A stretch of DNA of 64,000 nt from Mycobacterium sp. Root265 (GTDB lineage Bacteria > Actinomycetota > Actinomycetes > Mycobacteriales > Mycobacteriaceae), in assembly GCF_001428895.1 (NCBI RefSeq), contig NZ_LMJA01000033.1, positions 93,614 to 157,613 of the forward strand, given 5' to 3'. The notes below the pieces were generated by a model. The model did not search any database, was not told the origin of the DNA, and worked only from the letters and a program-made list of their open reading frames with translations. The translations under genes were made by a program, and so were the position numbers. Below, piece by piece: positions 1 through 64,000 of this stretch. The first letter of the stretch is position 1. Every line of letters begins with the position of its first letter.

Positions 1-93
1 GAGGTGGCCAAGGCGATCCTCTTCCTCGGGTTCGATGCGACCTATACGACCGGCACGGAACTGGTGGTGGACGGCGGCGCGTCGGATCTCTGA
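1..93 (+). CDS. Short-chain dehydrogenase/reductase, C-terminal end only
   Basis: The window opens inside this gene; frame 1 encodes the last 30 residues up to TGA at 91-93. The stretch LFLGFDATYTTGTELVVDGG is the typical C-terminal end of classical SDR oxidoreductases (TG.EL.VDGG). The catalytic and cofactor regions lie outside the window, so the substrate cannot be guessed. The threonine aldolase gene starts 34 bases downstream in the same direction. Confidence 0.8.
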   Translation, partial: EVAKAILFLGFDATYTTGTELVVDGGASDL

Positions 94-127
94 CCCGCCA
101 CACAGCCGGCGCTGGAAGGATCGACCC

Positions 128-1195
128 GTGCCCGTTCCCACACTCCACGATCCCGACCGTCGCGGTTTCGCGAGTGACAACTACGCCGGCGTGCACCCGG
201 AGGCGCTCGCCGCGATCGCGGCCGCCAACGGGGGTCACGAGATCGCCTATGGCGAGGACGCGTACACCGCTCGGCTGCGCGAGGTCATCCGCACCCAGTT
301 CGGCGCGGCCGCGCAGACGTACCCGGTCTTCAACGGCACCGGCGCCAACGTCGTCGGGCTGACCAGCATGCTGCCGCGCTGGGGTGCGGTCATCGCGGCG
401 TCGACCGCGCACATCAACACCGATGAGGCCGGCGCCCCGGAACGGATGACGGGCCTCAAACTGCTCACCGTGCCCGCCCCGGACGGCAAGCTGACGCCCG
501 AGTTGGTGGCACGCGAGGCGTACGGCTGGGGTGATGAGCACCGCGCCCAGCCGCTGGTCGTCAGCATCACCCAGACCACCGAACTCGGCACGCTGTACAC
601 ACCCGACGAGATCCGGGCGGTGACCGAGTTCGCGCACTCCCACGGCATGGCCGCGCACCTGGACGGCGCGCGGCTGTGGAACGCGGCCGCGGCGCTGGAC
701 CTGCCGTTCCGGGCATTCACCACCGACGCCGGGGTCGACGTGCTCAGCCTCGGCGGCACCAAGAACGGTCTGCTCGGCGCGGAGGCCGTGGTGGTGCTGG
801 AGCCTTCCCGCGCCGATGGGCTGGTCTATTTGCGCAAGCTGACGATGCAGTTGGCCAGCAAGATGCGCTTCGCGTCGGCGCAGCTGCTCAGCCTGTTCGA
901 CGACGACCTGGGATTGTGCAGCGCGCGGCACGCCAACGCGATGACCCAGCGGCTTCGCAGCGCGCTGGAGGCCGAATCTCTGCCCGGCCTGGCCTTCAGC
1001 CAGCCCAGCCCCGCCAACGCGATCTTCGCGACGCTGCCCAATGACGTCGCGGACCGAATCCGCGAGCGGGTGCGGTTCTACGACTGGGACCGGGCGCGCG
1101 GCGAGGTGCGCTGGATGACGGCGTGGGACACCACACCCGCGGACGTCGACCATTTCGTCGCCGTGATCCGCGAGGAACTGGGCCGCACCCCGTGA
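128..1195 (+). CDS. Low-specificity threonine aldolase family, PLP-dependent
   Basis: The predicted protein of 355 residues belongs to the fold-type I PLP enzymes that cleave threonine or allo-threonine to glycine and acetaldehyde. The start is a GTG at 128, preceded by GGAAGGA about 10 bases upstream; a longer in-frame reading from position 35 would run through the preceding gene. The N-terminal FASDNYAGVHP matches the family opening (F.SDN..G.HP). The PLP lysine is K212 in SLGGTKNG, and HLDGARLWNA at 177-186 is the family signature. The stop overlaps the ligase GTG (GTGA), so the two genes are probably co-translated. Confidence 0.85.
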   Translation: MPVPTLHDPDRRGFASDNYAGVHPEALAAIAAANGGHEIAYGEDAYTARLREVIRTQFGAAAQTYPVFNGTGANVVGLTSMLPRWGAVIAASTAHINTDEAGAPERMTGLKLLTVPAPDGKLTPELVAREAYGWGDEHRAQPLVVSITQTTELGTLYTPDEIRAVTEFAHSHGMAAHLDGARLWNAAAALDLPFRAFTTDAGVDVLSLGGTKNGLLGAEAVVVLEPSRADGLVYLRKLTMQLASKMRFASAQLLSLFDDDLGLCSARHANAMTQRLRSALEAESLPGLAFSQPSPANAIFATLPNDVADRIRERVRFYDWDRARGEVRWMTAWDTTPADVDHFVAVIREELGRTP

Positions 1196-2259
1196 AGCTT
1201 CCCGTTCTGCCGCCGGTACTGCCGATGCTGTCGAAGTCGGTGCCAGAGATCCCGCCCGGGGCGTCCTATGAACCCAAGTGGGACGGATTCCGGTCGATCC
1301 TGTTCCGCGATGGCGACGAGGTCGAGCTGGGCAGCCGCAACGTCCGTCCGCTGACCCGCTATTTCCCCGAACTCGTGGAGGCGGCCCGCGCCGAACTGCC
1401 CACCCGCTGCGTCGTCGACGGTGAGATAGTGATCGCGACCGGAGATGGCCTGGATTTCGAGGCGCTGCAGCTGCGTCTGCATCCGGCGGCATCGCGGGTG
1501 ATCAAACTTGCGGCCGAGACACCAGCCGCCTTCATCGCCTTCGACCTGCTCGCGCTCGACGACATCGACTACACCTCGCGGCCATTCCTGGAGCGCCGGC
1601 CGGCACTGGTCGCGGCACTGGACGGATGTGGCCCCACCTTCCACGTCACCCCGGCCACAACGGATCCCGGCACCGCGCAGCGCTGGTTCTCCGAGTTCGA
1701 GGGTGCCGGACTGGACGGCGTGATCGCCAAACCGCTCGACGGCACGTACCAGCCCGACAAGCGGGCGATGTTCAAAATCAAGCATGCCCGCACCGCCGAC
1801 TGCGTGGTAGCCGGCTACCGGCTGCACAAGTCCGGCGACGACGCGGTCGGATCGCTGATGCTCGGGCTCTACGACGAGCAAGGTTCGCTGGCCTCGGTCG
1901 GCGTCATCGGTGCGTTCACCATGGCGCGACGACGCGAGCTTTTCACCGAATTGCAGTCATTGGTGACCGCTTTCGACGACCACCCGTGGAACTGGGCGGC
2001 GCACATACCGGTCGAGCCGTCGGTGCGGCGCACTGCGAACTCACGATGGAACCCCGACAAGAGCCTGTCCTTCGTACCGCTGCGACCCGAGCGGGTGGTC
2101 GAGGTCCGCTACGACCACATGGAGGGCAGGCGCTTCAGGCACACCGCCCAGTTCAACCGGTGGCGCCCCGATCGCGAACCACGCTCGTGCACTTACGAAC
2201 AACTCGATCAGCCGGTGACCTTCCGGCTCCGCGACATCATCCCCGGGCTGACAGGGTAA
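1192..2259 (+). CDS. ligC: ATP-dependent DNA ligase, LigC type
   Basis: This is a 355-residue ATP-dependent ligase, the size of mycobacterial LigC. The adenylated lysine is K29 in motif I (KWDGF), motif IV is DGVIAKP at 175-181 and motif V contains KIKH at 195-198. The OB-fold follows and ends around the RPERVVEVRYDHMEGRRFRH segment. The GTG start overlaps the aldolase stop (GTGA). LigC enzymes are backup ligases of the NHEJ/base-excision type. I see no Ku or LigD in this window. Confidence 0.88.
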   Translation: MKLPVLPPVLPMLSKSVPEIPPGASYEPKWDGFRSILFRDGDEVELGSRNVRPLTRYFPELVEAARAELPTRCVVDGEIVIATGDGLDFEALQLRLHPAASRVIKLAAETPAAFIAFDLLALDDIDYTSRPFLERRPALVAALDGCGPTFHVTPATTDPGTAQRWFSEFEGAGLDGVIAKPLDGTYQPDKRAMFKIKHARTADCVVAGYRLHKSGDDAVGSLMLGLYDEQGSLASVGVIGAFTMARRRELFTELQSLVTAFDDHPWNWAAHIPVEPSVRRTANSRWNPDKSLSFVPLRPERVVEVRYDHMEGRRFRHTAQFNRWRPDREPRSCTYEQLDQPVTFRLRDIIPGLTG

Positions 2260-2400
2260 GGCGAGTGAACTTGCCCCGTACGCTCGACGTGTCGATGGCA
2301 AACACGTTGCGGCGGAGGCGGGTCCGGCGGCGCGATCACCCGCCGGACCCACTGCGTGGGCCGTTTCTCTGTGTAGTTTTCAAGGTGCCTGAAAAGTCGG

Positions 2401-3687
2401 TTATGCGGCTGTGGGTACGTGGGAGCGTAGGTGCGCGGGCTCGGGATCGTCTGATTTGTGGGGTGGGATGAACCAGGGGTGCCGGTCGGGACCCAAATAG
2501 ACCTGCCAGCCGCCGTGATGGATTGCGGTGTGATGGTGTCGGCAGAGCAGTACACCGTTGTCGATGCTGGTGGTGCCCCCGCTGCTCCACGGTCTGATGC
2601 GGTGGGCGTCGCACCAGGACACCGGCCGCCCGCAGCCGGGGTGGGCGCAGCCACCGTCGCGTACCGCCAACCCTTTCCGGATCGCCGGTGTGAACAGTCG
2701 CTCGCTGCGTCCGACGTCCAACGGCGCCCCCGCACCGTCGACAATCACCGAGGTGGTGGTGCTGTCACACGCGATCAATTCGGCGGTGATGGCGCTGACC
2801 GGCCCGGTGAATCCGAGGGTGTCGACGAACCCTGGCGTCTGGGGTCGAATGAGGGTGACGTGCGGCAGCACCCCTCCCGAGGCCGGGCGCCGCGAATTCG
2901 ACAGGTAGGTCCGCACCAGCTGTCCGAGGGCGTCTGAGCGACGTTTACCGACCAGTCGGGGGTCCGGCGAACCGTCCGGCAGTGGGATGGGCCGGCACAG
3001 CGGGTCCAGCGCGGTGAGCAGTTCCTCACCGGTGAGCGCGTCCACATCGAAAGTCGCCGCGACCCGCCCTTCCTCGGTGACGACCACAGTCATCTCGTTG
3101 AGGTCAGCATTCTCCGCGACCGGCACCGACTGGTCGTCTTCGGGTTGAGCGCCGGCTTTGTCGATGGCGATCTCGCGGGCTTTCTTGGCCACACCCGAGG
3201 GCGTGGTCTGAATCATCAGCTTGGTGACGACGCCCGCCTTGTCCTGCTCGGACAACGGCACCCGACTGTTGATGTGGGCGACTCCCCTGCCGACGGCGTC
3301 CGCGAACTCGATACCGACCCCACCGAGACGCTGGGCCCGGGTCAACGCCGGCAGCGTGTGCGCCGCCCGACCGACCCGCGCCGCTCTGTGTGCCGCACCC
3401 GGTGCCACACCCAGGGCGGTAAGCAGATCGGCTCCCGAGCGCAGATGCTTGCGGTCCGGAATACCAAGACGTTCCGCGGCCGCGACCGCCTGGGCAATCA
3501 CAAGATCCACCAGATTGCGCGCCACCACCGCAGCCACCAACACCGCCAGCAGGGGCTGCTCATCGAGCACCCGCCGCGGACAATCCAGCAGATGAAACAG
3601 TCTGCGCTCGCCATCTTCACCCGGAGGCGCAACAGCAAGGTCATCGATCAACGCATCGACAAACGTGTCGAGATGGGTGGCGTCCAT
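2401..3687 (-). CDS. HNH endonuclease, DUF222 (13E12 repeat) family
   Basis: The 428-residue protein has a helical DUF222 N-terminal half and a C-terminal HNH zinc nuclease domain around residues 340-400: CAHPGCGRPVSWCDAHRIRPWS, cut here for length, followed by NGVLLCRHHHTAIHHGGW. Both zinc cysteine pairs and the HNH histidines are present. The family is multicopy in mycobacteria (REP13E12) and thought to be semi-mobile, but no partner gene or insertion boundary is visible here. The start ATG is at 3687. No function beyond nuclease can be assigned. Confidence 0.85.
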   Translation of the reverse strand: MDATHLDTFVDALIDDLAVAPPGEDGERRLFHLLDCPRRVLDEQPLLAVLVAAVVARNLVDLVIAQAVAAAERLGIPDRKHLRSGADLLTALGVAPGAAHRAARVGRAAHTLPALTRAQRLGGVGIEFADAVGRGVAHINSRVPLSEQDKAGVVTKLMIQTTPSGVAKKAREIAIDKAGAQPEDDQSVPVAENADLNEMTVVVTEEGRVAATFDVDALTGEELLTALDPLCRPIPLPDGSPDPRLVGKRRSDALGQLVRTYLSNSRRPASGGVLPHVTLIRPQTPGFVDTLGFTGPVSAITAELIACDSTTTSVIVDGAGAPLDVGRSERLFTPAIRKGLAVRDGGCAHPGCGRPVSWCDAHRIRPWSSGGTTSIDNGVLLCRHHHTAIHHGGWQVYLGPDRHPWFIPPHKSDDPEPAHLRSHVPTAA

Positions 3688-4049
3688 ACTGGATACCGAC
3701 TTTCACAGAAGGCGCCCAACGGGCACGATCATTCAATACGGTCCGACCAGTCCCGCGGGACCATCGAACCAATCGGCGACCGGAGTCGCGGTCTGCAGCT
3801 CACCGAGTCGCGTTGGGAGCTACGTCGCATTCGAACTTGTGTTCGACTTTACGCGGTCCAAAGACGTCGCGCAAGGTGTTTATCCCGAGCGCGGCAACTC
3901 GCGGAAGTCGTTCTACGCGTGAGGTAAACGGGTCAGATCCGACGGACCCGCGCCGCCCCCAGACTTCGCGGCAGCCTCGGCCTATAAATCGCTTGACCTC
4001 AACCATGGTTGATATTGAAGGCTGGGTGCACAACGACGAGGAGGCACCC
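3688..4049. promoter_or_regulatory. Intergenic region with perfect 14-bp palindrome
   Basis: The 362 bases between the divergently transcribed HNH and MBL-fold genes contain no credible coding region. The only structured element I see is the perfect palindrome TCAACCATGGTTGA at 3999-4012, directly after TTGACC (3993-3998), which could be a -35 box. A dyad just 3' of a -35 box is typical of MerR-type activator sites, so it may control the MBL-fold gene; this is inference. No MerR gene is nearby. Confidence 0.35.
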
Positions 4050-4691
4050 ATGCGGCAGATCCGCTCCGACCTCTGGGAGACCCGGCAGGACAGCCCGTTC
4101 CCCGGCCTGACCACCCACGCCTACCTGTGGACCGGCGGCCCGGACGGCAACGTGCTGTTCTACAGCACCCAGACCGACGCCGACTTCGCCGAGCTGCAAC
4201 AGCTCGGCGGGGTCGCCCACCAGTACCTGTCCCACCGCGACGAGGCCGGCCCGATGCTGGCGCGCATCGCCGGACAGTTCGATGCCCGCCTGCACGCCCC
4301 GGTGGCCGAGCTGGTCGATATCGGCAGGCACGCCCACATCGACGTCCCGCTCGGCAGCAGGCACCTCGACGGCAACGGCATCGAGGTGATCCCCACCCCG
4401 GGCCACTCCCCCGGCAGCACCAGTTATCTGGTGCCCGGCGCCAACGGCCAGAGCTACCTGTTCACCGGGGACACCATCTTCCTGGGCGAGGACGGCGACT
4501 GGGCGGCAGGCCATCTGCCCGGGATCAGCGATGCCGCAGAGTTGCAGGACAGCCTGCAGGTGCTGGGCCGATTGCATCCCGATCTGGTGATCTCCAGCGC
4601 CTTCCCGTCGGAGTCGGCTGTGCAGGTGCCGGGTCCACGGTGGGCGCGGTGCGCCGCAGAGGCACGCGATCGGCTGGCGGCGGTAGCCTGA
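4050..4691 (+). CDS. MBL-fold metallo-hydrolase-like protein
   Basis: The 213-residue protein starts at the ATG at 4050 after GAGGAGG, a strong ribosome binding site. It has late MBL-fold motifs, TPGHSPGST and FTGDTIF, but the usual HxHxDH motif is replaced by SHRDEA, so one or more metal ligands may be missing or shifted. That suggests a non-canonical or non-hydrolytic member. It ends seven bases before gluQ and may share its transcript. Confidence 0.75.
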   Translation: MRQIRSDLWETRQDSPFPGLTTHAYLWTGGPDGNVLFYSTQTDADFAELQQLGGVAHQYLSHRDEAGPMLARIAGQFDARLHAPVAELVDIGRHAHIDVPLGSRHLDGNGIEVIPTPGHSPGSTSYLVPGANGQSYLFTGDTIFLGEDGDWAAGHLPGISDAAELQDSLQVLGRLHPDLVISSAFPSESAVQVPGPRWARCAAEARDRLAAVA

Positions 4692-4697
4692 CGAGCT

Positions 4698-5552
4698 ATG
4701 CCAGCAGGCCGGTTCGCGCCCAGTCCGTCGGCCGATCTGCACATCGGCAATCTGCGCACCGCGGTCCTGGCCTGGTTGTTCGCCAGATCGTCGGCACGCC
4801 GGTTCCTGATCCGGGTCGAGGATCTCGATGACCGCACGTTCAGCGATGTCGCCGCCCGCCAACTCGCCGACCTGACCGCCATCGGGGTCGTCTCCGACGA
4901 TCCGCCCGAATACCAGACCGCGCACGCAGCCCGCTACGACAGGGTGATCGCCGAGCTCTCCGATCGCGGCCTGGTGTACGAATGCTATTGCAGCAGAAAG
5001 GACATCCTCGGCGCGCCGCGGGCTCCGCATGCCCCGGAGGGCGCCTATCCGGGGACCTGCCGCGACCGCGACCCCCCGGCCGACCCGGACCGCCCGCCGG
5101 CATTGCGGTTGCGCAGCGACACCTTCTCCTACACCGTCGCCGATCTATTGCACGGCGAATTCAGCGGTGTGGTGGACGATTTCGTGCTGCGCCGTGGTGA
5201 CGGGGTGACCGCCTACAACCTGGCGGTGGTGGTCGACGATGCCGCCCAGGGCATCGACCAGGTGGTACGCGGGGATGATCTGCTGTCGTCATCGCCACGG
5301 CAGGCGTATCTCGCGGCGCTGCTGGGCTACCCACCGGTGACCTACGCGCACGTGCCGCTGGTGCTCAACACCGAGGGCAAGCGGCTGGCCAAACGCGACG
5401 GCGCGGTCACGCTCGCCGAGATCGGGGTGCAGCCCGCATTGCGCCTCATCGCGGAGTCCCTCGGCTATGCCGGCGCCACGCTCGACGGCATGCTCGCCGA
5501 GTTCGATCCGGCGACTCTTCCGCACGAACCCTGGGTATACCGGCCCGTGTGA
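4698..5552 (+). CDS. gluQ: Glutamyl-Q tRNA(Asp) synthetase
   Basis: The 284-residue protein is a truncated glutamyl-tRNA synthetase without anticodon-binding domain, the hallmark of GluQRS, which attaches glutamate to queuosine-34 of tRNA(Asp). The class I motif HIGN lies at 15-18 and the KMSKS-equivalent KRLAKRD at 228-234. Zinc-ligand-like cysteines are C96, C98 and C121. The ATG follows TAGCCT by eight bases, and its stop overlaps an upstream alternative start of the transporter gene. A tgt gene, making the substrate tRNA, lies 10 kb downstream. Confidence 0.88.
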
Positions 5553-5584
5553 GCGAAACCCTGTGCCCGGCGGACAACCATTGC

Positions 5585-5590
5585 TACGGT
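5585..5590 (+). promoter_or_regulatory. -10 box TACGGT for leaderless transporter mRNA
   Basis: TACGGT lies six bases before the GTG at 5597 and there is no ribosome binding site, which fits a leaderless mycobacterial transcript. This supports 5597 over 5549 as the start. Confidence 0.45.
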
Positions 5591-5596
5591 CCGCCC

Positions 5597-7807
5597 GTGC
5601 TCGGAAACCTCCGGCGGGTCACGCTCGCCATACTCCTCGTCGCCGCGGTGATCCTCGGTGCCGTCGGCTGCGGCTCGTCCGACGACAAGGGCGCCGACCC
5701 GATCAAGTCGGCCGGTGTGCTGCGGGTCGGCACCGAAGGCGTCTACTCCCCGTTCAGCTATCACGATCCCAAGACCGGAGACCTGGTCGGCTACGACGTC
5801 GACGTCGCCAAGGCGGTCGGCGAGAAACTGGGCGTTCGCGTCGAGTTCGTGGAGACGCCGTGGGATTCCATCTTCGCCGCGCTGGAGGCCGACCGGTTCG
5901 ACATCGTCGCCAACCAGGTGACCATCAACGCCGAACGCCAGGGCAAGTACGACCTGTCCCAGCCCTACACCGTCGGCGAGGGCGTCATCGTCACCCGCGC
6001 CGACGACAACTCGATCACCTCGCTGGCCGACGTCAAGGGCAAGACCGCGGCGGAGAATGCCACCAGCAACTGGTCGCAGGTGGCCCGCGACGCCGGGGCC
6101 CGGGTCGAATCCGTGGAGGGCTTCACCCAGGCCATCACGCTGCTCAACCAGGGCCGCGTCGACGTCGTCATCAACGACAGCATCGCGGTCTACGCCTACC
6201 TGGCCGAAACCGGCGACAAGAGCGTGAAGATCGCCGGCACTGTCGGGGAGAAGAGCGAGCAGGGTTTCGCGGCCCGCAAGGACAGCGGCTACCTGCCGGA
6301 GCTCGACCAGGCGCTGAGCGAACTGCGCGCGGACGGCACACTCTCGGAGATCTCCCAGCGCTACCTCAAGGCCGACGCAACCGGAGCGCCGGCGGACACC
6401 CCCATCCGCGCCGCCGGCGTGCTGCGGGTGGGCACCGAGGGCACCTATTCTCCGTTCAGCTACCACGATCCGGCCACCGGTGAACTCGTCGGTTATGACA
6501 TCGACGTCGCCAAGGCGGTCGGTGAACAGCTGGGTGTTCCGGTCGAGTTCGTGGAAACGCCATGGGATTCCATCTTCGCCGCGCTGGAGGCCAACCGGTT
6601 CGACGTCGTGGCCAACCAGGTCACCATCAACCCCGAGCGCCAGGCCAAATACGACCTGTCCCAGCCCTATACGGTCGGCGAGGGGGTGATCGTCACCAGG
6701 GCCGACGACGACTCGATCACCTCGGTCGACGATCTGAAAGGCAAGACCACGGCCCAGTCGATCACCAGTAACTGGGCTCAGGTCGCCCGCGACGCCGGCG
6801 CCAATGTCGAAGGTGTCGAGGGCTTCGCGCAGGCGATCACCCTGCTCAACCAGGGCCGCATCGACGCCACCGTGAACGACAGCGTCGCGGTGTACGCCTA
6901 CCTCGCCGAGACCGGAGACACCTCGGTCAAGATCGCCGCGCAGACCGGCGAGACGAGCGATCAGGGCTTCGCCGCCCGCAAGAACAGCGGCCTGCTGCCC
7001 GAACTCAACGGCGCACTCGACGAACTGCGCGCGGACGGCAAGCTCACCGCCATCTCGGAGAAGTACCTCAAGGCCGACGCGACGGGTGCAGCACCGGAGG
7101 GCGCACCGAGCGCACCGGGATCCCAGCAGGAGGCCCCGCAGGTCCGATCGGCGTTCCAACTGGTGCTCGACAACCTGTGGCCGCTGGCCAAGGCCGCGCT
7201 CACCATGACGATCCCGTTGACGATCATCAGCTTCATCGTCGGCCTGGTGATCGCGCTGGCGGTGGCGCTGGCCCGGTTGTCGTCGAACGTGGTGGTCAGC
7301 AATGTGGCGCGGTTCTACATCTCGATCATCCGCGGCACACCGCTGCTGGTGCAGCTGTTCATCGTGTTCTACGCGCTACCGGAATTCGGGGTGAAGATCG
7401 ACCCGTTCCCTGCGGCGGTCATCGCGTTCAGCCTCAACGTCGGTGGCTATGCGGCCGAGATCATCCGCTCGGCGATCCAGAGTGTGCCCAAGGGTCAGTG
7501 GGAGGCCGCCGAGACCATCGGCTACAACTACACTGGCGCGTTGCGGCGCATCATCCTGCCGCAGGCCACCCGGGTCGCGGTCCCGCCGCTGTCCAACACG
7601 TTGATCTCGCTGGTCAAGGACACGTCGCTGGCGTCGACGATCCTGGTGACCGAGCTGCTGCGGCAGGCTCAGATCGTCGCGGCGCCGACGTTCGAGTTCT
7701 TCGCCCTGTACGGCACGGCGGCGATCTACTACTGGGTGATCTGCCTGGTGTTGTCCTTCGGGCAGGCCAGAGTGGAGCACCGACTGGAAAGGTACGTGGC
7801 GAGATGA
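5597..7807 (+). CDS. Amino-acid ABC transporter: two tandem solute-binding domains fused to permease
   Basis: The 736-residue protein combines a lipoprotein signal (lipobox AVGC, lipidated C25), two nearly identical family-3 solute-binding domains (about 36-265 and 269-498), a short Pro/Ala linker and a HisM/GlnP-type permease domain with about five membrane helices. GTG 5597 is preferred because it gives a clean signal peptide and has a -10 box; GTG 5549 overlaps the gluQ stop (GTGTGA) and is the alternative. SBP-SBP-permease fusions are known from Lactococcus GlnPQ, where they raise capture of glutamine/asparagine; the substrate here is inferred only as a polar amino acid. The stop overlaps the ATPase ATG (ATGA). 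Confidence 0.88.
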   Translation: MLGNLRRVTLAILLVAAVILGAVGCGSSDDKGADPIKSAGVLRVGTEGVYSPFSYHDPKTGDLVGYDVDVAKAVGEKLGVRVEFVETPWDSIFAALEADRFDIVANQVTINAERQGKYDLSQPYTVGEGVIVTRADDNSITSLADVKGKTAAENATSNWSQVARDAGARVESVEGFTQAITLLNQGRVDVVINDSIAVYAYLAETGDKSVKIAGTVGEKSEQGFAARKDSGYLPELDQALSELRADGTLSEISQRYLKADATGAPADTPIRAAGVLRVGTEGTYSPFSYHDPATGELVGYDIDVAKAVGEQLGVPVEFVETPWDSIFAALEANRFDVVANQVTINPERQAKYDLSQPYTVGEGVIVTRADDDSITSVDDLKGKTTAQSITSNWAQVARDAGANVEGVEGFAQAITLLNQGRIDATVNDSVAVYAYLAETGDTSVKIAAQTGETSDQGFAARKNSGLLPELNGALDELRADGKLTAISEKYLKADATGAAPEGAPSAPGSQQEAPQVRSAFQLVLDNLWPLAKAALTMTIPLTIISFIVGLVIALAVALARLSSNVVVSNVARFYISIIRGTPLLVQLFIVFYALPEFGVKIDPFPAAVIAFSLNVGGYAAEIIRSAIQSVPKGQWEAAETIGYNYTGALRRIILPQATRVAVPPLSNTLISLVKDTSLASTILVTELLRQAQIVAAPTFEFFALYGTAAIYYWVICLVLSFGQARVEHRLERYVAR
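5702..6390 (+). repeat. First copy of 689-bp in-gene tandem duplication
   Basis: This copy encodes the first solute-binding domain, from the AGVLRVGTEG to the YLKADATGA motif. It aligns without gaps, by eye, with 6403-7091, an offset of 701 bases. Long stretches of DNA are identical, including third positions, pointing to a fairly recent or gene-converted duplication. Confidence 0.8.
6403..7091 (+). repeat. Second copy of 689-bp in-gene tandem duplication
   Basis: This copy encodes the second solute-binding domain. Differences from the first copy are scattered and mostly conservative, so both binding sites look functional. It is followed by the linker to the permease. Confidence 0.8.
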
Positions 7808-8559
7808 CCGAATATCGGGTCGAGGCCCAGGGTGTGGAGAAGGCGTTCGGCGACAACAAGGTGCTGCGCGGGGTGTCCTTCAAGGTGGCCACCGGCACCG
7901 CGACGGCGATCATCGGGCCGTCGGGCTCGGGCAAGACGACCCTGCTGCGCACCCTCAACGCGCTGGACCGGGCCGACGCCGGGGTGATCCGGGTCGACGA
8001 TGTCGAGATCGACTTCGCCACGCCGACACCGAAACCCGAGGTGCGCCGGTTCCAGTCCCGTAGCGGTTTCGTGTTCCAGGGCCACAACCTGTTCCCGCAC
8101 AAAACGGTGCTGGAGAACATCATCGAGGGCCCGGTGATCGTGCAGAAGCGTCCCAAGGAGGAGGCCGTCGCCGACGCCGTCGCGTTGCTCGAGCAGGTGG
8201 GGCTGGCCGAGAAGCAGGATCAGTACCCGTTCCAGCTGTCCGGCGGGCAGCAGCAGCGGGTGGGTATCGCGCGGGCGCTCGCGTTGAAGCCCAAGCTGGT
8301 GCTCTTCGACGAGCCGACCTCGGCCCTGGACCCGGAGCTCGTGGGCGAGGTGCTCTCGGTCATCAAGGACCTGGCCGTCGAAGGGTGGACACTGGTGGTC
8401 GTCACCCACGAAATCCAGTTCGCCCGACAGGTTTCCAATCAGGTGCTGTTCACCGACAAGGGCGTCATCCTGGAGCAGGGCACGCCCGACGAGGTCATCG
8501 GGAATCCCAAGGAGGAGCGCACCCGGCAGTTCCTGGACCGGATTCTCAATCCGCTGTGA
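7804..8559 (+). CDS. Amino-acid ABC transporter ATP-binding protein
   Basis: The 251-residue ATPase powers the fused transporter upstream, whose stop it overlaps by ATGA. Walker A is GPSGSGKT at 38-45, the signature is LSGGQQQR, Walker B is LVLFDEPTSALDP and the H-loop is VVVTHE. It is most like GlnQ/HisP polar amino-acid ATPases. With the fusion protein it makes a complete two-gene importer. It converges on the tetR gene with a 14-base overlap. Confidence 0.92.
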   Translation: MTEYRVEAQGVEKAFGDNKVLRGVSFKVATGTATAIIGPSGSGKTTLLRTLNALDRADAGVIRVDDVEIDFATPTPKPEVRRFQSRSGFVFQGHNLFPHKTVLENIIEGPVIVQKRPKEEAVADAVALLEQVGLAEKQDQYPFQLSGGQQQRVGIARALALKPKLVLFDEPTSALDPELVGEVLSVIKDLAVEGWTLVVVTHEIQFARQVSNQVLFTDKGVILEQGTPDEVIGNPKEERTRQFLDRILNPL

Positions 8560-9103
8560 CGCCCGCGGCCCAGTCCACCAACGATCCGAGGTAGGTCAGC
8601 ATCTCCGCCTCGGGGTGCGCAGCCGGATCCTCCAGATGTAGCCGGGCCAGTTCCTCGATGGCGGCCAACAGGATTCGTGCCGCCGTGCTGTCCGGGTCGA
8701 TCCGCAAGTGCCGGGCGGCCACCGTCCTGGCGTAGGTGCGGCCCAGTTCGATGCGTACCCGCACTTCCGCAGGTGCACCGTCGGGCGGCCGCAGGATGAT
8801 GCGCCAACTGGTGGGGGCAGCATGGAGATAGGCCAGGATGCCGCGGCCCAGTTCGTCGATATCGCGCACGTCCTGCACGCTGCCGATCCCGGCGAAGGCC
8901 ACCGCGGATTCGCGGTCCAGCAGCGCGGTCATCAGTCCGGCCAGATCGGTGAAGTGTTGATAGACCACCGCTCTGGTGACCCCGGACTCGCCGGCGACCC
9001 GGTCGATGGTGAGCGCCGGGTAACCGTCGGCGGCGACGATATCGCGGGCCACGTCGAGCAGCTGGGCCCGGCGGTCGGCACCGCTGAGACGGCGGCGCGT
9101 CAT
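8546..9103 (-). CDS. TetR-family transcriptional regulator
   Basis: The 185-residue protein has an N-terminal TetR helix-turn-helix (LTIDRVAGESGVTRAVVYQH, about residues 31-50) and a variable ligand domain. Its start overlaps the stop of the upstream FAD oxidoreductase gene by four bases, so the two are one operon. A dyad at 10462-10478 upstream of that operon is its likely operator. Confidence 0.88.
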   Translation of the reverse strand: MTRRRLSGADRRAQLLDVARDIVAADGYPALTIDRVAGESGVTRAVVYQHFTDLAGLMTALLDRESAVAFAGIGSVQDVRDIDELGRGILAYLHAAPTSWRIILRPPDGAPAEVRVRIELGRTYARTVAARHLRIDPDSTAARILLAAIEELARLHLEDPAAHPEAEMLTYLGSLVDWAAGVTAD

Positions 9104-10449
9104 GCCAGTAACAGGTCGACGGCTTTGGCCGCGCTCTGCACGGCGCTTTCCATGGTGGCCGACCAGTCGGTGGCGGTCCAGTCCCCGGCCAGCACCAGCG
9201 AGGGCACCGAGGTGCGTTGCGGTGGCCGCAGCGAATCGGTGCCGACGACCTGGGAGAAGGTGGCCCGCGGCATCTTGACCACCTGCGCCTCAAGCACTTT
9301 CGCCTGCGCGGCGGCCGGGTAGTAGCGGCGCAGCAAGGACAGCTGCTCCTCGACGATCTCGTCGTTGCTCTTGTGGATCTGCGCGTAGGCGCCGCTGGTG
9401 GTCAGGCAGTACAGCCATGACCGTTCGGTGCTGCGGCCGTGCATGATCTGCCGGTCGAAGACCTCGTCGATGACGCCGGTGCCGCCGATCAGGCCCTCGA
9501 AGGCGGACTCGGTGCCCAACGGCCGGTCCAGGTACAGGTTCGTACTGACGATGGGTGTGTAGCCCAGTTTGTCTGCCGCGGCGTAGATTTCCGGGTGTTC
9601 GGGCAGATCGTCGAGCAGGCCGGCGATACTGCCGTTCGGTACCGCGCACACCACGGCGTCCGCGGGGATCTCGGTGCCGTCGGCCAGCAGCACACCGGTC
9701 ACCCGGCCATCGCTGATGACGATGCGCCGCGCCACCGCCCGGTAGCGCACGTCGACGCCGTGCTCCTCGAACACCTTCAGGGCCCCGTCGATGTAGAGGG
9801 TGTCCAGGTCGACGGTGGGGTAACCGATGGTGACCGGGGTGCGGTGTTTGATGCCGAGCCGGATACCGGTGCCGAGCACGTTCGCGAAGACCTTCGCCGA
9901 CTCCTGCGCGACCGGTTCGGCGGCGATTCCCAGAGCCAGCCAGTCCCACAACGCTTCCCGCGCCGGCGCGGGCATCCCGACCCGGTCGAACCACTGCTCG
10001 GTGGAGATGTCGGCGAGGTCGGCCGGTGGCCGCAGCGCCTGCCACCCCAGCAGCATGGTGGCCCGCGCGGCGCGCAGCCGGTCTGGCCAGCTCGCATCCG
10101 GGTGCACGCCGAACAGGGTGCGGATCGCGCCGATTCCGGTGGTGTGCATGGTGACCTTGCGCCCGTCGGGCCAGCGCAGCGTGGAGGATTTCGGGAACGC
10201 GATGTGTTCGCGGGTGCCGACGCTGGTCAGATACCGGTAGAGGTGCTGATATCCGCTGGCGATGACGTGCTGGCCGTTGTCGGGAATATCGTCGACGGCC
10301 TCGGCGCGCATCGCATGGGTACGGCCGCCCAGGCTGCCGCGCCGTTCCAGCAGTGTCACGGTGCGGCCGGCTTCGGCCAGCCAGACCGCCGAGGCCAGCC
10401 CGGCCAGCCCGCCGCCGATGACCACGAAGCGCCGCGCGTCGTCTCCCAT
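9100..10449 (-). CDS. FAD-dependent oxidoreductase, HpnE/phytoene-desaturase-like
   Basis: The 449-residue protein has an N-terminal Rossmann FAD motif VVIGGGLAGLASAVWLAEAG and the RGSLGGRTHA second motif of the amine-oxidase/phytoene-desaturase superfamily. The C-terminal LVLAGDWTATDWSATMESAV is the FAD-closing motif seen in hydroxysqualene dehydroxylase (HpnE)-like and carotenoid desaturase-like proteins. I see no squalene or carotenoid genes beside it, so the substrate is open. It is first in the operon with the TetR gene and may be derepressed by that regulator's ligand. Confidence 0.75.
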   Translation of the reverse strand: MGDDARRFVVIGGGLAGLASAVWLAEAGRTVTLLERRGSLGGRTHAMRAEAVDDIPDNGQHVIASGYQHLYRYLTSVGTREHIAFPKSSTLRWPDGRKVTMHTTGIGAIRTLFGVHPDASWPDRLRAARATMLLGWQALRPPADLADISTEQWFDRVGMPAPAREALWDWLALGIAAEPVAQESAKVFANVLGTGIRLGIKHRTPVTIGYPTVDLDTLYIDGALKVFEEHGVDVRYRAVARRIVISDGRVTGVLLADGTEIPADAVVCAVPNGSIAGLLDDLPEHPEIYAAADKLGYTPIVSTNLYLDRPLGTESAFEGLIGGTGVIDEVFDRQIMHGRSTERSWLYCLTTSGAYAQIHKSNDEIVEEQLSLLRRYYPAAAQAKVLEAQVVKMPRATFSQVVGTDSLRPPQRTSVPSLVLAGDWTATDWSATMESAVQSAAKAVDLLLA

Positions 10450-10461
10450 CCGACGACCATA

Positions 10462-10478
10462 ACTTACATTTTGTTAGT
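10462..10478. promoter_or_regulatory. Candidate TetR operator ACTTACATTTTGTTAGT
   Basis: The arms ACTTACA and TGTTAGT around a 3-base centre match at six of seven pairs. The site lies 12 bases upstream of the oxidoreductase start and ends at the neighbouring stop codon, the usual place for autoregulation of an oxidoreductase-tetR operon. Confidence 0.5.
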
Positions 10479-11818
10479 TACAAGAGGATGGTGCGGTCTG
10501 CGACCGGAGACCGGCCCTTGGCTGCCCGGTGGGCGGCCTCCAGCAGGCCGTCGCGGAACTGCGGATCCGCGATGGCGGCGAGCGCCTCGCCCCGCTCGCG
10601 GACCGTCAGGCCCTCCAGTTCGGCGGTGCCGTGTTCGGTGACGATCACGTCCACATGATGGCGCGGTGTGGTGATCACCGCTCCGGGTCCGAACCACGGC
10701 ACGATGCGCGAGCGCAGTTCACCGTCCTTCATGTACGTCGATGGCAGGCAGATGAGTGAGCGGTCGGACAGCTCGAGGCCGGCGCCGGCCACGAAATCTT
10801 CGGCCCCGCCGATGCCACTGAACTGACCGCCATTGATGGTGTCGGCGACCACCTGCCCGTGGATGTCGATGCCCAGCGCACCGTTGATGGTGACCATCCG
10901 GTCGTTCTCGGCGATCACCTCGGGGGCGTTCACCACCTCCACGGGCAGGAAGGCCACCTCCCGATTACCGTCCAGCCATTCGTAGAGTTCGGCCGACCCG
11001 AACGCGAAAGTCGTCACGCTGACGCCGTCGAACTGGCCCTTGTGGGCGTTGGCGATCTTGCCCGCCCGGTGCAGGCGCATGCAGCCGTCGGTGAACATCT
11101 CGCTGTGCAATCCGAATTCGCCGCCGTCCCCCTCGGCGAGCAGGGTGGCGATCTGGTTGGGAATGGAGCCGATGCCGGTCTGCAGGGTCACCCCCGACGG
11201 CATGTAAGCGACCGCGTTCTCGGCGATGGCCCGGTCGACATCGCTGGGCGGCGTGTCACCACCCGGCAGCGCGAGCGGCGCCTCCGAGGACCGCACCAGG
11301 ATGTCGATCTCGTCGACGTGCAGGGCGTGGCGGTGCTGATCGCCCATTCCGTAGGTGCGCGGGAACGCGTCGGAGGCCTCGACGATGAGCACCCGGTCGG
11401 GATCCGCTCCGGCGCGGCGCAATTCGTCGATGGTGCCGCCGGCGTGCAGCGACAGCGAGCACCAGCCGTCGGCGTCCGGCGGTGCCGTCACCGTGGTCAT
11501 CACCCGCGGTGACTGCCGCCGCAGCAGCGGTCCGAAGCGCCGGAAGTCGGCGGGCGTGAACTCGACGTCGGCGCCGCTGTCGCGCAGACCCCGGTCCAAC
11601 GGCCCGTAGAACCCGGACAGGTAGTGCACGCCCTTGCGGGTGAAGAGTTCGGTCATCACCGAGAGCAGCGCACCGTAGACCCGCAGATCGGTCCAGTCGT
11701 CGCGCTCGCCCAGCGCCGCCAGGAACGCCGGCGGCTGGCCGGGCCCCAGTGGAATTCCCAATGTGTCGGTCGCCTGCAGCCGCGCGGCGGCCTGCTCGGC
11801 GGTGAGCTCGATCGGCAT
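10478..11818 (-). CDS. Acetyl-CoA hydrolase/transferase family (CoA transferase)
   Basis: The 446-residue protein fits family I CoA transferases of the 4-hydroxybutyrate/acetate type, which move CoA between carboxylic acids through a glutamyl thioester. GIGSIPNQIATLLAE and GLHSEMFTDGCM are family motifs, and the C-terminal GGAEDFVAGAGLS-like and STYMKDGELRSRIVPWF blocks carry the CoA site. It stands alone between the oxidoreductase-tetR operon and the divergent MFS gene. The acyl substrate is not determinable. Confidence 0.82.
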   Translation of the reverse strand: MPIELTAEQAAARLQATDTLGIPLGPGQPPAFLAALGERDDWTDLRVYGALLSVMTELFTRKGVHYLSGFYGPLDRGLRDSGADVEFTPADFRRFGPLLRRQSPRVMTTVTAPPDADGWCSLSLHAGGTIDELRRAGADPDRVLIVEASDAFPRTYGMGDQHRHALHVDEIDILVRSSEAPLALPGGDTPPSDVDRAIAENAVAYMPSGVTLQTGIGSIPNQIATLLAEGDGGEFGLHSEMFTDGCMRLHRAGKIANAHKGQFDGVSVTTFAFGSAELYEWLDGNREVAFLPVEVVNAPEVIAENDRMVTINGALGIDIHGQVVADTINGGQFSGIGGAEDFVAGAGLELSDRSLICLPSTYMKDGELRSRIVPWFGPGAVITTPRHHVDVIVTEHGTAELEGLTVRERGEALAAIADPQFRDGLLEAAHRAAKGRSPVADRTILL

Positions 11819-11879
11819 GTGTCCGACGCTACCGCACTACCGTGTCGAAATGCCGCCAGCAATCAGATCATCGGCTGCC

Positions 11880-11885
11880 TAGCGT
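11880..11885 (+). promoter_or_regulatory. -10 box TAGCGT for leaderless MFS mRNA
   Basis: TAGCGT is seven bases before GTG 11893, without a ribosome binding site between, and decides this start over the ATG at 11842. Confidence 0.4.
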
Positions 11886-11892
11886 CGGACCT

Positions 11893-13074
11893 GTGCAAAC
11901 ACGAGTCCTGTCAACAGAATCCACCACCGTTCTGAGCGCGAAGACGATAACCTTCATGGCCGTTGCCGCCGCGGTGGGCACAGCGACCATCTATCCGCTG
12001 CAGCCGGCAATCGCCGATGTCGCCCGCGACGTCGATACGCCCGTCGCAACGGCCGGAGCCGCGCTGGCATGCGGGCCGGTCGGTTACCTCCTCGGCCTGG
12101 CCACCCTGGTGCCACTCGTGGATCGATACTCCCCGAAACACCTTCTGGCGGTGCAGTTCGCGGTGCTCAGCATTGCCCTCGGTATCAACGCGACGGCCAC
12201 CACACCGTGGCTGCTCGGCTTGGCGGTCGGCGTGATCGGCGCAACGTCGACGGTCGGGGCCCAATTGAGTTCGATCGCCGGACGCTTCGCCACCATGCGT
12301 CGACGCGCCACCACGCTGGGCATCGTCACGGCGGGGATCTCGGCAGGCATCCTCGGCGGCCGAGTCATGGGCGGCTGGCTATCCGACCAGATCGGCTGGA
12401 GAGCAATGCTTCTGATTGTCGCCACAGTGTGCGCGGTAATGGCCGGACTGGCGCTGCTCGCCCTTCCGGGAGACCGCGGCCACATCCGTCCCGGTTACCT
12501 TGACGCGTTACGGGCACTGCCTGGCCTCTACCGACGGCATCCCGTGTTGCGGTGGGCCGCCGGTCGCGGCGCACTGTGGTTCTTCGCGTTCTGCACGGTG
12601 TGGTCCGGGGTGGCGGTCGCTTTGGCACAACCACCGTTCGGGTACTCCGCCGATACGATCGGACTCTTCGCGCTGGCCGGCCTGCTCGGTATTGCCACCA
12701 CTTGGGTGGCCGGGGCGTTGACCGACCGCGTCGGGGCGCGCACTGTCATCCTGATCGGACTGGCCGTGGCCGCGGGCTCAGCCGCCGTGTTGGCGCCGAC
12801 GCTGCACAGCACCGTCGTGACGCTGATCTGCCTCGCACTCTTCGATGCCGGCCTGTTCGCGGCCCAAGTTGCCAATCAGAGCACGGTGCTGGCCATCGAA
12901 CCCGATGCGCCCGCCCGGTTCAACGGTGCCTACATGGTGGTGTACTTCGTTGGTGGCAGCCTGGGCACCGCGTTCGGCGCCGCGGCGGTCGGCTGGTTCG
13001 GCTGGCCGGCCACCGCCGTGTGCGCCGCAGTGGCGATCGGCGGGGCGGCGGCGACCACCTTCAGAGCTCCTTGA
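11893..13074 (+). CDS. MFS transporter, probable drug/metabolite exporter
   Basis: The 393-residue protein has the even spread of about 12 hydrophobic helices of the major facilitator superfamily, with the loop 2-3 region VDRYSPKHLL and loop 8-9 region GALTDRVGARTV. It resembles proton-driven DHA1-type exporters (YbcL/YgaY-like). The GTG start follows a -10 box and leaves a short cytosolic N-terminus. The substrate is unknown; neighbours give no clue. It overlaps the convergent gene by 14 bases. Confidence 0.82.
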   Translation: MQTRVLSTESTTVLSAKTITFMAVAAAVGTATIYPLQPAIADVARDVDTPVATAGAALACGPVGYLLGLATLVPLVDRYSPKHLLAVQFAVLSIALGINATATTPWLLGLAVGVIGATSTVGAQLSSIAGRFATMRRRATTLGIVTAGISAGILGGRVMGGWLSDQIGWRAMLLIVATVCAVMAGLALLALPGDRGHIRPGYLDALRALPGLYRRHPVLRWAAGRGALWFFAFCTVWSGVAVALAQPPFGYSADTIGLFALAGLLGIATTWVAGALTDRVGARTVILIGLAVAAGSAAVLAPTLHSTVVTLICLALFDAGLFAAQVANQSTVLAIEPDAPARFNGAYMVVYFVGGSLGTAFGAAAVGWFGWPATAVCAAVAIGGAAATTFRAP

Positions 13075-14266
13075 TCCCCCACGGGGAGCCGTAGGCCGTC
13101 AGCAGTTCCAGAAACGGCACCGCGTCGAAGGCCTCCGGCCCGAGCACCCCGGCCCCGCTCCAGCTTCCGTTGGCCAGAAGTTCGAGCGCCACAACGGGAT
13201 TGACCGCGGTCTGCCACACCACGCACTGGTGCCCGTACTCGGCCATCGACCATTCGTTGTCGACCACGTGGTACAGGTAGGTCGACCGCGGCTGCCCGTC
13301 CTTGCCGGTGCCGGTCACCCACAGACCGGCACAGGTCTTGCCCGTCATCCTCGGACCCAGGGTGGCCGGATTGGGCAGGCAGGCCGCCACCACATCGCGC
13401 GGGCTCACCTCGACGCCGCCGACCTTCACTTTCTCGGTGCGGTCCAGTCCCAGCTTGTGCAGTGTCTTGAGGACGTCGATGAACTCCTCACCCAGTCCGT
13501 ACTTGAAGGTGGCCCGCTTGCAGTCCACCCAGCGCGGCATCAACAGCACCTCTTCGTGCTCGACGTTCACGCACTCCACCGGCCCGATACCGTCCGGGAA
13601 GTCGAAAACCTCGGGTTCGCTGAAGGGTTCGGTGACGAACCAGCCGCGGTCGGCCTCCCAGATCACCGGCGGGTTGAGGCATTCCTCGATGGTCGTCCAG
13701 ATCGAGAACGACGGCGCGAACTCGTAGCCGTCGACGGTGAGGTTGGACCCGTCGCGGGTGCCGAGTTCGTCGATCTCGCCGAACAGGTGATCGGCGGCGT
13801 ACCGGGCGAACACGTCCGACAGCCCGGGTTCCACGCCGATACCGACCAGCGCGAGCCGTCCGGCGGCCTCCCACTGTTTCTCCACGGCGAACTGCTCGTC
13901 GCCCAGTTTCACGCCGGTCAGCTCGTAGGGCTTGTCGGGGTGGCGCACCGACAGGCTCATCGCCATGTCGAGGTAGTCGGCACCGCCGGCGAGGGCGCCG
14001 TCGAAGATCGGCATCACGAACCGGGGGTCGACGGCGTTCATCACGTGGGTGATGCCGTGTTCGCGGACGAGGGCCGCGACGGCATCGGCCGAGGTGGCGT
14101 CCACCTGGGCGGCGGTGAAACGGGTGTCGCCGACGGCAGCGGCCGCCTGCTCGGCACGGGCGCCGTCGTAGTCGGCCACCACGATCCGCTCGAAGAACTC
14201 GCGTCGCGCCGCAATCGCGCAGAACGCCGAACCGACACCGCCGGCACCCACAAGAAGAATCCGCAT
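13061..14266 (-). CDS. Saccharopine dehydrogenase-family oxidoreductase
   Basis: The 401-residue protein begins MRILLVGAGGVGSAFCAIAA, a Rossmann NAD(P) motif, followed by the saccharopine-dehydrogenase/Lys9 layout with YLDMAMS and the GVEPGLSDVFARYAA block. The family includes lysine-pathway and polyamine enzymes (carboxynorspermidine synthase); I cannot decide between them. The ATG follows a TAGGGT -10 box by six bases, suggesting a leaderless transcript. There are no lysine or polyamine genes adjacent. Confidence 0.82.
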   Translation of the reverse strand: MRILLVGAGGVGSAFCAIAARREFFERIVVADYDGARAEQAAAAVGDTRFTAAQVDATSADAVAALVREHGITHVMNAVDPRFVMPIFDGALAGGADYLDMAMSLSVRHPDKPYELTGVKLGDEQFAVEKQWEAAGRLALVGIGVEPGLSDVFARYAADHLFGEIDELGTRDGSNLTVDGYEFAPSFSIWTTIEECLNPPVIWEADRGWFVTEPFSEPEVFDFPDGIGPVECVNVEHEEVLLMPRWVDCKRATFKYGLGEEFIDVLKTLHKLGLDRTEKVKVGGVEVSPRDVVAACLPNPATLGPRMTGKTCAGLWVTGTGKDGQPRSTYLYHVVDNEWSMAEYGHQCVVWQTAVNPVVALELLANGSWSGAGVLGPEAFDAVPFLELLTAYGSPWGIKEL

Positions 14267-14272
14267 GGGCCC

Positions 14273-14278
14273 ACCCTA
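14273..14278 (-). promoter_or_regulatory. -10 box TAGGGT for saccharopine-dehydrogenase-like gene
   Basis: On the minus strand TAGGGT is six bases before the ATG at 14266, in line with a leaderless start. Confidence 0.4.
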
Positions 14279-14332
14279 GTGCGGAATCACCGCTGATTCG
14301 CCGATGTTACGACGAAATACACCCCAAAATGC

Positions 14333-15586
14333 TCATAAGTCGACTGAAAGCGTAGCGAGACCGCGCAGGGTGACATTCGGCTTGTACGCCGGATCGCCGG
14401 CCGACCGCGCCCGCAGGAATCGCGCGGTGAGCTTGGAGAGCGCCACCCTGGCCTCCAGCCGGGCCAGCGGCGCACCCAGACAGAAGTGCGGGCCGAGCCC
14501 GAAGGACAGATGCCGCGTCGCGTCCCGTCCCGGCCGGAACACATCCGGTGCGTCGTACATGGCGGGATCGCGCTGGGCGGCCGCGAGCAGCAGCAACATG
14601 GTGTCGCCCGCGGCAATGTCGATATCGCCGATGCGCATGTCCGCCCCGGCGATCCGCATCACCAGCTGCACCGGCGGATCGAACCGCAACGTCTCCTCCA
14701 CGATCGCGCCCGCCAGTTCGGGATCGGCCGCCAGGGCCGACCAGTGCGCCGGCGTGCGCAACATCTCCTGTGCCGCATTGGCAATCAGGTTGACCGTCGT
14801 CTCGTGACCGGCGATGAGCAGCAGGTTGCAGGTCGCCACGATCTCGTCCGCGGTCAGCTGGTCGCCGCCCTCTTCGGCGGCGATCAGCGCCGAGATCAGA
14901 TCCTCCTGCGGGTCCGCGCGCCGCTGCTCGACCAGTTCACCCAGGTACTCGCGCAGCCACGCGCCGGCCTCGAGGCGGGCGTCGGCCTCGGGGTCGGGAG
15001 CACCGGTGATCGACATGATCGGGTCCAGCGCCTGCGCCACGAGTGCCGCGGCACTGCTGAACTGTGATTCGTCCTCGACCGGAACACCGAGCAGCCGGCA
15101 GATCACGGCCACCGGCAGCGGGTAGGCCAGATCGGAGATGAGGTCGGCCGAGCCGGCGTCGGCCATTGGGTCCAGCAGGCTGTCGACCATTGCGGCGATC
15201 TCGGGTTCCAGCGCCCGCACCACCCGCGGCGCGAATGCCTGCTGCGCCAGCTTGCGCAGCCTGGTGTGATCCGGCGGGTCCAGGAACAAAAAGCCGGGCG
15301 TGTTCCCCCGTGGGGGCATCGCGCCGGACGCCAGATGGCGTTGCACGACAGAGGATTTCATGCTGTCGCTGCACGAATCGGGATGCCGGAGCACCTCATC
15401 GCAGTCGGCGAAGGACGAGAACACCGTCATGTTGGATTCCGGCATGAGCAGCGGTCCGAGTTCGCGGATCTGCGCGAACAGCGGATAGGGGTTCGCCCGG
15501 TTGGCGGGGTCGAGCATCTGGAACAGCAGCATCTGCGGGTCCGCAGTGCCATCCCCCGTCGCTTCGCTCGCCCCGTCCTTTGTCAT
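14333..15586 (-). CDS. Cytochrome P450
   Basis: The 417-residue protein is a soluble bacterial class I P450. The I-helix oxygen-activation motif is AGHETT, the K-helix ExxR is ETLR, and the heme loop is FGLGPHFCLGAP with the heme-ligating cysteine at C369. The start at 15586 is chosen because TACAAT lies six bases upstream; a longer reading frame extends meaninglessly into tgt. No ferredoxin or reductase gene is adjacent, so redox partners come from elsewhere. The CYP family and substrate cannot be assigned from sequence alone. Confidence 0.92.
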   Translation of the reverse strand: MTKDGASEATGDGTADPQMLLFQMLDPANRANPYPLFAQIRELGPLLMPESNMTVFSSFADCDEVLRHPDSCSDSMKSSVVQRHLASGAMPPRGNTPGFLFLDPPDHTRLRKLAQQAFAPRVVRALEPEIAAMVDSLLDPMADAGSADLISDLAYPLPVAVICRLLGVPVEDESQFSSAAALVAQALDPIMSITGAPDPEADARLEAGAWLREYLGELVEQRRADPQEDLISALIAAEEGGDQLTADEIVATCNLLLIAGHETTVNLIANAAQEMLRTPAHWSALAADPELAGAIVEETLRFDPPVQLVMRIAGADMRIGDIDIAAGDTMLLLLAAAQRDPAMYDAPDVFRPGRDATRHLSFGLGPHFCLGAPLARLEARVALSKLTARFLRARSAGDPAYKPNVTLRGLATLSVDL

Positions 15587-15592
15587 GCCGTT

Positions 15593-15598
15593 ATTGTA
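15593..15598 (-). promoter_or_regulatory. -10 box TACAAT for leaderless P450 mRNA
   Basis: TACAAT on the minus strand is a near-consensus -10 element, six bases from the P450 ATG and just before the end of tgt, so the P450 can be expressed independently of tgt. Confidence 0.5.
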
Positions 15599-15605
15599 CA
15601 AATGT

Positions 15606-17336
<1,731 letters not shown>

Positions 17337-17453
17337 TCTGTCGCGGTCAGACAAGATTTTCGCGCAATCTGATGATTATGCGTCCGGCGGCGCACATACT
17401 GCTGAGGTTCATCCGGCGATCTTGATTGGTCGCACAACCTAAGGAGATCAGTG

Positions 17454-17966
17454 GTGAAGCGTGGCTTCGTAGTTGCCGTGAGTGGTGCGGCTCTCCTCAT
17501 CGCCGGCTTGTCCGGCTGTTCCTCGGACGACAAGTCCTCTTCTGCAACCAGCGCCTCGGAGACGAGCGCTGCCGCATCCTCGGCCTCGGAGACGTCGGCC
17601 GCCGAATCGCCCACCGCCGCCACCGGGTCGGGCACCACCAGGGTCGTCATCGACGGCCAGGAGAAGACCGTCAACGGCAGCATCGTGTGCGCCGCCATGG
17701 GCGGCAACGTGAACATCGCCATCGGTGAGGCCACCACCGGCATCGCCGCCGTCGTCAGCGAGGGCGACGCCCCCACCGTCACCTCCATCGGCCTGGGCAA
17801 CGTCAACGGTGTGACCCTCGGCTACGCCGCCGGCGCGGGTGGCGAGGCGAAGGCCGAAAAGGACGGCAACACCTACAAGATCACCGGCACCGCCACCGGT
17901 ATCGACATGGCCAACCCGATGACACCGGTGAACAAGCCGTTCGAGATCGAGGTCACCTGCCCCTGA
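17454..17966 (+). CDS. lpqH: 19-kDa lipoprotein antigen LpqH
   Basis: The 170-residue protein opens [21 protein letters not shown] and C22 follows in a perfect LSGC lipobox, closely recalling M. tuberculosis LpqH. A Ser/Thr/Ala-rich segment at about 23-62 is the region glycosylated in LpqH. The domain contains IVCAAMGG and ends EVTCP, giving the expected cysteine pair. GTG 17454 is used, with AAGGAG about eight bases upstream; GTG 17451 is possible. Confidence 0.88.
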
Positions 17967-18023
17967 TCGGGCAGCAGACGAGCGGCGGCGGCATCCTTGT
18001 CCGGGGGTGCCGCCGTTCTCGTG

Positions 18024-18377
18024 TCAGCCGGTGTACCCGGCAGCCGATTCGCGCAGCTGCCAGATCTGCGCCGGGCACAGCTCGTTGATCGCCTGATTGA
18101 CCAGGTACCCGGCCTGGTAGTAGTCGGTGGTGTGGAAATCGACCTTGAGCTGGTCGACCAACTGCGGGTAGGGCATTTTGGCCGCGACCCGGTCGCAGAT
18201 CGTCTGGCCGTAGGCGATCGCCACATCACCGTTGGGGAAGTTGTACCCGGGCCGCACGTGCACGTTGACCAGATATGCCACCACATCGGCTCCCGCCGCC
18301 GGGGCTGCCGTCGTGGCAATTCCGCCGAAGCCCGCCGCGACCGCGGCCGCCGCGACAATTCCCCGTAAGACCTTCAT
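18024..18377 (-). CDS. DUF732 secreted protein
   Basis: The 117-residue protein has a signal peptide of about 30 residues ending AAPAAGA and a mature domain with the DUF732 pattern: an early YL/F segment, a central G.T.C motif (YGQTICDRV) and a C-terminal cysteine (ELCP). The two cysteines likely form a disulfide. DUF732 proteins are frequent in mycobacteria and without known function. The start at 18377 removes a non-signal-like extension. Confidence 0.78.
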   Translation of the reverse strand: MKVLRGIVAAAAVAAGFGGIATTAAPAAGADVVAYLVNVHVRPGYNFPNGDVAIAYGQTICDRVAAKMPYPQLVDQLKVDFHTTDYYQAGYLVNQAINELCPAQIWQLRESAAGYTG

Positions 18378-18473
18378 GCGGGCTGACTCTAATCGCCCGC
18401 GGATGCGAACGCGGCAAATCTCCTCTGCGAGCTGTAATACCGGGGTACGGTCCTGTTCGTCGAGGGGGCACAC

Positions 18474-19784
18474 ATGGCCGGATCACGGTTCAGAACACTC
18501 ACGACGGCCTTGTTCGCCGTCGTGGTTTCGATCGCGCTGGTCTGCGGTCAGGCCATCGGGGTCAGCGGATTCCGCCCGCTGGTCGGGCTGGTCAGCACCG
18601 TCATCGGGATCGGCGGCAGCAGCGACCCGCTGTCGGAGCGACTGCCGGCCAAGCTCAGCAACACCGTCGTCCCGGTCGGCGACAGCTATATCGCCACCGA
18701 GTATCCGGCGTCGCTGAACCTCGACCGCAGTCTGCGCGTCGGCATGCCGGTCTTGCACCAGAACTTGCTCACCACCTCGGGCAAGGTGCTCGTCGCCGGA
18801 TACTCGCTGGGCGCCCTGCTCGTCGAACAGCTCAAGCGGGACGTGGTGGCCTCGGCGAATCCGCCCGAGCAGGACATCAGCTTCCTGCAGATCGCCACCC
18901 CGTTCGTGCCGAACGGCGGCATCTTCGGGCGGTTCCCCGGGCTGTCCATCCCCAACGTGGTGTCCGCGATGGGGCCGGGACAACCCTCGCAGTACAACAC
19001 CACCTACATCGTCAACGAGTACGACCTGTGGGGTGACTTTCCGGCCTACTTCAATCCGGTGGCGATCCTGAACGCCGTGCTGGGACACGAGTACGCGCAC
19101 GTCGACAAGTGGTACGACGCGGTGGACCCGACCGACCCGGCCAACCACGTGAAAACCGTGACCGACCTCGTCACCGGCGGCACCGACACCTACATCTTGG
19201 TGCCGGCGTCGCGTCTGCCGCTGCTCGGCCCGCTGCGCGACATCGCCTACCACCTGGGTGTGTCGGTCCCGGCGGAGCGACTGCTGGGTCTCGTCGAGCC
19301 GCTGCTGCGGGTCATCATCGACATGGGCTACACCGACCGGCTGAACCTGAACCCCGAAGTGCGCACACCTTTCTCGCTGTTCACCCCGCCGCACAAGATC
19401 ATCGAAGCACTGAACGCGGTACCCGGAGCGGTACGTGAAGGCCTGGAGAACCTGCTGGGCGTCAAGCGCCACCCGGTCACACCTGCGATGGCGCCGGCCG
19501 CCACCGGTGCGGCCACCACGCAAACGGCAACCTCAGCAACGACGCCCGAGCCCGACGTGGACGTCGAAACCACCCTCGGGGATGAGGCGTCCTCCGACGA
19601 CGACGACGAACTGGAGACGTCGCCGACGGTCAAGAAGAGCCCCGGCGCCCCCGTCGTCACCCTGCGCGACGGACCGCGAAGTGCGTTCGGCGGCAACCGG
19701 ACCGGACCCAAGACCGCGCAGTCACCGGCCCGGTCGGAGAAGCCCGGTCAGGACAGCCGCGACCGCGGTGCAGCGGCGGCCTGA
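18474..19784 (+). CDS. PE-PPE domain serine esterase without PE or PPE head
   Basis: The 436-residue protein has an N-terminal hydrophobic signal or anchor (about 9-32) followed directly by a PE-PPE (PF08237-type) alpha/beta-hydrolase domain. The nucleophile is S111 in AGYSLGALL; GHEYAHVDKWYD probably contributes later active-site residues. The last 110 residues are a low-complexity Thr/Ala/Asp-rich tail with a run of four Asp. In mycobacteria this domain is often fused to PE or PPE modules for type VII secretion; here a Sec-type signal seems to replace them. The substrate is unknown. Confidence 0.82.
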   Translation: MAGSRFRTLTTALFAVVVSIALVCGQAIGVSGFRPLVGLVSTVIGIGGSSDPLSERLPAKLSNTVVPVGDSYIATEYPASLNLDRSLRVGMPVLHQNLLTTSGKVLVAGYSLGALLVEQLKRDVVASANPPEQDISFLQIATPFVPNGGIFGRFPGLSIPNVVSAMGPGQPSQYNTTYIVNEYDLWGDFPAYFNPVAILNAVLGHEYAHVDKWYDAVDPTDPANHVKTVTDLVTGGTDTYILVPASRLPLLGPLRDIAYHLGVSVPAERLLGLVEPLLRVIIDMGYTDRLNLNPEVRTPFSLFTPPHKIIEALNAVPGAVREGLENLLGVKRHPVTPAMAPAATGAATTQTATSATTPEPDVDVETTLGDEASSDDDDELETSPTVKKSPGAPVVTLRDGPRSAFGGNRTGPKTAQSPARSEKPGQDSRDRGAAAA

Positions 19785-19879
19785 CGCCGCTGGCGGCGCC
19801 GCAGCCGGGCCAGCAACACCCGGCGGTGCACCTCGAACGACAACGACAGCGGGTCACGCCATGTCACGTTGCTACCCAT
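19748..19879 (-). CDS. Possible small basic protein (43 aa)
   Basis: This minus-strand frame encodes a short Arg-rich peptide containing FEVHRRVLLARLRRRQRR. Its codons are GC-rich at third positions like real genes. It overlaps the end of the PE-PPE gene tail to tail by 37 bases. There is no clear ribosome binding site, so it may be chance. Confidence 0.3.
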   Translation of the reverse strand: MGSNVTWRDPLSLSFEVHRRVLLARLRRRQRRQAAAAPRSRLS

Positions 19880-19976
19880 AGTTTCCCAACTGTCGCACAC
19901 GTCACGCGCCAACGCAGTTGACGCGCCCCGTGTTTGACCAATGTCACCGACGAAAAGAACTGCTGGTGAACGGGTT

Positions 19977-21152
19977 TCAAGCGACAGGCGAACCAGGTTC
20001 GACGGCCGGGCTACGCGGATCAATCAGGATCTTGGCCTGCGATTCCGGATCCCCGAGCGCTTGGAACGCTGCGGCCACCCCGTCCAGGCCGACGGTGCCG
20101 GTGACCAGAGCCGACGCATCGACCTTGCCGTCGGCCAGCAGGTAGAGGGTGTCCCGGAATTCCAGCGGGGTGTAGGCGAAGACGAACCGCAGGTCGATCT
20201 CCTTGCCGTTCGCCATCGCCGGGCGTAGCCGGTCGTCGCCCATGCAGACCCCGACCACGATCACCCTGCTGGCCACGGGTGCGGCGGCGATGGCGCCGTC
20301 AATCATGCCCGGCACCCCGACGCACTCGAAGATCACCGGGCTCTTCGGTCCGGCCGCGCCCAGCTTGTCCGCGATCCGGTAGAGGTGCGCCCAGCCCGGC
20401 ACCTTGCGCAGCTTCTCCATCGAGCCCATGCCGAGTTCGTAGAGATCGGGGGCCGCGGTGATGACGCCCTTCTGCGCGGCGACCCGGTCATAGGGCGAGT
20501 CGTGCGCCGGATCGACCACCACATGGGCGCCGCACCGGGTAGCAAGCGCGCGGCGGGTCGGCGAGTAGTCGCTGGCGACGATGGTGGCCACACCCTGAGC
20601 CTTGAGGTGACAGATGACGGCCAGCCCGACCGGTCCGCAGCCGATCACGATCGCGGTGTCCCGGCGTCCGATATCGCTGCGCCGGACGGCATGCAGCGCC
20701 ACCGCCATCGGTTCGGTGAGTGCGGCGGTGTCGACATCCAGGCCGTTGGGCACCACGAAACTCATGGCGGCCTCACCGAGTACCTGTTCGGCATAGCCGC
20801 CCGGCGCCAGCGGCGACAGCCCGGTCAGATGCACTCCGCCGTTTGCCCGCAGCAGCGGAAAGGACACCACCGTGGTGCCGACCTTGAACTCCTTGGCGAC
20901 CCCGCGGCCGCGCTCGGCCACCTCCCCGCAGAATTCGTGGCCCAGGACAGTCGGGGTGTCCCCACGCATGAAATCGGGGTATCCGACCGCGTCCATCACC
21001 TCGGTGAGCTCATCGGCGTGGTCCTTGGCGTGCAGATCGGACCCGCAGATACCGCATCGCCGCACGTCGAGCAGCAACTGCCCGCGGGCGGGCTGCGGTG
21101 TGGGCATCTCGACCACGGACAGTTCGCCGGACAGACAACTGACAGCCTTCAT
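19977..21152 (-). CDS. Zinc-dependent alcohol dehydrogenase family protein
   Basis: The 391-residue protein is a medium-chain dehydrogenase. It has the catalytic zinc ligand region CGICGSDLH, GHEFCGEV, and the NAD(P) motif VIGCGPVGLAVICHLKAQG. The structural-zinc four-cysteine lobe is not evident, as in the threonine-dehydrogenase-like subgroup. It stands alone on the minus strand. The substrate is not inferable. Confidence 0.85.
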   Translation of the reverse strand: MKAVSCLSGELSVVEMPTPQPARGQLLLDVRRCGICGSDLHAKDHADELTEVMDAVGYPDFMRGDTPTVLGHEFCGEVAERGRGVAKEFKVGTTVVSFPLLRANGGVHLTGLSPLAPGGYAEQVLGEAAMSFVVPNGLDVDTAALTEPMAVALHAVRRSDIGRRDTAIVIGCGPVGLAVICHLKAQGVATIVASDYSPTRRALATRCGAHVVVDPAHDSPYDRVAAQKGVITAAPDLYELGMGSMEKLRKVPGWAHLYRIADKLGAAGPKSPVIFECVGVPGMIDGAIAAAPVASRVIVVGVCMGDDRLRPAMANGKEIDLRFVFAYTPLEFRDTLYLLADGKVDASALVTGTVGLDGVAAAFQALGDPESQAKILIDPRSPAVEPGSPVA

Positions 21153-21263
21153 AGGTATTTCCCTTCGTCAGTACCTGAGTATGGCGGTCGGTCAAAACCC
21201 CCCATAAAGCTTTCGCCCCTGTCAATATTCGGAGGGATCCAGGTGCCAATGTCAGGGGAATTC

Positions 21264-22883
21264 ATGGAACGCCTTTCGGTGTGGGTAAGTGCTGGGCTGC
21301 TGTCGGCCGGAGTGTCGGCGGCGGTGCTGGCAGGCGCCGGCGTCGCGGCAGCCGATGACTCGACGTCGGGCACCGGTTCGGGCTCGGAGCCCGGTTCGTC
21401 GTCCTCGGCGGGCGGCACCCAGACCGACAGCCCCGCTGACACGGATACCGACACCGACACCGACACCGAACCCAAGGCGACAGCGGAACCCGAGGCCGAG
21501 GCAACCGGGAAACCCGTGGACGACGCCGTCGGCGACACCCCGAAGAAAAAGAAGCGCAACCTCACCGCGCGGACCACGGCCGTGACGGCGCTCAAACCGC
21601 ACTCCGCACCGGTGACCGCGAGCGCACCCGAGCGATCGGCGACGGTCGCCGCCGAGACGGTGGAGACCGTCCCCGGTGTCGCGACGCCCGCGGTGACCGA
21701 CATCAGCTCCGGCGGCGCGGCCGCCGTCGCGAGGATCACCGCGCAGCCGAACGTGTCCCTGGCGCTGGCCGCACCCGAGGCCGCCGCCCCGGTGCAGGCC
21801 GCTGCCGCCTCGCCGCCGAACCTGATCCGCTGGCTGCAGGGCGTGGCGGACAGAATCACGGGCGGGATCGCCTCCCTGGCGTTCAACTCGTTGCAGGCGC
21901 TGGAGGCGCTCGTCACCGGCCCACCGGTGCTGCCCCCGAACAGCACTGTGACGGTGCGCAACTCGACGATTCTGCTGTCCACCGGGCAGCGGGTGAAGGC
22001 GAACTGGTACTACCCCGAGGGGGATGTGGTGCCGACGAAGCTGATCGTGTTGCAACACGGCTTCTTCGCGCTCGGTCCGATGTACAGCTTCACCGCGGCC
22101 AACCTCGCCGCATCCACCGGAGCCATCGTGGTGACACCCACGATCTCCTCGAATCCCTATGCCGGTGACGACAGCTGGATCAACGGTGACGGTCTGGCCG
22201 CCGCCATCGCCGACCTGTTCGACGGTGACCGCCAGGCGTTGACCGACAGCGCGCTGGCCGCGGGCTTCGCCACCCGTTACGGCCTGGACCCCGCAGAGGC
22301 GCGGCTGCCCGAGAAGTTCGGGCTGGCAGGCCATTCGGCCGGCGGCGGGCTGGTGGCCGCGGTCGCCGGTTACCTCGTGGACAACGGTGACGCCGACGAC
22401 CTGGTCGGTGTCATCACCTTGGACGGCGTGCCGCTCGGCAGCGCCGCAGTGGTCGCGCTGGGCAAGCTGCAGGCTTACGAAACCGCCACCGGCCGTTACA
22501 TCCCGGTCCGTGAGATCGGCGCACCGCCGAACTCCTTCAACTCCAACAGCAACCTCAAGGCGGATCTGAACGCGGCCCGGCCCGGCCGGTTCAACGGCGT
22601 GGTGCTCGCCGGTGGCGTGCACATGGACTCGATGCGGGGCGGCAACCCCGTCGTGCAGTTCGTCGCCTCGCTGCTCGCGGGCTTCCCGCGGCCGCAGAAC
22701 CCGCCCGCCGTCGTGCAGCTGTCCACTCAGTGGTTCAACGACTGGTTCGCCGGTGACACCGACAACGGCGATGAACTGGTACCCGGGTCGACGGTACCGA
22801 TCAGCACACCGAACGGGACCGCCCAGGGCACCGTGATCGGATCCGCCTTGCCGGCAACCCGGTTCGTCACCGTCGCGGTATAG
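21264..22883 (+). CDS. Secreted alpha/beta hydrolase with low-complexity acidic linker
   Basis: The 539-residue protein has a signal peptide (MERLSVWV to about VAAAD), then about 150 residues of Ser/Asp/Thr/Glu-rich disordered sequence including a DTDTDTDT run and a KKKKR patch, then an alpha/beta-hydrolase with LQHGFFALG and the nucleophile S358 in GHSAGGG. ATG 21264 is preferred because AGGGGA lies five bases upstream; ATG 21249 is possible. Similar secreted mycobacterial esterases exist, but substrates are unknown. The linker could span the cell wall or be glycosylated. Confidence 0.8.
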   Translation: MERLSVWVSAGLLSAGVSAAVLAGAGVAAADDSTSGTGSGSEPGSSSSAGGTQTDSPADTDTDTDTDTEPKATAEPEAEATGKPVDDAVGDTPKKKKRNLTARTTAVTALKPHSAPVTASAPERSATVAAETVETVPGVATPAVTDISSGGAAAVARITAQPNVSLALAAPEAAAPVQAAAASPPNLIRWLQGVADRITGGIASLAFNSLQALEALVTGPPVLPPNSTVTVRNSTILLSTGQRVKANWYYPEGDVVPTKLIVLQHGFFALGPMYSFTAANLAASTGAIVVTPTISSNPYAGDDSWINGDGLAAAIADLFDGDRQALTDSALAAGFATRYGLDPAEARLPEKFGLAGHSAGGGLVAAVAGYLVDNGDADDLVGVITLDGVPLGSAAVVALGKLQAYETATGRYIPVREIGAPPNSFNSNSNLKADLNAARPGRFNGVVLAGGVHMDSMRGGNPVVQFVASLLAGFPRPQNPPAVVQLSTQWFNDWFAGDTDNGDELVPGSTVPISTPNGTAQGTVIGSALPATRFVTVAV

Positions 22884-22891
22884 CGCGCGAG

Positions 22892-24136
22892 CTACATCCC
22901 GCGCCTGCGCCCGATCGAGACGGTGCCGTTGCGCCGGAGCATCGCCAGCGTCGTCGCGATCCGGCCCCGGTTGACGTCCGGGGCGTGGCCGGCCCCGATC
23001 CGGTGCAGCTGATCTGTGTGCCAACTGAGTTCGAGAATGCCGTCCAGTGACTTCAGATCCACGAACCTGCCGAGCAGCCCGCGCATTCCCGCGCGCACCT
23101 GATGGGCCACCACAGTCTCCGACCGACCGTGCAGGATCGCACCGGCCGCGTCGGTGGTCGTCACCGTCGGCCTGCCCAGACCGATGACATCGCATTCCCC
23201 GGTACCGACCGCCTCCGCCATGGCGCTGCGCGACCGGAATCCGCCGGTGACGGCAAGCGGGACATCCCCGACGATCTCCCGCACCGTGCGGGCGTATTCA
23301 AGGAAGTACGCCTCCCGCGCCCTGGTGCTGTCGGCGGCCTTGCCCATCATCGCGGGAGTTTCGTAGCTTCCACCGCTGACCTCGATGAGGTCGAGGCCCT
23401 CGCCGGCCAGGGCTGCCAGCACACCGCGGGACTCGTCCTCGGTGAAGCCACCGCGCTGGAAGTCCGCCGAATTCAGTTTGAGCCCCACGGCGAAGGACGG
23501 TGAGACGCGCGACCTGATGCGGCGCACGATCTCCACGAGAAAGCGCATCCGCCGCTGCGGGTCGCCACCCCATTCGTCGTCACGCCGGTTGGACAGCGGC
23601 GACAGGAACTGCGCCACCAGATAACCGTGCGCCCCATGGATCTGCACGCCGTCGAAACCCGCCGACTCACACACCACGGCCGCCGTCGCAAACCGGTTGA
23701 TGATGTCCTCGATCTCCGCAGCGGTGAGCGCCCGTGGTGTCGGCGAGCCCGGCAGGGTCAACGCAACGGCGCTGGGGGCGACCGGCGTGTGCCCGAGTGC
23801 AAGCGGATTCGATTGCCGCCCTGGGTGATTGAGCTGGACCCAGATGGGCACCCCGCCGTCCTTGGTGGCCTTGGCCCACCGCGACAATGCGTCCAGATCG
23901 CGATCATCCTCGATCACGACGTTCCCGGGTTCGCCGAGCTGCCTGCGGTCGACCATCACGTTGCCGGTGATGACCAGGCCGTAGCCGCCCTGACTCCAAC
24001 TGGAGTAGAGCCGCTCCAGGCGCCCGTCGGGAGCATTCTTCCGGTCGCCCAATGCCTCACTGAGCGCCGCCTTCATGATCCGGTTGGGCAGTACCTGACC
24101 ACAGGGCAGCGTCAATGGTTCGGACAGGGAATTCAT
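22892..24136 (-). CDS. NADH:flavin oxidoreductase, Old Yellow Enzyme family
   Basis: The 414-residue protein is an OYE-type FMN TIM barrel that reduces activated alkenes or enones. The active-site block GFDGVQIHGAHGYLVAQFLSP and WGGDPQRRMRF are diagnostic; the catalytic His and following residues are present. ATG 24136 is used because AAGGAG is eight bases upstream. It ends an operon begun by the alpha/beta hydrolase (13-base gap), preceded by palindromic TetR sites, so it is probably induced by the same ligand. Confidence 0.88.
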   Translation of the reverse strand: MNSLSEPLTLPCGQVLPNRIMKAALSEALGDRKNAPDGRLERLYSSWSQGGYGLVITGNVMVDRRQLGEPGNVVIEDDRDLDALSRWAKATKDGGVPIWVQLNHPGRQSNPLALGHTPVAPSAVALTLPGSPTPRALTAAEIEDIINRFATAAVVCESAGFDGVQIHGAHGYLVAQFLSPLSNRRDDEWGGDPQRRMRFLVEIVRRIRSRVSPSFAVGLKLNSADFQRGGFTEDESRGVLAALAGEGLDLIEVSGGSYETPAMMGKAADSTRAREAYFLEYARTVREIVGDVPLAVTGGFRSRSAMAEAVGTGECDVIGLGRPTVTTTDAAGAILHGRSETVVAHQVRAGMRGLLGRFVDLKSLDGILELSWHTDQLHRIGAGHAPDVNRGRIATTLAMLRRNGTVSIGRRRGM

Positions 24137-24149
24137 GTGCATGGCTCCT

Positions 24150-24998
24150 TTATTCGCCGGCCAGGAATGCGATGGCATCGGGCACGAAGGTCTCGTGATG
24201 TTGAAAGATCCCACCGTGGCCGGACCGTGGATAGATCTTCAGCATGGCGTTGGGCAGTCGACGCGCCAAGTCGGCCGAGTGACTGCTGGCCACCATGACA
24301 TCGTGGTCACCGTTGGCGACTAACACCGGCGCGGTGATGGCGGACAGATCATCGGGGGCGCTGAGACCGGCCCGGCGGATCGCCTTGAGTTGTCCGATCC
24401 TGGCCTGGAGCCTGATCTTCTCGTCGCGGTCAGACGTCCGCTGTGCGAGTCGGCGGAAGTACTCCGACGCCGCGCGCTTGCCCTCGCCGGTGCGGGGAAA
24501 GAACAGGAAGTTCCTGGCATCGCTGAATGTCAGAGCTGCCTTGACGTACGCGATGGCCGTGATCACGGCGATGCGTTCGATACCACCTCCACCGCGTGGA
24601 CCGGTACCCGCCAGGATCATGCGGCGCACGAGCTCCGGGGCCTGCAGCGCGACCATCTGGGCGACGCCCCCGCCCAGCGAGAACCCGAACAGGTCGACCT
24701 TGCGGTGGCCGAGCGCACGGATGAACGCGATGGCATCGGCGCCCATCGCCTCGACCGTCGGCGGCACCGTGGACCCCGTCCCGCCGACTCCGCGATTGTC
24801 GAAAGCTATGACGCGGTGGCGGGCGGCGATCCCCTCGATGATCTTCGGGTCCCAGTCATCCAGCACGGCCATCAGGTGGTGCAGGAACACCACCGGCACA
24901 CCGGCGCCGGAACCGAGTTCGCGGTACGCGTAGGTGATGCCGTCGACATCGATCGTTCTGGTCGGCGCATCTTTCCAGCTCGTCGTCTTGGTGGTCAT
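24150..24998 (-). CDS. Alpha/beta hydrolase, copy A
   Basis: The 282-residue protein has an alpha/beta-hydrolase core with VVFLHHLMAVLDDW (oxyanion region), FDNRGVG, the nucleophile elbow GFSLGGGV and the late GHGGIF catalytic histidine. It is a clear paralogue of the protein encoded at 28312-29148. The start at 24998 follows AAAGGCGA. Two copies of the GTAYACC-type palindrome lie 43 and 78 bases upstream, between it and the divergent TetR gene. Confidence 0.88.
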   Translation of the reverse strand: MTTKTTSWKDAPTRTIDVDGITYAYRELGSGAGVPVVFLHHLMAVLDDWDPKIIEGIAARHRVIAFDNRGVGGTGSTVPPTVEAMGADAIAFIRALGHRKVDLFGFSLGGGVAQMVALQAPELVRRMILAGTGPRGGGGIERIAVITAIAYVKAALTFSDARNFLFFPRTGEGKRAASEYFRRLAQRTSDRDEKIRLQARIGQLKAIRRAGLSAPDDLSAITAPVLVANGDHDVMVASSHSADLARRLPNAMLKIYPRSGHGGIFQHHETFVPDAIAFLAGE

Positions 24999-25040
24999 GT
25001 CGCCTTTCGCGGCCGTCACGCCGGTCGTGGTGCGCGTCCG

Positions 25041-25058
25041 GTATACCGATTGGTGTAC
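25041..25058. promoter_or_regulatory. TetR operator copy 1, GTATACCGATTGGTGTAC
   Basis: This 18-bp imperfect palindrome with arms GTATACC and GGTGTAC is the first of six similar sites in 3.3 kb. It lies upstream of the hydrolase A gene and is oriented towards the hydrolase-OYE operon. Confidence 0.7.
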
Positions 25059-25075
25059 TTGTGCCCGTCACCGTA

Positions 25076-25093
25076 GTAAACCGATTGGTATAT
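25076..25093. promoter_or_regulatory. TetR operator copy 2, GTAAACCGATTGGTATAT
   Basis: The site lies seven bases before the ATG of the TetR gene at 25101 and 35 bases from copy 1. Its place suggests autorepression. Confidence 0.7.
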
Positions 25094-25100
25094 TGCAACC

Positions 25101-25682
25101 ATGCGTGTACGAGATCGACTCACCTCGGCGACCGCCGTCCTGATGCAGCGCCACGGCGTGGCGGGTACCGGGATTGCGCGCATCCTGGAGACCAGCGGCG
25201 TCACCAGGCGGTCCATCTACCTGAACTTCCCTGGCGGCAAGGCCGAACTCGTCACTGCCGCAACACGTTTTGCGGGCGATGAGCTTTCGGGCACCATACG
25301 CGGCCTTGTTGACACGCCGGATCCTGTGGGTGCATTCGCCCGGATGTGGGGCACCGTCCTGTTGAGCACGGAGTTCGAAGGCGGCTGTCCCATCGTCGCT
25401 GCGGCCTGCAGCGGGGACGAAGCTCCCGAGGCCGCGGCGGCGGCCGCCGAGGTGTTCGCCACGTGGGGCACACTGCTCGCCGAACGCCTCATCCGCGACG
25501 GGATCGCCGAGGACGTGGCGCAGTCACTGTCGACGACCATCGTCGCCTCGATGGAAGGCGCGGTGATACTCGCACGCGCTGCGCGTTCGACCACACCCCT
25601 GGAACAGGTCGCCCATCACATCGAAGAACTCATCGCGGCGCACCGGCCGGCCGCACGGCAGCGCCGTCGCACAGAGAAATAA
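25101..25682 (+). CDS. TetR-family regulator A (LmrA/YxaF-like)
   Basis: The 193-residue protein has a TetR helix-turn-helix (GTGIARILETSGVTRRSIYLNF, about 22-43, cut for length in part) and a ligand domain with FEGGCPIVAAACSGDE, which recalls the LmrA/YxaF subfamily. It is transcribed away from hydrolase A, with operator copies 1 and 2 between them. Copy 3 overlaps its stop codon. It and the TetR at 27611-28219 are both candidates for reading the shared operators. Confidence 0.85.
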   Translation: MRVRDRLTSATAVLMQRHGVAGTGIARILETSGVTRRSIYLNFPGGKAELVTAATRFAGDELSGTIRGLVDTPDPVGAFARMWGTVLLSTEFEGGCPIVAAACSGDEAPEAAAAAAEVFATWGTLLAERLIRDGIAEDVAQSLSTTIVASMEGAVILARAARSTTPLEQVAHHIEELIAAHRPAARQRRRTEK

Positions 25683-25697
25683 CACCGATCGGTTTAC
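25680..25697. promoter_or_regulatory. TetR operator copy 3, TAACACCGATCGGTTTAC
   Basis: The site overlaps the stop codon of TetR A and lies about 100 bases upstream of the SDR gene. The core ACACCGATCGGTTTAC is the same dyad with one degenerate outer arm. Confidence 0.55.
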
Positions 25698-25727
25698 ATG
25701 TCGCAGCCGCGACGTGTACCGTCCCAA

Positions 25728-25745
25728 GTACACCATTCGGTATAC
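25728..25745. promoter_or_regulatory. TetR operator copy 4, GTACACCATTCGGTATAC
   Basis: Both seven-base arms fit the consensus. It is about 50 bases upstream of the SDR ATG at 25796 and would control the SDR-quinone-oxidoreductase pair. Confidence 0.7.
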
Positions 25746-25795
25746 AAGGGACGAGGGTTCTCCTTTCTCCCATTTCCCACGAGAGGGAGAACCAC

Positions 25796-26620
25796 ATGCG
25801 CTCTGTACTGGTCACCGGCGCGGGCCGCGGCATCGGCCGCGCGATCACCGAGCACCTCAGCGGCCACGGATGGGAGGTGTACGCGACGGCACGGTCCGAT
25901 TCCGCCCTGCAGGGTCTCGACCGGCTTCCACACGTGCACGCCGTACCCCTCGGCATCACCGACCGGGACGCCATCGCCGCCCTTCCCGACCAGCTACCCG
26001 AAACGCTCGACGGTGTGGTCAACAATGCGGGCATCATCGTGAACGGACCGGTGGAGGGCCTGCACCTCGACGACCTGTCGCGGCAGTTCGAGGTGAACGT
26101 GACCGCTCAGATAGCGGTCACCAAGGCAGTACTGCCCCAGATCCGGGCCGCTCGCGGCCGGGTGGTGTTCATGTCCTCGGTCAGCGGGCTGATCACGACC
26201 CCGGGTACCGGTGCCTACAGCGCGTCGAAGTACGCGATCGAGTCACTCGCCGATGCGCTTCGGATAGAACTGCGGCCGTGGCACATTGCGGTGTCGCTCA
26301 TCGAGCCCGGCCCCATCCGCACCGACATGTGGGGCGACATCCTCGTCGAGCACGACCGGATGGTGAACGCACTCGACCCCCGGCACCGCGCACTGTATTC
26401 CGCCCATCTGGGCGGTACCCGGCAGTTGCTCGGGCGTATGCAGAAGTTGGCCGCCGACCCGAAGAAGGTGGTCAACGCCGTCGAGCGCGCGCTGACCGCC
26501 AGGCATCCGCGACGCCGCTACCTTCTCGACAATCTCAGCCGCGTCCAGAAGCTCGTGGTGGCGCTCAGCCCCACGCCGCTGAACGACGCGGTCCTGTCTG
26601 CGGCGACCACCCGCTCATGA
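25796..26620 (+). CDS. Short-chain dehydrogenase/reductase
   Basis: The 274-residue protein has the classical SDR cofactor motif TGAGRGIG at 7-14, NNAG, and the catalytic Ser...YSASK (Y and K present). The C-terminal extension resembles SDR family members that act on retinol-like or steroid substrates, but this is not decisive. GAGAGGGAGA precedes the ATG. Its stop overlaps the next ATG (ATGA), so the pair is translationally coupled. Operator copies 3 and 4 precede it. Confidence 0.87.
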   Translation: MRSVLVTGAGRGIGRAITEHLSGHGWEVYATARSDSALQGLDRLPHVHAVPLGITDRDAIAALPDQLPETLDGVVNNAGIIVNGPVEGLHLDDLSRQFEVNVTAQIAVTKAVLPQIRAARGRVVFMSSVSGLITTPGTGAYSASKYAIESLADALRIELRPWHIAVSLIEPGPIRTDMWGDILVEHDRMVNALDPRHRALYSAHLGGTRQLLGRMQKLAADPKKVVNAVERALTARHPRRRYLLDNLSRVQKLVVALSPTPLNDAVLSAATTRS

Positions 26621-27630
26621 AAGCCTTCACGGTCGACCGTTATGCGAAGAAGAGCGTCCTCCGCAAAGCGGAGATGCCCGAACCCGTCGTCGGCGCCGAC
26701 GACGTCCTCGTCGAGATCCACGCCGCCGGGGTCAATCTGTTGGACGCCAAGATCCGCGACGGTGAGTTCAAACTGATACTGCCCTACCGGCTGCCTCAGA
26801 TCGCGGGCAACGACGTGGCCGGCGTCGTGCGGCGGGTGGGCGCCCGGGTACGGGATTTCGCGCCCGGCGACGAGGTGTACGCACGCCCGGACAAGGACCG
26901 GATCGGGACGTTCGCCGAGCTGATCGCGATGAACCACCGCGACGTCGCCCAAAAGCCCCGTGCGCTCGGCATGGTCGAGGCCGCCTCGCTACCACTGGTC
27001 GCCCTGACCGCGTGGCAGGCACTCGTCGAGAGCGCCGGCCTGCAGAAGGGCCAACGGGTCTTCATCCAGGCAGGCACCGGCGGTGTCGGCACCATCGCCA
27101 TCCAGTTGGCCAGACATCTGGGCGCGACTGTCGCGACCACGTGCAGCCCCGGCAGCTTCGATCTGGTCAAGGGTCTGGGCGCCGACATCGTGATCGATTA
27201 CCGGACAGCGGAGTTCGAAGACGTCCTGAGCGACTACGACGTCGTGCTGCACAGCCAGGACACCGCCGCGCTGAAGAAGTCGCTGCGGATCCTCAAGCCG
27301 GGCGGCACATTGGTCTCCATCTCCGGGCCGCCCGATCACGTCTTCGGCGCGCAGATCGGAGCGCCCTGGTACGTCCGGTTGTTGCTGCGGGCACTCAGCT
27401 CGGGGACGCGACGGCGTGCCCGTCGGCTCGGCGTCCGCTTCCACTTCCTCTTCATGCGCGCCGATGGTGGGCAGCTGCGGGAGATCACCACGCTGATCGA
27501 TGCGGGCGCCATCCGTCCGGTGATGGACAGGGTGTTCCCGTTCGATGAGACCAACGACGCGCTGGCCTACGTCGAGTCCGGACGGGCCAAGGGCAAGGTC
27601 GTCGTCGCGGTCACGCCGGAGCGCGACTGA
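26617..27630 (+). CDS. NADP-dependent quinone-oxidoreductase-like MDR protein
   Basis: The 337-residue protein is a zinc-independent medium-chain reductase of the quinone oxidoreductase/alkenal reductase type. It contains AAGVNLLDAKIRDG, GNDVAGVV and the nucleotide motif IQAGTGGVGTIAIQLA, with no zinc cysteine set. It is coupled to the SDR by ATGA and converges on the second TetR gene with a 20-base overlap. It probably reduces enones or quinones in the same pathway as the OYE enzyme in this cluster. Confidence 0.87.
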   Translation: MKAFTVDRYAKKSVLRKAEMPEPVVGADDVLVEIHAAGVNLLDAKIRDGEFKLILPYRLPQIAGNDVAGVVRRVGARVRDFAPGDEVYARPDKDRIGTFAELIAMNHRDVAQKPRALGMVEAASLPLVALTAWQALVESAGLQKGQRVFIQAGTGGVGTIAIQLARHLGATVATTCSPGSFDLVKGLGADIVIDYRTAEFEDVLSDYDVVLHSQDTAALKKSLRILKPGGTLVSISGPPDHVFGAQIGAPWYVRLLLRALSSGTRRRARRLGVRFHFLFMRADGGQLREITTLIDAGAIRPVMDRVFPFDETNDALAYVESGRAKGKVVVAVTPERD

Positions 27631-28219
27631 TCGCAGCGTCGAGCAGGGTCTGGGCGGCCTTCCTGGCGTGCGTCCAGGGTGCGGGGTCGTTGAGCGAGGT
27701 CGACATGGCGGCGGCCCCCTCGAAGAGCAATGCGAGCTGGTGGCCGAGCAGTTTGGGATTGGCCGCCCCCGCTGCGCGCGCCAGCGTGACGAGCCCGTCA
27801 ATGTAGCTGCGCTTGTGCGCCTCGACGATCTCGTGCACCTCGGGCATACCGTCGGCGGCCTCGACAGCCGCGTTGTGGAACGGGCAACCTCGCATCAGCC
27901 CTCCCGCCGGAGGCGTCTGGAACAGTGCCAGGATGCGTGACCTCGGGCTGCGGTTGGCCGCCGCGGGTCCGGGTACGACGGGATCACCGACACCCTGCCT
28001 GATATGGCGCAGATACTCCTCGACCACGGCCGTCTTGCTCGGAAAGTGTTGATAAAGAGTGCGTTTGGAGACGTTGGCCTCGGCCGCGAGCCGCTCGACA
28101 CCGGTGGCGTTGATGCCCTCCTGATAGAAGAGCCTGATGGCGGCGTCCAGAATCCGTTGGCGCGCCCCCCGGCCGCCGCGCCCGGGCGCCGGTTGCACAT
28201 CAGATGTCACGGTCATCAC
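27611..28219 (-). CDS. TetR-family regulator B
   Basis: The 202-residue protein has a TetR helix-turn-helix (ATGVERLAAEANVSKRTLYQ, about 38-57) and a ligand domain with GGLMRGCPFHNAAVEAA, the same CPFHNAA-type motif found in many AcrR-like repressors. Operator copy 5 ends five bases before its start, so it is likely autoregulated. It is divergent from hydrolase B. Confidence 0.86.
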   Translation of the reverse strand: MMTVTSDVQPAPGRGGRGARQRILDAAIRLFYQEGINATGVERLAAEANVSKRTLYQHFPSKTAVVEEYLRHIRQGVGDPVVPGPAAANRSPRSRILALFQTPPAGGLMRGCPFHNAAVEAADGMPEVHEIVEAHKRSYIDGLVTLARAAGAANPKLLGHQLALLFEGAAAMSTSLNDPAPWTHARKAAQTLLDAAISRAPA

Positions 28220-28223
28220 CGAA

Positions 28224-28241
28224 GTATACCGCTTGGTTTAC
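28224..28241. promoter_or_regulatory. TetR operator copy 5, GTATACCGCTTGGTTTAC
   Basis: This palindrome lies directly upstream of the TetR B start and would block its promoter. The arms match copies 1, 2, 4 and 6. Confidence 0.7.
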
Positions 28242-28275
28242 ATCGCCCCGGCTGGCGTGTAGCGTCGGCAACGAA

Positions 28276-28293
28276 GTACACCGAACGGTATAC
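28276..28293. promoter_or_regulatory. TetR operator copy 6, GTACACCGAACGGTATAC
   Basis: The palindrome ends 18 bases before the ATG of hydrolase B, just ahead of its GGAGAGG ribosome binding site, and would control the hydrolase-DUF4345-SDR genes. Confidence 0.7.
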
Positions 28294-28311
28294 ATGGAGA
28301 GGTGCCAACCG

Positions 28312-29148
28312 ATGAGCGCGCGAACGTACAGGGATACCCCGACCAAGACGATCGACGTCGGTGACACGACGTTCGCGTACCGCGACGTCGGCACCGCAGC
28401 AGGCGTGCCGGTGATCTTCCTCAATCACCTCGCGGCCGTCCTGGACAACTGGGATCCGCGCGTCGTCGACGGCATCGCCGCGCAGCACCGCGTCATCACC
28501 TTCGACAATCGGGGCGTCGGAGCCTCCCGCGGTAAGACACCGACATCGGTGGCCGCGATGGCGGACGACGCCATCGCATTCATCCGCGCACTGGGCTTCG
28601 AGCAGGTCGATCTTCTCGGATTCTCGTTGGGCGGCATGGTCTCTCAGGAGATCGCTGCTCGGCGGCCGCAACTGATACGGAAGCTGATCCTCGCGGGAAC
28701 CGGGCCGGCCGGCGGTGTGGGCATCGACAAGGTGACGCGAGTGACGATCAGCGACACCACCAGGGCTCTGCTGACAGGCAAGGACCCGAAGGAGAATCTC
28801 TTCTTCACCAGAACGGCGCACGGCCGGGCGGAAGCCAAGCGCTTCGTCGGCCGGCTCAAGGAGCGGACCGCCGATCGTGACAAGTCCATCTCCCCCTTCG
28901 CTTTCCGTGCCCAGCTGAAAGCCATCCACGGGTGGGGCGTTCAGCAGCCCGTCGACCTCTCCGGCATCCGGCAGCCGGTGTTCGTCGCCAACGGCGACGA
29001 TGACCGGATGGTCCCCACCAGCAACTCACACGATCTGGCCCGTCGGCTCCCGAATGCGCAGCTGAAGATCTACCCGGACGCCGGGCACGGCGGCATCTTC
29101 CAGTTCCACGACGAATTCGTCGCCCAAGCCCTCGAGTTCCTGCGATGA
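28312..29148 (+). CDS. Alpha/beta hydrolase, copy B
   Basis: The 278-residue protein is a paralogue of the one at 24150-24998: both open with T.T.D(V).(D/T)T.AYR(E/D)(L/V)G and share AVLD.WDP...GIA..HRVI.FDNRGVG. The nucleophile elbow is GFSLGGMV and the catalytic histidine is in AGHGGIF. GGAGAGG eight bases upstream supports ATG 28312. Its stop overlaps the DUF4345-like gene by ATGA. Confidence 0.88.
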   Translation: MSARTYRDTPTKTIDVGDTTFAYRDVGTAAGVPVIFLNHLAAVLDNWDPRVVDGIAAQHRVITFDNRGVGASRGKTPTSVAAMADDAIAFIRALGFEQVDLLGFSLGGMVSQEIAARRPQLIRKLILAGTGPAGGVGIDKVTRVTISDTTRALLTGKDPKENLFFTRTAHGRAEAKRFVGRLKERTADRDKSISPFAFRAQLKAIHGWGVQQPVDLSGIRQPVFVANGDDDRMVPTSNSHDLARRLPNAQLKIYPDAGHGGIFQFHDEFVAQALEFLR

Positions 29149-29528
29149 GCAGCAGGCGGAGGTTGCAGTGGACACTGGGGCTGCTGGCCGCCCTGCCGGC
29201 GCAAAGCGCGGTCCGCGAGATCGTCGGGGGCCCAGCTGCGGTTCCCGGCGGCTCACCCGCTGTCGCACCGACCGTCGACAGTGCGCTCCGGTATGCCAAC
29301 GTGTTCAAACTGGCTGTCGCACCGATCATCTGGTCGCAGCTGTCGCGCATCGAGCGCTCGGACGCCATCACGGTCGCCGGTGCCACCATCGGTGCCGGCG
29401 GGCTGGCCCGGCTGTGGTCATGGAAGCAGGCCGGGCGTCCGCATCCGGTCACCGTCGGCGCGACCGCGCTCGAACTCATCGGCATTCCCGTCATCCTGGC
29501 GTGGCAGCGCAGCCTCGCCGACCGATGA
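29145..29528 (+). CDS. DUF4345-like small membrane protein
   Basis: The 127-residue protein has three to four weak hydrophobic segments (about 8-20, 51-62, 73-87, 101-119) and the layout of DUF4345 proteins. It is translationally coupled to hydrolase B by ATGA. The function is unknown; such proteins often accompany TetR-regulated redox genes. Confidence 0.6.
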   Translation: MSSRRRLQWTLGLLAALPAQSAVREIVGGPAAVPGGSPAVAPTVDSALRYANVFKLAVAPIIWSQLSRIERSDAITVAGATIGAGGLARLWSWKQAGRPHPVTVGATALELIGIPVILAWQRSLADR

Positions 29529-29559
29529 CAGACATCCACACACCCCCAGGAGAAACGAC

Positions 29560-30255
29560 ATGACCTCACTGCACAACCAGACCGTGCTCGTCACCGGCGC
29601 CAATCGCGGGATGGGGCGCCACTACGTGACGCAGCTGCTCGATCGCGGGGTGGCCAAGGTGTACGCCGCCGCGCGTGACACCGCTCAGATCGACACCACC
29701 GACCCACGGGTCACCGCACTGACCCTCGATGTCACCGACGCCCGGTCGGTGGCCGCAGCGGCCGAGGCGGCGCGCGATGTCACCGTGTTGATCAACAACG
29801 CCGGCATCGTGCGCGGCGCCTCGGTACTGGACCGGGATTCCACCAAGCTGCGGGAGGAGTTGGAGACCAACCTCTTCGGGCCGCTCGCGCTGGCATCGGC
29901 GTTCGCCGACCAGATCGCCGACCAGGCCGGCGCGATCGTCAACGTGGCCTCGGTGCTGGCGTGGCTGCCCGTCGGGGCGAGCTACGGCGTATCCAAGGCC
30001 GCGATGTGGAATGCCACGGACTCGATGCGGCTCGAGCTCGCGGCGCGTGGTGTCCAGGTGGTCGGCGTCTACGTCGGGCTCGTCGACACCGACATGGCGT
30101 CGTTCTCCGACAGCCCGAAGTCCGACCCCGCCGACGTCGTGCGGCAGGTTCTGGACGGGATCGAAGCCGGCGCCGATGAGGTGCTCGCCGACGAGCTGAC
30201 CCGCACCGTCCGCGCGGAGTTGAACAAGCCCGTGTCCGAACGCGCGCTGGGCTGA
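29560..30255 (+). CDS. Short-chain dehydrogenase/reductase
   Basis: The 231-residue SDR has TGANRGMG near the N-terminus, INNAG, the catalytic serine region NVASVLAWL and YGVSK. Its short length lacks the usual C-terminal extension. AGGAGA precedes the ATG, and the 31-base gap to the DUF4345-like gene suggests one operon under operator copy 6. Confidence 0.87.
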
Positions 30256-30290
30256 GCGACCGTCGATGCGGCTGTGCCAGGCTGGACAGC

Positions 30291-30590
30291 ATGCTTGTTG
30301 CCTTCAGTCTGACCCCGTCCGCCGCCGATGAGGACGGTGGCGTGCACCGGGCGGTGGCCGAAGCCGTCCGCATCGTGCGGGCATCCGGTCTCCCCAACGA
30401 GACGAACGCGATGTTCACCAACATCGAGGGTGAATGGGACGAGGTGATGGCCGTCGTCAAGCAGGCCGTGGACGCCGTCGCAGCCGTCTCGCCGCGGGTC
30501 GGCCTGGTGCTCAAGGCCGATATCCGCCCCGGGCACACCGGCCAGCTCAGCGCGAAGGTGCAACGCGTGGAACAGGCGCTCGAGCCCTAG
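30291..30590 (+). CDS. Thiamine-binding protein, DUF77/MTH1187 family
   Basis: The 99-residue protein has the single-domain ferredoxin-like layout of the MTH1187/YqgV family: LVAFSLTP at the start, V..AV.I...SGL and [14 protein letters not shown]. Family members bind thiamine-like or hydroxymethylpyrimidine-like ligands as tetramers. It is alone, and ends 16 bases before a strong terminator hairpin. Confidence 0.8.
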
Positions 30591-30605
30591 CTCCGCAAAC
30601 GAAAA

Positions 30606-30635
30606 GCTCCCCACCGGTGTGTACCGGTGGGGAGC
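30606..30635. terminator. Bidirectional hairpin terminator, 13-bp stem
   Basis: GCTCCCCACCGGT and its exact complement enclose the loop GTGT. On the minus strand the stem is followed by TTTTCGTTT, so it is an intrinsic terminator for tRNA-Ser; it may also stop the thiamine-binding gene on the plus strand. Confidence 0.8.
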
Positions 30636-30640
30636 CATGG

Positions 30641-30728
30641 CGGTGGCGGAGGGATTTGAACCCTCGGACGGGGGTTACCCGTCACACGCTTTCGAGGCGT
30701 GCTCCTTAGGCCGCTCGGACACGCCACC
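30641..30728 (-). tRNA. tRNA-Ser(CGA)
   Basis: The 88-base minus-strand gene has the acceptor stem GGTGGCG/CGCCACC, a long variable arm typical of serine tRNAs, the T-loop GGTTCAAATCC and the anticodon loop CTCGAAA inside a CACGC/GCGTG stem, giving anticodon CGA. CCA is not encoded. Confidence 0.95.
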
Positions 30729-30770
30729 GCGTGGCAGCTTACCGGGGACTGGCGGTTGGCCATAATCGCG

Positions 30771-31223
30771 TCAGCGCTGCCGGGCGAAGAACTCCTCCAG
30801 CGGGGCCGCGCACTCCTGCGCGAGCACCCCTCCGCGCACCTGCGGGCGGTGCACCAGCCGGCGGTCGCGCACCACATCCCAGAGCGAACCGACGGCCCCG
30901 GTCTTGGGCTCCCACGCCCCGAACACCAGCAGGCCGATCCGCGCCATCACCAGTGCCCCGGCGCACATGGTGCACGGTTCGACGGTGACCGCCAGCGTGC
31001 AGCCCTCCAGACGCCATCCGTCACCGAGCCGTGCGGCGGCCTCCCGTATCGCCAGGATCTCCGCGTGCGCGGTCGGATCGCCCAGTGCTTCACGGGCGTT
31101 GGCGGCACGCGCCAGTTCGGTGCCGTCCGGCCCGAACACCACCGCACCGATCGGCACATCGCCGGCGGGCGCGGCGCGGGCCACCTCCAGGGCGAGCCGG
31201 ATCAGCTCCTGATCCGACTTCAC
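30771..31223 (-). CDS. tadA: tRNA-adenosine deaminase
   Basis: The 150-residue enzyme makes inosine-34 in tRNA-Arg(ACG), the tRNA used as integration site later in this window. The zinc motif is H53-A54-E55 with PCTMC at 83-87, and E55 is the proton shuttle. The start overlaps the stop of the associated gene upstream (4 bases). Position and order match Rv3752c of M. tuberculosis from memory. Confidence 0.92.
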   Translation of the reverse strand: MKSDQELIRLALEVARAAPAGDVPIGAVVFGPDGTELARAANAREALGDPTAHAEILAIREAAARLGDGWRLEGCTLAVTVEPCTMCAGALVMARIGLLVFGAWEPKTGAVGSLWDVVRDRRLVHRPQVRGGVLAQECAAPLEEFFARQR

Positions 31224-31738
31224 CGACCCAGTTTGTCGAGCACCGCGGACAGTTCGTTCTCGAAGCCCATCCGCTCGGCGATCGCGGTGATCTGCTCGTC
31301 GATCTCCATCTCGTCATCGGAGATGATCACGCCGAGCACACCGGCGGGCAGCCCGACATCGGCCAGCAGCCCGAGGTCGCCCTCCTCGAACGGGTCTTCG
31401 TCCTCGAGGTCCTCGTCATCGATATCGGAGTCCAGTTTGTCGAGCACCTCGGCGGCGATGTCGTAATCCAGTGCCGCGGTGGCATCCGAGAGCAGCAACC
31501 GCGTGCCCGCCGGGGCCGGCCGGACGATGACGAAGAATTCCTCGTCGACGTCGAGCAGCCCGAAAACGGCACCCGCGCTACGCAGCTCCCGCAACTCGGT
31601 CTCGGCGGCCGTGAGGCTGTTCAGCGCACCCTTGCGCAACGGAGTACACCGCCATTTGCCGTCCTCCCGGACGACCGCGACTCCGAATCCGCCTGGCAGG
31701 TTGGCAGCTTCCTGCGCCGGCGCACGCTGTGCTCCCAT
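31220..31738 (-). CDS. tRNA adenosine deaminase-associated protein
   Basis: The 172-residue acidic protein is coupled to tadA by a four-base overlap and corresponds to the conserved actinobacterial protein next to tadA (Rv3753c-like). It contains a hydrophobic N-terminal half and a run of acidic residues (DDEDLEDEDPFEEGD) near residue 115. ATG 31738 is preferred, ATG 31777 is possible. Its molecular role is not known; the fixed neighbourhood suggests a tie to TadA. Confidence 0.8.
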   Translation of the reverse strand: MGAQRAPAQEAANLPGGFGVAVVREDGKWRCTPLRKGALNSLTAAETELRELRSAGAVFGLLDVDEEFFVIVRPAPAGTRLLLSDATAALDYDIAAEVLDKLDSDIDDEDLEDEDPFEEGDLGLLADVGLPAGVLGVIISDDEMEIDEQITAIAERMGFENELSAVLDKLGR

Positions 31739-31828
31739 GGGCGCTAACGGTAGTCCCCGGCCGGGACCTTTGACCACCTATTCACCGGCCGGCAACCGGG
31801 CGCCTGAACCGTGTGCCAACCTAGAACC

Positions 31829-32788
31829 GTGACCGAGACTCCGGTGTGCGTGCTGGGACTGGGATTGATCGGCGGCTCGCTGATGCGGGCGGCGGCCGCG
31901 GCCGGCCGTGTGGTGTTCGGCTACAACCGCTCCGTGGACGGTGTGAAGGCCGCCCAGTTCGACGGGTTCGACGCCACCACCGCCCTCGACGAGGCGCTGT
32001 CCCGGGCCGCGGACACCGACGCGCTGATCGTGCTGGCCGTTCCGATGCCCGCACTGGGCGTCATGCTCGAACACATCCGCGCCCACGCCCCGGACTGCGC
32101 ACTGACCGATGTGATCAGCGTCAAGGGTGCGGTGCTGGCGCAGGTCGAGTCCGCCGGGCTGCGGGCCCGCTTCGTCGGCGGTCACCCGATGACCGGGACC
32201 GCGCACTCCGGGTGGTCCGCCGGGGACAAGGACCTGTTCGCCGGGACCCCGTGGGTGGTCGCGGTGGACGACGATGTCGACGCCGACGTCTGGGCGACGG
32301 TGATGCAGCTGGCGCTGGACTGCCGGGCATTCGTGGTGCCGGCCCGCTCCGATGAGCACGACGCCGCCGCCGCGGCGATATCGCATCTGCCGCACCTGCT
32401 GGCCGAGACGCTGGCGGCGACCGCCGGCGAGGTTCCGCTGGCCTTCGCGCTGGCCGCCGGGTCGTTCCGGGACGGCACCCGGGTCGCGGCCACGGCACCG
32501 GACCTGGTGCGCGCCATGTGCGAGGCCAACTCCGAGCAGTTGCTGACCGGGCTGGACCGCAGCATCGAGCTGCTCACCCGGGCACGCGAACATCTGGCCG
32601 CGAACGCCTCGGTGGCCGATCTGGTGGAAGCCGGCCACGCCGCCCGGATCCGCTACGACAGTTTCAGCAGGCCCGACATCCTCGCCATCGCCATCGGGGC
32701 GCCGGACTGGCGCGAAGAGCTCGCCGCGGCGGGCCGGGCGGGCGGGGTGATCAGATCCGCGTTGCCAGTCCGGGGTAATCGAGGATGA
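31829..32788 (+). CDS. tyrA: Prephenate dehydrogenase
   Basis: The 319-residue enzyme oxidises prephenate on the way to tyrosine. It has the NAD motif [16 protein letters not shown], and [13 protein letters not shown], the family's substrate-binding block. GTG 31829 is used; GTG 31811 lies upstream in frame. Its 3' end overlaps the convergent gene by 38 bases. Together with Pat at 59898 the window holds two tyrosine/aromatic amino-acid enzymes. Confidence 0.9.
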
Positions 32789-33371
32789 AGCCGTCGTCGT
32801 CCACGGTGATGGTGGTCTCGGCGACCGGCGATTTCAGGTCGATCCCCGCCGAGCCGGTGCTGCTGTAGCTGATCGTCTCCAGCTCCACGGTCAGTTCGGG
32901 CAGCCGCACGTACACGACGGGCACCTCCAGTGACTCCGCGCGCTGGTAGAGCCCGGTGCGGCGGATGGGCAGCGCGTTGAAGAACGGGCTGAAGACCACG
33001 TCGACATCCATCGCCCCGTCGAAGGCGGCGCGGCTGGTCTGGTTCTGGTGGTCGCGCACCAGCCACATGCCCTCTTCGTCCCGGGCGATGGACAGCTGGC
33101 GTTCCCGCTCGGCCAGCGTCATCGTCAGCGACAACCGCTTGGTGGCGCCGGTCTCATCGGTGACCAGGTCATAGGAGGCGCTGAACGCGGCGTCCGAGGG
33201 GGTGGCGGCCGAGACGATGCGGCCATAGGCCTTGATTCGGTTGCCGGAGAGCTGCACGCGCACCGACTCCATCCGCGGTACATCGTGCGCACGCCAGGTC
33301 AGGATCGCCGGCCAGGCGCCTGCCGTTTCATCCGTGGCGCCCGTGCCTGATTGTGGGGCTGGTTCAGTCAC
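32751..33371 (-). CDS. Conserved protein, possible glycolipid-binding fold (PF06475-like)
   Basis: The 206-residue protein is the likely Rv3755c counterpart by position. It has alternating beta strands with an early W and central SISYDLV-like and MWLVRDHQ segments that recall the putative glycolipid-binding family; this is a tentative reading. The GTG at 33371 lies six bases after TACGGT. It overlaps the end of proZ by eight bases, so it may also be read through from the pro operon. Confidence 0.55.
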
Positions 33372-34137
33372 CCTCATACCGTATGCGAACGTCCCCCGGC
33401 TTCGTACCCGCGTTGGATGATTCGAGTGCCACTTCGTCATCTAAGAGTGGCTGCGGTAACCGATCGGCCTGCCTGCCGAAACGGTCGCCGCCGGGCTGGG
33501 ACAGCCACACCGCCAGGGCCAGGGCCCCGTCGAGGATGAGTGCGAGCAACGTCACCATCAGCGCGCCCACCAGGGCCAGGTAGAACTCGCGGACCTTGAT
33601 GCCGTCGATCAGGTAGCGCCCCAGCCCGCCGAGGCTGGCGTAGGCCGCCACGGTGGCGGTGGCCACGATCTGCAGGGTGGCGGTGCGCAGGCCGCTGAGG
33701 ATCAGGGGTAGCGCGTTGGGGACCTCGACGCGCAGCAGCACCTGGCGCTCCGTCATGCCCATCGCCCTGGCCGCATCCACGACGGCGCGGTCGACATTCG
33801 CGATGCCGGAGTAGGTGCCCGCCAGCAGCGGCGGGATACCCAGCAGCATCAGTGCCACCGTGGGCGGGATGAGACCCAGCCCCCACAGCAGCACCCCGAG
33901 CAGCAGCACGCCGAGCGTGGGCAGTGCGCGCAGCGCGTTGACACCGGTGACGACCAGGAAGGTGCCGCGGCCGGTGTGCCCGATGATCAGGCCGATCGGG
34001 ATCGCGACCAGCACCGAGAACACCACCGCGATCGCGGTGTACTGCAGATGCTCGGCGATCCGGATGCCGAGGCCCGCGGGCCCGGTCCAGTTCGCCGACG
34101 TGAAGATGAAGGACAGCGCCTCCTGCAGGAAGTTCAT
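33364..34137 (-). CDS. proZ: Osmolyte (glycine betaine/choline/proline) ABC transporter permease
   Basis: The 257-residue protein has about six membrane helices and the permease loop DAARAMGMTERQVLLRVEVP, the EAA motif that docks on ProV. The start overlaps the proW stop (ATGA). It forms the second permease of the proXVWZ system that takes up compatible solutes. Confidence 0.9.
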   Translation of the reverse strand: MNFLQEALSFIFTSANWTGPAGLGIRIAEHLQYTAIAVVFSVLVAIPIGLIIGHTGRGTFLVVTGVNALRALPTLGVLLLGVLLWGLGLIPPTVALMLLGIPPLLAGTYSGIANVDRAVVDAARAMGMTERQVLLRVEVPNALPLILSGLRTATLQIVATATVAAYASLGGLGRYLIDGIKVREFYLALVGALMVTLLALILDGALALAVWLSQPGGDRFGRQADRLPQPLLDDEVALESSNAGTKPGDVRIRYEGD

Positions 34138-34790
34138 CGTGCACCTGCCTTGGTTCTGGCGCCTCTGTCCCAAGGGGTTAGCGCCTTGCCCGCCAACAGG
34201 ATCAGCGTGTCGATCACCACCGCCAGCACGAAGATGGCGATGATGCCCGCGATGATCTGGCCGCTCTTGTTGGCCTGATAGCCCTCGGTGAACCAGGTGC
34301 CCAGCCCGCCGATGCCGATCACCGAACCGACCGACACCATCGAGATGTTGGTCACCGCGACCACCCGCAGGCTGGCGATGAGCACCGGGATGGCCAGCGG
34401 TAGTTCAATTTTGAGGATCCGGGTGAGCGGACGGTAGCCGACCGCGGTCGCCGCGTCCAGCACATCCGGGGGCACCGCGTCCAGCGCCTCGGGCACGGCA
34501 CGCACCAGCAGGGCGGTGGTGTAGAGCGTGAGAGCGACGATGACGTTCGCCTCGTCGAGGATGCGGGTCGGGATGATCAGCGGCAGCACCACGAACAGCG
34601 CCAGCGACGGGATGGTGAAGACGATGCTGGCGATCACCGTGACGACCCGGCGCGGCTGGGTGGTGCGCTGGATGACCGCGCCGATGGGTACCGCGATGAT
34701 CAACCCGAGCACGATCGGCACCAGCGACAGCCGCAGATGGATCAGCGTCAGCGTCCAGGCGTCGTCGAGGTGGGTCAACAGATAGTTCAC
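34134..34790 (-). CDS. proW: Osmolyte ABC transporter permease
   Basis: The 218-residue permease has five to six helices and the EAA loop DVLDAATAVGYRPLTRILKIELP. The start lies six bases after proV and the stop overlaps proZ. The heterodimer with ProZ forms the channel. Confidence 0.9.
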   Translation of the reverse strand: MNYLLTHLDDAWTLTLIHLRLSLVPIVLGLIIAVPIGAVIQRTTQPRRVVTVIASIVFTIPSLALFVVLPLIIPTRILDEANVIVALTLYTTALLVRAVPEALDAVPPDVLDAATAVGYRPLTRILKIELPLAIPVLIASLRVVAVTNISMVSVGSVIGIGGLGTWFTEGYQANKSGQIIAGIIAIFVLAVVIDTLILLAGKALTPWDRGARTKAGAR

Positions 34791-34795
34791 GGCAA

Positions 34796-35905
34796 CTACC
34801 CGACCTTCGGGACCCGGCGCTGTTGCTTCAGCGCCGCGAGCACGTCATCGGCCTGCACGCCCCCGATCAGACGTCCGTCCTCGTCGACGGCCACCCCGAG
34901 ACCGGACGGGGAGGACAGGGCGGCGTCCAGGGCCAGTCGCAGCGAGCCGTCGGGCCGGAAGAAGGATCCGCCGCCGATGGTGCTGTCGTACAACGCGCTT
35001 CCGTTGCGGTGCACCTGCACACCCTCGGCGTTGATCCAGGCGAATGGCTTGCCATCGCCGCGGATCACCAGGGCCCAGTCGCCGTCGGCCAGCTGCAACT
35101 GGTCGATATCGTCCTCGGCGACCTGGCGGATATCGTGCAGCGGCAGGCCGGTCGCCTTGAAGAACTGCAGTCCGCGGTAACCCCGGTCGGCGCCGACGAA
35201 GCCCGATACCAGTTCGTTCGCGGGGTTGGACAACACGAAGGCCGGGTCGGCGAACTGCTGCAGCACCCCGCCCCTCCCGAATACCGCGACCTTGTCGCCG
35301 AGCTTGACCGCCTCGTCGATATCGTGCGTGACGAACACGATGGTCTTACGCAGTTCGCTTTGCAGCCGCAGGATTTCGGCCTGCAACTCCTCCCGCACCA
35401 CCGGATCCACGGCACTGAACGGTTCGTCCATCAGCAGGATCGGCGGGTCGGCGGCCAGCGCGCGGGCCACCCCGACGCGCTGCTGCTGCCCACCCGATAG
35501 CTGGGATGGATAACGTTGTGCCAGTTTGGGATCCAGCCCGACACGCTCCAGTACCTCAAGGGCGGCCTTACGGGCGCTGCGCCGCGACTCGCCCTTGAGT
35601 ACGGGCACTGTGGCGACGTTGTCGACGACCCGCTGGTGCGGCATGAGCCCGGCGCTCTGGATCACGTAGCCGATGCCGAGCCGCAACTTCACCGGATCGA
35701 CCTTGGTGACGTCCTCGCCGTTGACGGTGAGGACGCCCGAGGTCGGCTCGATCATCCGGTTGATCATCCGCATCGAGGTCGTCTTACCGCAGCCCGACGG
35801 ACCGACGAACGCCGCCAGCGTGCCCTCGGGGACCTCCAGAGTCAGGTCGTCGACGGCGACGGTGCCGTCCGGGTACTTCTTGGTGACGTTGGTGAACGTG
35901 ATCAT
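34796..35905 (-). CDS. proV: Osmolyte ABC transporter ATP-binding protein
   Basis: The 369-residue ATPase has Walker A GPSGCGKT at 35-42, the signature LSGGQQQR, Walker B ILLMDEPFSAVDP and the H-loop VFVTHDIDEA. The C-terminal 120 residues look like one or two degenerate CBS domains, which in OpuA/ProV sense ionic strength. ATG 35905 is used. It is seven bases after proX. Confidence 0.92.
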   Translation of the reverse strand: MITFTNVTKKYPDGTVAVDDLTLEVPEGTLAAFVGPSGCGKTTSMRMINRMIEPTSGVLTVNGEDVTKVDPVKLRLGIGYVIQSAGLMPHQRVVDNVATVPVLKGESRRSARKAALEVLERVGLDPKLAQRYPSQLSGGQQQRVGVARALAADPPILLMDEPFSAVDPVVREELQAEILRLQSELRKTIVFVTHDIDEAVKLGDKVAVFGRGGVLQQFADPAFVLSNPANELVSGFVGADRGYRGLQFFKATGLPLHDIRQVAEDDIDQLQLADGDWALVIRGDGKPFAWINAEGVQVHRNGSALYDSTIGGGSFFRPDGSLRLALDAALSSPSGLGVAVDEDGRLIGGVQADDVLAALKQQRRVPKVG

Positions 35906-35912
35906 CGCGTAC

Positions 35913-36854
35913 TCACTTACCCGGCAGTGGTTGGTCGAAGCCGTTGTCCCTGATCCAGTTTGCGGCCGCTTCGTCGGGGTCGACGCCTTCATTGCCCTCG
36001 ACCGACGTGTTCAGCTGGATCAGCGCTTCGGTGGTCAGCTTCGCGCTGACGGCGTCGAGCACGGATTTGAGAGTGTTCGACATCTTCTGCGAGGCGACCA
36101 GTGGCACCACATTCGCCGCCAGGAACACGCTCTCGGGATCTTCGAGGACCACCAGATTGTTCTTCTCGATGGCCGGCGACGTGCTGAAGATGTTGGCGGC
36201 GGTAACGGTGCCGCCGGTCAGTGCCTGCACGGTGGCGGGGCCGCCGCCGTCGCTGATCGCCACGAAGTTGGCGGGCGCGATGTCCAGCCCGTACTTCTCC
36301 TTCAACCCCACCAGTCCGGTCTGGCGGGTCTGAAACTCCGATGGCCCACCGACTTTCACCTCGGGTGAGCGTTTGGCCAGATCGGCGATGGACTTCAGGT
36401 TCCATTCCCGCGCGATGGCCTCGGACACCGCGAGGGTGTCCTTGTCCTCCGCGGGCGAGGGATACAGGATCGACAGGTCACCGGGCAGCGCCTTCAACAG
36501 TGCCAGCAGCACGGCATCGGAGGTGGTTGCGGTGGCCTGCGCATCGAAGTACTGCAGCAGGTTGCCGGTGTACTCCGGGATCAGGTCGATGGAATGGTCC
36601 TGCACGGCAGGGATGTAGGTCTCCCGGCTGCCGATGCCGAACTGCCGTTTGATGGTGAAGTCGTTGGCCTCCAGGGCCTGAGCGTAGATCTCGGCGATGA
36701 TCTTCGATTCGGTGAAGTCGGCGGAGCCGACCGTGATCGATTTCAGGTCGCCGGATATCTCACCACCGCCGAGTGGGTTGGAGCTACCGCAACCCGCAAC
36801 CGACAGGGTGAGCAAAACGGTACACAAGACGACGAACTTACGGATGCGGCGCAT
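35913..36854 (-). CDS. proX: Osmolyte ABC transporter substrate-binding lipoprotein
   Basis: The 313-residue lipoprotein has a lipobox VAGC with lipidated C22, and an OpuAC/QbrB-type binding domain (TVGSADFTESKIIAEIYAQA at the start). It is the first gene of proXVWZ and delivers betaine, choline or proline; the exact ligand is not set by visible residues. Confidence 0.9.
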   Translation of the reverse strand: MRRIRKFVVLCTVLLTLSVAGCGSSNPLGGGEISGDLKSITVGSADFTESKIIAEIYAQALEANDFTIKRQFGIGSRETYIPAVQDHSIDLIPEYTGNLLQYFDAQATATTSDAVLLALLKALPGDLSILYPSPAEDKDTLAVSEAIAREWNLKSIADLAKRSPEVKVGGPSEFQTRQTGLVGLKEKYGLDIAPANFVAISDGGGPATVQALTGGTVTAANIFSTSPAIEKNNLVVLEDPESVFLAANVVPLVASQKMSNTLKSVLDAVSAKLTTEALIQLNTSVEGNEGVDPDEAAANWIRDNGFDQPLPGK

Positions 36855-36986
36855 ACCGTCCCCTCGGCCATTGGTGCGTAGATGCGTGGCAATTTCTCGA
36901 CAGTAACGGGCCGCGCCAAGACATGCCGAGCTTTAACTCACCGTGAGATGGTTTGTCATCGCCCTTGAAAGGGCACTATTAAGACC

Positions 36987-37349
36987 ATGACGACCGACCC
37001 GCACGCGCTGCCCGCTGAGCCGGAGCAGCCATATCAACCTCTGGGCGCCGCGGAACCGCCACCGCCGCCGCCCGAAGATGCGGTCAAATTCACCAGGGCG
37101 GCAGCGCTCTGGACATCACTGATCATCGGATTTCTGATCCTGATCGTGTTGCTGATCTTCATTGCGCAGAACACCGACCCGGGCACCTTCCATTTCCTGG
37201 GCTGGAACTGGACGCTGCCACTGGGTGTGGCGCTGCTGCTGGCCGCGGTGGGCGGCGGGCTGCTCGCGGTGATGGTCGGGGCGGCGCGCATCGTGCAACT
37301 GCGACTGGCGGCCAGAAAGAACCTGAAGGCGGCCCGCCGGACGTTCTAG
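36987..37349 (+). CDS. LapA-domain membrane protein
   Basis: The 120-residue protein has a Pro-rich cytosolic N-terminus, then two membrane helices (about 42-60 and 77-95) separated by QNTDPGTFHFLGWNW, the LapA (DUF1049) signature, and a basic C-terminal tail. Position matches Rv3760. CACTAT lies seven bases before the ATG as a possible -10 box. Confidence 0.8.
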   Translation: MTTDPHALPAEPEQPYQPLGAAEPPPPPPEDAVKFTRAAALWTSLIIGFLILIVLLIFIAQNTDPGTFHFLGWNWTLPLGVALLLAAVGGGLLAVMVGAARIVQLRLAARKNLKAARRTF

Positions 37350-38359
37350 ACGAGCTTGAGTCCCTCGGCGATCAACGGGGCCACCGCCTCCCCGACCGCT
37401 GCTGGGGCATCGCCGCTCTCGCGGCCACGGAAATCGATCCCCGCGGCGATGATGGCCAGCTTGAAATAGGCCAGCGCCATGTAGAAATCCCAGTTCTGCA
37501 GTTCCTGCCCACTGGCCACCGCATACCGCTGGGCCAGGTCATCGGCCGGGGGCAACAGCTCTGAGGTCCATGCGGCCCGCATGCCGAGCACATCGTCGAA
37601 GTTCGGGTTGCGGTAGACGCACATCAACGCCGCATCGGAGAGCGGGTCGCCGAGGGTGGACAGTTCCCAATCCAGTACTGCGCGCACCACGGTCGGATCC
37701 TGCGCGTCCAGGATGGTGTTGTCGATGCGGTAGTCGCCGTGCACGATGGAGGCCCGCGGGCTGGCCGGAATCCGTTCCGCCAGAACGGAATGCAGCCTCT
37801 TGACGTCGGCGTCGCGGGCATCGTCGAGCAGCCGCACGTGGTCCCACTGCGAACCCCAACGCCGCACCTGGCGTTCCAGGTAGCCGTCGGCCCTGCCGAA
37901 GTCGCCCAGCCCGACAGCCTGCGGATCGACGGCATGCAGATCGGCGAGCACCCTGATGAGCGAATCGACGCAACCCTCGATGACCTCTGCGTCACCGAGC
38001 GCCTCGAGTTCCTCGGCACTGCGCACCACGTTGCCCTCGACGTTCTCGACCATCTGGAACGGCGCGCCCAGCACGGAGTCGTCATTGCGCATGGTGATCG
38101 CGCGGGCAACCGGAACCGGGGTGTCGGCCAGTCCGGCGACCACCTTGTACTCGCGGGCCATATCGTGCGCGGACGGGGTCAGTCCGTGCAGCGGCGGGCG
38201 GCGCAGCACCCACTTGGACGCGTCATCGAACACCCGGAAGGTCAGGTTGGAGCGGCCGCCGGAGATCAGCTCGGCGTGCAACTCACCGGCGCGGGCGATG
38301 CCCTCCGCGCGCAGGTGGGCGTCCAGGGCGTCGAGATCAAGTCCTGCCAGAGAGTTCAC
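37346..38359 (-). CDS. Phosphotransferase-family protein (ACAD10/11 kinase-like)
   Basis: The 337-residue protein has an aminoglycoside-phosphotransferase-like kinase fold: SNLTFRV and the catalytic loop IVHGDYRIDNTIL, then AVLDWELSTLGDPLSD with the metal-binding Asp. This matches the kinase part of ACAD10/11, which phosphorylates 4-hydroxyacyl-CoAs. The likely M. tuberculosis counterpart was named fadE36 although it is not a dehydrogenase. It converges on the LapA gene with a four-base overlap. Confidence 0.85.
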   Translation of the reverse strand: MNSLAGLDLDALDAHLRAEGIARAGELHAELISGGRSNLTFRVFDDASKWVLRRPPLHGLTPSAHDMAREYKVVAGLADTPVPVARAITMRNDDSVLGAPFQMVENVEGNVVRSAEELEALGDAEVIEGCVDSLIRVLADLHAVDPQAVGLGDFGRADGYLERQVRRWGSQWDHVRLLDDARDADVKRLHSVLAERIPASPRASIVHGDYRIDNTILDAQDPTVVRAVLDWELSTLGDPLSDAALMCVYRNPNFDDVLGMRAAWTSELLPPADDLAQRYAVASGQELQNWDFYMALAYFKLAIIAAGIDFRGRESGDAPAAVGEAVAPLIAEGLKLV

Positions 38360-38368
38360 CGGGCTTTT

Positions 38369-38977
38369 CTACCATTGCGTATTTCGCGGCAGCAGATCCC
38401 ATACGTGTTCGGTGCCGTTGACCGAGGCGACCGAGAGCTTGCCGATGCGCGAGGACAGCAGCCGGGTCACCGAGGCGTAGTCGACGTGGAACGACAACAA
38501 CCGCTCGGTGCCCAGGATGTGATGCAGCAGGACATTGATCACCCCGCCGTGGCTGAACACGGCCACGGTGTCCTCGTGGTCGGACGCGGCCACCAAGTCC
38601 CCCACCGCGGCGAGCACCCGCTCCAGGAACGCCTTCTCGTCGACCGCGCTGGGCAGATGACCCGAGATCAGTCGCGCCAGCTCCTCGGGGTTTTCCTTGG
38701 CGATCTGCTCGATCGGAATGTAATGCCCCAGGTCGCGGTCGTACTCGGCGAGGCGTTCGTCGACGTCGACGGCCAGCCCGAGCTTCTCGGCCAGCGGCCC
38801 TGCGGTCTGCTGGGCACGGCGCTGCGGACTGCTCACCAACCGGGTGACGGGAAATCGCGACAACGCATCGGGAAGCCGGGCGGCCTGTGCCAGCCCCTCC
38901 TCGGACAGCTGCGGATCGGACCCCTCACCGGGCTCACTCCGCAGCGGCAGCGCATGTCGGACCAGAAGAAGTTGCAC
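38369..38977 (-). CDS. Histidine phosphatase superfamily protein
   Basis: The 202-residue protein has the phosphohistidine motif LVRHALPL near the start (RHA in place of RHG), SSPQRRAQQTAGP, and a later FSHGGV with the second histidine. It belongs to the phosphoglycerate-mutase-like phosphatases. GTG 38977 is used because TATGGT lies six bases upstream. Only 18 bases separate it from the divergent metallopeptidase start. It ends nine bases before the phosphotransferase gene, a likely operon. Confidence 0.85.
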   Translation of the reverse strand: MQLLLVRHALPLRSEPGEGSDPQLSEEGLAQAARLPDALSRFPVTRLVSSPQRRAQQTAGPLAEKLGLAVDVDERLAEYDRDLGHYIPIEQIAKENPEELARLISGHLPSAVDEKAFLERVLAAVGDLVAASDHEDTVAVFSHGGVINVLLHHILGTERLLSFHVDYASVTRLLSSRIGKLSVASVNGTEHVWDLLPRNTQW

Positions 38978-38983
38978 CGTGAC

Positions 38984-38989
38984 ACCATA
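38984..38989 (-). promoter_or_regulatory. -10 box TATGGT inside divergent start-start gap
   Basis: The box lies in the 18-base gap between two divergent start codons and is centred next to the palindrome CATATG. Both transcripts would be leaderless or nearly so. Confidence 0.4.
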
Positions 38990-38995
38990 TGGCTC

Positions 38996-40060
38996 GTGCG
39001 TGCCTTCGCCTGCCCGGTGTGCGACAGCTTCATCGCGTTCGAGGCCGATCGCTGCGCCGAGTGTGGGACCGCGCTGGGCCTGCACCTGCCGTCGCGCACC
39101 ATGCTTGCGCTCGGTGCCGGCACCGCGCTGCACGACGGCATCCGGTGGATCCGGTGCAACCAGTACGTGACGCTGGGGTGCAACTGGCTGGCGCGCGAAG
39201 AGCAGGAGGCGGGCCACCGCGGCCGGTGCCTGGCCGGCTCGCTGATCCGCCGTGAGCCCGACGCCGACGACACCCTGGCGCGGGAGAAGCTGGTGCCGAC
39301 CACCCTGGCGCTGCGCCGGCTGGTGTTCCAGCTCGCCGACATCGGGTTGCCGATCGAGCCGTACTGGCACCGCGACGGCGGCCTGGCCTTCGACCTGCTG
39401 TCGAGCTACAGCACCGGCGAGAAGGTGACCATCGGTCACGCCAACGGAGTGATCACGATCGACCTCGTCGAGTCCCTGGACGACTACCGGGAGTCGCTGC
39501 GCGTGCGCCTCGGTGAGCCGTACCGCACCATGCTCGGCCACTTCCGGCACGAGGTGGGCCACTACTACCAGAACGTGCTCGTCGAAAACGGTTGTGGCGC
39601 AGACATCTATCTCGACGAATGCCGTCGGCTGTTCGGCGACGAGCGGGCCGGCTACCGCGAGGCGATCACCCGGCACTACAAGCTGGGCGCCCCCGCCGGC
39701 TGGGAGTCGACCTTCATCTCCGAGTACGCCACCATGCATCCGTGGGAGGACTTCGCGGAGTGCTTCGCGCACTACCTGCACATCGCCGACACCATGGACA
39801 CCGCCCGGGAGGCGGGCATGGTGCTGCACGCCGACCGGGTGCGCTTCACCGCGCCGCGCGACATCGTGGCGCTGGAGTGCTACGACGACGAACCCATCGA
39901 GCGGATGTTGTCCGACTGGAAGTGGATGTCGTTGTTCTTCAACCGGGTGAACACGGCCATGGGCAAGAATCCGTTGTATCCCTTCGACCTTCCGCAGCCG
40001 GTGGTCGAGAAACTGGGTTTCGTGCACAGGGTCATCCGCGACAGCGCCAGGAGCCAGTGA
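38996..40060 (+). CDS. Zinc-ribbon metallopeptidase (HExxH)
   Basis: The 354-residue protein opens with a zinc ribbon (C6, C9, C20, C23) and has a gluzincin-type HEVGH at 185-189, with a downstream HPWEDFAECFAHY that supplies a likely third ligand. It matches the conserved but uncharacterised bacterial putative zinc-binding metallopeptidase family. There is no signal peptide, so it acts in the cytosol. Its stop overlaps the SDR start (TGATG). Confidence 0.82.
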   Translation: MRAFACPVCDSFIAFEADRCAECGTALGLHLPSRTMLALGAGTALHDGIRWIRCNQYVTLGCNWLAREEQEAGHRGRCLAGSLIRREPDADDTLAREKLVPTTLALRRLVFQLADIGLPIEPYWHRDGGLAFDLLSSYSTGEKVTIGHANGVITIDLVESLDDYRESLRVRLGEPYRTMLGHFRHEVGHYYQNVLVENGCGADIYLDECRRLFGDERAGYREAITRHYKLGAPAGWESTFISEYATMHPWEDFAECFAHYLHIADTMDTAREAGMVLHADRVRFTAPRDIVALECYDDEPIERMLSDWKWMSLFFNRVNTAMGKNPLYPFDLPQPVVEKLGFVHRVIRDSARSQ

Positions 40061-40821
40061 TGGGCTTTGCCGACAACCTGTTCGACCTGACCGACCGGGT
40101 GGTGCTGATCACCGGTGGCAGTCGCGGCCTGGGCCGCGAGATGGCCTTCGCGATGGCCGAGTGCGGCGCCGACGTGATCATCGCCAGCCGCAATTACGAG
40201 TCCTGCGTGGCCACCGCCGAGCAGATCACCGCGGCCACCGGCCGCGCGGCCTTCCCCTATCAGGTGCACGTCGGGCGCTGGGATCAGCTCGACGGCTTGG
40301 TCGACGCCTGCTACGACCGGTTCGGCAAGGTCGACGTGCTGATCAACAACGCGGGTATGTCGCCGCTGTACGAGTCGCTGACATCGGTGTCGGAGAAGCT
40401 GTTCGACGCGGTGATGAACCTGAATTTCAAAGGCCCGTTCCGGCTTTCGGCGCTGGTCGGGGAACGCATGGTCGCCGACGGCGGCGGGTCGATCATCAAC
40501 ATCAGCACCAGCGGCTCACGCAGACCCGATCCCGCGTTCCTGCCCTATGCCGCCTCCAAGGCCGGGCTCAACGCGCTGACCGAGGGTTTCGCGTTGGCGT
40601 TCGGCCCGACCGTGCGGGTGAACACCCTGATGCCGGGACCGTTCCTGACCGACATCAGCGACGCCTGGGATCTCGAGGCGACCCAGGCCGGTGCGCAGCA
40701 CTTCGCGCTGAAGCGCCTCGGCAATCCACCCGAAATCATCGGGGCCGCTCTGTTTCTCGCCTCCGACGCGTCGAGTTACACCAGTGGTTCGATCCTGCGC
40801 GTCGACGGCGGTATGCCCTAG
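40060..40821 (+). CDS. Short-chain dehydrogenase/reductase
   Basis: The 253-residue enzyme has TGGSRGLG, NNAGMS, ISTSGSRRPDPAFLPYAASK with the catalytic Ser, Tyr and Lys, and ends ILRVDGGMP. It is a classical FabG-like SDR. It is translationally coupled to the metallopeptidase gene; the pairing has no obvious biochemical reason. Substrate unknown. Confidence 0.88.
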   Translation: MGFADNLFDLTDRVVLITGGSRGLGREMAFAMAECGADVIIASRNYESCVATAEQITAATGRAAFPYQVHVGRWDQLDGLVDACYDRFGKVDVLINNAGMSPLYESLTSVSEKLFDAVMNLNFKGPFRLSALVGERMVADGGGSIINISTSGSRRPDPAFLPYAASKAGLNALTEGFALAFGPTVRVNTLMPGPFLTDISDAWDLEATQAGAQHFALKRLGNPPEIIGAALFLASDASSYTSGSILRVDGGMP

Positions 40822-40838
40822 TTCGCTCCGCTCGCCCA

Positions 40839-42716
40839 CTAGGGCGTGATGATCGCGAACCCCGGGTCGGGCTGGTCCAGCACACCGATCAGCGTGGGCA
40901 GCGCCTCGGCATCGCCGGTGAACTCCACCCCCGGCGACTCGCGGTCACCGGCCGCGAAGGCCAGCAACCGGGCCTTGGTCGCGAACGTGACGGTCGCCGT
41001 GGCCGTGGCCGGATCGGCAGGGGTCTTGCGGTGCACCAGCACACCGTTGCGCAGCGTCAGCCGGTAATCAGCTCCGAGGTCGACGAAGGTCACATCGATG
41101 GTGAGGTCCAGATTCCAGGCGCGCGGGCCGTTGACGTTGATCGCCAGCGCGTCGAACATCTGGTCCGGGGTGAGCTGGCCCATCAGCGACGGGGAGGCGG
41201 TCTGGGTGGGGGTGCCGAAATTGCCGTCCCGCAGTTCGGTGGCCCCGGACAGGAAGAAGTTGCGCCACACCGCGTTCTCGGCGCCGTACGCCAGTTGCTC
41301 CAGCGTGTCGGCGTACAGGTCGCGGGCACCGGTGTGGTTCTCGTCGGTGAAGATCACGTGGTCGAGCAGCGTTGCCGCCCAACGGTAGTCACCGTCATCG
41401 AAGGCGGACCTGGCCAGCTCGACCACCCGATCGATGCCGCCGATCGCCTCGACGTAGCGCGGGCCGATCTCCTGGGGCGGATGCTGCCAGAGCCGGCCGG
41501 GGTTGCCGTCGAACCAGCCCATGTAGCGCTGGTAGACCGCCTTGACGTTGTGGCTCACCGACCCGTAATAGCCGTGTGTGTGCCAGGCCTTCTCCAGGGC
41601 GGGGGGCATCTGGAAGGTCTCGGCGATCTCGATCCCGGTGAAGCCCTGGTTGAGTTGGCGCAGCGTCTGGTCGTGCAGATAGGCGTACAGATCCCGCTGC
41701 ACCGACAGATATTCGACGATATTGTCCTGCCCCCAGGTGGGCCAGTGATGCGAGGCGAACACCACGTCGGTGCGGCCGGAGAAGGCGTCGATCGCCTCGG
41801 TGAGATAGCCGGCCCAGCCGTGTGGGTCGCGTACCAGGGCTCCGCGCAGGGTCAGCAGATTGTGCAGGTTGTGGGTCGCGTTCTCGGCCATGCACAGTGC
41901 CCGGAACTTCGGGAAATAGAAGTGCATCTCGGCCGGGGCCTCGGTGCCCGGCGCCATCTGGAACTCGATGTCGACACCGTCGACGGCGTACGTCTCACCG
42001 GTCCGCGTGATGTCCACCGTGGGCACGATCAGCGCCACCTCACCGAGTGACGGCGTCTGCCCCAGCCCGCAGCCGACCTGTCCCTGCGGGCCGCGGGCCA
42101 GCACCGCCCCGTACATGTAGGAGGCGCGGCGGGCCATCGCCGTGCCGGCATACACGTTCTCCTGGACGGCGTGCTCGGTGAATCCCTCCGGGGCGATGAT
42201 CGCGACCTCGCCGGCGTCGACGGCGGCCTGGGACGTCACGCCCAGCACACCGCCGAAGTGGTCGACGTGGCTGTGGGTGTAGATGACCGCTTTGACCGGC
42301 CGGTCACCGCGGTGCGTCCGGTAGAGCGCCAGCGCCGCGGCCGCGGTCTCGGTGGATACCAGTGGGTCGATGACGATGATGCCGGTGTCGCCCTCGATGA
42401 AGCTGATGTTGGACAGGTCCAGGCCGCGTACCTGGTAGATGCCGGGGACCACCTCGTAGAGCCCCTGTTTGGCGCACAGCTGGGACTGCCGCCACAGGCT
42501 CGGGTGCACGCTGTCCGGCGCGTCACCGGCCAGGAACCCGTAGGAGTCGTTGTCCCACACCACCTTTCCGTCCGCGTCGGTCACCACGCACGGTTCGAGG
42601 GCGCCGAGAAACCCGCGGTCCGCGTCTTCGAAATCCCGGGTGTCCTCGAACGGCAGACCGTCGCGGTGCGCGAGGTTGGCAGCGGCAATGGTGGCGGTGG
42701 GCGGCTTCTGCTCCAT
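40839..42716 (-). CDS. Alkyl sulfatase, SdsA1-type MBL-fold
   Basis: The 625-residue protein has the metal motif THSHVDHFGG (148-153 HSHVDH), EHAVQENVYAGTAMARRASYMYG, a central dimerisation domain and a C-terminal SCP2-like domain (about 500-625). These are the features of SdsA1, which cleaves primary alkyl sulfates such as SDS to alcohols. No secretion signal is visible. It corresponds to Rv3762c by position. Confidence 0.9.
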   Translation of the reverse strand: MEQKPPTATIAAANLAHRDGLPFEDTRDFEDADRGFLGALEPCVVTDADGKVVWDNDSYGFLAGDAPDSVHPSLWRQSQLCAKQGLYEVVPGIYQVRGLDLSNISFIEGDTGIIVIDPLVSTETAAAALALYRTHRGDRPVKAVIYTHSHVDHFGGVLGVTSQAAVDAGEVAIIAPEGFTEHAVQENVYAGTAMARRASYMYGAVLARGPQGQVGCGLGQTPSLGEVALIVPTVDITRTGETYAVDGVDIEFQMAPGTEAPAEMHFYFPKFRALCMAENATHNLHNLLTLRGALVRDPHGWAGYLTEAIDAFSGRTDVVFASHHWPTWGQDNIVEYLSVQRDLYAYLHDQTLRQLNQGFTGIEIAETFQMPPALEKAWHTHGYYGSVSHNVKAVYQRYMGWFDGNPGRLWQHPPQEIGPRYVEAIGGIDRVVELARSAFDDGDYRWAATLLDHVIFTDENHTGARDLYADTLEQLAYGAENAVWRNFFLSGATELRDGNFGTPTQTASPSLMGQLTPDQMFDALAINVNGPRAWNLDLTIDVTFVDLGADYRLTLRNGVLVHRKTPADPATATATVTFATKARLLAFAAGDRESPGVEFTGDAEALPTLIGVLDQPDPGFAIITP

Positions 42717-42789
42717 GGCTACGACCCTGCCACGCACAGCTGTCCGGCGCGCCGATATCACGGTGCCGTCACGTTGAGCTGCTGTGCGG

Positions 42790-43281
42790 CTATACCCGAT
42801 GCAGGATGACGTCGGTCAGCACGCCACCTTCGACCGAGGCCGTCATGTAGGTGCAGAAGGGCTGGCGCCGACGGTCGGTCGGTGAGCCCGGATTGAGCAG
42901 CCGCAGACCGGTGGAGGCCGTCGCGTCCCATGGAATGTGACTGTGCCCGAAGACCAGCACATCAGTGTCCGGGTAGAGGCGGCCCATCCGTTCGTCACGC
43001 CCGGCAGCGCCACCCGTCTCATGGGTGACGGTGAACCGCAGCCCACCCAGGACGACATCGGCCCGTTCGGGCAGCCGCGCACGCATCTCGTCGCCGTCAT
43101 TGTTTCCCCAGCACGCCACCAGCAACCGCGCACGGTCCTGCAGGCGGTCCAGCAGATCCGGCGCCATCCAGTCACCCGCATGCAGCACCACGTCGGCCTC
43201 ATCGACTGCGTCCCACACCACGGCCGGCATGTCCCGTGCCCGATTCGGCACATGAGTGTCGGAAATCAGCAAAAGACGCAT
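42790..43281 (-). CDS. Calcineurin-like metallophosphoesterase (YfcE/MJ0936-like)
   Basis: The 163-residue phosphoesterase has metal-binding motifs ISDTH at 7-11, HAGDW, GNND and GHSHIPW. Such small enzymes act on phosphodiesters or nucleotides; the natural substrate is unknown. It is divergent from the GGDEF-EAL gene with 92 bases between starts. Confidence 0.87.
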   Translation of the reverse strand: MRLLLISDTHVPNRARDMPAVVWDAVDEADVVLHAGDWMAPDLLDRLQDRARLLVACWGNNDGDEMRARLPERADVVLGGLRFTVTHETGGAAGRDERMGRLYPDTDVLVFGHSHIPWDATASTGLRLLNPGSPTDRRRQPFCTYMTASVEGGVLTDVILHRV

Positions 43282-43360
43282 CCTTGGCAGGCTATCGCAG
43301 GCGCATGATGTTGCTGGACCCGCTACGCGAATTAGTGTTCTTGGCACCCGAAAACCACTC

Positions 43361-43366
43361 TAAGCT
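43361..43366 (+). promoter_or_regulatory. -10 box TAAGCT for GGDEF-EAL gene
   Basis: TAAGCT is seven bases upstream of ATG 43374 and supports this start and a leaderless mRNA. Confidence 0.4.
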
Positions 43367-43373
43367 GCATGTA

Positions 43374-45716
43374 ATGCGCATGATCAGAGCGAACCCCAGC
43401 TACGCCGCCGGCATGGTGGTTTACCTGGTGTTTGTTTGCTGGTTGCTTGCCGGTTGGGGCGGTCCGCAGGTGACGACGTTCGTCAGCTCGGTCGGCTTCG
43501 TTGCGTTCAGTGGACTGACGTGTGGATGCGCCGTCTGGGCGGCGCGCGCCGGCCGGGGCAGTATCCGCATCGGGTGGCTCGCGATCGCCGTCGGCTTCCT
43601 GGGCTGGGTCATCGGCGGCCTGGTCTGGGCGTACCACCAGGTGATCCTCGGGGTCGCTCCTCCGTTCCCGTCCGTCGCAGACGTCGGCTTCCTGGCGCTG
43701 CCGGTGGCCGTCGCGGTGGTGTGGGTCCTGCGCACCGCGACCGGCAGGATGTCGGCGGTCCGGCAGCTGCTCGACGGCACGGTCATCGCGTCGGCGCTGT
43801 TCCTGTTGGTCTGGGTCTCGGTGCTGAACGAGGTGTTCACCGACAACCGGCTCGACCCCGTGCGCACGGCGCTGACCGCGATCTACCCGATCGCCGCGCT
43901 GACGATGGTCACCATGTCGATACTGGTGCTGTCCGCCGTCCCGCCGGGACGGCGCTACATCCTGGGTCTGGTGACCGCCGGGCTCGTCGCGATCGCGATG
44001 GGCGATCTCACCGCGCTCTACATGAAGCTGCAGGATGCCTATCCGGGCAGCCCCTTCCCGGTCATCAGCAAGGTCACCGGACTGCTGATGATCGCCGCCG
44101 GGGCGGTCATGTCGGCCACGGTGAAACGCAGGCAGGAAGCCGACGATCACCGGCCGCTGCCGACCACCATCATGTGGCTGCCCTACGCGCCGATGCCGTT
44201 CGCGGTCGCCGCCGCTGTCGCACATCTGTGGCCCGACGCCGGCATCCGCCCGGTGCTGCTGGGGTCGGCGATCCTGGTGATCGCCGCCCTGATCCGTCAG
44301 CTCACCGTCCTCGTCGAGAACCGGCGGCTGCTGGACGAAGTGGCGATGCATGCGTTCAGGGATCCACTCACCGGACTCGCCAACCGCCTGCTGTTCACCG
44401 ACCGCCTGGACCATGCCATCGAGTTACAGCACCGCGACGGCCGGCCGGTGGCGGTGCTGTCGCTGGACCTCGACGACTTCAAGCTCGTCAACGACAACCT
44501 CGGGCATCACTGCGGTGACGCGCTGCTGCGCGAGATTGCCGGCCGGTTGGTGCGCAGCGTCCCTCCGGGCCACACCGTGGCCCGGCTCGGCGGCGACGAG
44601 TTCGCGATCATCCTCGAGGCCGGCCCGGAGGGCCCCGAGGACATCGCGGATCGTGTGATGCGGGCCTTCGACGACGCCTTCCAGCTCGACGGTGAGGACG
44701 TCTACATCCACCCCAGCATCGGCCTGGTCGCCGCACCCGGCCTCGCGGAACCGCCGATCGACACCGAGGAACTACTCAAGCGGGCCGACGTGGCGATGTA
44801 CGTGGCGAAGCGCTCCGGGGTCGGCGGCATCCAGATGTTCGTCCCGGGCATGCAGATCGGCGATGTGGACACCGCGCCCGCCTGGGGCGACAGCGGGCAG
44901 ATCCGGCTGCCTCCGGTCTCGGAGATCCGGCTGCTCGGCGAGTTGCGCCGGGTGGTCGACGGCGGCGATCTGCGGCTGGCCTATCAGCCGCAGATCTCGC
45001 TGGCGACCGGTGACATCGTCGGTGTCGAGGCGCTGGTGCGGTGGCCGCATCCCGACCTCGGTGTGCTGACGCCCAACCAGTTCCTGCCGCTGATCCGCCG
45101 CAACGGCCTGATGGGCGCGGTGACGGATCTGGTGCTGGAACAGGCGGCCCGCGACGCCGCCGCCTGGTATCGGCCCGGGATCCGGGAGGTGCCGGTCGCC
45201 ATCAACCTGTTCGCGCCGTCGTTCAACGATGCGACGCTGCCCGAGCGGATCGGCGCGGTGCTGGCCGGTCACGGTCTGCCGCCGGAAGCGGTGACCATCG
45301 AAATCACCGAGCACTATCTGCTGGCCAACGTGCGCCAGGCCCGAAACGTCATCGAGCAGCTCCGCAGGGCCGGGTTCCGGGTCTCCATCGACGATTTCGG
45401 CAGCGGCTACGCCACGATGAGCTACCTGCGGGATCTGCCGATCGACGAGCTGAAGCTGGACCGCAATTTCGTGGCGCCGATGCTGCAGAACCCGAGGGCC
45501 GCCGCAATCGTGCACTCGGTGATCAAGCTGACCCACACGCTCGGGATCACCAGCGTCGCCGAGGGCGTCGAGGATGCCGAGACCGCCGAACTGCTGCGCG
45601 GATACGGCTGCACCGTGGCGCAGGGCAATTACTTCGCCGAACCGGTGTTCACCACGGCCCTGCAGGCCCAGCTCGACGTCACTACGCGCCGAGCAGCTCC
45701 GCCATCCGCGGTATGA
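43374..45716 (+). CDS. Membrane-bound GGDEF-EAL c-di-GMP enzyme
   Basis: The 780-residue protein has about nine membrane helices in its first 310 residues (a MASE-like sensor), then a GGDEF domain with RLGGDEF at 404-410 and an EAL domain with EALVR at 552-556. EAL catalytic residues look intact: NLF, EITEH, IDDFGSGY, KLDR, EGVED. I see no RxxD inhibitory site ahead of GGDEF. It is probably a dual diguanylate cyclase and phosphodiesterase. It converges on the SnoaL-like gene with a 35-base overlap. Confidence 0.92.
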   Translation: MRMIRANPSYAAGMVVYLVFVCWLLAGWGGPQVTTFVSSVGFVAFSGLTCGCAVWAARAGRGSIRIGWLAIAVGFLGWVIGGLVWAYHQVILGVAPPFPSVADVGFLALPVAVAVVWVLRTATGRMSAVRQLLDGTVIASALFLLVWVSVLNEVFTDNRLDPVRTALTAIYPIAALTMVTMSILVLSAVPPGRRYILGLVTAGLVAIAMGDLTALYMKLQDAYPGSPFPVISKVTGLLMIAAGAVMSATVKRRQEADDHRPLPTTIMWLPYAPMPFAVAAAVAHLWPDAGIRPVLLGSAILVIAALIRQLTVLVENRRLLDEVAMHAFRDPLTGLANRLLFTDRLDHAIELQHRDGRPVAVLSLDLDDFKLVNDNLGHHCGDALLREIAGRLVRSVPPGHTVARLGGDEFAIILEAGPEGPEDIADRVMRAFDDAFQLDGEDVYIHPSIGLVAAPGLAEPPIDTEELLKRADVAMYVAKRSGVGGIQMFVPGMQIGDVDTAPAWGDSGQIRLPPVSEIRLLGELRRVVDGGDLRLAYQPQISLATGDIVGVEALVRWPHPDLGVLTPNQFLPLIRRNGLMGAVTDLVLEQAARDAAAWYRPGIREVPVAINLFAPSFNDATLPERIGAVLAGHGLPPEAVTIEITEHYLLANVRQARNVIEQLRRAGFRVSIDDFGSGYATMSYLRDLPIDELKLDRNFVAPMLQNPRAAAIVHSVIKLTHTLGITSVAEGVEDAETAELLRGYGCTVAQGNYFAEPVFTTALQAQLDVTTRRAAPPSAV

Positions 45717-46065
45717 CCGCCTGCAGGCCCTTGAACGGCCTGATCATCACCTTGAACGAGACGATCTTGCCGTCCTCGCCCCAGTGGATCATGTCGATAC
45801 CGTCGACCACGACGCCGTCGAGGGTGGCCTGGAATTCCAGGATCGCCGAGTTCTCGCCGTACCACTGTTCGACATAGTGGAAATCGGTGCCGCCGAAGAG
45901 TTTCGCGGCGGCGTTCAGGTACTTGGCCGTAATGGCCTTGCCCTGTTGCGGGGTGAAGACCGCCGGTGAATAGAAGACCGCGTCCTCGGCGAGGAGCTCA
46001 TCGAGTTCGGCCGGGTCGTGATGGTCGATGTAATGGATCCAGCGCTGGATCACCTGCGGGGTCAT
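45682..46065 (-). CDS. SnoaL-like/NTF2-fold protein
   Basis: The 127-residue protein has the NTF2-like cone layout: IQRWIHYIDHHDPAELDELL, then YSPAVF, GKAITAKYL and DGIDMIHWGEDGKIVSFKVM. Such proteins are small isomerases, hydratases or binding proteins. Nothing nearby identifies the ligand. Confidence 0.78.
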   Translation of the reverse strand: MTPQVIQRWIHYIDHHDPAELDELLAEDAVFYSPAVFTPQQGKAITAKYLNAAAKLFGGTDFHYVEQWYGENSAILEFQATLDGVVVDGIDMIHWGEDGKIVSFKVMIRPFKGLQAVIPRMAELLGA

Positions 46066-46092
46066 ACCGGCATCTTGCCCGACCCCACCCTG

Positions 46093-46536
46093 CTAGCCGG
46101 CAGAGCGCACCAGTTCGACCACCGGGATCACCCGGGAGGTCTTCCTTTGGTAGTCGGCGAACTGCGGTTGTACGGCCGACTGTTTCGCGTAGATCGCGTC
46201 ACGCTCGTCGCCGGTGAGCACCCGGGCCGTCACCGCCACCGTCTCGTCGCCGAGTTCGATGACGGTCTCGGGATGGGCGAGCAGATTGTGATACCAGGCC
46301 GGATGGATATCGGCGCCGCCCAGACTCGCGAACACGTAAACCCGGCCGTCCTCCACGAACGGAACCAGTGGCGCGATGCGTGCGGTGCCGGATTTTGCCC
46401 CTACGTGGTGCACCAGGACCAATGGCATGCCTTCGACCAGCCCGCCCGCCGTGCCGCCGGTCTCCCGGAACTCGCGGATGACACCGCTGTTCATGTCGTC
46501 CAGGCCGCTCATATCGAAATCAACGTTGTCGGTCAC
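46093..46536 (-). CDS. F420-dependent nitroreductase-like protein (DUF385/Ddn family)
   Basis: The 147-residue protein has VLVHHVGAKSGTARIAPL, ASLGGADIHPAWYHNLLAHP and ARVLTGDERD, diagnostic for the Ddn/FDOR-A family that uses deazaflavin F420. GTG 46536 is used; ATG 46512 is an alternative. The natural role is likely quinone reduction. It is the last host gene before the integrated element. Confidence 0.86.
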   Translation of the reverse strand: MTDNVDFDMSGLDDMNSGVIREFRETGGTAGGLVEGMPLVLVHHVGAKSGTARIAPLVPFVEDGRVYVFASLGGADIHPAWYHNLLAHPETVIELGDETVAVTARVLTGDERDAIYAKQSAVQPQFADYQRKTSRVIPVVELVRSAG

Positions 46537-46600
46537 ACCGTGGGGAACGCACAGCCCGAGTCGAACCATTCCGGCCGTCGCGGCCCGCCCGGAAATGCAA

Positions 46601-46636
46601 CGACTCCCGGGCGTGGTGCTCGTGCCGCGGGAGTCG
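46601..46636 (-). terminator. Original tRNA-Arg terminator hairpin, now separated from its gene
   Basis: CGACTCCCG and CGGGAGTCG form a nine-bp stem around an 18-base loop, directly beyond the left att repeat. Its diverged copy follows the intact tRNA at 59515-59550. Confidence 0.65.
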
Positions 46637-46649
46637 TGATGGTGCTGGT

Positions 46650-46684
46650 GTGCGCCCGAAGGGATTCGAACCCCTAACCTTCTG
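46650..46684. repeat. attL, 35-bp direct repeat
   Basis: The 35 bases from GTGCGCCCGAAG to CCTTCTG equal 59567-59601 exactly and are the T-arm and acceptor part of tRNA-Arg. After 46684 the sequence departs from the tRNA. Confidence 0.9.
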
Positions 46685-46858
46685 GCGTAGATCCGGCGCC
46701 GATCGTCGTCCGCACTAGTCCACAAAAGTACTGCGGCGCATCCCCTTCCGCGGATATGAGTCCATTGGAGATTGTTGAGAGTCGGGTCGATCCAAACTCG
46801 TTTGTGTCAGGAAAGTGGAGACCAGGGTCGTGCTGAACCGACGCGCCAGACAGAGCAG

Positions 46859-47359
46859 CTAGGTGTTCTTCTTCGGAGAAGGCCAGATGTCGTGTGTTGG
46901 GTCCCACCAGAGAAGCGCGATCAGGTGGCCGAACCGGAGCCCGTACAGCCTGCGTTCGCCCGAGAGTCTGAAACGGCAGATGTTGTCAGATGACTCGTAC
47001 AGCTCGGCCAACCGCTTAGGGGCCGCGACGTTGGGGCAATCGCCAAAGTTGTCGTACTCCTTGTACAAGTTGCGTCCATTTGGGCCAGCCAGTTCATTGA
47101 CCGTCTGGCCCTCAATGTCGCGCAGAAATCGGAAGAAATCGGGTGTGTGCTCAGGAGCCAGATCGAGCAGTGACCAGGGGCCATCTAGGTCGGCGTCGGC
47201 GAACGTGAAACGAATCTTCCGCGCGCCGACGTCGAGGTGTGCCTGACTCTGAGTACGCGGCACCTTCTCCGGCTGGACGTTGTGGGCCGCCTTCGGAGTC
47301 TTGCCGCCTGCGCCCTTGAAAGGGTTGCCCGAGACGCGAGGTTGTTTATCTTTCGCCAC
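46859..47359 (-). CDS. Putative toxin or partner of Panacea antitoxin
   Basis: The 166-residue protein is encoded 34 bases after the DUF4065 gene on the same strand, so likely one operon. GTG 47359 is used, with GGAGGTG ten bases upstream. Residues 1-45 are basic and Pro/Gly-rich; the rest has KIRFTFADADLDGPWSL and a C-terminal pattern RLSGERRLYGLRFGHLIALL followed by WWDP.H. I do not know a characterised homologue. Panacea-type antitoxins neutralise very diverse toxins encoded next to them, and that context is the only reason for the toxin call. A remote RelE-like fold is a guess. Confidence 0.55.
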   Translation of the reverse strand: MAKDKQPRVSGNPFKGAGGKTPKAAHNVQPEKVPRTQSQAHLDVGARKIRFTFADADLDGPWSLLDLAPEHTPDFFRFLRDIEGQTVNELAGPNGRNLYKEYDNFGDCPNVAAPKRLAELYESSDNICRFRLSGERRLYGLRFGHLIALLWWDPTHDIWPSPKKNT

Positions 47360-47393
47360 GACTACAAGGCACCTCCGCAGCGGTGAATCGCCG

Positions 47394-47825
47394 TCAGAGC
47401 GACGAGTAGTACTCGGCCATCGCAGCCTGGGTGATCTCCGTATCGCTCGGCGCGCCTGGTTCCAGCGCGCCCCGCGCTTCACGCCACGGCTGTTCCCGGT
47501 GGGTCAGATCGCTGAGCCACATCGCGGACTTGTCGCCATAAAATTTGACCACGGAGTCAATCGTCGACTTTTCCTCGGCTCGCAGGGCACCGGGGTTGCC
47601 GGGAATGTCGCTCTCAGACACCCGAAACTGCCGGCGATGTTCGCGGTACAGCGCAGGGCAAACAGGCCCGTTCGCCCAAGCTTCAATGCGCCGAGCGAAC
47701 AGTGGCTGTTCCTCCCAGACGAGATGCCAAGCCTGGCTGTAGTACACGAGCTTCTGCAGCTTCATCGCGGTCATCGGGCCCAACTTGGCAAGGATGTACC
47801 GGGCGACGTCGGATACCTCTGCCAT
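47394..47825 (-). CDS. Panacea-domain (DUF4065, SocA-like) antitoxin
   Basis: The 143-residue protein has the DUF4065 hallmark LGPMTAMKLQKLVYYSQAWH, RRIEAWANGPVCPALYRE and KSAMWLSDLTHREQPWREAR. The domain is found in SocA, GepA and hyperpromiscuous antitoxins. AAAGGG precedes the ATG. It comes first, ahead of its partner, and is preceded by the DnaA-box array. In a mobile element such a pair may stabilise the element or abort infection. Confidence 0.85.
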   Translation of the reverse strand: MAEVSDVARYILAKLGPMTAMKLQKLVYYSQAWHLVWEEQPLFARRIEAWANGPVCPALYREHRRQFRVSESDIPGNPGALRAEEKSTIDSVVKFYGDKSAMWLSDLTHREQPWREARGALEPGAPSDTEITQAAMAEYYSSL

Positions 47826-47838
47826 TTCAGACCCTTTC

Positions 47839-47891
47839 TGTGGATAACTTGTGGATAACCTGTGGGCAACTTCCTTGCCCCTTGTGTATAA
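47839..47891. promoter_or_regulatory. DnaA-box-like array on an 11-bp grid
   Basis: TGTGGATAA occurs at 47839 and 47850, TGTGGGCAA at 47861 and TGTGTATAA at 47883, starting 11, 11 and 22 bases apart. TGTGGATAA is the exact complement of the DnaA box TTATCCACA. The array lies just upstream of the Panacea gene and may be a replication origin of the element or a DnaA-controlled promoter. Confidence 0.6.
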
Positions 47892-47991
47892 CGCAACCCT
47901 ATGACAAGTAGTGCCCAGTCTCGCAAACGGTGCGGTGTGTCATCGACCTAGGGCTCGCGGGCTGGGCGAGGGGCGTGGCGGTCAGACCAGA

Positions 47992-48279
47992 TCAGCATCG
48001 CCTGATCACCGTGAGCACATCGTCCTTGCTCTGATCGGGTTCCAGGAGTTTCAGCATGTTTGCGACGTGCCGCTGAGCGGCTTTCTTTGCGTAGTGGACG
48101 TGGCGGAAGTCCCCCAGGTCGTTGGTCCACTCGACGGCCCACGGCTCCGGCCCGAGGTCGTCTGTCGGCTCGATCTCGATGGCCACTATCCGGGTGACGT
48201 GCACACCATCCTGCATACCCAGATCCAGCGCCAACACCTGCAAAGCCGACTTCACCCGCAGCCTCGTTTCAGCATCCAT
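47992..48279 (-). CDS. Hypothetical element protein (95 aa)
   Basis: The 95-residue acidic protein has no domain I recognise. It looks like a soluble alpha/beta protein (IVAIEIEPTDDLG, DFRHVHYAKKAAQRHVANML). No strong ribosome binding site is visible. The opposite strand reads as an Arg/His-rich shadow, so this strand is the better candidate. Confidence 0.45.
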   Translation of the reverse strand: MDAETRLRVKSALQVLALDLGMQDGVHVTRIVAIEIEPTDDLGPEPWAVEWTNDLGDFRHVHYAKKAAQRHVANMLKLLEPDQSKDDVLTVIRRC

Positions 48280-48459
48280 ACCGGATTGGACGCAGCGGAC
48301 AGCCGCTCGGTTCCCACGTCTACGCCCCTCTTTCGACGACGAGCGGGGCGCGCCTGTCCGTCGTTCGGATTAATCGGTCGCGTTTTCGCTCCAGAGGCCA
48401 TCACGGCGCCGATAGGCTCCGTCAGTTCTACGCATCGGGGGAAGGGAAACCATCAATAA

Positions 48460-48897
48460 ATGAAGATTGCTCGCGTCGTCGCCGCACTGCTGGCCATGGT
48501 CCTGCTATCGAGTTGCTCAATGTCCACGTCGTCGTCGACCAAGTCCGACACAGCAGCATCATCTGCCGGCATCGGCACACCCGTCCGCGACGGCAAGTTC
48601 GAATTCACAGTCACAAAGGTGGACACCACGGACCCCAACCTTGTCCGGGTGCACGTCGAAGTCACCAACATCGGGAACGAAGCACAGCACTGGTCCTCCG
48701 GTAACCAGAAGCTACTAGCGGGCGGCAAAGAATTCGAATCCGATATGTGGGAGTCGGAGGGGTCATCCATGGACGAACTCAACCCCGGCTTAAGCGCCTC
48801 GGCCGTACTTGCCTTCAAGGTCCCACCCGGAACCGTGCCCGACGGAATCGAGCTTCACGACTCAATGTTCTCCCAAGGCGCGACTGTAAATCTATGA
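48460..48897 (+). CDS. DUF4352-like lipoprotein
   Basis: The 145-residue protein has a short signal with lipobox LSSC (lipidated C19), a Ser/Thr-rich spacer and an immunoglobulin-like DUF4352 domain with DGKFEFTVTKVDT and VRVHVEVTNIGNEAQHWS. It sits alone on the plus strand within the element. Prophage lipoproteins of this kind can act in superinfection exclusion in other phages; that is inference here. Confidence 0.75.
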   Translation: MKIARVVAALLAMVLLSSCSMSTSSSTKSDTAASSAGIGTPVRDGKFEFTVTKVDTTDPNLVRVHVEVTNIGNEAQHWSSGNQKLLAGGKEFESDMWESEGSSMDELNPGLSASAVLAFKVPPGTVPDGIELHDSMFSQGATVNL

Positions 48898-48920
48898 CGC
48901 GCAGGATGGCGGTCTGACGA

Positions 48921-49364
48921 ATGACAACACCCTGTCAGGTTCAAAGGTGCACGGGCGAAGCTACACACCCGGTCAAGCTCAAAGAACCCGGTGAGGTTGC
49001 CTCCACGTACATATGGACCGAGGTCTGCAGATCTCACTGGGAACAACTCACCCAAAAGTCTCTTGAGTGGGTTCTCGAAATTGGTAAGAACCCCATGAAC
49101 CCTGAATGGCACCAACAAACACTCATTGCCGGAACTGATCTCGCAGCTCTGGACGAGCACGTGATCGTAGAGAGACCGATCCTCAAAGAGCGGCCCGACC
49201 TCTACTCGCGAATCTTCAGCAACAACGACGAAGACGGCCCGCACCTCCAACTACTACTGCGACAACGGGGCGGCCAGACCACACAGAGCCTCACTGTGGT
49301 CGTGCGGCGGTCAGACGTGGACGGGCTGATTCAGCTCCTTACCGACTGGCGCGACTCCCGCTGA
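48921..49364 (+). CDS. Hypothetical element protein with N-terminal Cys/His motif
   Basis: The 147-residue protein has CQVQRC near the start and VCRSHW at 35-40, a possible zinc knuckle, followed by an acidic alpha/beta region ending in LLTDWRDSR. I do not recognise the family. It follows the lipoprotein by 23 bases in the same direction, so they may be co-transcribed. Confidence 0.6.
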   Translation: MTTPCQVQRCTGEATHPVKLKEPGEVASTYIWTEVCRSHWEQLTQKSLEWVLEIGKNPMNPEWHQQTLIAGTDLAALDEHVIVERPILKERPDLYSRIFSNNDEDGPHLQLLLRQRGGQTTQSLTVVVRRSDVDGLIQLLTDWRDSR

Positions 49365-49646
49365 TCCAGGACACCCCACCCCCTCTGCCCCTCCCGGCTA
49401 CCCCCCAGCCGCATCGGCCGGCATTGGCGGGATCTCTCTCCGAAGTTTTTTCCACAAACCCACCCCCTGACAGCGCCGCATACCCGGTGAAGAAAAAAAT
49501 TCTCGGGGAGGGTGATGCCTATGCCGGCCGTGGCGGGTCGGGGGTGGGGTGGAGGGGCCTCTCGGGTGGGCGCGAACACTGAATCAACCGATCGGGCGAC
49601 ATGCATCGAGCCTTCATGACCCAACCTAAAGGCCATACTTCCGACC
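49365..49646. other. Intergenic stretch, homopolymer-rich and G-rich
   Basis: The 282 bases hold a TTTTTT tract, an AAAAAAA tract about 50 bases later, the 15-mer CCTATGCCGGCCGTG (also at 52223-52237) and a G-rich run after it. No convincing gene is visible. Confidence 0.5.
49518..49532. repeat. 15-bp direct repeat with G-rich flank, copy 1
   Basis: CCTATGCCGGCCGTG is repeated at 52223-52237; both copies are followed within a few bases by G-runs. The pair encloses the AlbA_2 and small-terminase-like genes. Confidence 0.5.
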
Positions 49647-49970
49647 ATGACCGAACCGCCCGTACCAAAAGAACCGGACTGGACGGCGCGCTGTTTCGTG
49701 CACGAGCTGGATGAGATTGGGCCTGGCAATCCGTATATGTTGCGCACCTCCGACGACTCAGCGAGCCCGTGGAGGATGGTCAAGTCCCGACACCAGGGCT
49801 GGTGGACGGACGAGCAGACCGGTGTGCAGTTCGAATACACCACCGTGGAGTTCCACCGAGACGAAGCCCAGCGGATCTTGAATCACACGGACGAGATCGA
49901 GGTCGGGTTGATCCGACCGCCTTGGTGGCCGACTGACATGGAACCGCCGGTCTGGCCAAAACGCGAATGA
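49647..49970 (+). CDS. Hypothetical element protein (107 aa)
   Basis: The 107-residue protein is acidic, Trp/Pro-rich (WWTDEQTGVQFEYT, IRPPWWPTDMEPPVWP) and of unknown family. CATACT lies seven bases before the ATG. The AlbA_2 gene follows after 22 bases on the same strand, so they probably form a two-gene unit. Confidence 0.6.
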   Translation: MTEPPVPKEPDWTARCFVHELDEIGPGNPYMLRTSDDSASPWRMVKSRHQGWWTDEQTGVQFEYTTVEFHRDEAQRILNHTDEIEVGLIRPPWWPTDMEPPVWPKRE

Positions 49971-49992
49971 AAGCCCCGAGAAGAGATGCGCG

Positions 49993-51576
49993 ATGACTGA
50001 TGATCCGGCCGAGGAACCCGTCTCCGCCGAAACGCCGGCCGATCAAGCGTTCGTTGACGGCAGGACTGACTACGAAAAGCTCGTCGAGCTGCTCGCATTC
50101 CCGGAAGGAACGCACCTCGACTTCAAAGCCGAACTGGACTTGGGTTCGACCGAATCGAAGTTGAAGTTCGCCAAAGACGTCGTGGCGATGTCGAACACGC
50201 CGCCGGGAGGATACCTGTTGATAGGTGTCGACAATGACGGAAAGCTTTGCACCCCAACTGGAACCATTAACCGACCGAGCTTCGACGGCGCCCGCCTAGG
50301 CGATTTGGTGCGCCCGCACATCGAGGGTCGCGTCAACCTGCAAGTCGCTGTTCATGACCACCTCAATCATGAGGTTGTCGTGATCCTGGTCCTCCCCCAC
50401 CACGACGGATTACCTGTGCCGATGAGCAAGGCCGGCAACTATCAAGATCCCGAGAACTCGAAGAAGCAGATCAACATTTTCCGTCAGGGCGACGTACCGG
50501 TCCGAGAAGGTCCCGCAAACGTCCCTCTACGGCATGCACATTGGAGGCAGATCCTCTCCGTCTACAGCCGCCAGGTCCGAGCTGAAGGTACAGAACTGGC
50601 GCAAGCCATGCTGCGGGAATTCCTGAACGAACGCGGACAGTCCCGCGTGGAATCGGCCGGCAGTGTAGCGATACCCGTCCCACTGCTTGCCGACATGGAC
50701 GAGCTCACCTTCACGAGCACGATGCAATCGATGCTCAACATGAACGACGACTTGCGCCTACGCCGATTCCTCCAGAAGCTCGCCAAGACATCGCTGAAGC
50801 CCACGGCCAGCGAAGATGTTTTTGAGAACGGGTTAAGTAAGTGGTCAATCTTTTGCGCACAAGCGCTTTTCGGAGGGCGCACCGACCTTGTTGAGGAAGC
50901 CATTGAGGTGCTCAGTGAGCAGTACGCCGACCTCGGGTTCGGTGATGCCGAAACGAGAAAGCGACTCGCGGCCGTAGTCCACATCTACGCGTTGGGTAGC
51001 TCCGCGGTCCGTCAAGCAGACTGGCACGTCGTTCACCAACTAGCGCTGCAACCCGTCCCTTCGAACCCCTACGACCGGCAATACATGTACTCATCTTGGA
51101 TTCGGCACGGACAGGTAGATGCGAGCCGTGGAGCACTTCTGCCCGACCGGGGTGGATATCTCATATCGGCAGCACGTGACCTGCTGGTCCGGAACCCAGC
51201 GATGAGGCCAGACGTAGACGACGATGAAATTCCACCTGCCGATGAACTCGCGGCAGACGACCTGCTGCTGAACTCATTGGCCGAGTTTGACATTGCGTAC
51301 TGCTTAATCGTCGCCGCCGAAGGAAAACACGAAGGGGGTGGATACCCAATGTCAGCCGTGCTGAACGACCATCGATCGGGCAAGATGGCCGAAAGGATCG
51401 TGAGCAAACCGGAAGTCCGAAGAGCATTGTTCCCTAACTCGGATGACGCCGTGATTGCGCACGCGTTGCAGGAGACATACAGATCCGCAAGCATTGAGGC
51501 TTCCCGCTATGGCATGCACTGGGAAATGCCACGGTCGGTCAGGAAGTTCATCGAAGGCCATCCGACTGCCAATTAG
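49993..51576 (+). CDS. AlbA_2 (Schlafen-type) domain protein
   Basis: The 527-residue protein has an AlbA_2/SLFN domain at about 15-160: EGTHLDFKAELDL (family E.....E/D..EFK pattern), KDVVAMSNTPPGGYLLIGVD and ARLGDLVRPHIEG. The remainder is a large alpha-helical region with no motif I know and no helicase or kinase motif. In bacteria the AlbA_2 domain occurs in regulators, helicases and defence proteins. Its codon use looks less GC-rich than host genes. It could be an anti-phage effector. Confidence 0.78.
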   Translation: MTDDPAEEPVSAETPADQAFVDGRTDYEKLVELLAFPEGTHLDFKAELDLGSTESKLKFAKDVVAMSNTPPGGYLLIGVDNDGKLCTPTGTINRPSFDGARLGDLVRPHIEGRVNLQVAVHDHLNHEVVVILVLPHHDGLPVPMSKAGNYQDPENSKKQINIFRQGDVPVREGPANVPLRHAHWRQILSVYSRQVRAEGTELAQAMLREFLNERGQSRVESAGSVAIPVPLLADMDELTFTSTMQSMLNMNDDLRLRRFLQKLAKTSLKPTASEDVFENGLSKWSIFCAQALFGGRTDLVEEAIEVLSEQYADLGFGDAETRKRLAAVVHIYALGSSAVRQADWHVVHQLALQPVPSNPYDRQYMYSSWIRHGQVDASRGALLPDRGGYLISAARDLLVRNPAMRPDVDDDEIPPADELAADDLLLNSLAEFDIAYCLIVAAEGKHEGGGYPMSAVLNDHRSGKMAERIVSKPEVRRALFPNSDDAVIAHALQETYRSASIEASRYGMHWEMPRSVRKFIEGHPTAN

Positions 51577-51815
51577 GATCCGTCCTCGTAGTCATCCGCC
51601 CACCGAATACCGCGAGCAGCTTCCGGGTCCTCTCGCAACCTCCCGACGTACGCGAAGGCCTCTGCCGGGTCCATCGATTCACGCTCCATCAGCCACCGAC
51701 GTATCTGATTCGGTGTCATGCCCTCCCAGAGCAGGCCCCACTGCTCCAGCCAGCCGTGCGGCCACTGGCACACCCCTTGATCGATGTTCTTCGGCGACTG
51801 AATCTCCCAGGCCAT
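51573..51815 (-). CDS. Hypothetical phage-type protein (80 aa)
   Basis: The 80-residue protein with NIDQGVCQWPHGWLEQWGLLWEGMTP (shown in part) is last in the minus-strand operon. Its start overlaps the upstream stop (TGATG), indicating coupling with the small-terminase-like gene. Family unknown; its N-terminal half looks like a minor phage assembly or head protein partner only by place. Confidence 0.55.
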   Translation of the reverse strand: MAWEIQSPKNIDQGVCQWPHGWLEQWGLLWEGMTPNQIRRWLMERESMDPAEAFAYVGRLREDPEAARGIRWADDYEDGS

Positions 51816-52177
51816 CAGTTCACCGCCTTCACCGCCTTCAGCGCATGCCGGGCGATACCGGCCTTCACGTGGCGGGCTGACTTCGGGCGGCCTACACCGA
51901 ACTCCAAGCGCGACACCAGATCCACCACCTGCTTGTCCAGCGCCCGCGCTTCAGCGGAGAGCTTCACCAGCACTGTCATCCGGGCCTCGCCGGCCCGCTC
52001 GACGTCGTATAGCCCGCGCACATCCTCCGCACGGTCAGCAGTCGCCACCGCACGATCAATGATGTCCAGCTCCGGTGGAGACCACGCCAGCACAGTTCCC
52101 GACATCTCACCCGCTTGGCGAAGGCCCTCGGTTAGCGATGCGCGGAGACGGCTACCCGCGGACGAAGATCCACTCAT
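51815..52177 (-). CDS. Small terminase subunit-like protein
   Basis: The 120-residue protein has a helical layout with WSPPELDIIDRAVATADRAEDV and LSAEARALDKQVVDLVSRLEF, similar to the C-terminal half of phage small terminase subunits such as that of phiRv2. ATG 52177 follows a G-rich site; ATG 52210 is possible. In satellites a small terminase redirects a helper phage's packaging. The call rests on pattern and position only. Confidence 0.5.
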   Translation of the reverse strand: MSGSSSAGSRLRASLTEGLRQAGEMSGTVLAWSPPELDIIDRAVATADRAEDVRGLYDVERAGEARMTVLVKLSAEARALDKQVVDLVSRLEFGVGRPKSARHVKAGIARHALKAVKAVN

Positions 52178-52222
52178 GCCCAACCCCCAGAAAATCCGGT
52201 TGCTGAGCATCCAGTGGCAGGC

Positions 52223-52237
52223 CCTATGCCGGCCGTG
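52223..52237. repeat. 15-bp direct repeat with G-rich flank, copy 2
   Basis: This is the second copy of CCTATGCCGGCCGTG, in the 221-base gap upstream of the small-terminase-like gene. A packaging or recombination site is conceivable but unproven. Confidence 0.5.
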
Positions 52238-52398
52238 TCCGCTGTGAGGGGTGCCATGGGGGGCACGTGGGTGGGGGTGTGCGGCGGCGCTGCGCAGGTA
52301 CTTCTCCGGCGTGGTGAGCCGTCGTGGAAGTCCTTGCCCGGAAAGGAGTGCACTGACAGGAAGTGGGTTTGACGCGTGCCGCCGCTGGCCATGAGGTT

Positions 52399-52566
52399 CT
52401 AGTCGGCCGGGGTGAAGTTGAAGAGGGCGCCGGATCGGAGCGCGTTCAGGAAAGCGAGCTTGTCGGCCGCGGTGAGCGAGTTGACGTACTCATCGAGGCT
52501 GGCGTGGAACATCTCCATGGGGCTCAGGAAACCGGGCAGTGTCGCGAGGGCGGCGGGTCTAGGCAT
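52399..52566 (-). CDS. Small hypothetical element protein (55 aa)
   Basis: The start at 52566 has AAAGGATCG upstream and overlaps the end of the 325-residue gene by eight bases. The peptide contains LDEYVNSLTAADKLAFLNAL and has no recognisable family. Confidence 0.5.
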   Translation of the reverse strand: MPRPAALATLPGFLSPMEMFHASLDEYVNSLTAADKLAFLNALRSGALFNFTPAD

Positions 52567-53536
52567 GGGTGGCGATCCTTTGGTTGGTGGTGGGTGCCGG
52601 GGCTGCAAGGTCGGTGCTCGCGCCGAGTTCGGTCAGTTCGGCGAGACGGTTGTAGAACCACGAGGTGCCCGAGTAGGCGGCGGTGCGGAACATCTCGTCG
52701 GCCAGGGCGTGGCAGGCGGTGAGGGTGGCAGCGTCGGGCAACCATGGCTGGTTGTCGACGACGATCAGTAGCCATTCGCTGGGCCTGTGGGCGTGCGGCC
52801 ATGGGCTGTTGCGCTGCATGTCCTCGGGGTTCAGATCGGTTGCGCCGTGTTGGTTGAGCCACGCTGCGATGTCGTGGTTGTTGCTGCCGTCAGGTGCGGG
52901 TGTGGTCGCTCGGCGGTGCAGCCAGGCCGGTTCGATTTCGAGGAATCGGCGGGTTTGTCCGCACGCGACGGGGATGTGCGTCGGGAGGTGTGTTTCGTGT
53001 TGTCGGCTGACCCATTCGGTGTACTCGCGGTGAATCTCGTCGTAGCGGCCGAGTAGCTCGGTGACGGCCTTCCAGTCGGATGCTGCTTTCGGCCCGCCTG
53101 TGGTGAGTGCCTGCTCGGCGTTGACGGGGTGAGCGACGATCAGCGCCCGGTGCTTGTGAACATCGGTGACGAGGGTGTCGAGTTCGGACCGAAGGATGTC
53201 CAGGGCGGTATCGGATCCGGTGGTGAGCGCGTGGTCGGCGTCGGTGCGGGCCTGCTGCATGACGCGGACTGCGAGTTGGTGGAATTCGGCGCGTGCCCTC
53301 ATGCCGTTCAGGTCGGCCACGTAGGCGTCACAGACGCTGTTGAGGTCGGTAGCGCCGCCGTCGACAGCTTCGGCGACCTTGGCGTAATAGGCGGATTCGA
53401 GGTCTGCGCCGTTACCGAGGTTGTCGAGGCTCTGCAAGGTGAGGGTGCGAAGGCGGCGTTCACGTTCCAGAGCGGTCTGATAGCCGGGGATCTGGGACAG
53501 GATGCGGTCTTTGAGGCCGGTCTGATTCGCCTTCAT
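52559..53536 (-). CDS. Hypothetical element protein, helical N-terminal half (325 aa)
   Basis: The protein starts at ATG 53536, coupled to the gene before by a four-base overlap. Residues 1-170 are mostly alpha-helical and probably coiled coil; the rest is mixed and Trp-rich (EWLLIVVDNQPWLPDAATLT). I do not recognise it. It lies in the early operon where phiRv elements encode poorly characterised proteins. Confidence 0.65.
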   Translation of the reverse strand: MKANQTGLKDRILSQIPGYQTALERERRLRTLTLQSLDNLGNGADLESAYYAKVAEAVDGGATDLNSVCDAYVADLNGMRARAEFHQLAVRVMQQARTDADHALTTGSDTALDILRSELDTLVTDVHKHRALIVAHPVNAEQALTTGGPKAASDWKAVTELLGRYDEIHREYTEWVSRQHETHLPTHIPVACGQTRRFLEIEPAWLHRRATTPAPDGSNNHDIAAWLNQHGATDLNPEDMQRNSPWPHAHRPSEWLLIVVDNQPWLPDAATLTACHALADEMFRTAAYSGTSWFYNRLAELTELGASTDLAAPAPTTNQRIATHA

Positions 53537-53763
53537 GCCTGCACCTCGTAGTCGGTGCGCTGGGCGGTCTGTTCGACTTCGATGGTGCGGCGTCCGTTGT
53601 TCCGGTACAGATCCTGCCCGGATTTGATGCCGGCTCGGGGGTCGGGTTCCGCTGGGGCTCCGGGGGTGGGTTCGCCTACCTCGTTGATGAGTGCGGAGCG
53701 TTCGGCTTCGGGGAGTTCGGCGAGCCACTGCTTGACGACTTGGCGCAGTACGGGGTCTGTCAT
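53533..53763 (-). CDS. Hypothetical element protein (76 aa)
   Basis: The 76-residue acidic protein starts at ATG 53763, which overlaps the HTH gene stop (ATGA). It has an N-terminal helix (VLRQVVKQWLAELPEAERSA) and a Pro/Gly-rich tail. No family is recognised. Confidence 0.6.
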   Translation of the reverse strand: MTDPVLRQVVKQWLAELPEAERSALINEVGEPTPGAPAEPDPRAGIKSGQDLYRNNGRRTIEVEQTAQRTDYEVQA

Positions 53764-54098
53764 GGGTTTCTCCTAGCTGTGGCGTATTCGGTGACGGTGT
53801 CGTGGTTGAAAAGCCAACGGCCGGCGATGAGTTGGCCTTCCAGGTCGGTGTGTAGTCGTCGGACGTGGCGGCTGCTGCATCCGAGGATTACGGCGGTTTG
53901 CTTCGCGTCGATTAAGTTGGGGTTCTGACTCAATGGTGGTGCAGCAGACCCAATCTCATGTCCAGAGGTGGACATGTAGGTGAGTAGGCTTCGCACCCGC
54001 TCCGGGATCGGCTGGCCCGTGCGCTGCCGACGCATCACCATCTCCGCGACACAATCCCGCAGGAGACGAGCCTGATCATCGGAGAACTCGACGGTCAT
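53760..54098 (-). CDS. Helix-turn-helix protein (HTH_17-like)
   Basis: The 112-residue protein has a C-terminal winged-helix/excisionase-type DNA-binding segment: LIDAKQTAVILGCSSRHVRRLHTDL, cut here, then WLFNHDTVTEYA. The N-terminal half has two helices. It lies 20 bases after the ATPase gene. It could regulate the operon or assist replication or excision. Confidence 0.65.
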   Translation of the reverse strand: MTVEFSDDQARLLRDCVAEMVMRRQRTGQPIPERVRSLLTYMSTSGHEIGSAAPPLSQNPNLIDAKQTAVILGCSSRHVRRLHTDLEGQLIAGRWLFNHDTVTEYATARRNP

Positions 54099-54118
54099 TA
54101 CTTACCGTCTTCCGTGGA

Positions 54119-55960
54119 TCACGCGGACACCCCGTCATCGGTGTCTGACGACTTGAGGGTCCAGATGGTTTCGGATCCGCGCCGGGTGGATTCGATGCGC
54201 CCAGATTCGGTGGCAGCGTGCCGTGCTGCGGTCCACGAGTGGCCGTTCGCGCCAGCGGCGGACCGGAAGGCCGTCTTATCCACTTCGGCTCCCAAGGGCA
54301 GAGCGGCCAAGTAGTCGTTCACCCAGTCGTCGGCAGAACGGTATGGCGCCGAACCCTCTCCAGTGATGCTCCACTTGGCGGTGCCCCCGGCGCGGTCAAT
54401 GACGACGATGTCGGGGTTGGCGGACGCGGCACCACGGAGCTGTTGACGGGTGTACCCCTGGGCCTGACCCGCTTGATACACCAGCAGCGACATCGCGGTC
54501 GTTTCCCCGGCTGCCCGAAGGTCGGCGATGTGGGCGTCGAACCACTTCTGGCAGGACACCTTCGCTTGACCCTTAGTTGTTTGCTGGCGTCGGTGTTTGG
54601 CGGTACAGAAGTCGCACAGACCGGTGTCGCGTCGGGTAGGGGCGCGACGGCAGTCCGGGCACAGTGTGGAGGTGGCGGCACCTTGTGCACCGGAGGGAAG
54701 CGGCACATCCGGCACAAGCGGCACAACTTCGTGTAACACCTGCTCAGGGGCATTAAATGCACGTGCCGCTTGTGTGCCGGATGTGCCGCTTAACGATGTA
54801 TCCGGCACAGTCCGCAACGCGCCGACCTGCAATGTGTCGGCTGTGCCGCTTGTGCCGCTTACAGATGGGGTAAGCCAGTGATCCCATGCTTGACGTAGTC
54901 CCGTGGGGCCGTGCACGTCGTACCCCTTGGACGTTGCGATACCCAATCTGATGCTCTTGGACTTCACTCCGTAGCGGTTCAGTTCCTTTGCTAGACGTCG
55001 TTGGTCAAGCGGTTTGCCCCACAGGTCACGCCACTCAGATTCGGCGTCGGCGGTCAGCTTGGCGATGATGTCCGACGACCACATGGCATCTACGTTCTCG
55101 CCCTCCAGCAACAGTTGGATGTCGCGCAGCAGGCGCTGCCCGATGGACAGCTTCTCGTCATCCGCTGCGGAGTCCACGACGAAGAACGTGCACGCCTCTC
55201 GGGAACGCCGCGCCCAGTCCGGGCCTGCCAGATCCGCTATCGCAATGAGCGGTTCCCAAATCTCTGCGGAGCGGTCTGTGACGCCGCTGGGCAGTGTGGG
55301 GCGCGCCGACGCAAGGCGTTCTTCATGTTCCTTGGTCCATGCGTCGAGCTGCTCGCGGATGGGAGCGGCTTCGGCCAGGGCGGCGCGCTCCCGGAAGTCG
55401 GCTACCTTCTGGTCGGGTCGTCGGCGTCGCATGTGGATGGTGATGCCTCGGGTCTTGATGGTGTCGGGCATCTTCCCGGCCAGCCCGGCGAGCGCGACGG
55501 GTGCGTGGACGGGGAATTCTCTGACGCGCATGTTCTTGGCGTCGCCTTCGCAGCGGTCGACGGTGGCGCCCTTGCGGTACCCGGCGTTAAACAACGCGCG
55601 GAGGTCTTCGGCCTGCGGGCTGGAGTTCTTGCCGAAGATGGCGTCAGCTTCGTCTTGGAGAACGGTGGGGGGTGGAAGGCCGTCGTCGTCGGCGGCGGCG
55701 ATCCGCCGATACAGGGCGGCGGTGGTGGTGGACAAGGTGAGCTTGGCGGAGCGGCACAGCAGGGCCAGTAACTCCAGAACTCGCGTCTTGCCGCTGCCCG
55801 GTTCGGCGGAGTCCAGGATCAGGCGCGGCGTCACATAGAAAGCGTTGACGACCCAGGTGTGTAGAACCCAGAGTGCGATGACGGTGCTGTGGTGTGGCGA
55901 CTGGAAGGCCAAGTACTTGTTGACCATCCGGTCGACTTCGTTGAGCAGGTCGGTAGTCAC
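54119..55960 (-). CDS. DUF3631 ATPase, probable element replication protein
   Basis: The 613-residue protein has a P-loop AEPGSGKT at 52-59, Walker B-like VLQDEAD near 97-103, and a DUF3631 region at about 270-370 (GQRLLRDIQLLLEG to YDVHGPTGLRQAWDHWL). A four-cysteine zinc ribbon CPDC...CDFC follows near 445-465 and a winged-helix-like C-terminus. DUF3631 proteins are the replicative helicase or primase-like genes of mycobacterial prophages and phiRv elements. The GTG start overlaps the DUF2742 stop (GTGA). Confidence 0.8.
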   Translation of the reverse strand: MTTDLLNEVDRMVNKYLAFQSPHHSTVIALWVLHTWVVNAFYVTPRLILDSAEPGSGKTRVLELLALLCRSAKLTLSTTTAALYRRIAAADDDGLPPPTVLQDEADAIFGKNSSPQAEDLRALFNAGYRKGATVDRCEGDAKNMRVREFPVHAPVALAGLAGKMPDTIKTRGITIHMRRRRPDQKVADFRERAALAEAAPIREQLDAWTKEHEERLASARPTLPSGVTDRSAEIWEPLIAIADLAGPDWARRSREACTFFVVDSAADDEKLSIGQRLLRDIQLLLEGENVDAMWSSDIIAKLTADAESEWRDLWGKPLDQRRLAKELNRYGVKSKSIRLGIATSKGYDVHGPTGLRQAWDHWLTPSVSGTSGTADTLQVGALRTVPDTSLSGTSGTQAARAFNAPEQVLHEVVPLVPDVPLPSGAQGAATSTLCPDCRRAPTRRDTGLCDFCTAKHRRQQTTKGQAKVSCQKWFDAHIADLRAAGETTAMSLLVYQAGQAQGYTRQQLRGAASANPDIVVIDRAGGTAKWSITGEGSAPYRSADDWVNDYLAALPLGAEVDKTAFRSAAGANGHSWTAARHAATESGRIESTRRGSETIWTLKSSDTDDGVSA

Positions 55961-56328
55961 GCGACCCCCTTTCGTCGTTCGATGTATGTGGGGCCGCTGC
56001 GCCCACGGAGGCGGTTAGCTTGGGTGGACCAGTCGGTTGCTTCGGCGATGGCGCGGGAGGCGTCGGCACGATGTTCTTGATCTACGTCGTGCAGGAGTGC
56101 TTCGCGGATGCCTCCGAGGATCAGGGAGAGCAACTTGGTGGCGTCGTCGTCGGACATCGAGCACCATGCCGGGGTGCCGGGGATAACGAGGTCATTGGAG
56201 AGCAGGTCGATTCCGCGGCTTGACGCCCAACGTTGTGCGAACTGGTACACCGAGAACCACGACACCTGGCACGACGAGGGGTAGCCCCCGGCGTCGCGGC
56301 CGGGGGCTACCTCGTTGTTGTCGTTCAC
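55957..56328 (-). CDS. DUF2742 protein (phiRv-type)
   Basis: The 123-residue protein has QVSWFSVYQFAQRW, VIPGTPAWCSM and ATDWSTQANRLRGR, the marks of DUF2742 seen in phiRv1/phiRv2 and mycobacteriophages, always just ahead of the replication gene. GTG 56328 overlaps the upstream stop. The function is unknown, but it is a good marker for this element type. Confidence 0.8.
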   Translation of the reverse strand: MNDNNEVAPGRDAGGYPSSCQVSWFSVYQFAQRWASSRGIDLLSNDLVIPGTPAWCSMSDDDATKLLSLILGGIREALLHDVDQEHRADASRAIAEATDWSTQANRLRGRSGPTYIERRKGVA

Positions 56329-56600
56329 AGCCGCCGCGCCGTGAACGTGTCGGAGAAGCTGGGGAACCGGGTGTCGCAGTCCTCGCAGTAGGTGCGGCCG
56401 ATATTGTCCCGATGCCATTCCCAGTAGTGATGCCCGCAGACGGTCCCCCGGTAGCAGCCATGGAGATTCACATCCCAGTTTGCCGGCCGTCTGCACGGCT
56501 TGTGGTTGGGCAAGTCGGCATACCAATCGCACGGCACGCGGTCTCCCCAATGGGCGACGAGATCGCCGAACTGCATATCGGTTTCGGTGCCCCTACTCAT
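56325..56600 (-). CDS. Cys-rich small element protein, possible zinc finger
   Basis: The 91-residue protein has cysteine/histidine pairs (CDWY, CRRPANW, CYRGTVCGHHYW, YCEDC) that could bind zinc. It starts at ATG 56600 and overlaps both neighbours (8 bases and GTGA). Family not recognised. Confidence 0.65.
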   Translation of the reverse strand: MSRGTETDMQFGDLVAHWGDRVPCDWYADLPNHKPCRRPANWDVNLHGCYRGTVCGHHYWEWHRDNIGRTYCEDCDTRFPSFSDTFTARRL

Positions 56601-56814
56601 CAGCGGACCGCCCGCCGTCAAGCGCGGACCGGAGCTGGTCAAGGTCAGCCAAGACGAAGCGCGCCCGGTCAAGGATCTCTTCAGCGCGAGCTCGGCGTGC
56701 CCCGTCGAGATGTGCAGCGGCAGAGTCGATCAAGCAGCAGACCGTGTCTGCGTGGCCTCGTGCACCGTCGACATCCCAGCGGGCCGCGTAGGTGCGGTCA
56801 ACGGCGGCGGTCAC
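56593..56814 (-). CDS. Hypothetical element protein (73 aa)
   Basis: The 73-residue protein is nearly all helical (AHLDGARRARAEEILDRARF) and starts with GTG 56814, overlapping the previous stop (GTGA). No family is recognised. Confidence 0.6.
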   Translation of the reverse strand: MTAAVDRTYAARWDVDGARGHADTVCCLIDSAAAHLDGARRARAEEILDRARFVLADLDQLRSALDGGRSADE

Positions 56815-57314
56815 TTTTCACCACCAACCATGTCGACCGCGGCGAGGATCACGTTGGCGAAGTCACGCGCCTCGTCCAGCGTGAGGGTGATCCCCAGCGA
56901 GTTCCACTTCTCATCTAGGTAGCGCGTCATGGTGATGCCGACGCCCGCCCAGCCGTCGCCGATGAGTCGTCCGCGAACCCGGAATCCGCAAGGGAGTAGG
57001 CACTCGCCGATCGCTTCGCCGCCCATGCGGTTCGCCGGAACGTGTGCGGTGGTGCTGTTGAATGTGGTCCAGCCGACTGACTTACCGATTTCGTCGCAGT
57101 CGGGGTCAGCCCAGGCGGGCCGCGGGATCGGAATTATCTTCTCTGCGTCGCCGCCGTGGTCGATCGCGATATCTCTGCCAGACAGTTCTTCCCAACGCGC
57201 GAGGACCGGGTCAGGCGGGTCGAGTTCGACCGGTGTGAGTTCGGCCGGGGACACCTCGTCGAGGTCGACAGGGGGGGTGATGTTCGTGTTGCGTTTTGTC
57301 GTGCGAGTAGCCAT
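56811..57314 (-). CDS. Hypothetical element protein (167 aa)
   Basis: The 167-residue protein has a basic N-terminus, an acidic Pro-rich linker and a mixed region (WTTFNSTTAHVPANRMGGEA, GFRVRGRLIGDGWAGVGITM) ending TLDEARDFANVILAAVDMV. I do not know it. It is the first longer gene of the early operon. Confidence 0.62.
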   Translation of the reverse strand: MATRTTKRNTNITPPVDLDEVSPAELTPVELDPPDPVLARWEELSGRDIAIDHGGDAEKIIPIPRPAWADPDCDEIGKSVGWTTFNSTTAHVPANRMGGEAIGECLLPCGFRVRGRLIGDGWAGVGITMTRYLDEKWNSLGITLTLDEARDFANVILAAVDMVGGEK

Positions 57315-57350
57315 GATGTGGTTACCTAACTTCTCTCTGCTGAGGGTTGG

Positions 57351-57470
57351 TTACGAAGCCTCGGAGGCGGCAACCTCCGGGGCTTCACTCTTTCCGGGAC
57401 GTAGATCTTCGGTTCTGTCGTTCTCGATCAAGCCCAGGTCGGCGTGATCCTGCTGTGGGAGCGTCCGCAT
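57351..57470 (-). CDS. Possible 39-aa peptide coupled to Xis-like gene
   Basis: This frame begins at ATG 57470-57468, overlapping the Xis stop by one base (TGATG), and ends at TAA. It encodes MRTLPQQDHADLGLIENDRT and 19 more residues, mostly acidic. Only the coupling supports it. Confidence 0.4.
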   Translation of the reverse strand: MRTLPQQDHADLGLIENDRTEDLRPGKSEAPEVAASEAS

Positions 57471-57646
57471 CAGGCCGTCGCTCGTTCCAGCCGCGACAAG
57501 TACTCGTCAATTTGGCGATCTGTCGAGAAGCGCTTTCGCCCGATCGTGACCGAACCCAGTTCTCCCGAGGCCCACAGGTTGAAGACAGTGGACCGGCCGA
57601 TGCCGAGCCTGGCGCCCGTGGCGATGTGGTCGTTGTTCCTGTTCAT
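57470..57646 (-). CDS. AlpA/Xis-like excisionase (58 aa)
   Basis: The 58-residue protein has the winged-HTH pattern GARLGIGRSTVFNLWASGEL followed by VTIGRKRF and a C-terminal helix. The pattern fits AlpA/MerR-type excisionases like those of phiRv1/phiRv2. GGAGGAG lies five bases before the ATG. It is first in the early operon, divergent from the repressor, as expected for excision on induction. Confidence 0.78.
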   Translation of the reverse strand: MNRNNDHIATGARLGIGRSTVFNLWASGELGSVTIGRKRFSTDRQIDEYLSRLERATA

Positions 57647-57672
57647 TACCTCTCCTCCACTTTCCGCTTACG

Positions 57673-57745
57673 TGTATCGACGTTCAGGAGAATCCACTTG
57701 CGTCGATGCACGCAAGAATAGGCACATCTCGTGTATCGACGCAAG
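57673..57745. promoter_or_regulatory. Repressor operator cluster, TGYATCGACG repeats
   Basis: TGTATCGACG occurs at 57673-57682 and TGTATCGACGCAAG at 57732-57745; CTTGCGTCGATGCA at 57697-57710 is the same motif inverted. The three copies fill the divergent promoter region between xis and the repressor gene. Confidence 0.65.
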
Positions 57746-57752
57746 AGTGGGC

Positions 57753-57758
57753 TACTCT
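57753..57758 (+). promoter_or_regulatory. -10 box TACTCT for leaderless repressor mRNA
   Basis: TACTCT lies seven bases before the ATG at 57766, and operator copy 3 overlaps where the -35 would be, so the repressor probably controls itself. Confidence 0.5.
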
Positions 57759-57765
57759 GCGTGTC

Positions 57766-58335
57766 ATGGCGTCACGCCCGAAGCGGGAAAACTGGTCAGA
57801 CTCCCCTCCCCAGAACTGGGCCGAGCGGGAGGCATACCGGTTCTCGCGAGTCGTCCAAGAGCTGCGGCGGGGAAGGTCCGCGCAATGGCTTTCAGATGAG
57901 ACTCACAAGCTTGGACACCGGGTGTCGCGGGCGGTCATCTCAGATCTCGAAACCGGCCGGCGACGGTACGTCACCACCAGTGAGTTGCTAGTCCTGGCTG
58001 CAGCGCTGGAAACATCGCCTGTGACACTTATGTACCCCGGCCCATACCAAGATCAGGTGGAGATTCTTCCTGGATTGGACGGCACGCAATTTGATGCAGC
58101 TCAGTGGTTTTCGGGAGACGGGACACGGGGGTTAACGCCAGACCCATCGACTTCTCGAGGTCGCTGGCTCTTCCACGTACAGCAGCTGCGTCAGTGGCGT
58201 CGACTTGAAACCCTCGAAGACCGACGGAGGTTTTTGGCATCCGAAGTGGATGCCGACAGAGATCAGATTGCGTTCTACGACGAGCAGATTCGCGACCTGA
58301 AGACCGAACTGCAGCACGGAGGCGAGGATGCCTAG
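57766..58335 (+). CDS. XRE-type immunity repressor
   Basis: The 189-residue protein has a helix-turn-helix domain at about 25-92 (SAQWLSDETHKLGHRVSRAV, then ISDLETGRRRY) and a C-terminal coiled coil at 145-185 for dimerisation. No peptidase domain is present, so induction is not by RecA self-cleavage of the LexA type. ATG 57766 is used. It overlaps the integrase gene by eight bases. It is the likely lysogeny repressor of the element. Confidence 0.82.
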   Translation: MASRPKRENWSDSPPQNWAEREAYRFSRVVQELRRGRSAQWLSDETHKLGHRVSRAVISDLETGRRRYVTTSELLVLAAALETSPVTLMYPGPYQDQVEILPGLDGTQFDAAQWFSGDGTRGLTPDPSTSRGRWLFHVQQLRQWRRLETLEDRRRFLASEVDADRDQIAFYDEQIRDLKTELQHGGEDA

Positions 58336-59497
58336 ACAGAGGATGACTCCTGGCGAGCACGGCCGAATCGCAGAACGCTTACACCGCGGAAAGTTTTACG
58401 CCACAACATATGTGCGCGACACCGACGGAAAGCGGCGTCGAGTCGAGCGATCGAGCGTTAAGAGCGCCGAGGACGCCCGCCGGCTGCTGCAGCGTCACCT
58501 CAAGGACCGTCGAGCGCCGATTGCTCGGCAGGAGGTCACCGACAAAACGACGCTGTCGGAGCTGTTTGAGGTATGGGTTCTGGCGAAGGCCAATGAGGAT
58601 GGAGTGTCGCCTCAGACGGTGGATCAGTACCGCCAGGTATGGGCGAAGCACGGAGCGACCCAATTGGGGGCGCTGCGTATCCGAGAGGTGGAGGCCCCAC
58701 AGGCCCAGCGGCACTTGCAGGACATGGGCGCCACGACTCAGGCGAAGAGGATGCGGATGATCCTCGTTGGCATGTACTCGACGGCCGTGCGGTTTGGTGT
58801 TGTCGCAGTGAATCCGATCAGGGAGGCGCAGCCCTCGAAGGCCGTGCCCAAGGTGGTTACCCGCGAGATCCAGCAAGGCGACCTTGACCGCGTCCGGGCT
58901 GCCGCGCGGGCGTACGCGGAGCGCTCTGGGCCAGGACCGCAGCCGGGACGACTCCTGCCGGCGTTCGTCGATCTGTTGATCGCCACCGGAGGCCGGCCGA
59001 ATGAGATCTTGGCGCTGAGGTGGTCCGACTGCGATCTCGGCGCAGATCCACCGACGATCACGATTCGCGGCACCCTGATCGACCACGGGCGTATCGCAGG
59101 GCGTCCGCTACACCGGCAGGACAAGCGCAAGGGTGACGCCCCGGAACACACGGTGCTGCTCCCCCGCGTCGGTGTCGAGGCACTCGAAGCTCTGAAGAAT
59201 CATGCAGTCGGCGACGGCCCCGTCTTCTCCAACCGTGACGGCGGGTGGATGTCACTGGCCAACATGCGGCGGTCCCTCCGGGCGGCCCTACCGGAGGACC
59301 TACGGGCGGCGATCACACCGCACACATTCCGGCGCGCAGTCGCCACGGTCGTGCGGAACAAGATGGGTGCGGAGATGGCGCAGCAGCAGCTGTCGCACGC
59401 AAAGCTGGCGACCACGGAGAAGCATTATCTTCAGCGTCACACTCACGGCCCGGACGTGCGCCACGTGTTGGACGAGTACGCCAGCGTCCGGGAATGA
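58328..59497 (+). CDS. int: Tyrosine recombinase integrase
   Basis: The 389-residue integrase has an N-terminal arm-type DNA-binding domain, a SAM-like core-binding domain (about 75-160) and a catalytic domain with R223 (GGRPNE), H332 and R335 (HTFRR), H357 (LSHAK) and Y367 as nucleophile. It directs integration at tRNA-Arg(ACG), whose att repeat begins 70 bases downstream. It is translationally coupled to the repressor. Confidence 0.93.
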   Translation: MPRQRMTPGEHGRIAERLHRGKFYATTYVRDTDGKRRRVERSSVKSAEDARRLLQRHLKDRRAPIARQEVTDKTTLSELFEVWVLAKANEDGVSPQTVDQYRQVWAKHGATQLGALRIREVEAPQAQRHLQDMGATTQAKRMRMILVGMYSTAVRFGVVAVNPIREAQPSKAVPKVVTREIQQGDLDRVRAAARAYAERSGPGPQPGRLLPAFVDLLIATGGRPNEILALRWSDCDLGADPPTITIRGTLIDHGRIAGRPLHRQDKRKGDAPEHTVLLPRVGVEALEALKNHAVGDGPVFSNRDGGWMSLANMRRSLRAALPEDLRAAITPHTFRRAVATVVRNKMGAEMAQQQLSHAKLATTEKHYLQRHTHGPDVRHVLDEYASVRE

Positions 59498-59514
59498 ATG
59501 TAGCGGGAAAGTAG

Positions 59515-59550
59515 CGGCTCCCGGGCGTGTTGCTTATGCCGCGGGAGCCG
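59515..59550. terminator. Element-borne copy of tRNA-Arg terminator
   Basis: CGGCTCCCG/CGGGAGCCG form a nine-bp stem. It differs from 46601-46636 at five of 36 positions, two of which form a compensating A-T to G-C change in the stem. It serves the intact tRNA and probably int. Confidence 0.7.
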
Positions 59551-59566
59551 TTCGTGCTGCTAGATG

Positions 59567-59601
59567 GTGCGCCCGAAGGGATTCGAACCCCTAACCTTCT
59601 G
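59567..59601. repeat. attR, 35-bp direct repeat in tRNA-Arg
   Basis: The repeat equals 46650-46684 and covers the 3' half of the tRNA, so integration restores a full gene with an element-supplied 3' end. Confidence 0.9.
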
Positions 59602-59640
59602 ATCCGTAGTCAGATGCTCTATCCGTTGAGCTACGGGCGC
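59568..59640 (-). tRNA. tRNA-Arg(ACG), element integration site
   Basis: The 73-base minus-strand gene has the acceptor GCGCCCG/CGGGCGC, TCTGA/TCAGA anticodon stem, anticodon loop CTACGGA (anticodon ACG) and T-loop GGTTCGAATCC. A34 would be deaminated to inosine by TadA. Confidence 0.96.
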
Positions 59641-59702
59641 TCGGTCTTGCTGGTCTTGCTGGTCGAACTTTATCTTGCCGGTCGAACTATTCAGTTATGC
59701 AG

Positions 59703-59791
59703 CGGAGGCGAGAGGATTTGAACCTCCGGTCCGCTTTAAGGCGGACAACTCATTAGCAGTGAGTCCCATTCGGCCGCTCTGGCACGCCTCC
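59703..59791 (-). tRNA. tRNA-Ser(GCT)
   Basis: The 89-base gene has acceptor GGAGGCG/CGCCTCC, ACTCA/TGAGT anticodon stem around CTGCTAA (anticodon GCT), a long variable arm GTCCGCC...GGCGGAC-like and T-loop GGTTCAAATCC. Confidence 0.95.
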
Positions 59792-59885
59792 TGAACGATC
59801 TGAGGGTACCGGACCCCCGGAACCGCCGAGCGCACAGATTACACAGGCCGGAGCGCGGAAGGCAAAGCGCGCCTCCGCGCACCCC

Positions 59886-59891
59886 TAGAAT
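59886..59891 (+). promoter_or_regulatory. -10 box TAGAAT for leaderless pat mRNA
   Basis: TAGAAT lies six bases before GTG 59898, with no ribosome binding site. Confidence 0.45.
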
Positions 59892-59897
59892 GACTGG

Positions 59898-60959
59898 GTG
59901 ACCGCCCGTCTGCGACCCGAGCTGGCCGATCTGCCGGCCTACACGCCGGGCCGCACCGTGCCCGGCGCCATCAAGATCGCCAGCAACGAGACCGTGGACG
60001 GTCCGCTGCCCAGCGTGATGGAGGCCATCACCACTGCCGCCGCCGGCATCAACCGGTACCCCGACAACGGCTACCTGGATCTGCGCGAGCGCCTCGCCAA
60101 GCACGTCAACTTCGCGCCGGAGAACATCTCGGTGGGTTCCGGCTCGGTCAGCCTGTGCCAGCAGCTCATCCAGATCACCTCCACCGTGGGCGACGAGGTG
60201 ATGTTCGGCTGGCGCAGCTTCGAGATCTACCCGCTACAGGTGCGCACCGCCGGGGCGACCCCGGTCGCGGTGCCGCTCAAGAACCACACCCACGACCTCG
60301 ACGCCATGCTGGCGGCCGTCACCGACCGCACCCGGCTGATCTTCGTCTGCAATCCGAACAACCCGACCTCCACCGTCGTCGACCCGAACGCCCTGGAGGC
60401 CTTCGTCGCGGAGGTCCCCTCCGACGTCCTCATCGTGATCGACGAGGCCTATGTCGAGTACATCCGCGACGGCCTGTTGCCGGACAGTCTGGGCCTGGTC
60501 CGCAGGTACCCGAACGTCGTTGTACTGCGCACCTTCTCGAAGGCCTACGGGCTGGCCGGGCTGCGCATCGGTTACGCGGTGGCCGATCCGGACATCATCA
60601 CCGCACTGGGCAAGGTGTACGTCCCGTTCACCGCGACCACCATCTCGCAGGCCGCGGCCATCGCCTCCATCGACGCGGCCGACGAACTGCTGGCCCGCAC
60701 CGACGCCGTGGTCGCCGAACGCGCCAGGGTGAGCGCCGCGCTGAGCGCTGCCGGCTACGACCTGCCCGCCTCGCAGGCCAACTTCGTCTGGCTGCCGATG
60801 CCCGGCCGCTGCGACGAGTTCACCAATGCCGCGGCCGACAACCGGCTGCTGGTGCGGCCCTACGGGCAGGACGGCGTGCGCGTCACGGTCGCCGCCCCGC
60901 ACGAGAACGACGCGTTTCTGGCTTTCGCCCGACAGTGGATCCGAGGAGAACAGCCATGA
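59898..60959 (+). CDS. pat: Aromatic amino acid/histidinol-phosphate-type aminotransferase
   Basis: The 353-residue enzyme is a fold-type I aminotransferase, the length of mycobacterial Pat/HisC2. It opens LADLPAYTPGRTVPGAIKIA, has ASNETVDGP, FVCNPNNPTST and the PLP lysine in RTFSKAYGLAGLRIGY. It transaminates aromatic amino acids and may back up histidine synthesis. The stop overlaps the next gene start (ATGATG context). Confidence 0.9.
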   Translation: MTARLRPELADLPAYTPGRTVPGAIKIASNETVDGPLPSVMEAITTAAAGINRYPDNGYLDLRERLAKHVNFAPENISVGSGSVSLCQQLIQITSTVGDEVMFGWRSFEIYPLQVRTAGATPVAVPLKNHTHDLDAMLAAVTDRTRLIFVCNPNNPTSTVVDPNALEAFVAEVPSDVLIVIDEAYVEYIRDGLLPDSLGLVRRYPNVVVLRTFSKAYGLAGLRIGYAVADPDIITALGKVYVPFTATTISQAAAIASIDAADELLARTDAVVAERARVSAALSAAGYDLPASQANFVWLPMPGRCDEFTNAAADNRLLVRPYGQDGVRVTVAAPHENDAFLAFARQWIRGEQP

Positions 60960-61408
60960 TGCGCACCGTGGTGGCCGCAGGCGCCGGCCTGATCGCGCTC
61001 GGCCTGCTGACCGGATGTGGGCGCAGCACCGACGGCACCGTCGCGATGACCACCGAACCGGGGCCGCCGCTGAGCTCGGAGCCGACCACCACGGGCCGCG
61101 GTACGCCCGGATTGCCGCAGATTCCCGGGCTCCCGGAGATCACCATCCCCAACTTCCCGATGCCGGGCCAGGAGTCCGACGTCCCCGATGTCCCGGCGCC
61201 GCCGGATGCGCTGACGATGAAATGCTCGGAGTTCAACAAGCTCGATGCCGCGACCAGGAAGGCCGTCGTCAACGCCATCCTGGAAGGCGAGGATTCGATC
61301 CTCGGACCGGAGAATGTGGACATCGCCCGATCGCTCGCCGAGGCGGTCTGCCAGTTCATGACCGACAGCACGGTCAGTGAGGTGCTGCTCGGAGGACCCG
61401 TTCCGTAG
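60956..61408 (+). CDS. Lipoprotein with C-terminal helical domain
   Basis: The 150-residue protein has a lipobox LTGC (lipidated C21), a Pro/Thr-rich linker and a domain with paired cysteines (MKCSEFNKLDAATRKAVVNA; AVCQFM). GAGGAGA precedes the ATG. It is coupled to pat. Function unknown. Confidence 0.7.
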   Translation: MMRTVVAAGAGLIALGLLTGCGRSTDGTVAMTTEPGPPLSSEPTTTGRGTPGLPQIPGLPEITIPNFPMPGQESDVPDVPAPPDALTMKCSEFNKLDAATRKAVVNAILEGEDSILGPENVDIARSLAEAVCQFMTDSTVSEVLLGGPVP

Positions 61409-61413
61409 CGGGT

Positions 61414-61419
61414 TAGCCT
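61414..61419 (+). promoter_or_regulatory. -10 box TAGCCT for enoyl-CoA hydratase-like gene
   Basis: TAGCCT lies seven bases before ATG 61427, again leaderless in form. Confidence 0.4.
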
Positions 61420-61426
61420 TCACGCC

Positions 61427-62236
61427 ATGGCATATGAATCCGTCACGGTGGAGATCGCCGACCATATCGCCCGGGTGACCCTGATCGGCCCCGGCAAGGG
61501 CAACGCGATGGGCCCCGCGTTCTGGGCCGAGCTGCCCGAGGTGTTCGGCACGCTGGACGCCGACCCCGAGGTACGGGCCATCGTGCTGACCGGTTCGGGG
61601 AAGAACTTCAGCTACGGCCTGGACCTGGCCGCCATGGGCGCCACCATGCCGGGCCTGGACGCCGGCGCCAAGGATCGCCTCGGCTTTCACCAGAAGCTCA
61701 CCAAGATGCAGGGCGCCATCAGCGCCGTGGCCGACTGCCGCACACCCACCATCGCCTCGGTGCACGGCTGGTGCATCGGCGGCGGCGTCGACCTGATCAG
61801 CGCGGTGGACATCCGCTACGCCAGCGCCGACGCCAAGTTCTCGGTGCGCGAGGTGAAGCTGGCCATCGTCGCCGATGTGGGCTCGCTGGCCCGCCTGCCG
61901 CTGATCCTGTCCGACGGGCACCTGCGCGAGCTCACGCTCACGGGTAAGGACATCGACGCCTCGCGTGCCGAGAAGATCGGTCTGGTCAACGACGTCCACG
62001 CCGACGCCGACGCCTCCCTGGCCGCCGCGCACGCCACCGCCGCCGAGATCGCGGCCAACCCGCCGCTGACCGTGCACGGCGTGAAGGACGTGCTGGATCA
62101 GCAGCGCATCGGCCGGGTCTCGGAGAGCCTGCGCTATGTGGCGGCGTGGAACTCGGCGTTCCTGCCCTCGAAGGATCTGGGCGAGGCGGTCACCGCGATG
62201 TTCCAGAAGCGCCCCGCGCAGTTCACCGGGGAATAG
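61427..62236 (+). CDS. Crotonase family protein, dienoyl-CoA isomerase-like
   Basis: The 269-residue protein has crotonase motifs GKNFSYGLDL and WCIGGGVDLISAVDIRYAS. REVKLAIVADVGSLARLP resembles the delta-3,5-delta-2,4-dienoyl-CoA isomerase signature (Asp and Glu catalytic pair) more than hydratases. By position it matches echA21. It overlaps the convergent gene by 14 bases. Confidence 0.85.
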   Translation: MAYESVTVEIADHIARVTLIGPGKGNAMGPAFWAELPEVFGTLDADPEVRAIVLTGSGKNFSYGLDLAAMGATMPGLDAGAKDRLGFHQKLTKMQGAISAVADCRTPTIASVHGWCIGGGVDLISAVDIRYASADAKFSVREVKLAIVADVGSLARLPLILSDGHLRELTLTGKDIDASRAEKIGLVNDVHADADASLAAAHATAAEIAANPPLTVHGVKDVLDQQRIGRVSESLRYVAAWNSAFLPSKDLGEAVTAMFQKRPAQFTGE

Positions 62237-63131
62237 GCGTCCAGCCCAGTTCGGCCTTGGCCTTCGCATTGGACAACGGCAGCCACGCGGTGCCGAACGC
62301 GGTGGCTGCGTACGGTGCCACCAGCCGAACCAGGCTGCGCGGCACCGGCAACGGTCGCGGACGACCCAGCCCGGCGCTGAGTTCGCGCACATAGTCACCG
62401 AACGACTGTGGCCGGTCATCGACGATGTTGTAGATCTGCCCGCCCCGCCCCCTGTCCAGGGCATCGGCGGTCGCGCGCGCGACATCGTCGATGTGAGTCC
62501 AGGACAGCACGCCATGACCGTTCAGCGCCGGTAGCGCCCACCACTTGGCCAGCGCGCGGAACAGATCGTCGTGCGTGACGCCGGGACCGTAGAAAACGCC
62601 GTAGCGCAACACGATTCCCTCGGTGGCACCATGCTGACCCGACTCGAGCACCGTGCGCTCCATCCCGCGAAGGGCGGCGAGCATCGCGGCGCCCCCGGGC
62701 GGCGGCGGACCCGGATACGGGTCGCTCTCGTCCAGCAGGGCCGGCCCGGTCGGTGCATACCCGTAGGCGAAGATCACCGATTCGGCGATCACCCGGCACA
62801 CCCCGGCACGCTGGGCCGCAGCCACCAGATTGCTTGCGCCACGGCTCCACAACTCCTTGGCGGGCTCGAAATCCTTGATCCGCTTGGGCCCCAGCTTCGG
62901 CAGGGTGGTCAGCAGGCTCACCACCACCTCGGGGGCGAATTCCACGAGCGCCGAATCGATCTGGCCGGCGTCGAGTACATCGGCCACCACGGGCTCGGCG
63001 CCGCACGCGGCGATCTGCGGCGTTTTCGCCGCGGATCGCGTCACCCCGATGACCTCGTGACCACGCGCGGTGAGCTCCCGCAGCAGCGGAATGCCCGGGA
63101 CACTGGTCGCCCCCGCCACCAATACACGCAT
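62223..63131 (-). CDS. NAD-dependent epimerase/dehydratase family protein
   Basis: The 302-residue extended SDR opens VAGATSVPGIPLLRELTARG (GxxxxxG, the glycines partly shifted), has ESVIFAYGYAP, and VLRYGVFYGPG. The usual YxxxK is unclear, so activity may differ. No partner gene indicates a substrate. Confidence 0.8.
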   Translation of the reverse strand: MRVLVAGATSVPGIPLLRELTARGHEVIGVTRSAAKTPQIAACGAEPVVADVLDAGQIDSALVEFAPEVVVSLLTTLPKLGPKRIKDFEPAKELWSRGASNLVAAAQRAGVCRVIAESVIFAYGYAPTGPALLDESDPYPGPPPPGGAAMLAALRGMERTVLESGQHGATEGIVLRYGVFYGPGVTHDDLFRALAKWWALPALNGHGVLSWTHIDDVARATADALDRGRGGQIYNIVDDRPQSFGDYVRELSAGLGRPRPLPVPRSLVRLVAPYAATAFGTAWLPLSNAKAKAELGWTPIPR

Positions 63132-63200
63132 CTACCGAACACCCGCCTTCACCGGCAACCCGATTCTGGGCATGGGCTCACGGTAGACCCGGCGCGGTGC

Positions 63201-64000
63201 TCACTGGGGCGAAGTAGCCACCTTATGTGTTGCTGCCGCGGATTCCAGCTCTTGCAACAACTTCAGTGACAGGAACGTCATCGGGCCCTTGTCCTCGAAC
63301 CGGCCGGACACATTGCCCGCGATCCCGCCCTGCACTGCCAGTTGGCTCTGCAGGTCCAGCTTGAGCTGCGGGCTCCCCTCGGCGAAGTCGAGGTCGGCCA
63401 GGTCCACCCACACGATGTTGGGCCGGGTGGTCGATTCGTAGACGTACCGTTTGTTCGTCAGGTCCAGCACCACCTGCCAGATGGTCTGCGAGGCATCAGG
63501 CTTGCCCGGGTCGGGGATCCGGAACGGCTGCGCCGCATTGCGGATCACCGAGAACATCGACGCGATGGCTTCCACCTGACTTGCGGGTTCGGGGAGCCGG
63601 CCGGCGTAATAGCTGGCGCGGGCGAACCGGTCGGCGGCCAGCGTCGAACCGGGCAACGGCTCGGTTCCCCCGAGTCCGGTGAACGACTTCACCAACTCCA
63701 GTTGCTGGTCGAAGGTCGGAGAATTGGTCATCACCCGGTAGGTGCGGTCGTGGTACACCGTGGCCTTGCCGTCGATGTACTCGATGATGGCCGAGTCCCC
63801 GGAGGCGTCGTCGAGCGCCAGATGGATGGCGGGCGGATCGCCGCCGGTGGGGTCGTCCATCTGTACGACCTGGACGTCGCTCTCGGCGATCCACGCCACC
63901 GCGTCGGCCACCGTGGCGAAATTGTCCAGGAAGTACTGCAGCCAGACGGCCTGGCTGAGCTGGGTCCGGCCGGCGTCCGGTGTGCCATAGGTGGACTCGG
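63201..64000 (-). CDS. Linear amide C-N hydrolase (choloylglycine hydrolase family), 5' end missing
   Basis: The frame runs from the window edge to TGA at 63201, about 266 residues. LSQAVWLQYFLDNFATVADAVAWI, STYG before it, and IEYIDGKATVYHDR and YRVMTNSPTFDQQL are typical of penicillin V acylase/bile-salt hydrolase proteins. The N-terminal catalytic cysteine lies outside the window. The mature protein may be an N-acyl homoserine lactone or amide hydrolase; substrate open. Confidence 0.82.
   Translation of the reverse strand, partial: ESTYGTPDAGRTQLSQAVWLQYFLDNFATVADAVAWIAESDVQVVQMDDPTGGDPPAIHLALDDASGDSAIIEYIDGKATVYHDRTYRVMTNSPTFDQQLELVKSFTGLGGTEPLPGSTLAADRFARASYYAGRLPEPASQVEAIASMFSVIRNAAQPFRIPDPGKPDASQTIWQVVLDLTNKRYVYESTTRPNIVWVDLADLDFAEGSPQLKLDLQSQLAVQGGIAGNVSGRFEDKGPMTFLSLKLLQELESAAATHKVATSPQ

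Follow-up and report, generated by a model that had tools for sequence, protein, structure and literature searches.

The window, a 64,000-nucleotide stretch of contig NZ_LMJA01000033.1 of Mycobacterium sp. Root265, contains a 12,952-bp element (positions 46650-59601) integrated in a tRNA-Arg(ACG) gene, which is likely to be a capsid-free phage satellite of the PICI type. Judged by sequence comparison, it belongs to a capsid-free class that is met repeatedly and is not a one-off wreck, because the types of gene in its capsid slot (g11, cc9 or capsid) recur in related elements and the same tRNA core carries g11, cc9 and capsid versions in other genomes. A satellite free of structural genes, as originally predicted, is still the best reading, strengthened by a conserved non-coding block and the TerS-like gene g9. 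Other elements share the arrangement: it recurs in other mycobacteria and in L124, a second capsid-free element of the same genome.

Organisation of the element

The element lies between exact 35-bp direct repeats (Table 1) and has a GC content of 62.2%, against 67.5-68.0% in the flanks. The predicted recombination module is borne out by the repeats, the PF00589 integrase and the excisionase-like match of g13, a family present in 17 of the 69 clustered stretches, some of these being duplicates. The integrase is 78% identical to that of L209, an element at the same tRNA site in genome G207, and homologues of the repressor-like protein adjoin integrases in related elements. The repressor and the early operon of the original prediction are likewise present, with weak HTH matches for the former and Pfam matches for the latter. 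The DUF2742 and DUF3631 early genes are phiRv features, and there is kinship to capsid-carrying elements. Relatives of the DUF3631 protein occur in 77 of 298 same-genus genomes including its own, some matching the C-terminal third only; none was found among solved structures (phmmer), so the replication role of window genes is a predicted one. A DNA match at 56637-57477 (69%) supports the likeness seen for the 73-aa early gene. By eye, the 58-aa HTH-like ORF resembles a small ORF next to the repressors of L128 and L054.

Table 1. Features of the element and its insertion site, in window positions
Feature	Positions	Strand	Evidence or remark
attL	46650..46684		35-bp core, duplicated tRNA-Arg(ACG) 3' end; exact-repeat match
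Unknown protein adjoining Panacea gene (cargo)	46859..47482	-	No convincing family match; start uncertain
Panacea (SocA-like) antitoxin domain (cargo)	47394..47825	-	PF13274 (SocA_Panacea) E 8e-19; phrog_1281 1e-36
DUF4352 lipoprotein-like (cargo)	48460..48897	+	PF11611 E 3e-15
SLFN/AlbA_2 protein (cargo)	49993..51576	+	PF04326 (SLFN_AlbA_2) E 1.5e-10; no PADLOC match
80-aa protein	51573..51815	-	Relative adjoins g9 in L103
g9, TerS-like protein	51815..52177	-	Profile-profile comparison
Conserved non-coding block, putative cos/packaging site	52254..52402	-	Conservation, ~150 bp
g11, helical-looking protein in capsid slot	52559..53536	-	ATG at 53536; intact
g13, HTH_17/excisionase-like protein	53760..54098	-	PHROGs excisionase-like E 1.9e-4
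DUF3631 protein, probable replication ATPase	54119..55960	-	PF12307 E 1.5e-49
DUF2742 protein	55957..56550	-	PF10888 E 1.5e-14; domain at residues 93-192; start uncertain
Early gene, 73 aa	56593..56814	-	By eye, close likeness to 66-aa ORF of L124
Early gene, 167 aa	56811..57314	-	54% to counterpart in L124, second element of same genome
58-aa HTH-like ORF, excisionase candidate (predicted function)	57470..57646	-	Gene call
Repressor-like HTH protein	57706..58335	+	Weak HTH_31/HTH_3 matches
Tyrosine integrase, 389 aa	58328..59497	+	PF00589 E 2e-12; PHROGs phrog_1 E 1.4e-45
tRNA-Arg (ACG)	59565..59640	-	Integration target
attR	59567..59601		Core within intact tRNA-Arg(ACG) 3' part; exact-repeat match

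Cargo genes occupy 46859-51576, beyond g9; they had been thought to take the place of the capsid genes, which is in fact held by g11. From its position, the gene adjoining the Panacea gene possibly encodes its toxin partner. Defence families were not found among the ten window proteins scanned. At the DNA level, searches with the 13-kb sequence gave partial matches only.

Virion genes and the capsid slot

In the element, genes for capsid, protease, portal and large terminase were not recognised, and no tail gene was convincing, in line with the original prediction for capsid and protease. Among the 20 ORFs scanned, no PHROGs 'head and packaging' family was matched at E<=0.1. HK97-capsid models built from relatives, the first of which included some wrong-strand ORFs, gave no window match at E<10, and hhalign against such models gave a probability of at most 0.5% for window genes of at least 140 aa. 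The large terminase family PF03354 was not found in the element's own genome. A short ORF (56325-56672) matches a PHROGs 'tail fiber' family at 2e-5, which we judged unconvincing. An integrase and att repeats are present and no virion structural gene is recognised, as in PICIs; the capsid and head proteins that define cf-PICIs are not encoded, and virion-gene remnants or broken frames, the marks of a decayed prophage, are not seen, as far as such remnants can be recognised.

The slot is defined as the 700 bp 5' of the conserved block, on the same strand. For 50 matches to the block, it contains a capsid gene in 21, a g11 relative in nine, a member of the unrelated cc9 family in eight and none of these in 12. 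The window gene g11 was found by a profile of nine relatives built without it (E 2e-8), and hhalign gave 94% against its relatives' family and at most 1% against 13 others; the reverse profile recovers one of the nine. Relatives are present in L122, L032, L067 and L068, and none was found in phage records; the typing model included the window and L122 sequences, the window-free profile reaching L122 at 0.0014. The best solved-structure profile, a coiled coil (E 0.036), is not a credible match, nor is a spanin assignment of the ORF 52559-53542 convincing, the PHROGs match to that family being at 0.052.

When a stretch of 14-20 kb around each of the 17 g11 or cc9 matches was searched with three capsid families, a single capsid match was found (L195), which lies some 13 kb away and beyond a further integrase. 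Two candidates for the capsid-free class were reassigned: L072 has a capsid and protease of other families (phrog_1650, phrog_3894) and L038 carries genes of the same clusters, and both are counted with the capsid class. Among typed, repeat-bounded elements, 15 with a capsid measure 8.2-10.8 kb and eight with g11 or cc9 12.5-15.8 kb (exact p 4e-6); L209 (13,015 bp), found afterwards, is outside this test, and the capsid class includes L035, a contig of 9,560 bp in which the repeats form the contig ends and could be assembly overlap. Repeat-bounded elements with an untyped slot were also left out (L036, 7,967; L053, 10,628; L069, 10,918; L071, 10,740; L074, 12,350; L117, 5,597; L203, 5,858; L205, 11,242 bp). 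Since these include small ones, the size gap is not extended to capsid-free elements in general; at 5.6-12.4 kb, some may be small capsid-free elements or hold unrecognised capsids.

The conserved block and the TerS-like gene

Between g11 and g9 lies a non-coding block that recurs in related elements, mostly just 3' of the capsid slot. A sequence-only model from eight copies gave 50 matches in 41 of 298 same-genus genomes, the own genome included, at E<1e-3, a cut chosen after the match list was seen. The scan of neighbouring genes covered all 50, one of them partly masked. A recognised TerS, g9 or HNH gene lies within 1.5 kb 3' of the block in 18 of the 50; among the 38 whose slot gene was typed, this is so in 12. 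Of the 42 copies outside the model, 30 have a capsid, g11 or cc9 gene in the slot, and 36 have either this or TerS, g9 or HNH within 1.5 kb 3'; four of the 50 matches have no recognised satellite gene nearby. Twenty models with shuffled columns gave no matches in a control set, which lends weak support, the true model giving ten there, seven being training copies (one counted twice, L087 and L109 being one place) and three non-training. The block was not detected in L122, which has a g11 relative at the same tRNA site, and is absent from many elements with g9. Its position and company suggest a putative packaging (cos) site. Three copies of the block found no convincing match in 50,697 phage records, and the comparison thus pointed to no helper phage with the same site; a match near the genome end of phage Alsfro was attributed to composition, as the block model found nothing there.

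The small-terminase-like gene of the original prediction holds up: in one profile-profile comparison, g9 gave 78-85% against the TerS family of its relatives and at most 1.5% against 22 other families, and we call it TerS-like on this resemblance. It has no family match of its own, and no homologues were found in phage records or IMG/VR. The best solved-structure profile match, an aldolase (E 0.0046), runs over helical stretches and is not believed.

Relatives and known satellites

Two elements bounded by the same core, which occurs twice in each case, resemble the window element in having a related integrase, a DUF3631-type gene, no capsid match and a length of 12.5-13.0 kb. They differ from it in that L209 has cc9 in place of g11, whereas L122 (G169; 12,456 bp) has a remote g11 relative, an HNH gene and no detectable block. 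On the integrase tree the slot types are intermixed, with 14 changes over 36 rows, a number as low in 62 of 200 shuffles; the tree uses the best integrase per stretch, a few of which may belong to a neighbouring element.

A published mycobacterial survey defines candidate PICIs by an integrase and a major capsid gene (PMC10654092). Its phiRv1/phiRv2-like elements and candidates, called PICI-like there, are, like ours, small and integrated and have an integrase, some lying in tRNA genes and some having genes for replication and packaging; unlike its candidates, the window element has no capsid gene, with g11 in the slot. As that survey counts capsid-bearing elements only, the capsid-free class falls outside it by construction. 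Cf-PICIs, according to the summary in PMC10690885, have genes for capsid, protease, portal, connectors, both terminase subunits and HNH; the TerS packaging side is shared and HNH occurs in some relatives, but the window element has a TerS-like gene only. Classical PICIs and SaPIs are similar in outline (no structural genes, an integrase, repressor-like, replication-like and TerS-like genes), and the window element has no recognised capsid-redirecting gene. The PICMIs of Vibrionaceae are also small capsid-free satellites, but have another host and another integration site and, according to PMC10803314, are without capsid-remodelling genes.

Proposed mechanism and alternative explanations

If the element is a satellite, a helper phage would relieve its repression, the integrase and the Xis-like protein would excise it and the DUF3631 ATPase would replicate it. 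The TerS-like g9 may then bind the block and recruit the helper's large terminase, so that element DNA would enter helper-made heads and receive helper tails. In the least certain step, g11 may assist in adapting the helper's head to a genome of 13 kb.

A homologous set with intact capsid genes at the same site had been named as a sign of simple decay. This applies in part: other genomes have capsid-carrying stretches with related integrases at this att core (L210 and L127), and about 200 residues of the DUF3631 protein share 85% identity with the L054 protein, L054 being a capsid-carrying element. The window element could be a phiRv-like element that lost its capsid cassette, became immobile and merely kept its cargo, which we consider improbable. 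It does not look like a decayed L210 or L127 because g11 is intact and other species have its relatives at this position, and because no capsid remnant was detected by model; the scanned ORFs are open, the att repeats still exact, and typed g11/cc9 elements exceed typed capsid-carrying ones in size. An ordinary island, immobile or moved by conjugation and needing no phage, would account for cargo genes without a clear phage role, and DUF3631 is reportedly mentioned in work on integrating conjugative elements of actinobacteria (PMC3218068). The TerS-like gene, the cos-like block and the HNH, TerS and TerL genes of relatives, together with the lack of any conjugation gene among the 20 ORFs (Pfam), make this very improbable indeed.

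Two further alternatives concern packaging. The block could be a replication origin or regulatory site, the DNA being packaged via the helper's own site or by generalised packaging: the inverted G+C-rich arms inside the block would also be possible in an origin, and a recognised packaging gene follows in the minority of matches given above. We think this unlikely, as the block in most elements is not next to the DUF3631 gene, lies 3' of a capsid gene in many and, in G285, is directly 5' of HNH-TerS-TerL, though also after DUF3631 there (order DUF3631-block-HNH-TerS-TerL). Somewhat less unlikely is that concatemers are packaged in full-size helper heads, as PMC10803314 describes for PICMIs, with g11 unrelated to head size; g11 indeed has no credible solved-structure match by sequence. 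The exchange of capsid, g11 and cc9 in one slot nonetheless suggests a head-related role, and a cos site would permit monomer packaging too.

For the satellite reading, we tentatively advance a wider model, short of probable, in which mycobacterial satellites form one exchange network. The slot before a satellite-specific cos site would contain either a capsid cassette (small heads of the element's own making, about 8-11 kb elements) or one of two or more unrelated capsid substitutes, g11 and cc9 among them, adapting helper heads (about 12-16 kb), a single-cassette swap switching between making and stealing capsids. Slot exchange makes such switching testable within one genus, and the block provides a sequence handle for listing these satellites and seeking their DNA ends in phage particles.

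The integrated element and its genes

The element lies where the original prediction had placed it, bounded by two identical 35-bp repeats and ending in tRNA-Arg(ACG). Its G+C content is 62%, against 67–68% outside. The predicted gene set, comprising a recombination module, a repressor-like gene and an operon with DUF2742 and DUF3631, was recovered with Pfam and PHROGs, and neither these nor capsid models from related elements recognised a capsid, protease, portal or large terminase gene in the element. The match of one short open reading frame to a tail fiber family (E 2e-5) is not believed. Within the element there seems to be an imitation of a hairpin that lies beyond the integration site; such a pair is absent from the other elements with the same 35-bp core that were folded.

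Features of the integrated element
Feature	Position	Strand	Remark
Integrated element	46650–59601		right repeat is the 3' part of tRNA-Arg(ACG)
Tyrosine integrase and repressor-like gene		+	adjoin the right repeat/tRNA
DUF2742 and DUF3631 genes		-	operon, running leftwards
g13	53760–54098	-	operon; excisionase-like
g11	52559–53536	-	operon; gene in the slot
Conserved block	52254–52402		non-coding
g9	51815–52177	-	operon; TerS-like
Small gene		-	operon, after g9
Panacea antitoxin domain, DUF4352 lipoprotein, AlbA_2 protein			cargo past the operon
Hairpin-forming repeats	46590–46637 and 59504–59551		imperfect (81%), flanking both att cores

A conserved non-coding block

A second capsid-free element, L124 (G000:C26:145000–164900; 14,741 bp, in tRNA-Ala(TGC)), is present in this genome; it has early genes in common with the first and carries DUF3631, the block and, in the slot just 5' of it, the gene cc9. 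Comparison of the two exposed the block, non-coding in both and located between g11 or cc9 and the next feature. Iterated searches yielded an alignment of eight copies, from which a sequence-only model, R1, was built. Over 67 stretches, R1 found the eight training copies and four new ones at E < 0.001 (L054, L118, L051 and L032). When the earlier stretches were searched at E < 1e-3, twenty column-shuffled models matched nothing and the true model matched 10 times, only three of these outside the training set.

Matches were present in 119 of 298 genomes at E ≤ 0.05. Those with E < 1e-3 were kept, numbering 50 from 41 genomes, and the surroundings of each were scanned, with partial masking in one case. 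The same-strand gene within 700 bp 5' of the block was a capsid gene in 21 cases (17 + 4), g11 in nine and cc9 in eight, with none of these in 12. A recognised TerS, g9 or HNH gene lay within 1.5 kb 3' of 18 of the 50 copies (12/38 with a typed slot gene, 6/12 untyped). The remaining six untyped copies comprise one 3' of a portal gene (L156, phrog_104), one behind DUF3631 and g13 (L147/L189) and four without a recognised satellite gene. With the training copies left out, 30/42 have a typed slot gene and 36/42 a slot or packaging gene. Among 401 genomes of the same family, overlapping the first sample, R1 matched in 12 at E ≤ 1e-4, in three of 31 genera.

The block as a putative packaging site

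From its position and company, the block is a putative packaging (cos) site. In genome G285, genes for HNH, TerS (phrog_1459, 3.6e-6) and TerL (phrog_9, 3e-52) lie directly 3' of it and a DUF3631 gene directly 5'; the packaging-gene order HNH, TerS, TerL is typical of cos phages. Inverted G+C-rich arms, most of them 74–107 nt apart, occur in all four copies checked. Against a cos site, many g9-bearing elements have no detectable block, L122 likewise has none, a packaging gene was recognised 3' of it in a minority of copies, and three copies compared with phage records gave no convincing match. Folded as single-stranded DNA, the window copy scored little better than shuffles (z -1.2). Of seven stretches returned by a pattern scan of IMG/VR, one was upheld by R1, namely L164 (E 3e-15), a contig that also encodes cc9 and HNH; because of this and the lack of a convincing phage-record match, the block looks satellite-specific at the sensitivity of these searches.

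The G285 locus (L190/L191, G285:C34) is compact: besides the block it has genes for an integrase, a short DUF3631 protein, HNH, TerS and TerL; capsid models found no match in the stretch read.

For g9, none of 18 family sequences matched TerS in PHROGs at E ≤ 0.01, one matching an unnamed family; at a looser limit, one of three relatives scanned matched the TerS family phrog_1496 (0.12). Profile comparison of g9 with the relatives' TerS family (five members; the three scanned are all phrog_1496, E 1e-16 to 1e-19) gave 81.5% probability (E 1.1e-5), and a scripted repeat with 23 families gave 78% (85% in the reverse direction), the other 22 reaching at most 1.5%. Relatives of g9 occur in 41 of 298 genomes, the window's own included (E ≤ 0.001), and in several of these genomes a capsid gene lies immediately 5' of the relative. 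The variants in L145, L153 and L172 have, by eye, an N-terminal Cys-rich, zinc-finger-like part with weak PHROGs matches to an HNH family, possibly the DNA-binding half missing from the window g9.

Slot genes and element size

Of 298 genomes sampled from the genus, 77, the window's own included, had a relative of the DUF3631 protein (E ≤ 1e-10), in some only of its C-terminal third. Neighbourhoods were fetched around 40 of these relatives and then around 20 relatives of g9 (19) and g11 (1); gene clustering covered 69 stretches, duplicates among them. Searches with PF05065 (40 and 38 genomes, overlapping) found an HK97-type capsid in many related stretches and no match nearby in others. The L072 capsid is of another kind, so a missing PF05065 does not prove a missing capsid, and later typing used positive markers.

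The g11 protein aligns with those of L122, L032, L067 and L068 at 21–28% identity, with 13 invariant columns. A profile of nine relatives, leaving out the window and L122, ranked the window g11 first (E 2e-8), with L122 at 0.0014; profile–profile comparison gave 94% for the window g11, and none of 13 other families exceeded 1%. The reverse profile, from the window and L122 alone, recovers one of the nine. Judged from these profiles, the kinship is real but remote. The cc9 proteins belong to a different family: comparisons detected no relationship with g11 relatives, capsid families or scaffold families.

Among typed, repeat-bounded elements, those with capsid measure 8.2–10.8 kb (n = 15) and those with g11 or cc9 12.5–15.8 kb (n = 8; exact Mann–Whitney p 4e-6); eight untyped ones of 5.6–12.4 kb were left out. 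Around 17 g11/cc9 block matches, in stretches of 14–20 kb, three capsid families gave no match except in L195, about 13 kb downstream and past another integrase; the L198 stretch stops soon after the block.

In L147 and L143, a further helical-looking protein of about 260–350 aa, perhaps a third slot family, lies 5' of the block; the one scanned had no PHROGs match. L105 and L107 carry open reading frames of 1052 and 1682 aa between cc9/HNH and g9, with no convincing Pfam match. L035, a capsid-carrying element, is a whole 9,560-bp contig with 27 bp repeated at its ends; the repeats reflect either integration or the closing of a circle during assembly.

Exchange between slot and backbone

In other genomes, the tRNA-Arg(ACG) core holds a cc9 element (L209, 13,015 bp), g11 elements (L122, 12,456 bp, and L193) and elements with a capsid gene (L210 and the IMG/VR stretch L127). 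The distal ends of L193 and L127 were not located, and the tRNA side of L210 falls beyond the sequence that was fetched. On an integrase tree (n = 36), slot labels need 14 changes, as few as in 62 of 200 shuffles; the integrase closest to the window's is that of L209 (78%), followed by L210. The DUF3631 tree (n = 30) has some slot clustering (eight changes; 2/200 shuffles as low), yet the window's closest neighbours there are one cc9 element and one element with a capsid gene, whose row has only 41% of its columns filled. Since one core holds all three types and slot labels are scattered on the integrase tree, slot and backbone recombine, as far as sequence comparison tells.

Two IMG/VR contigs with the same attachment core contain a capsid-carrying stretch (L126) and a window-like repressor and integrase (L128); by eye, we take their neighbouring genes to resemble ESX/toxin genes of mycobacterial prophages.

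Known satellites and proposed life cycle

PMC10654092 defines mycobacterial candidate PICIs, phiRv1 and phiRv2 included, by an integrase and a major capsid gene; the window element has no recognised capsid gene. PMC10690885 describes satellites of Streptomyces that encode capsids of their own. PMC10023795 states that actinobacterial elements below 15 kb could be satellites, with experimental validation lagging behind. Because PMC10654092 mentions earlier reports of PICIs in Mycobacterium and cites SatelliteFinder, capsid-free ones may already be in such lists, unremarked. No title or abstract opening on capsid-free mycobacterial satellites was found among the matches listed from the open-licence literature.

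The original reading of the element as a phage satellite is partly supported, and extended, by this analysis. Its life cycle is most likely that of a PICI. The element would be repressed at rest, excise and replicate when a helper phage is active, and be packaged at the block by its own TerS-like protein into helper heads. The slot position of g11 suggests a head-size factor. A live alternative to heads fitted by g11 is concatemer packaging like that of PICMIs, as outlined in PMC10803314. For the PICI-like cycle, a possible resident helper, as a candidate only, is L123 (G000:C25:195000–214900); this prophage-like region contains a capsid gene, genes that by eye look tail-like, and a 589-aa protein with weak similarity to a relative's TerL.
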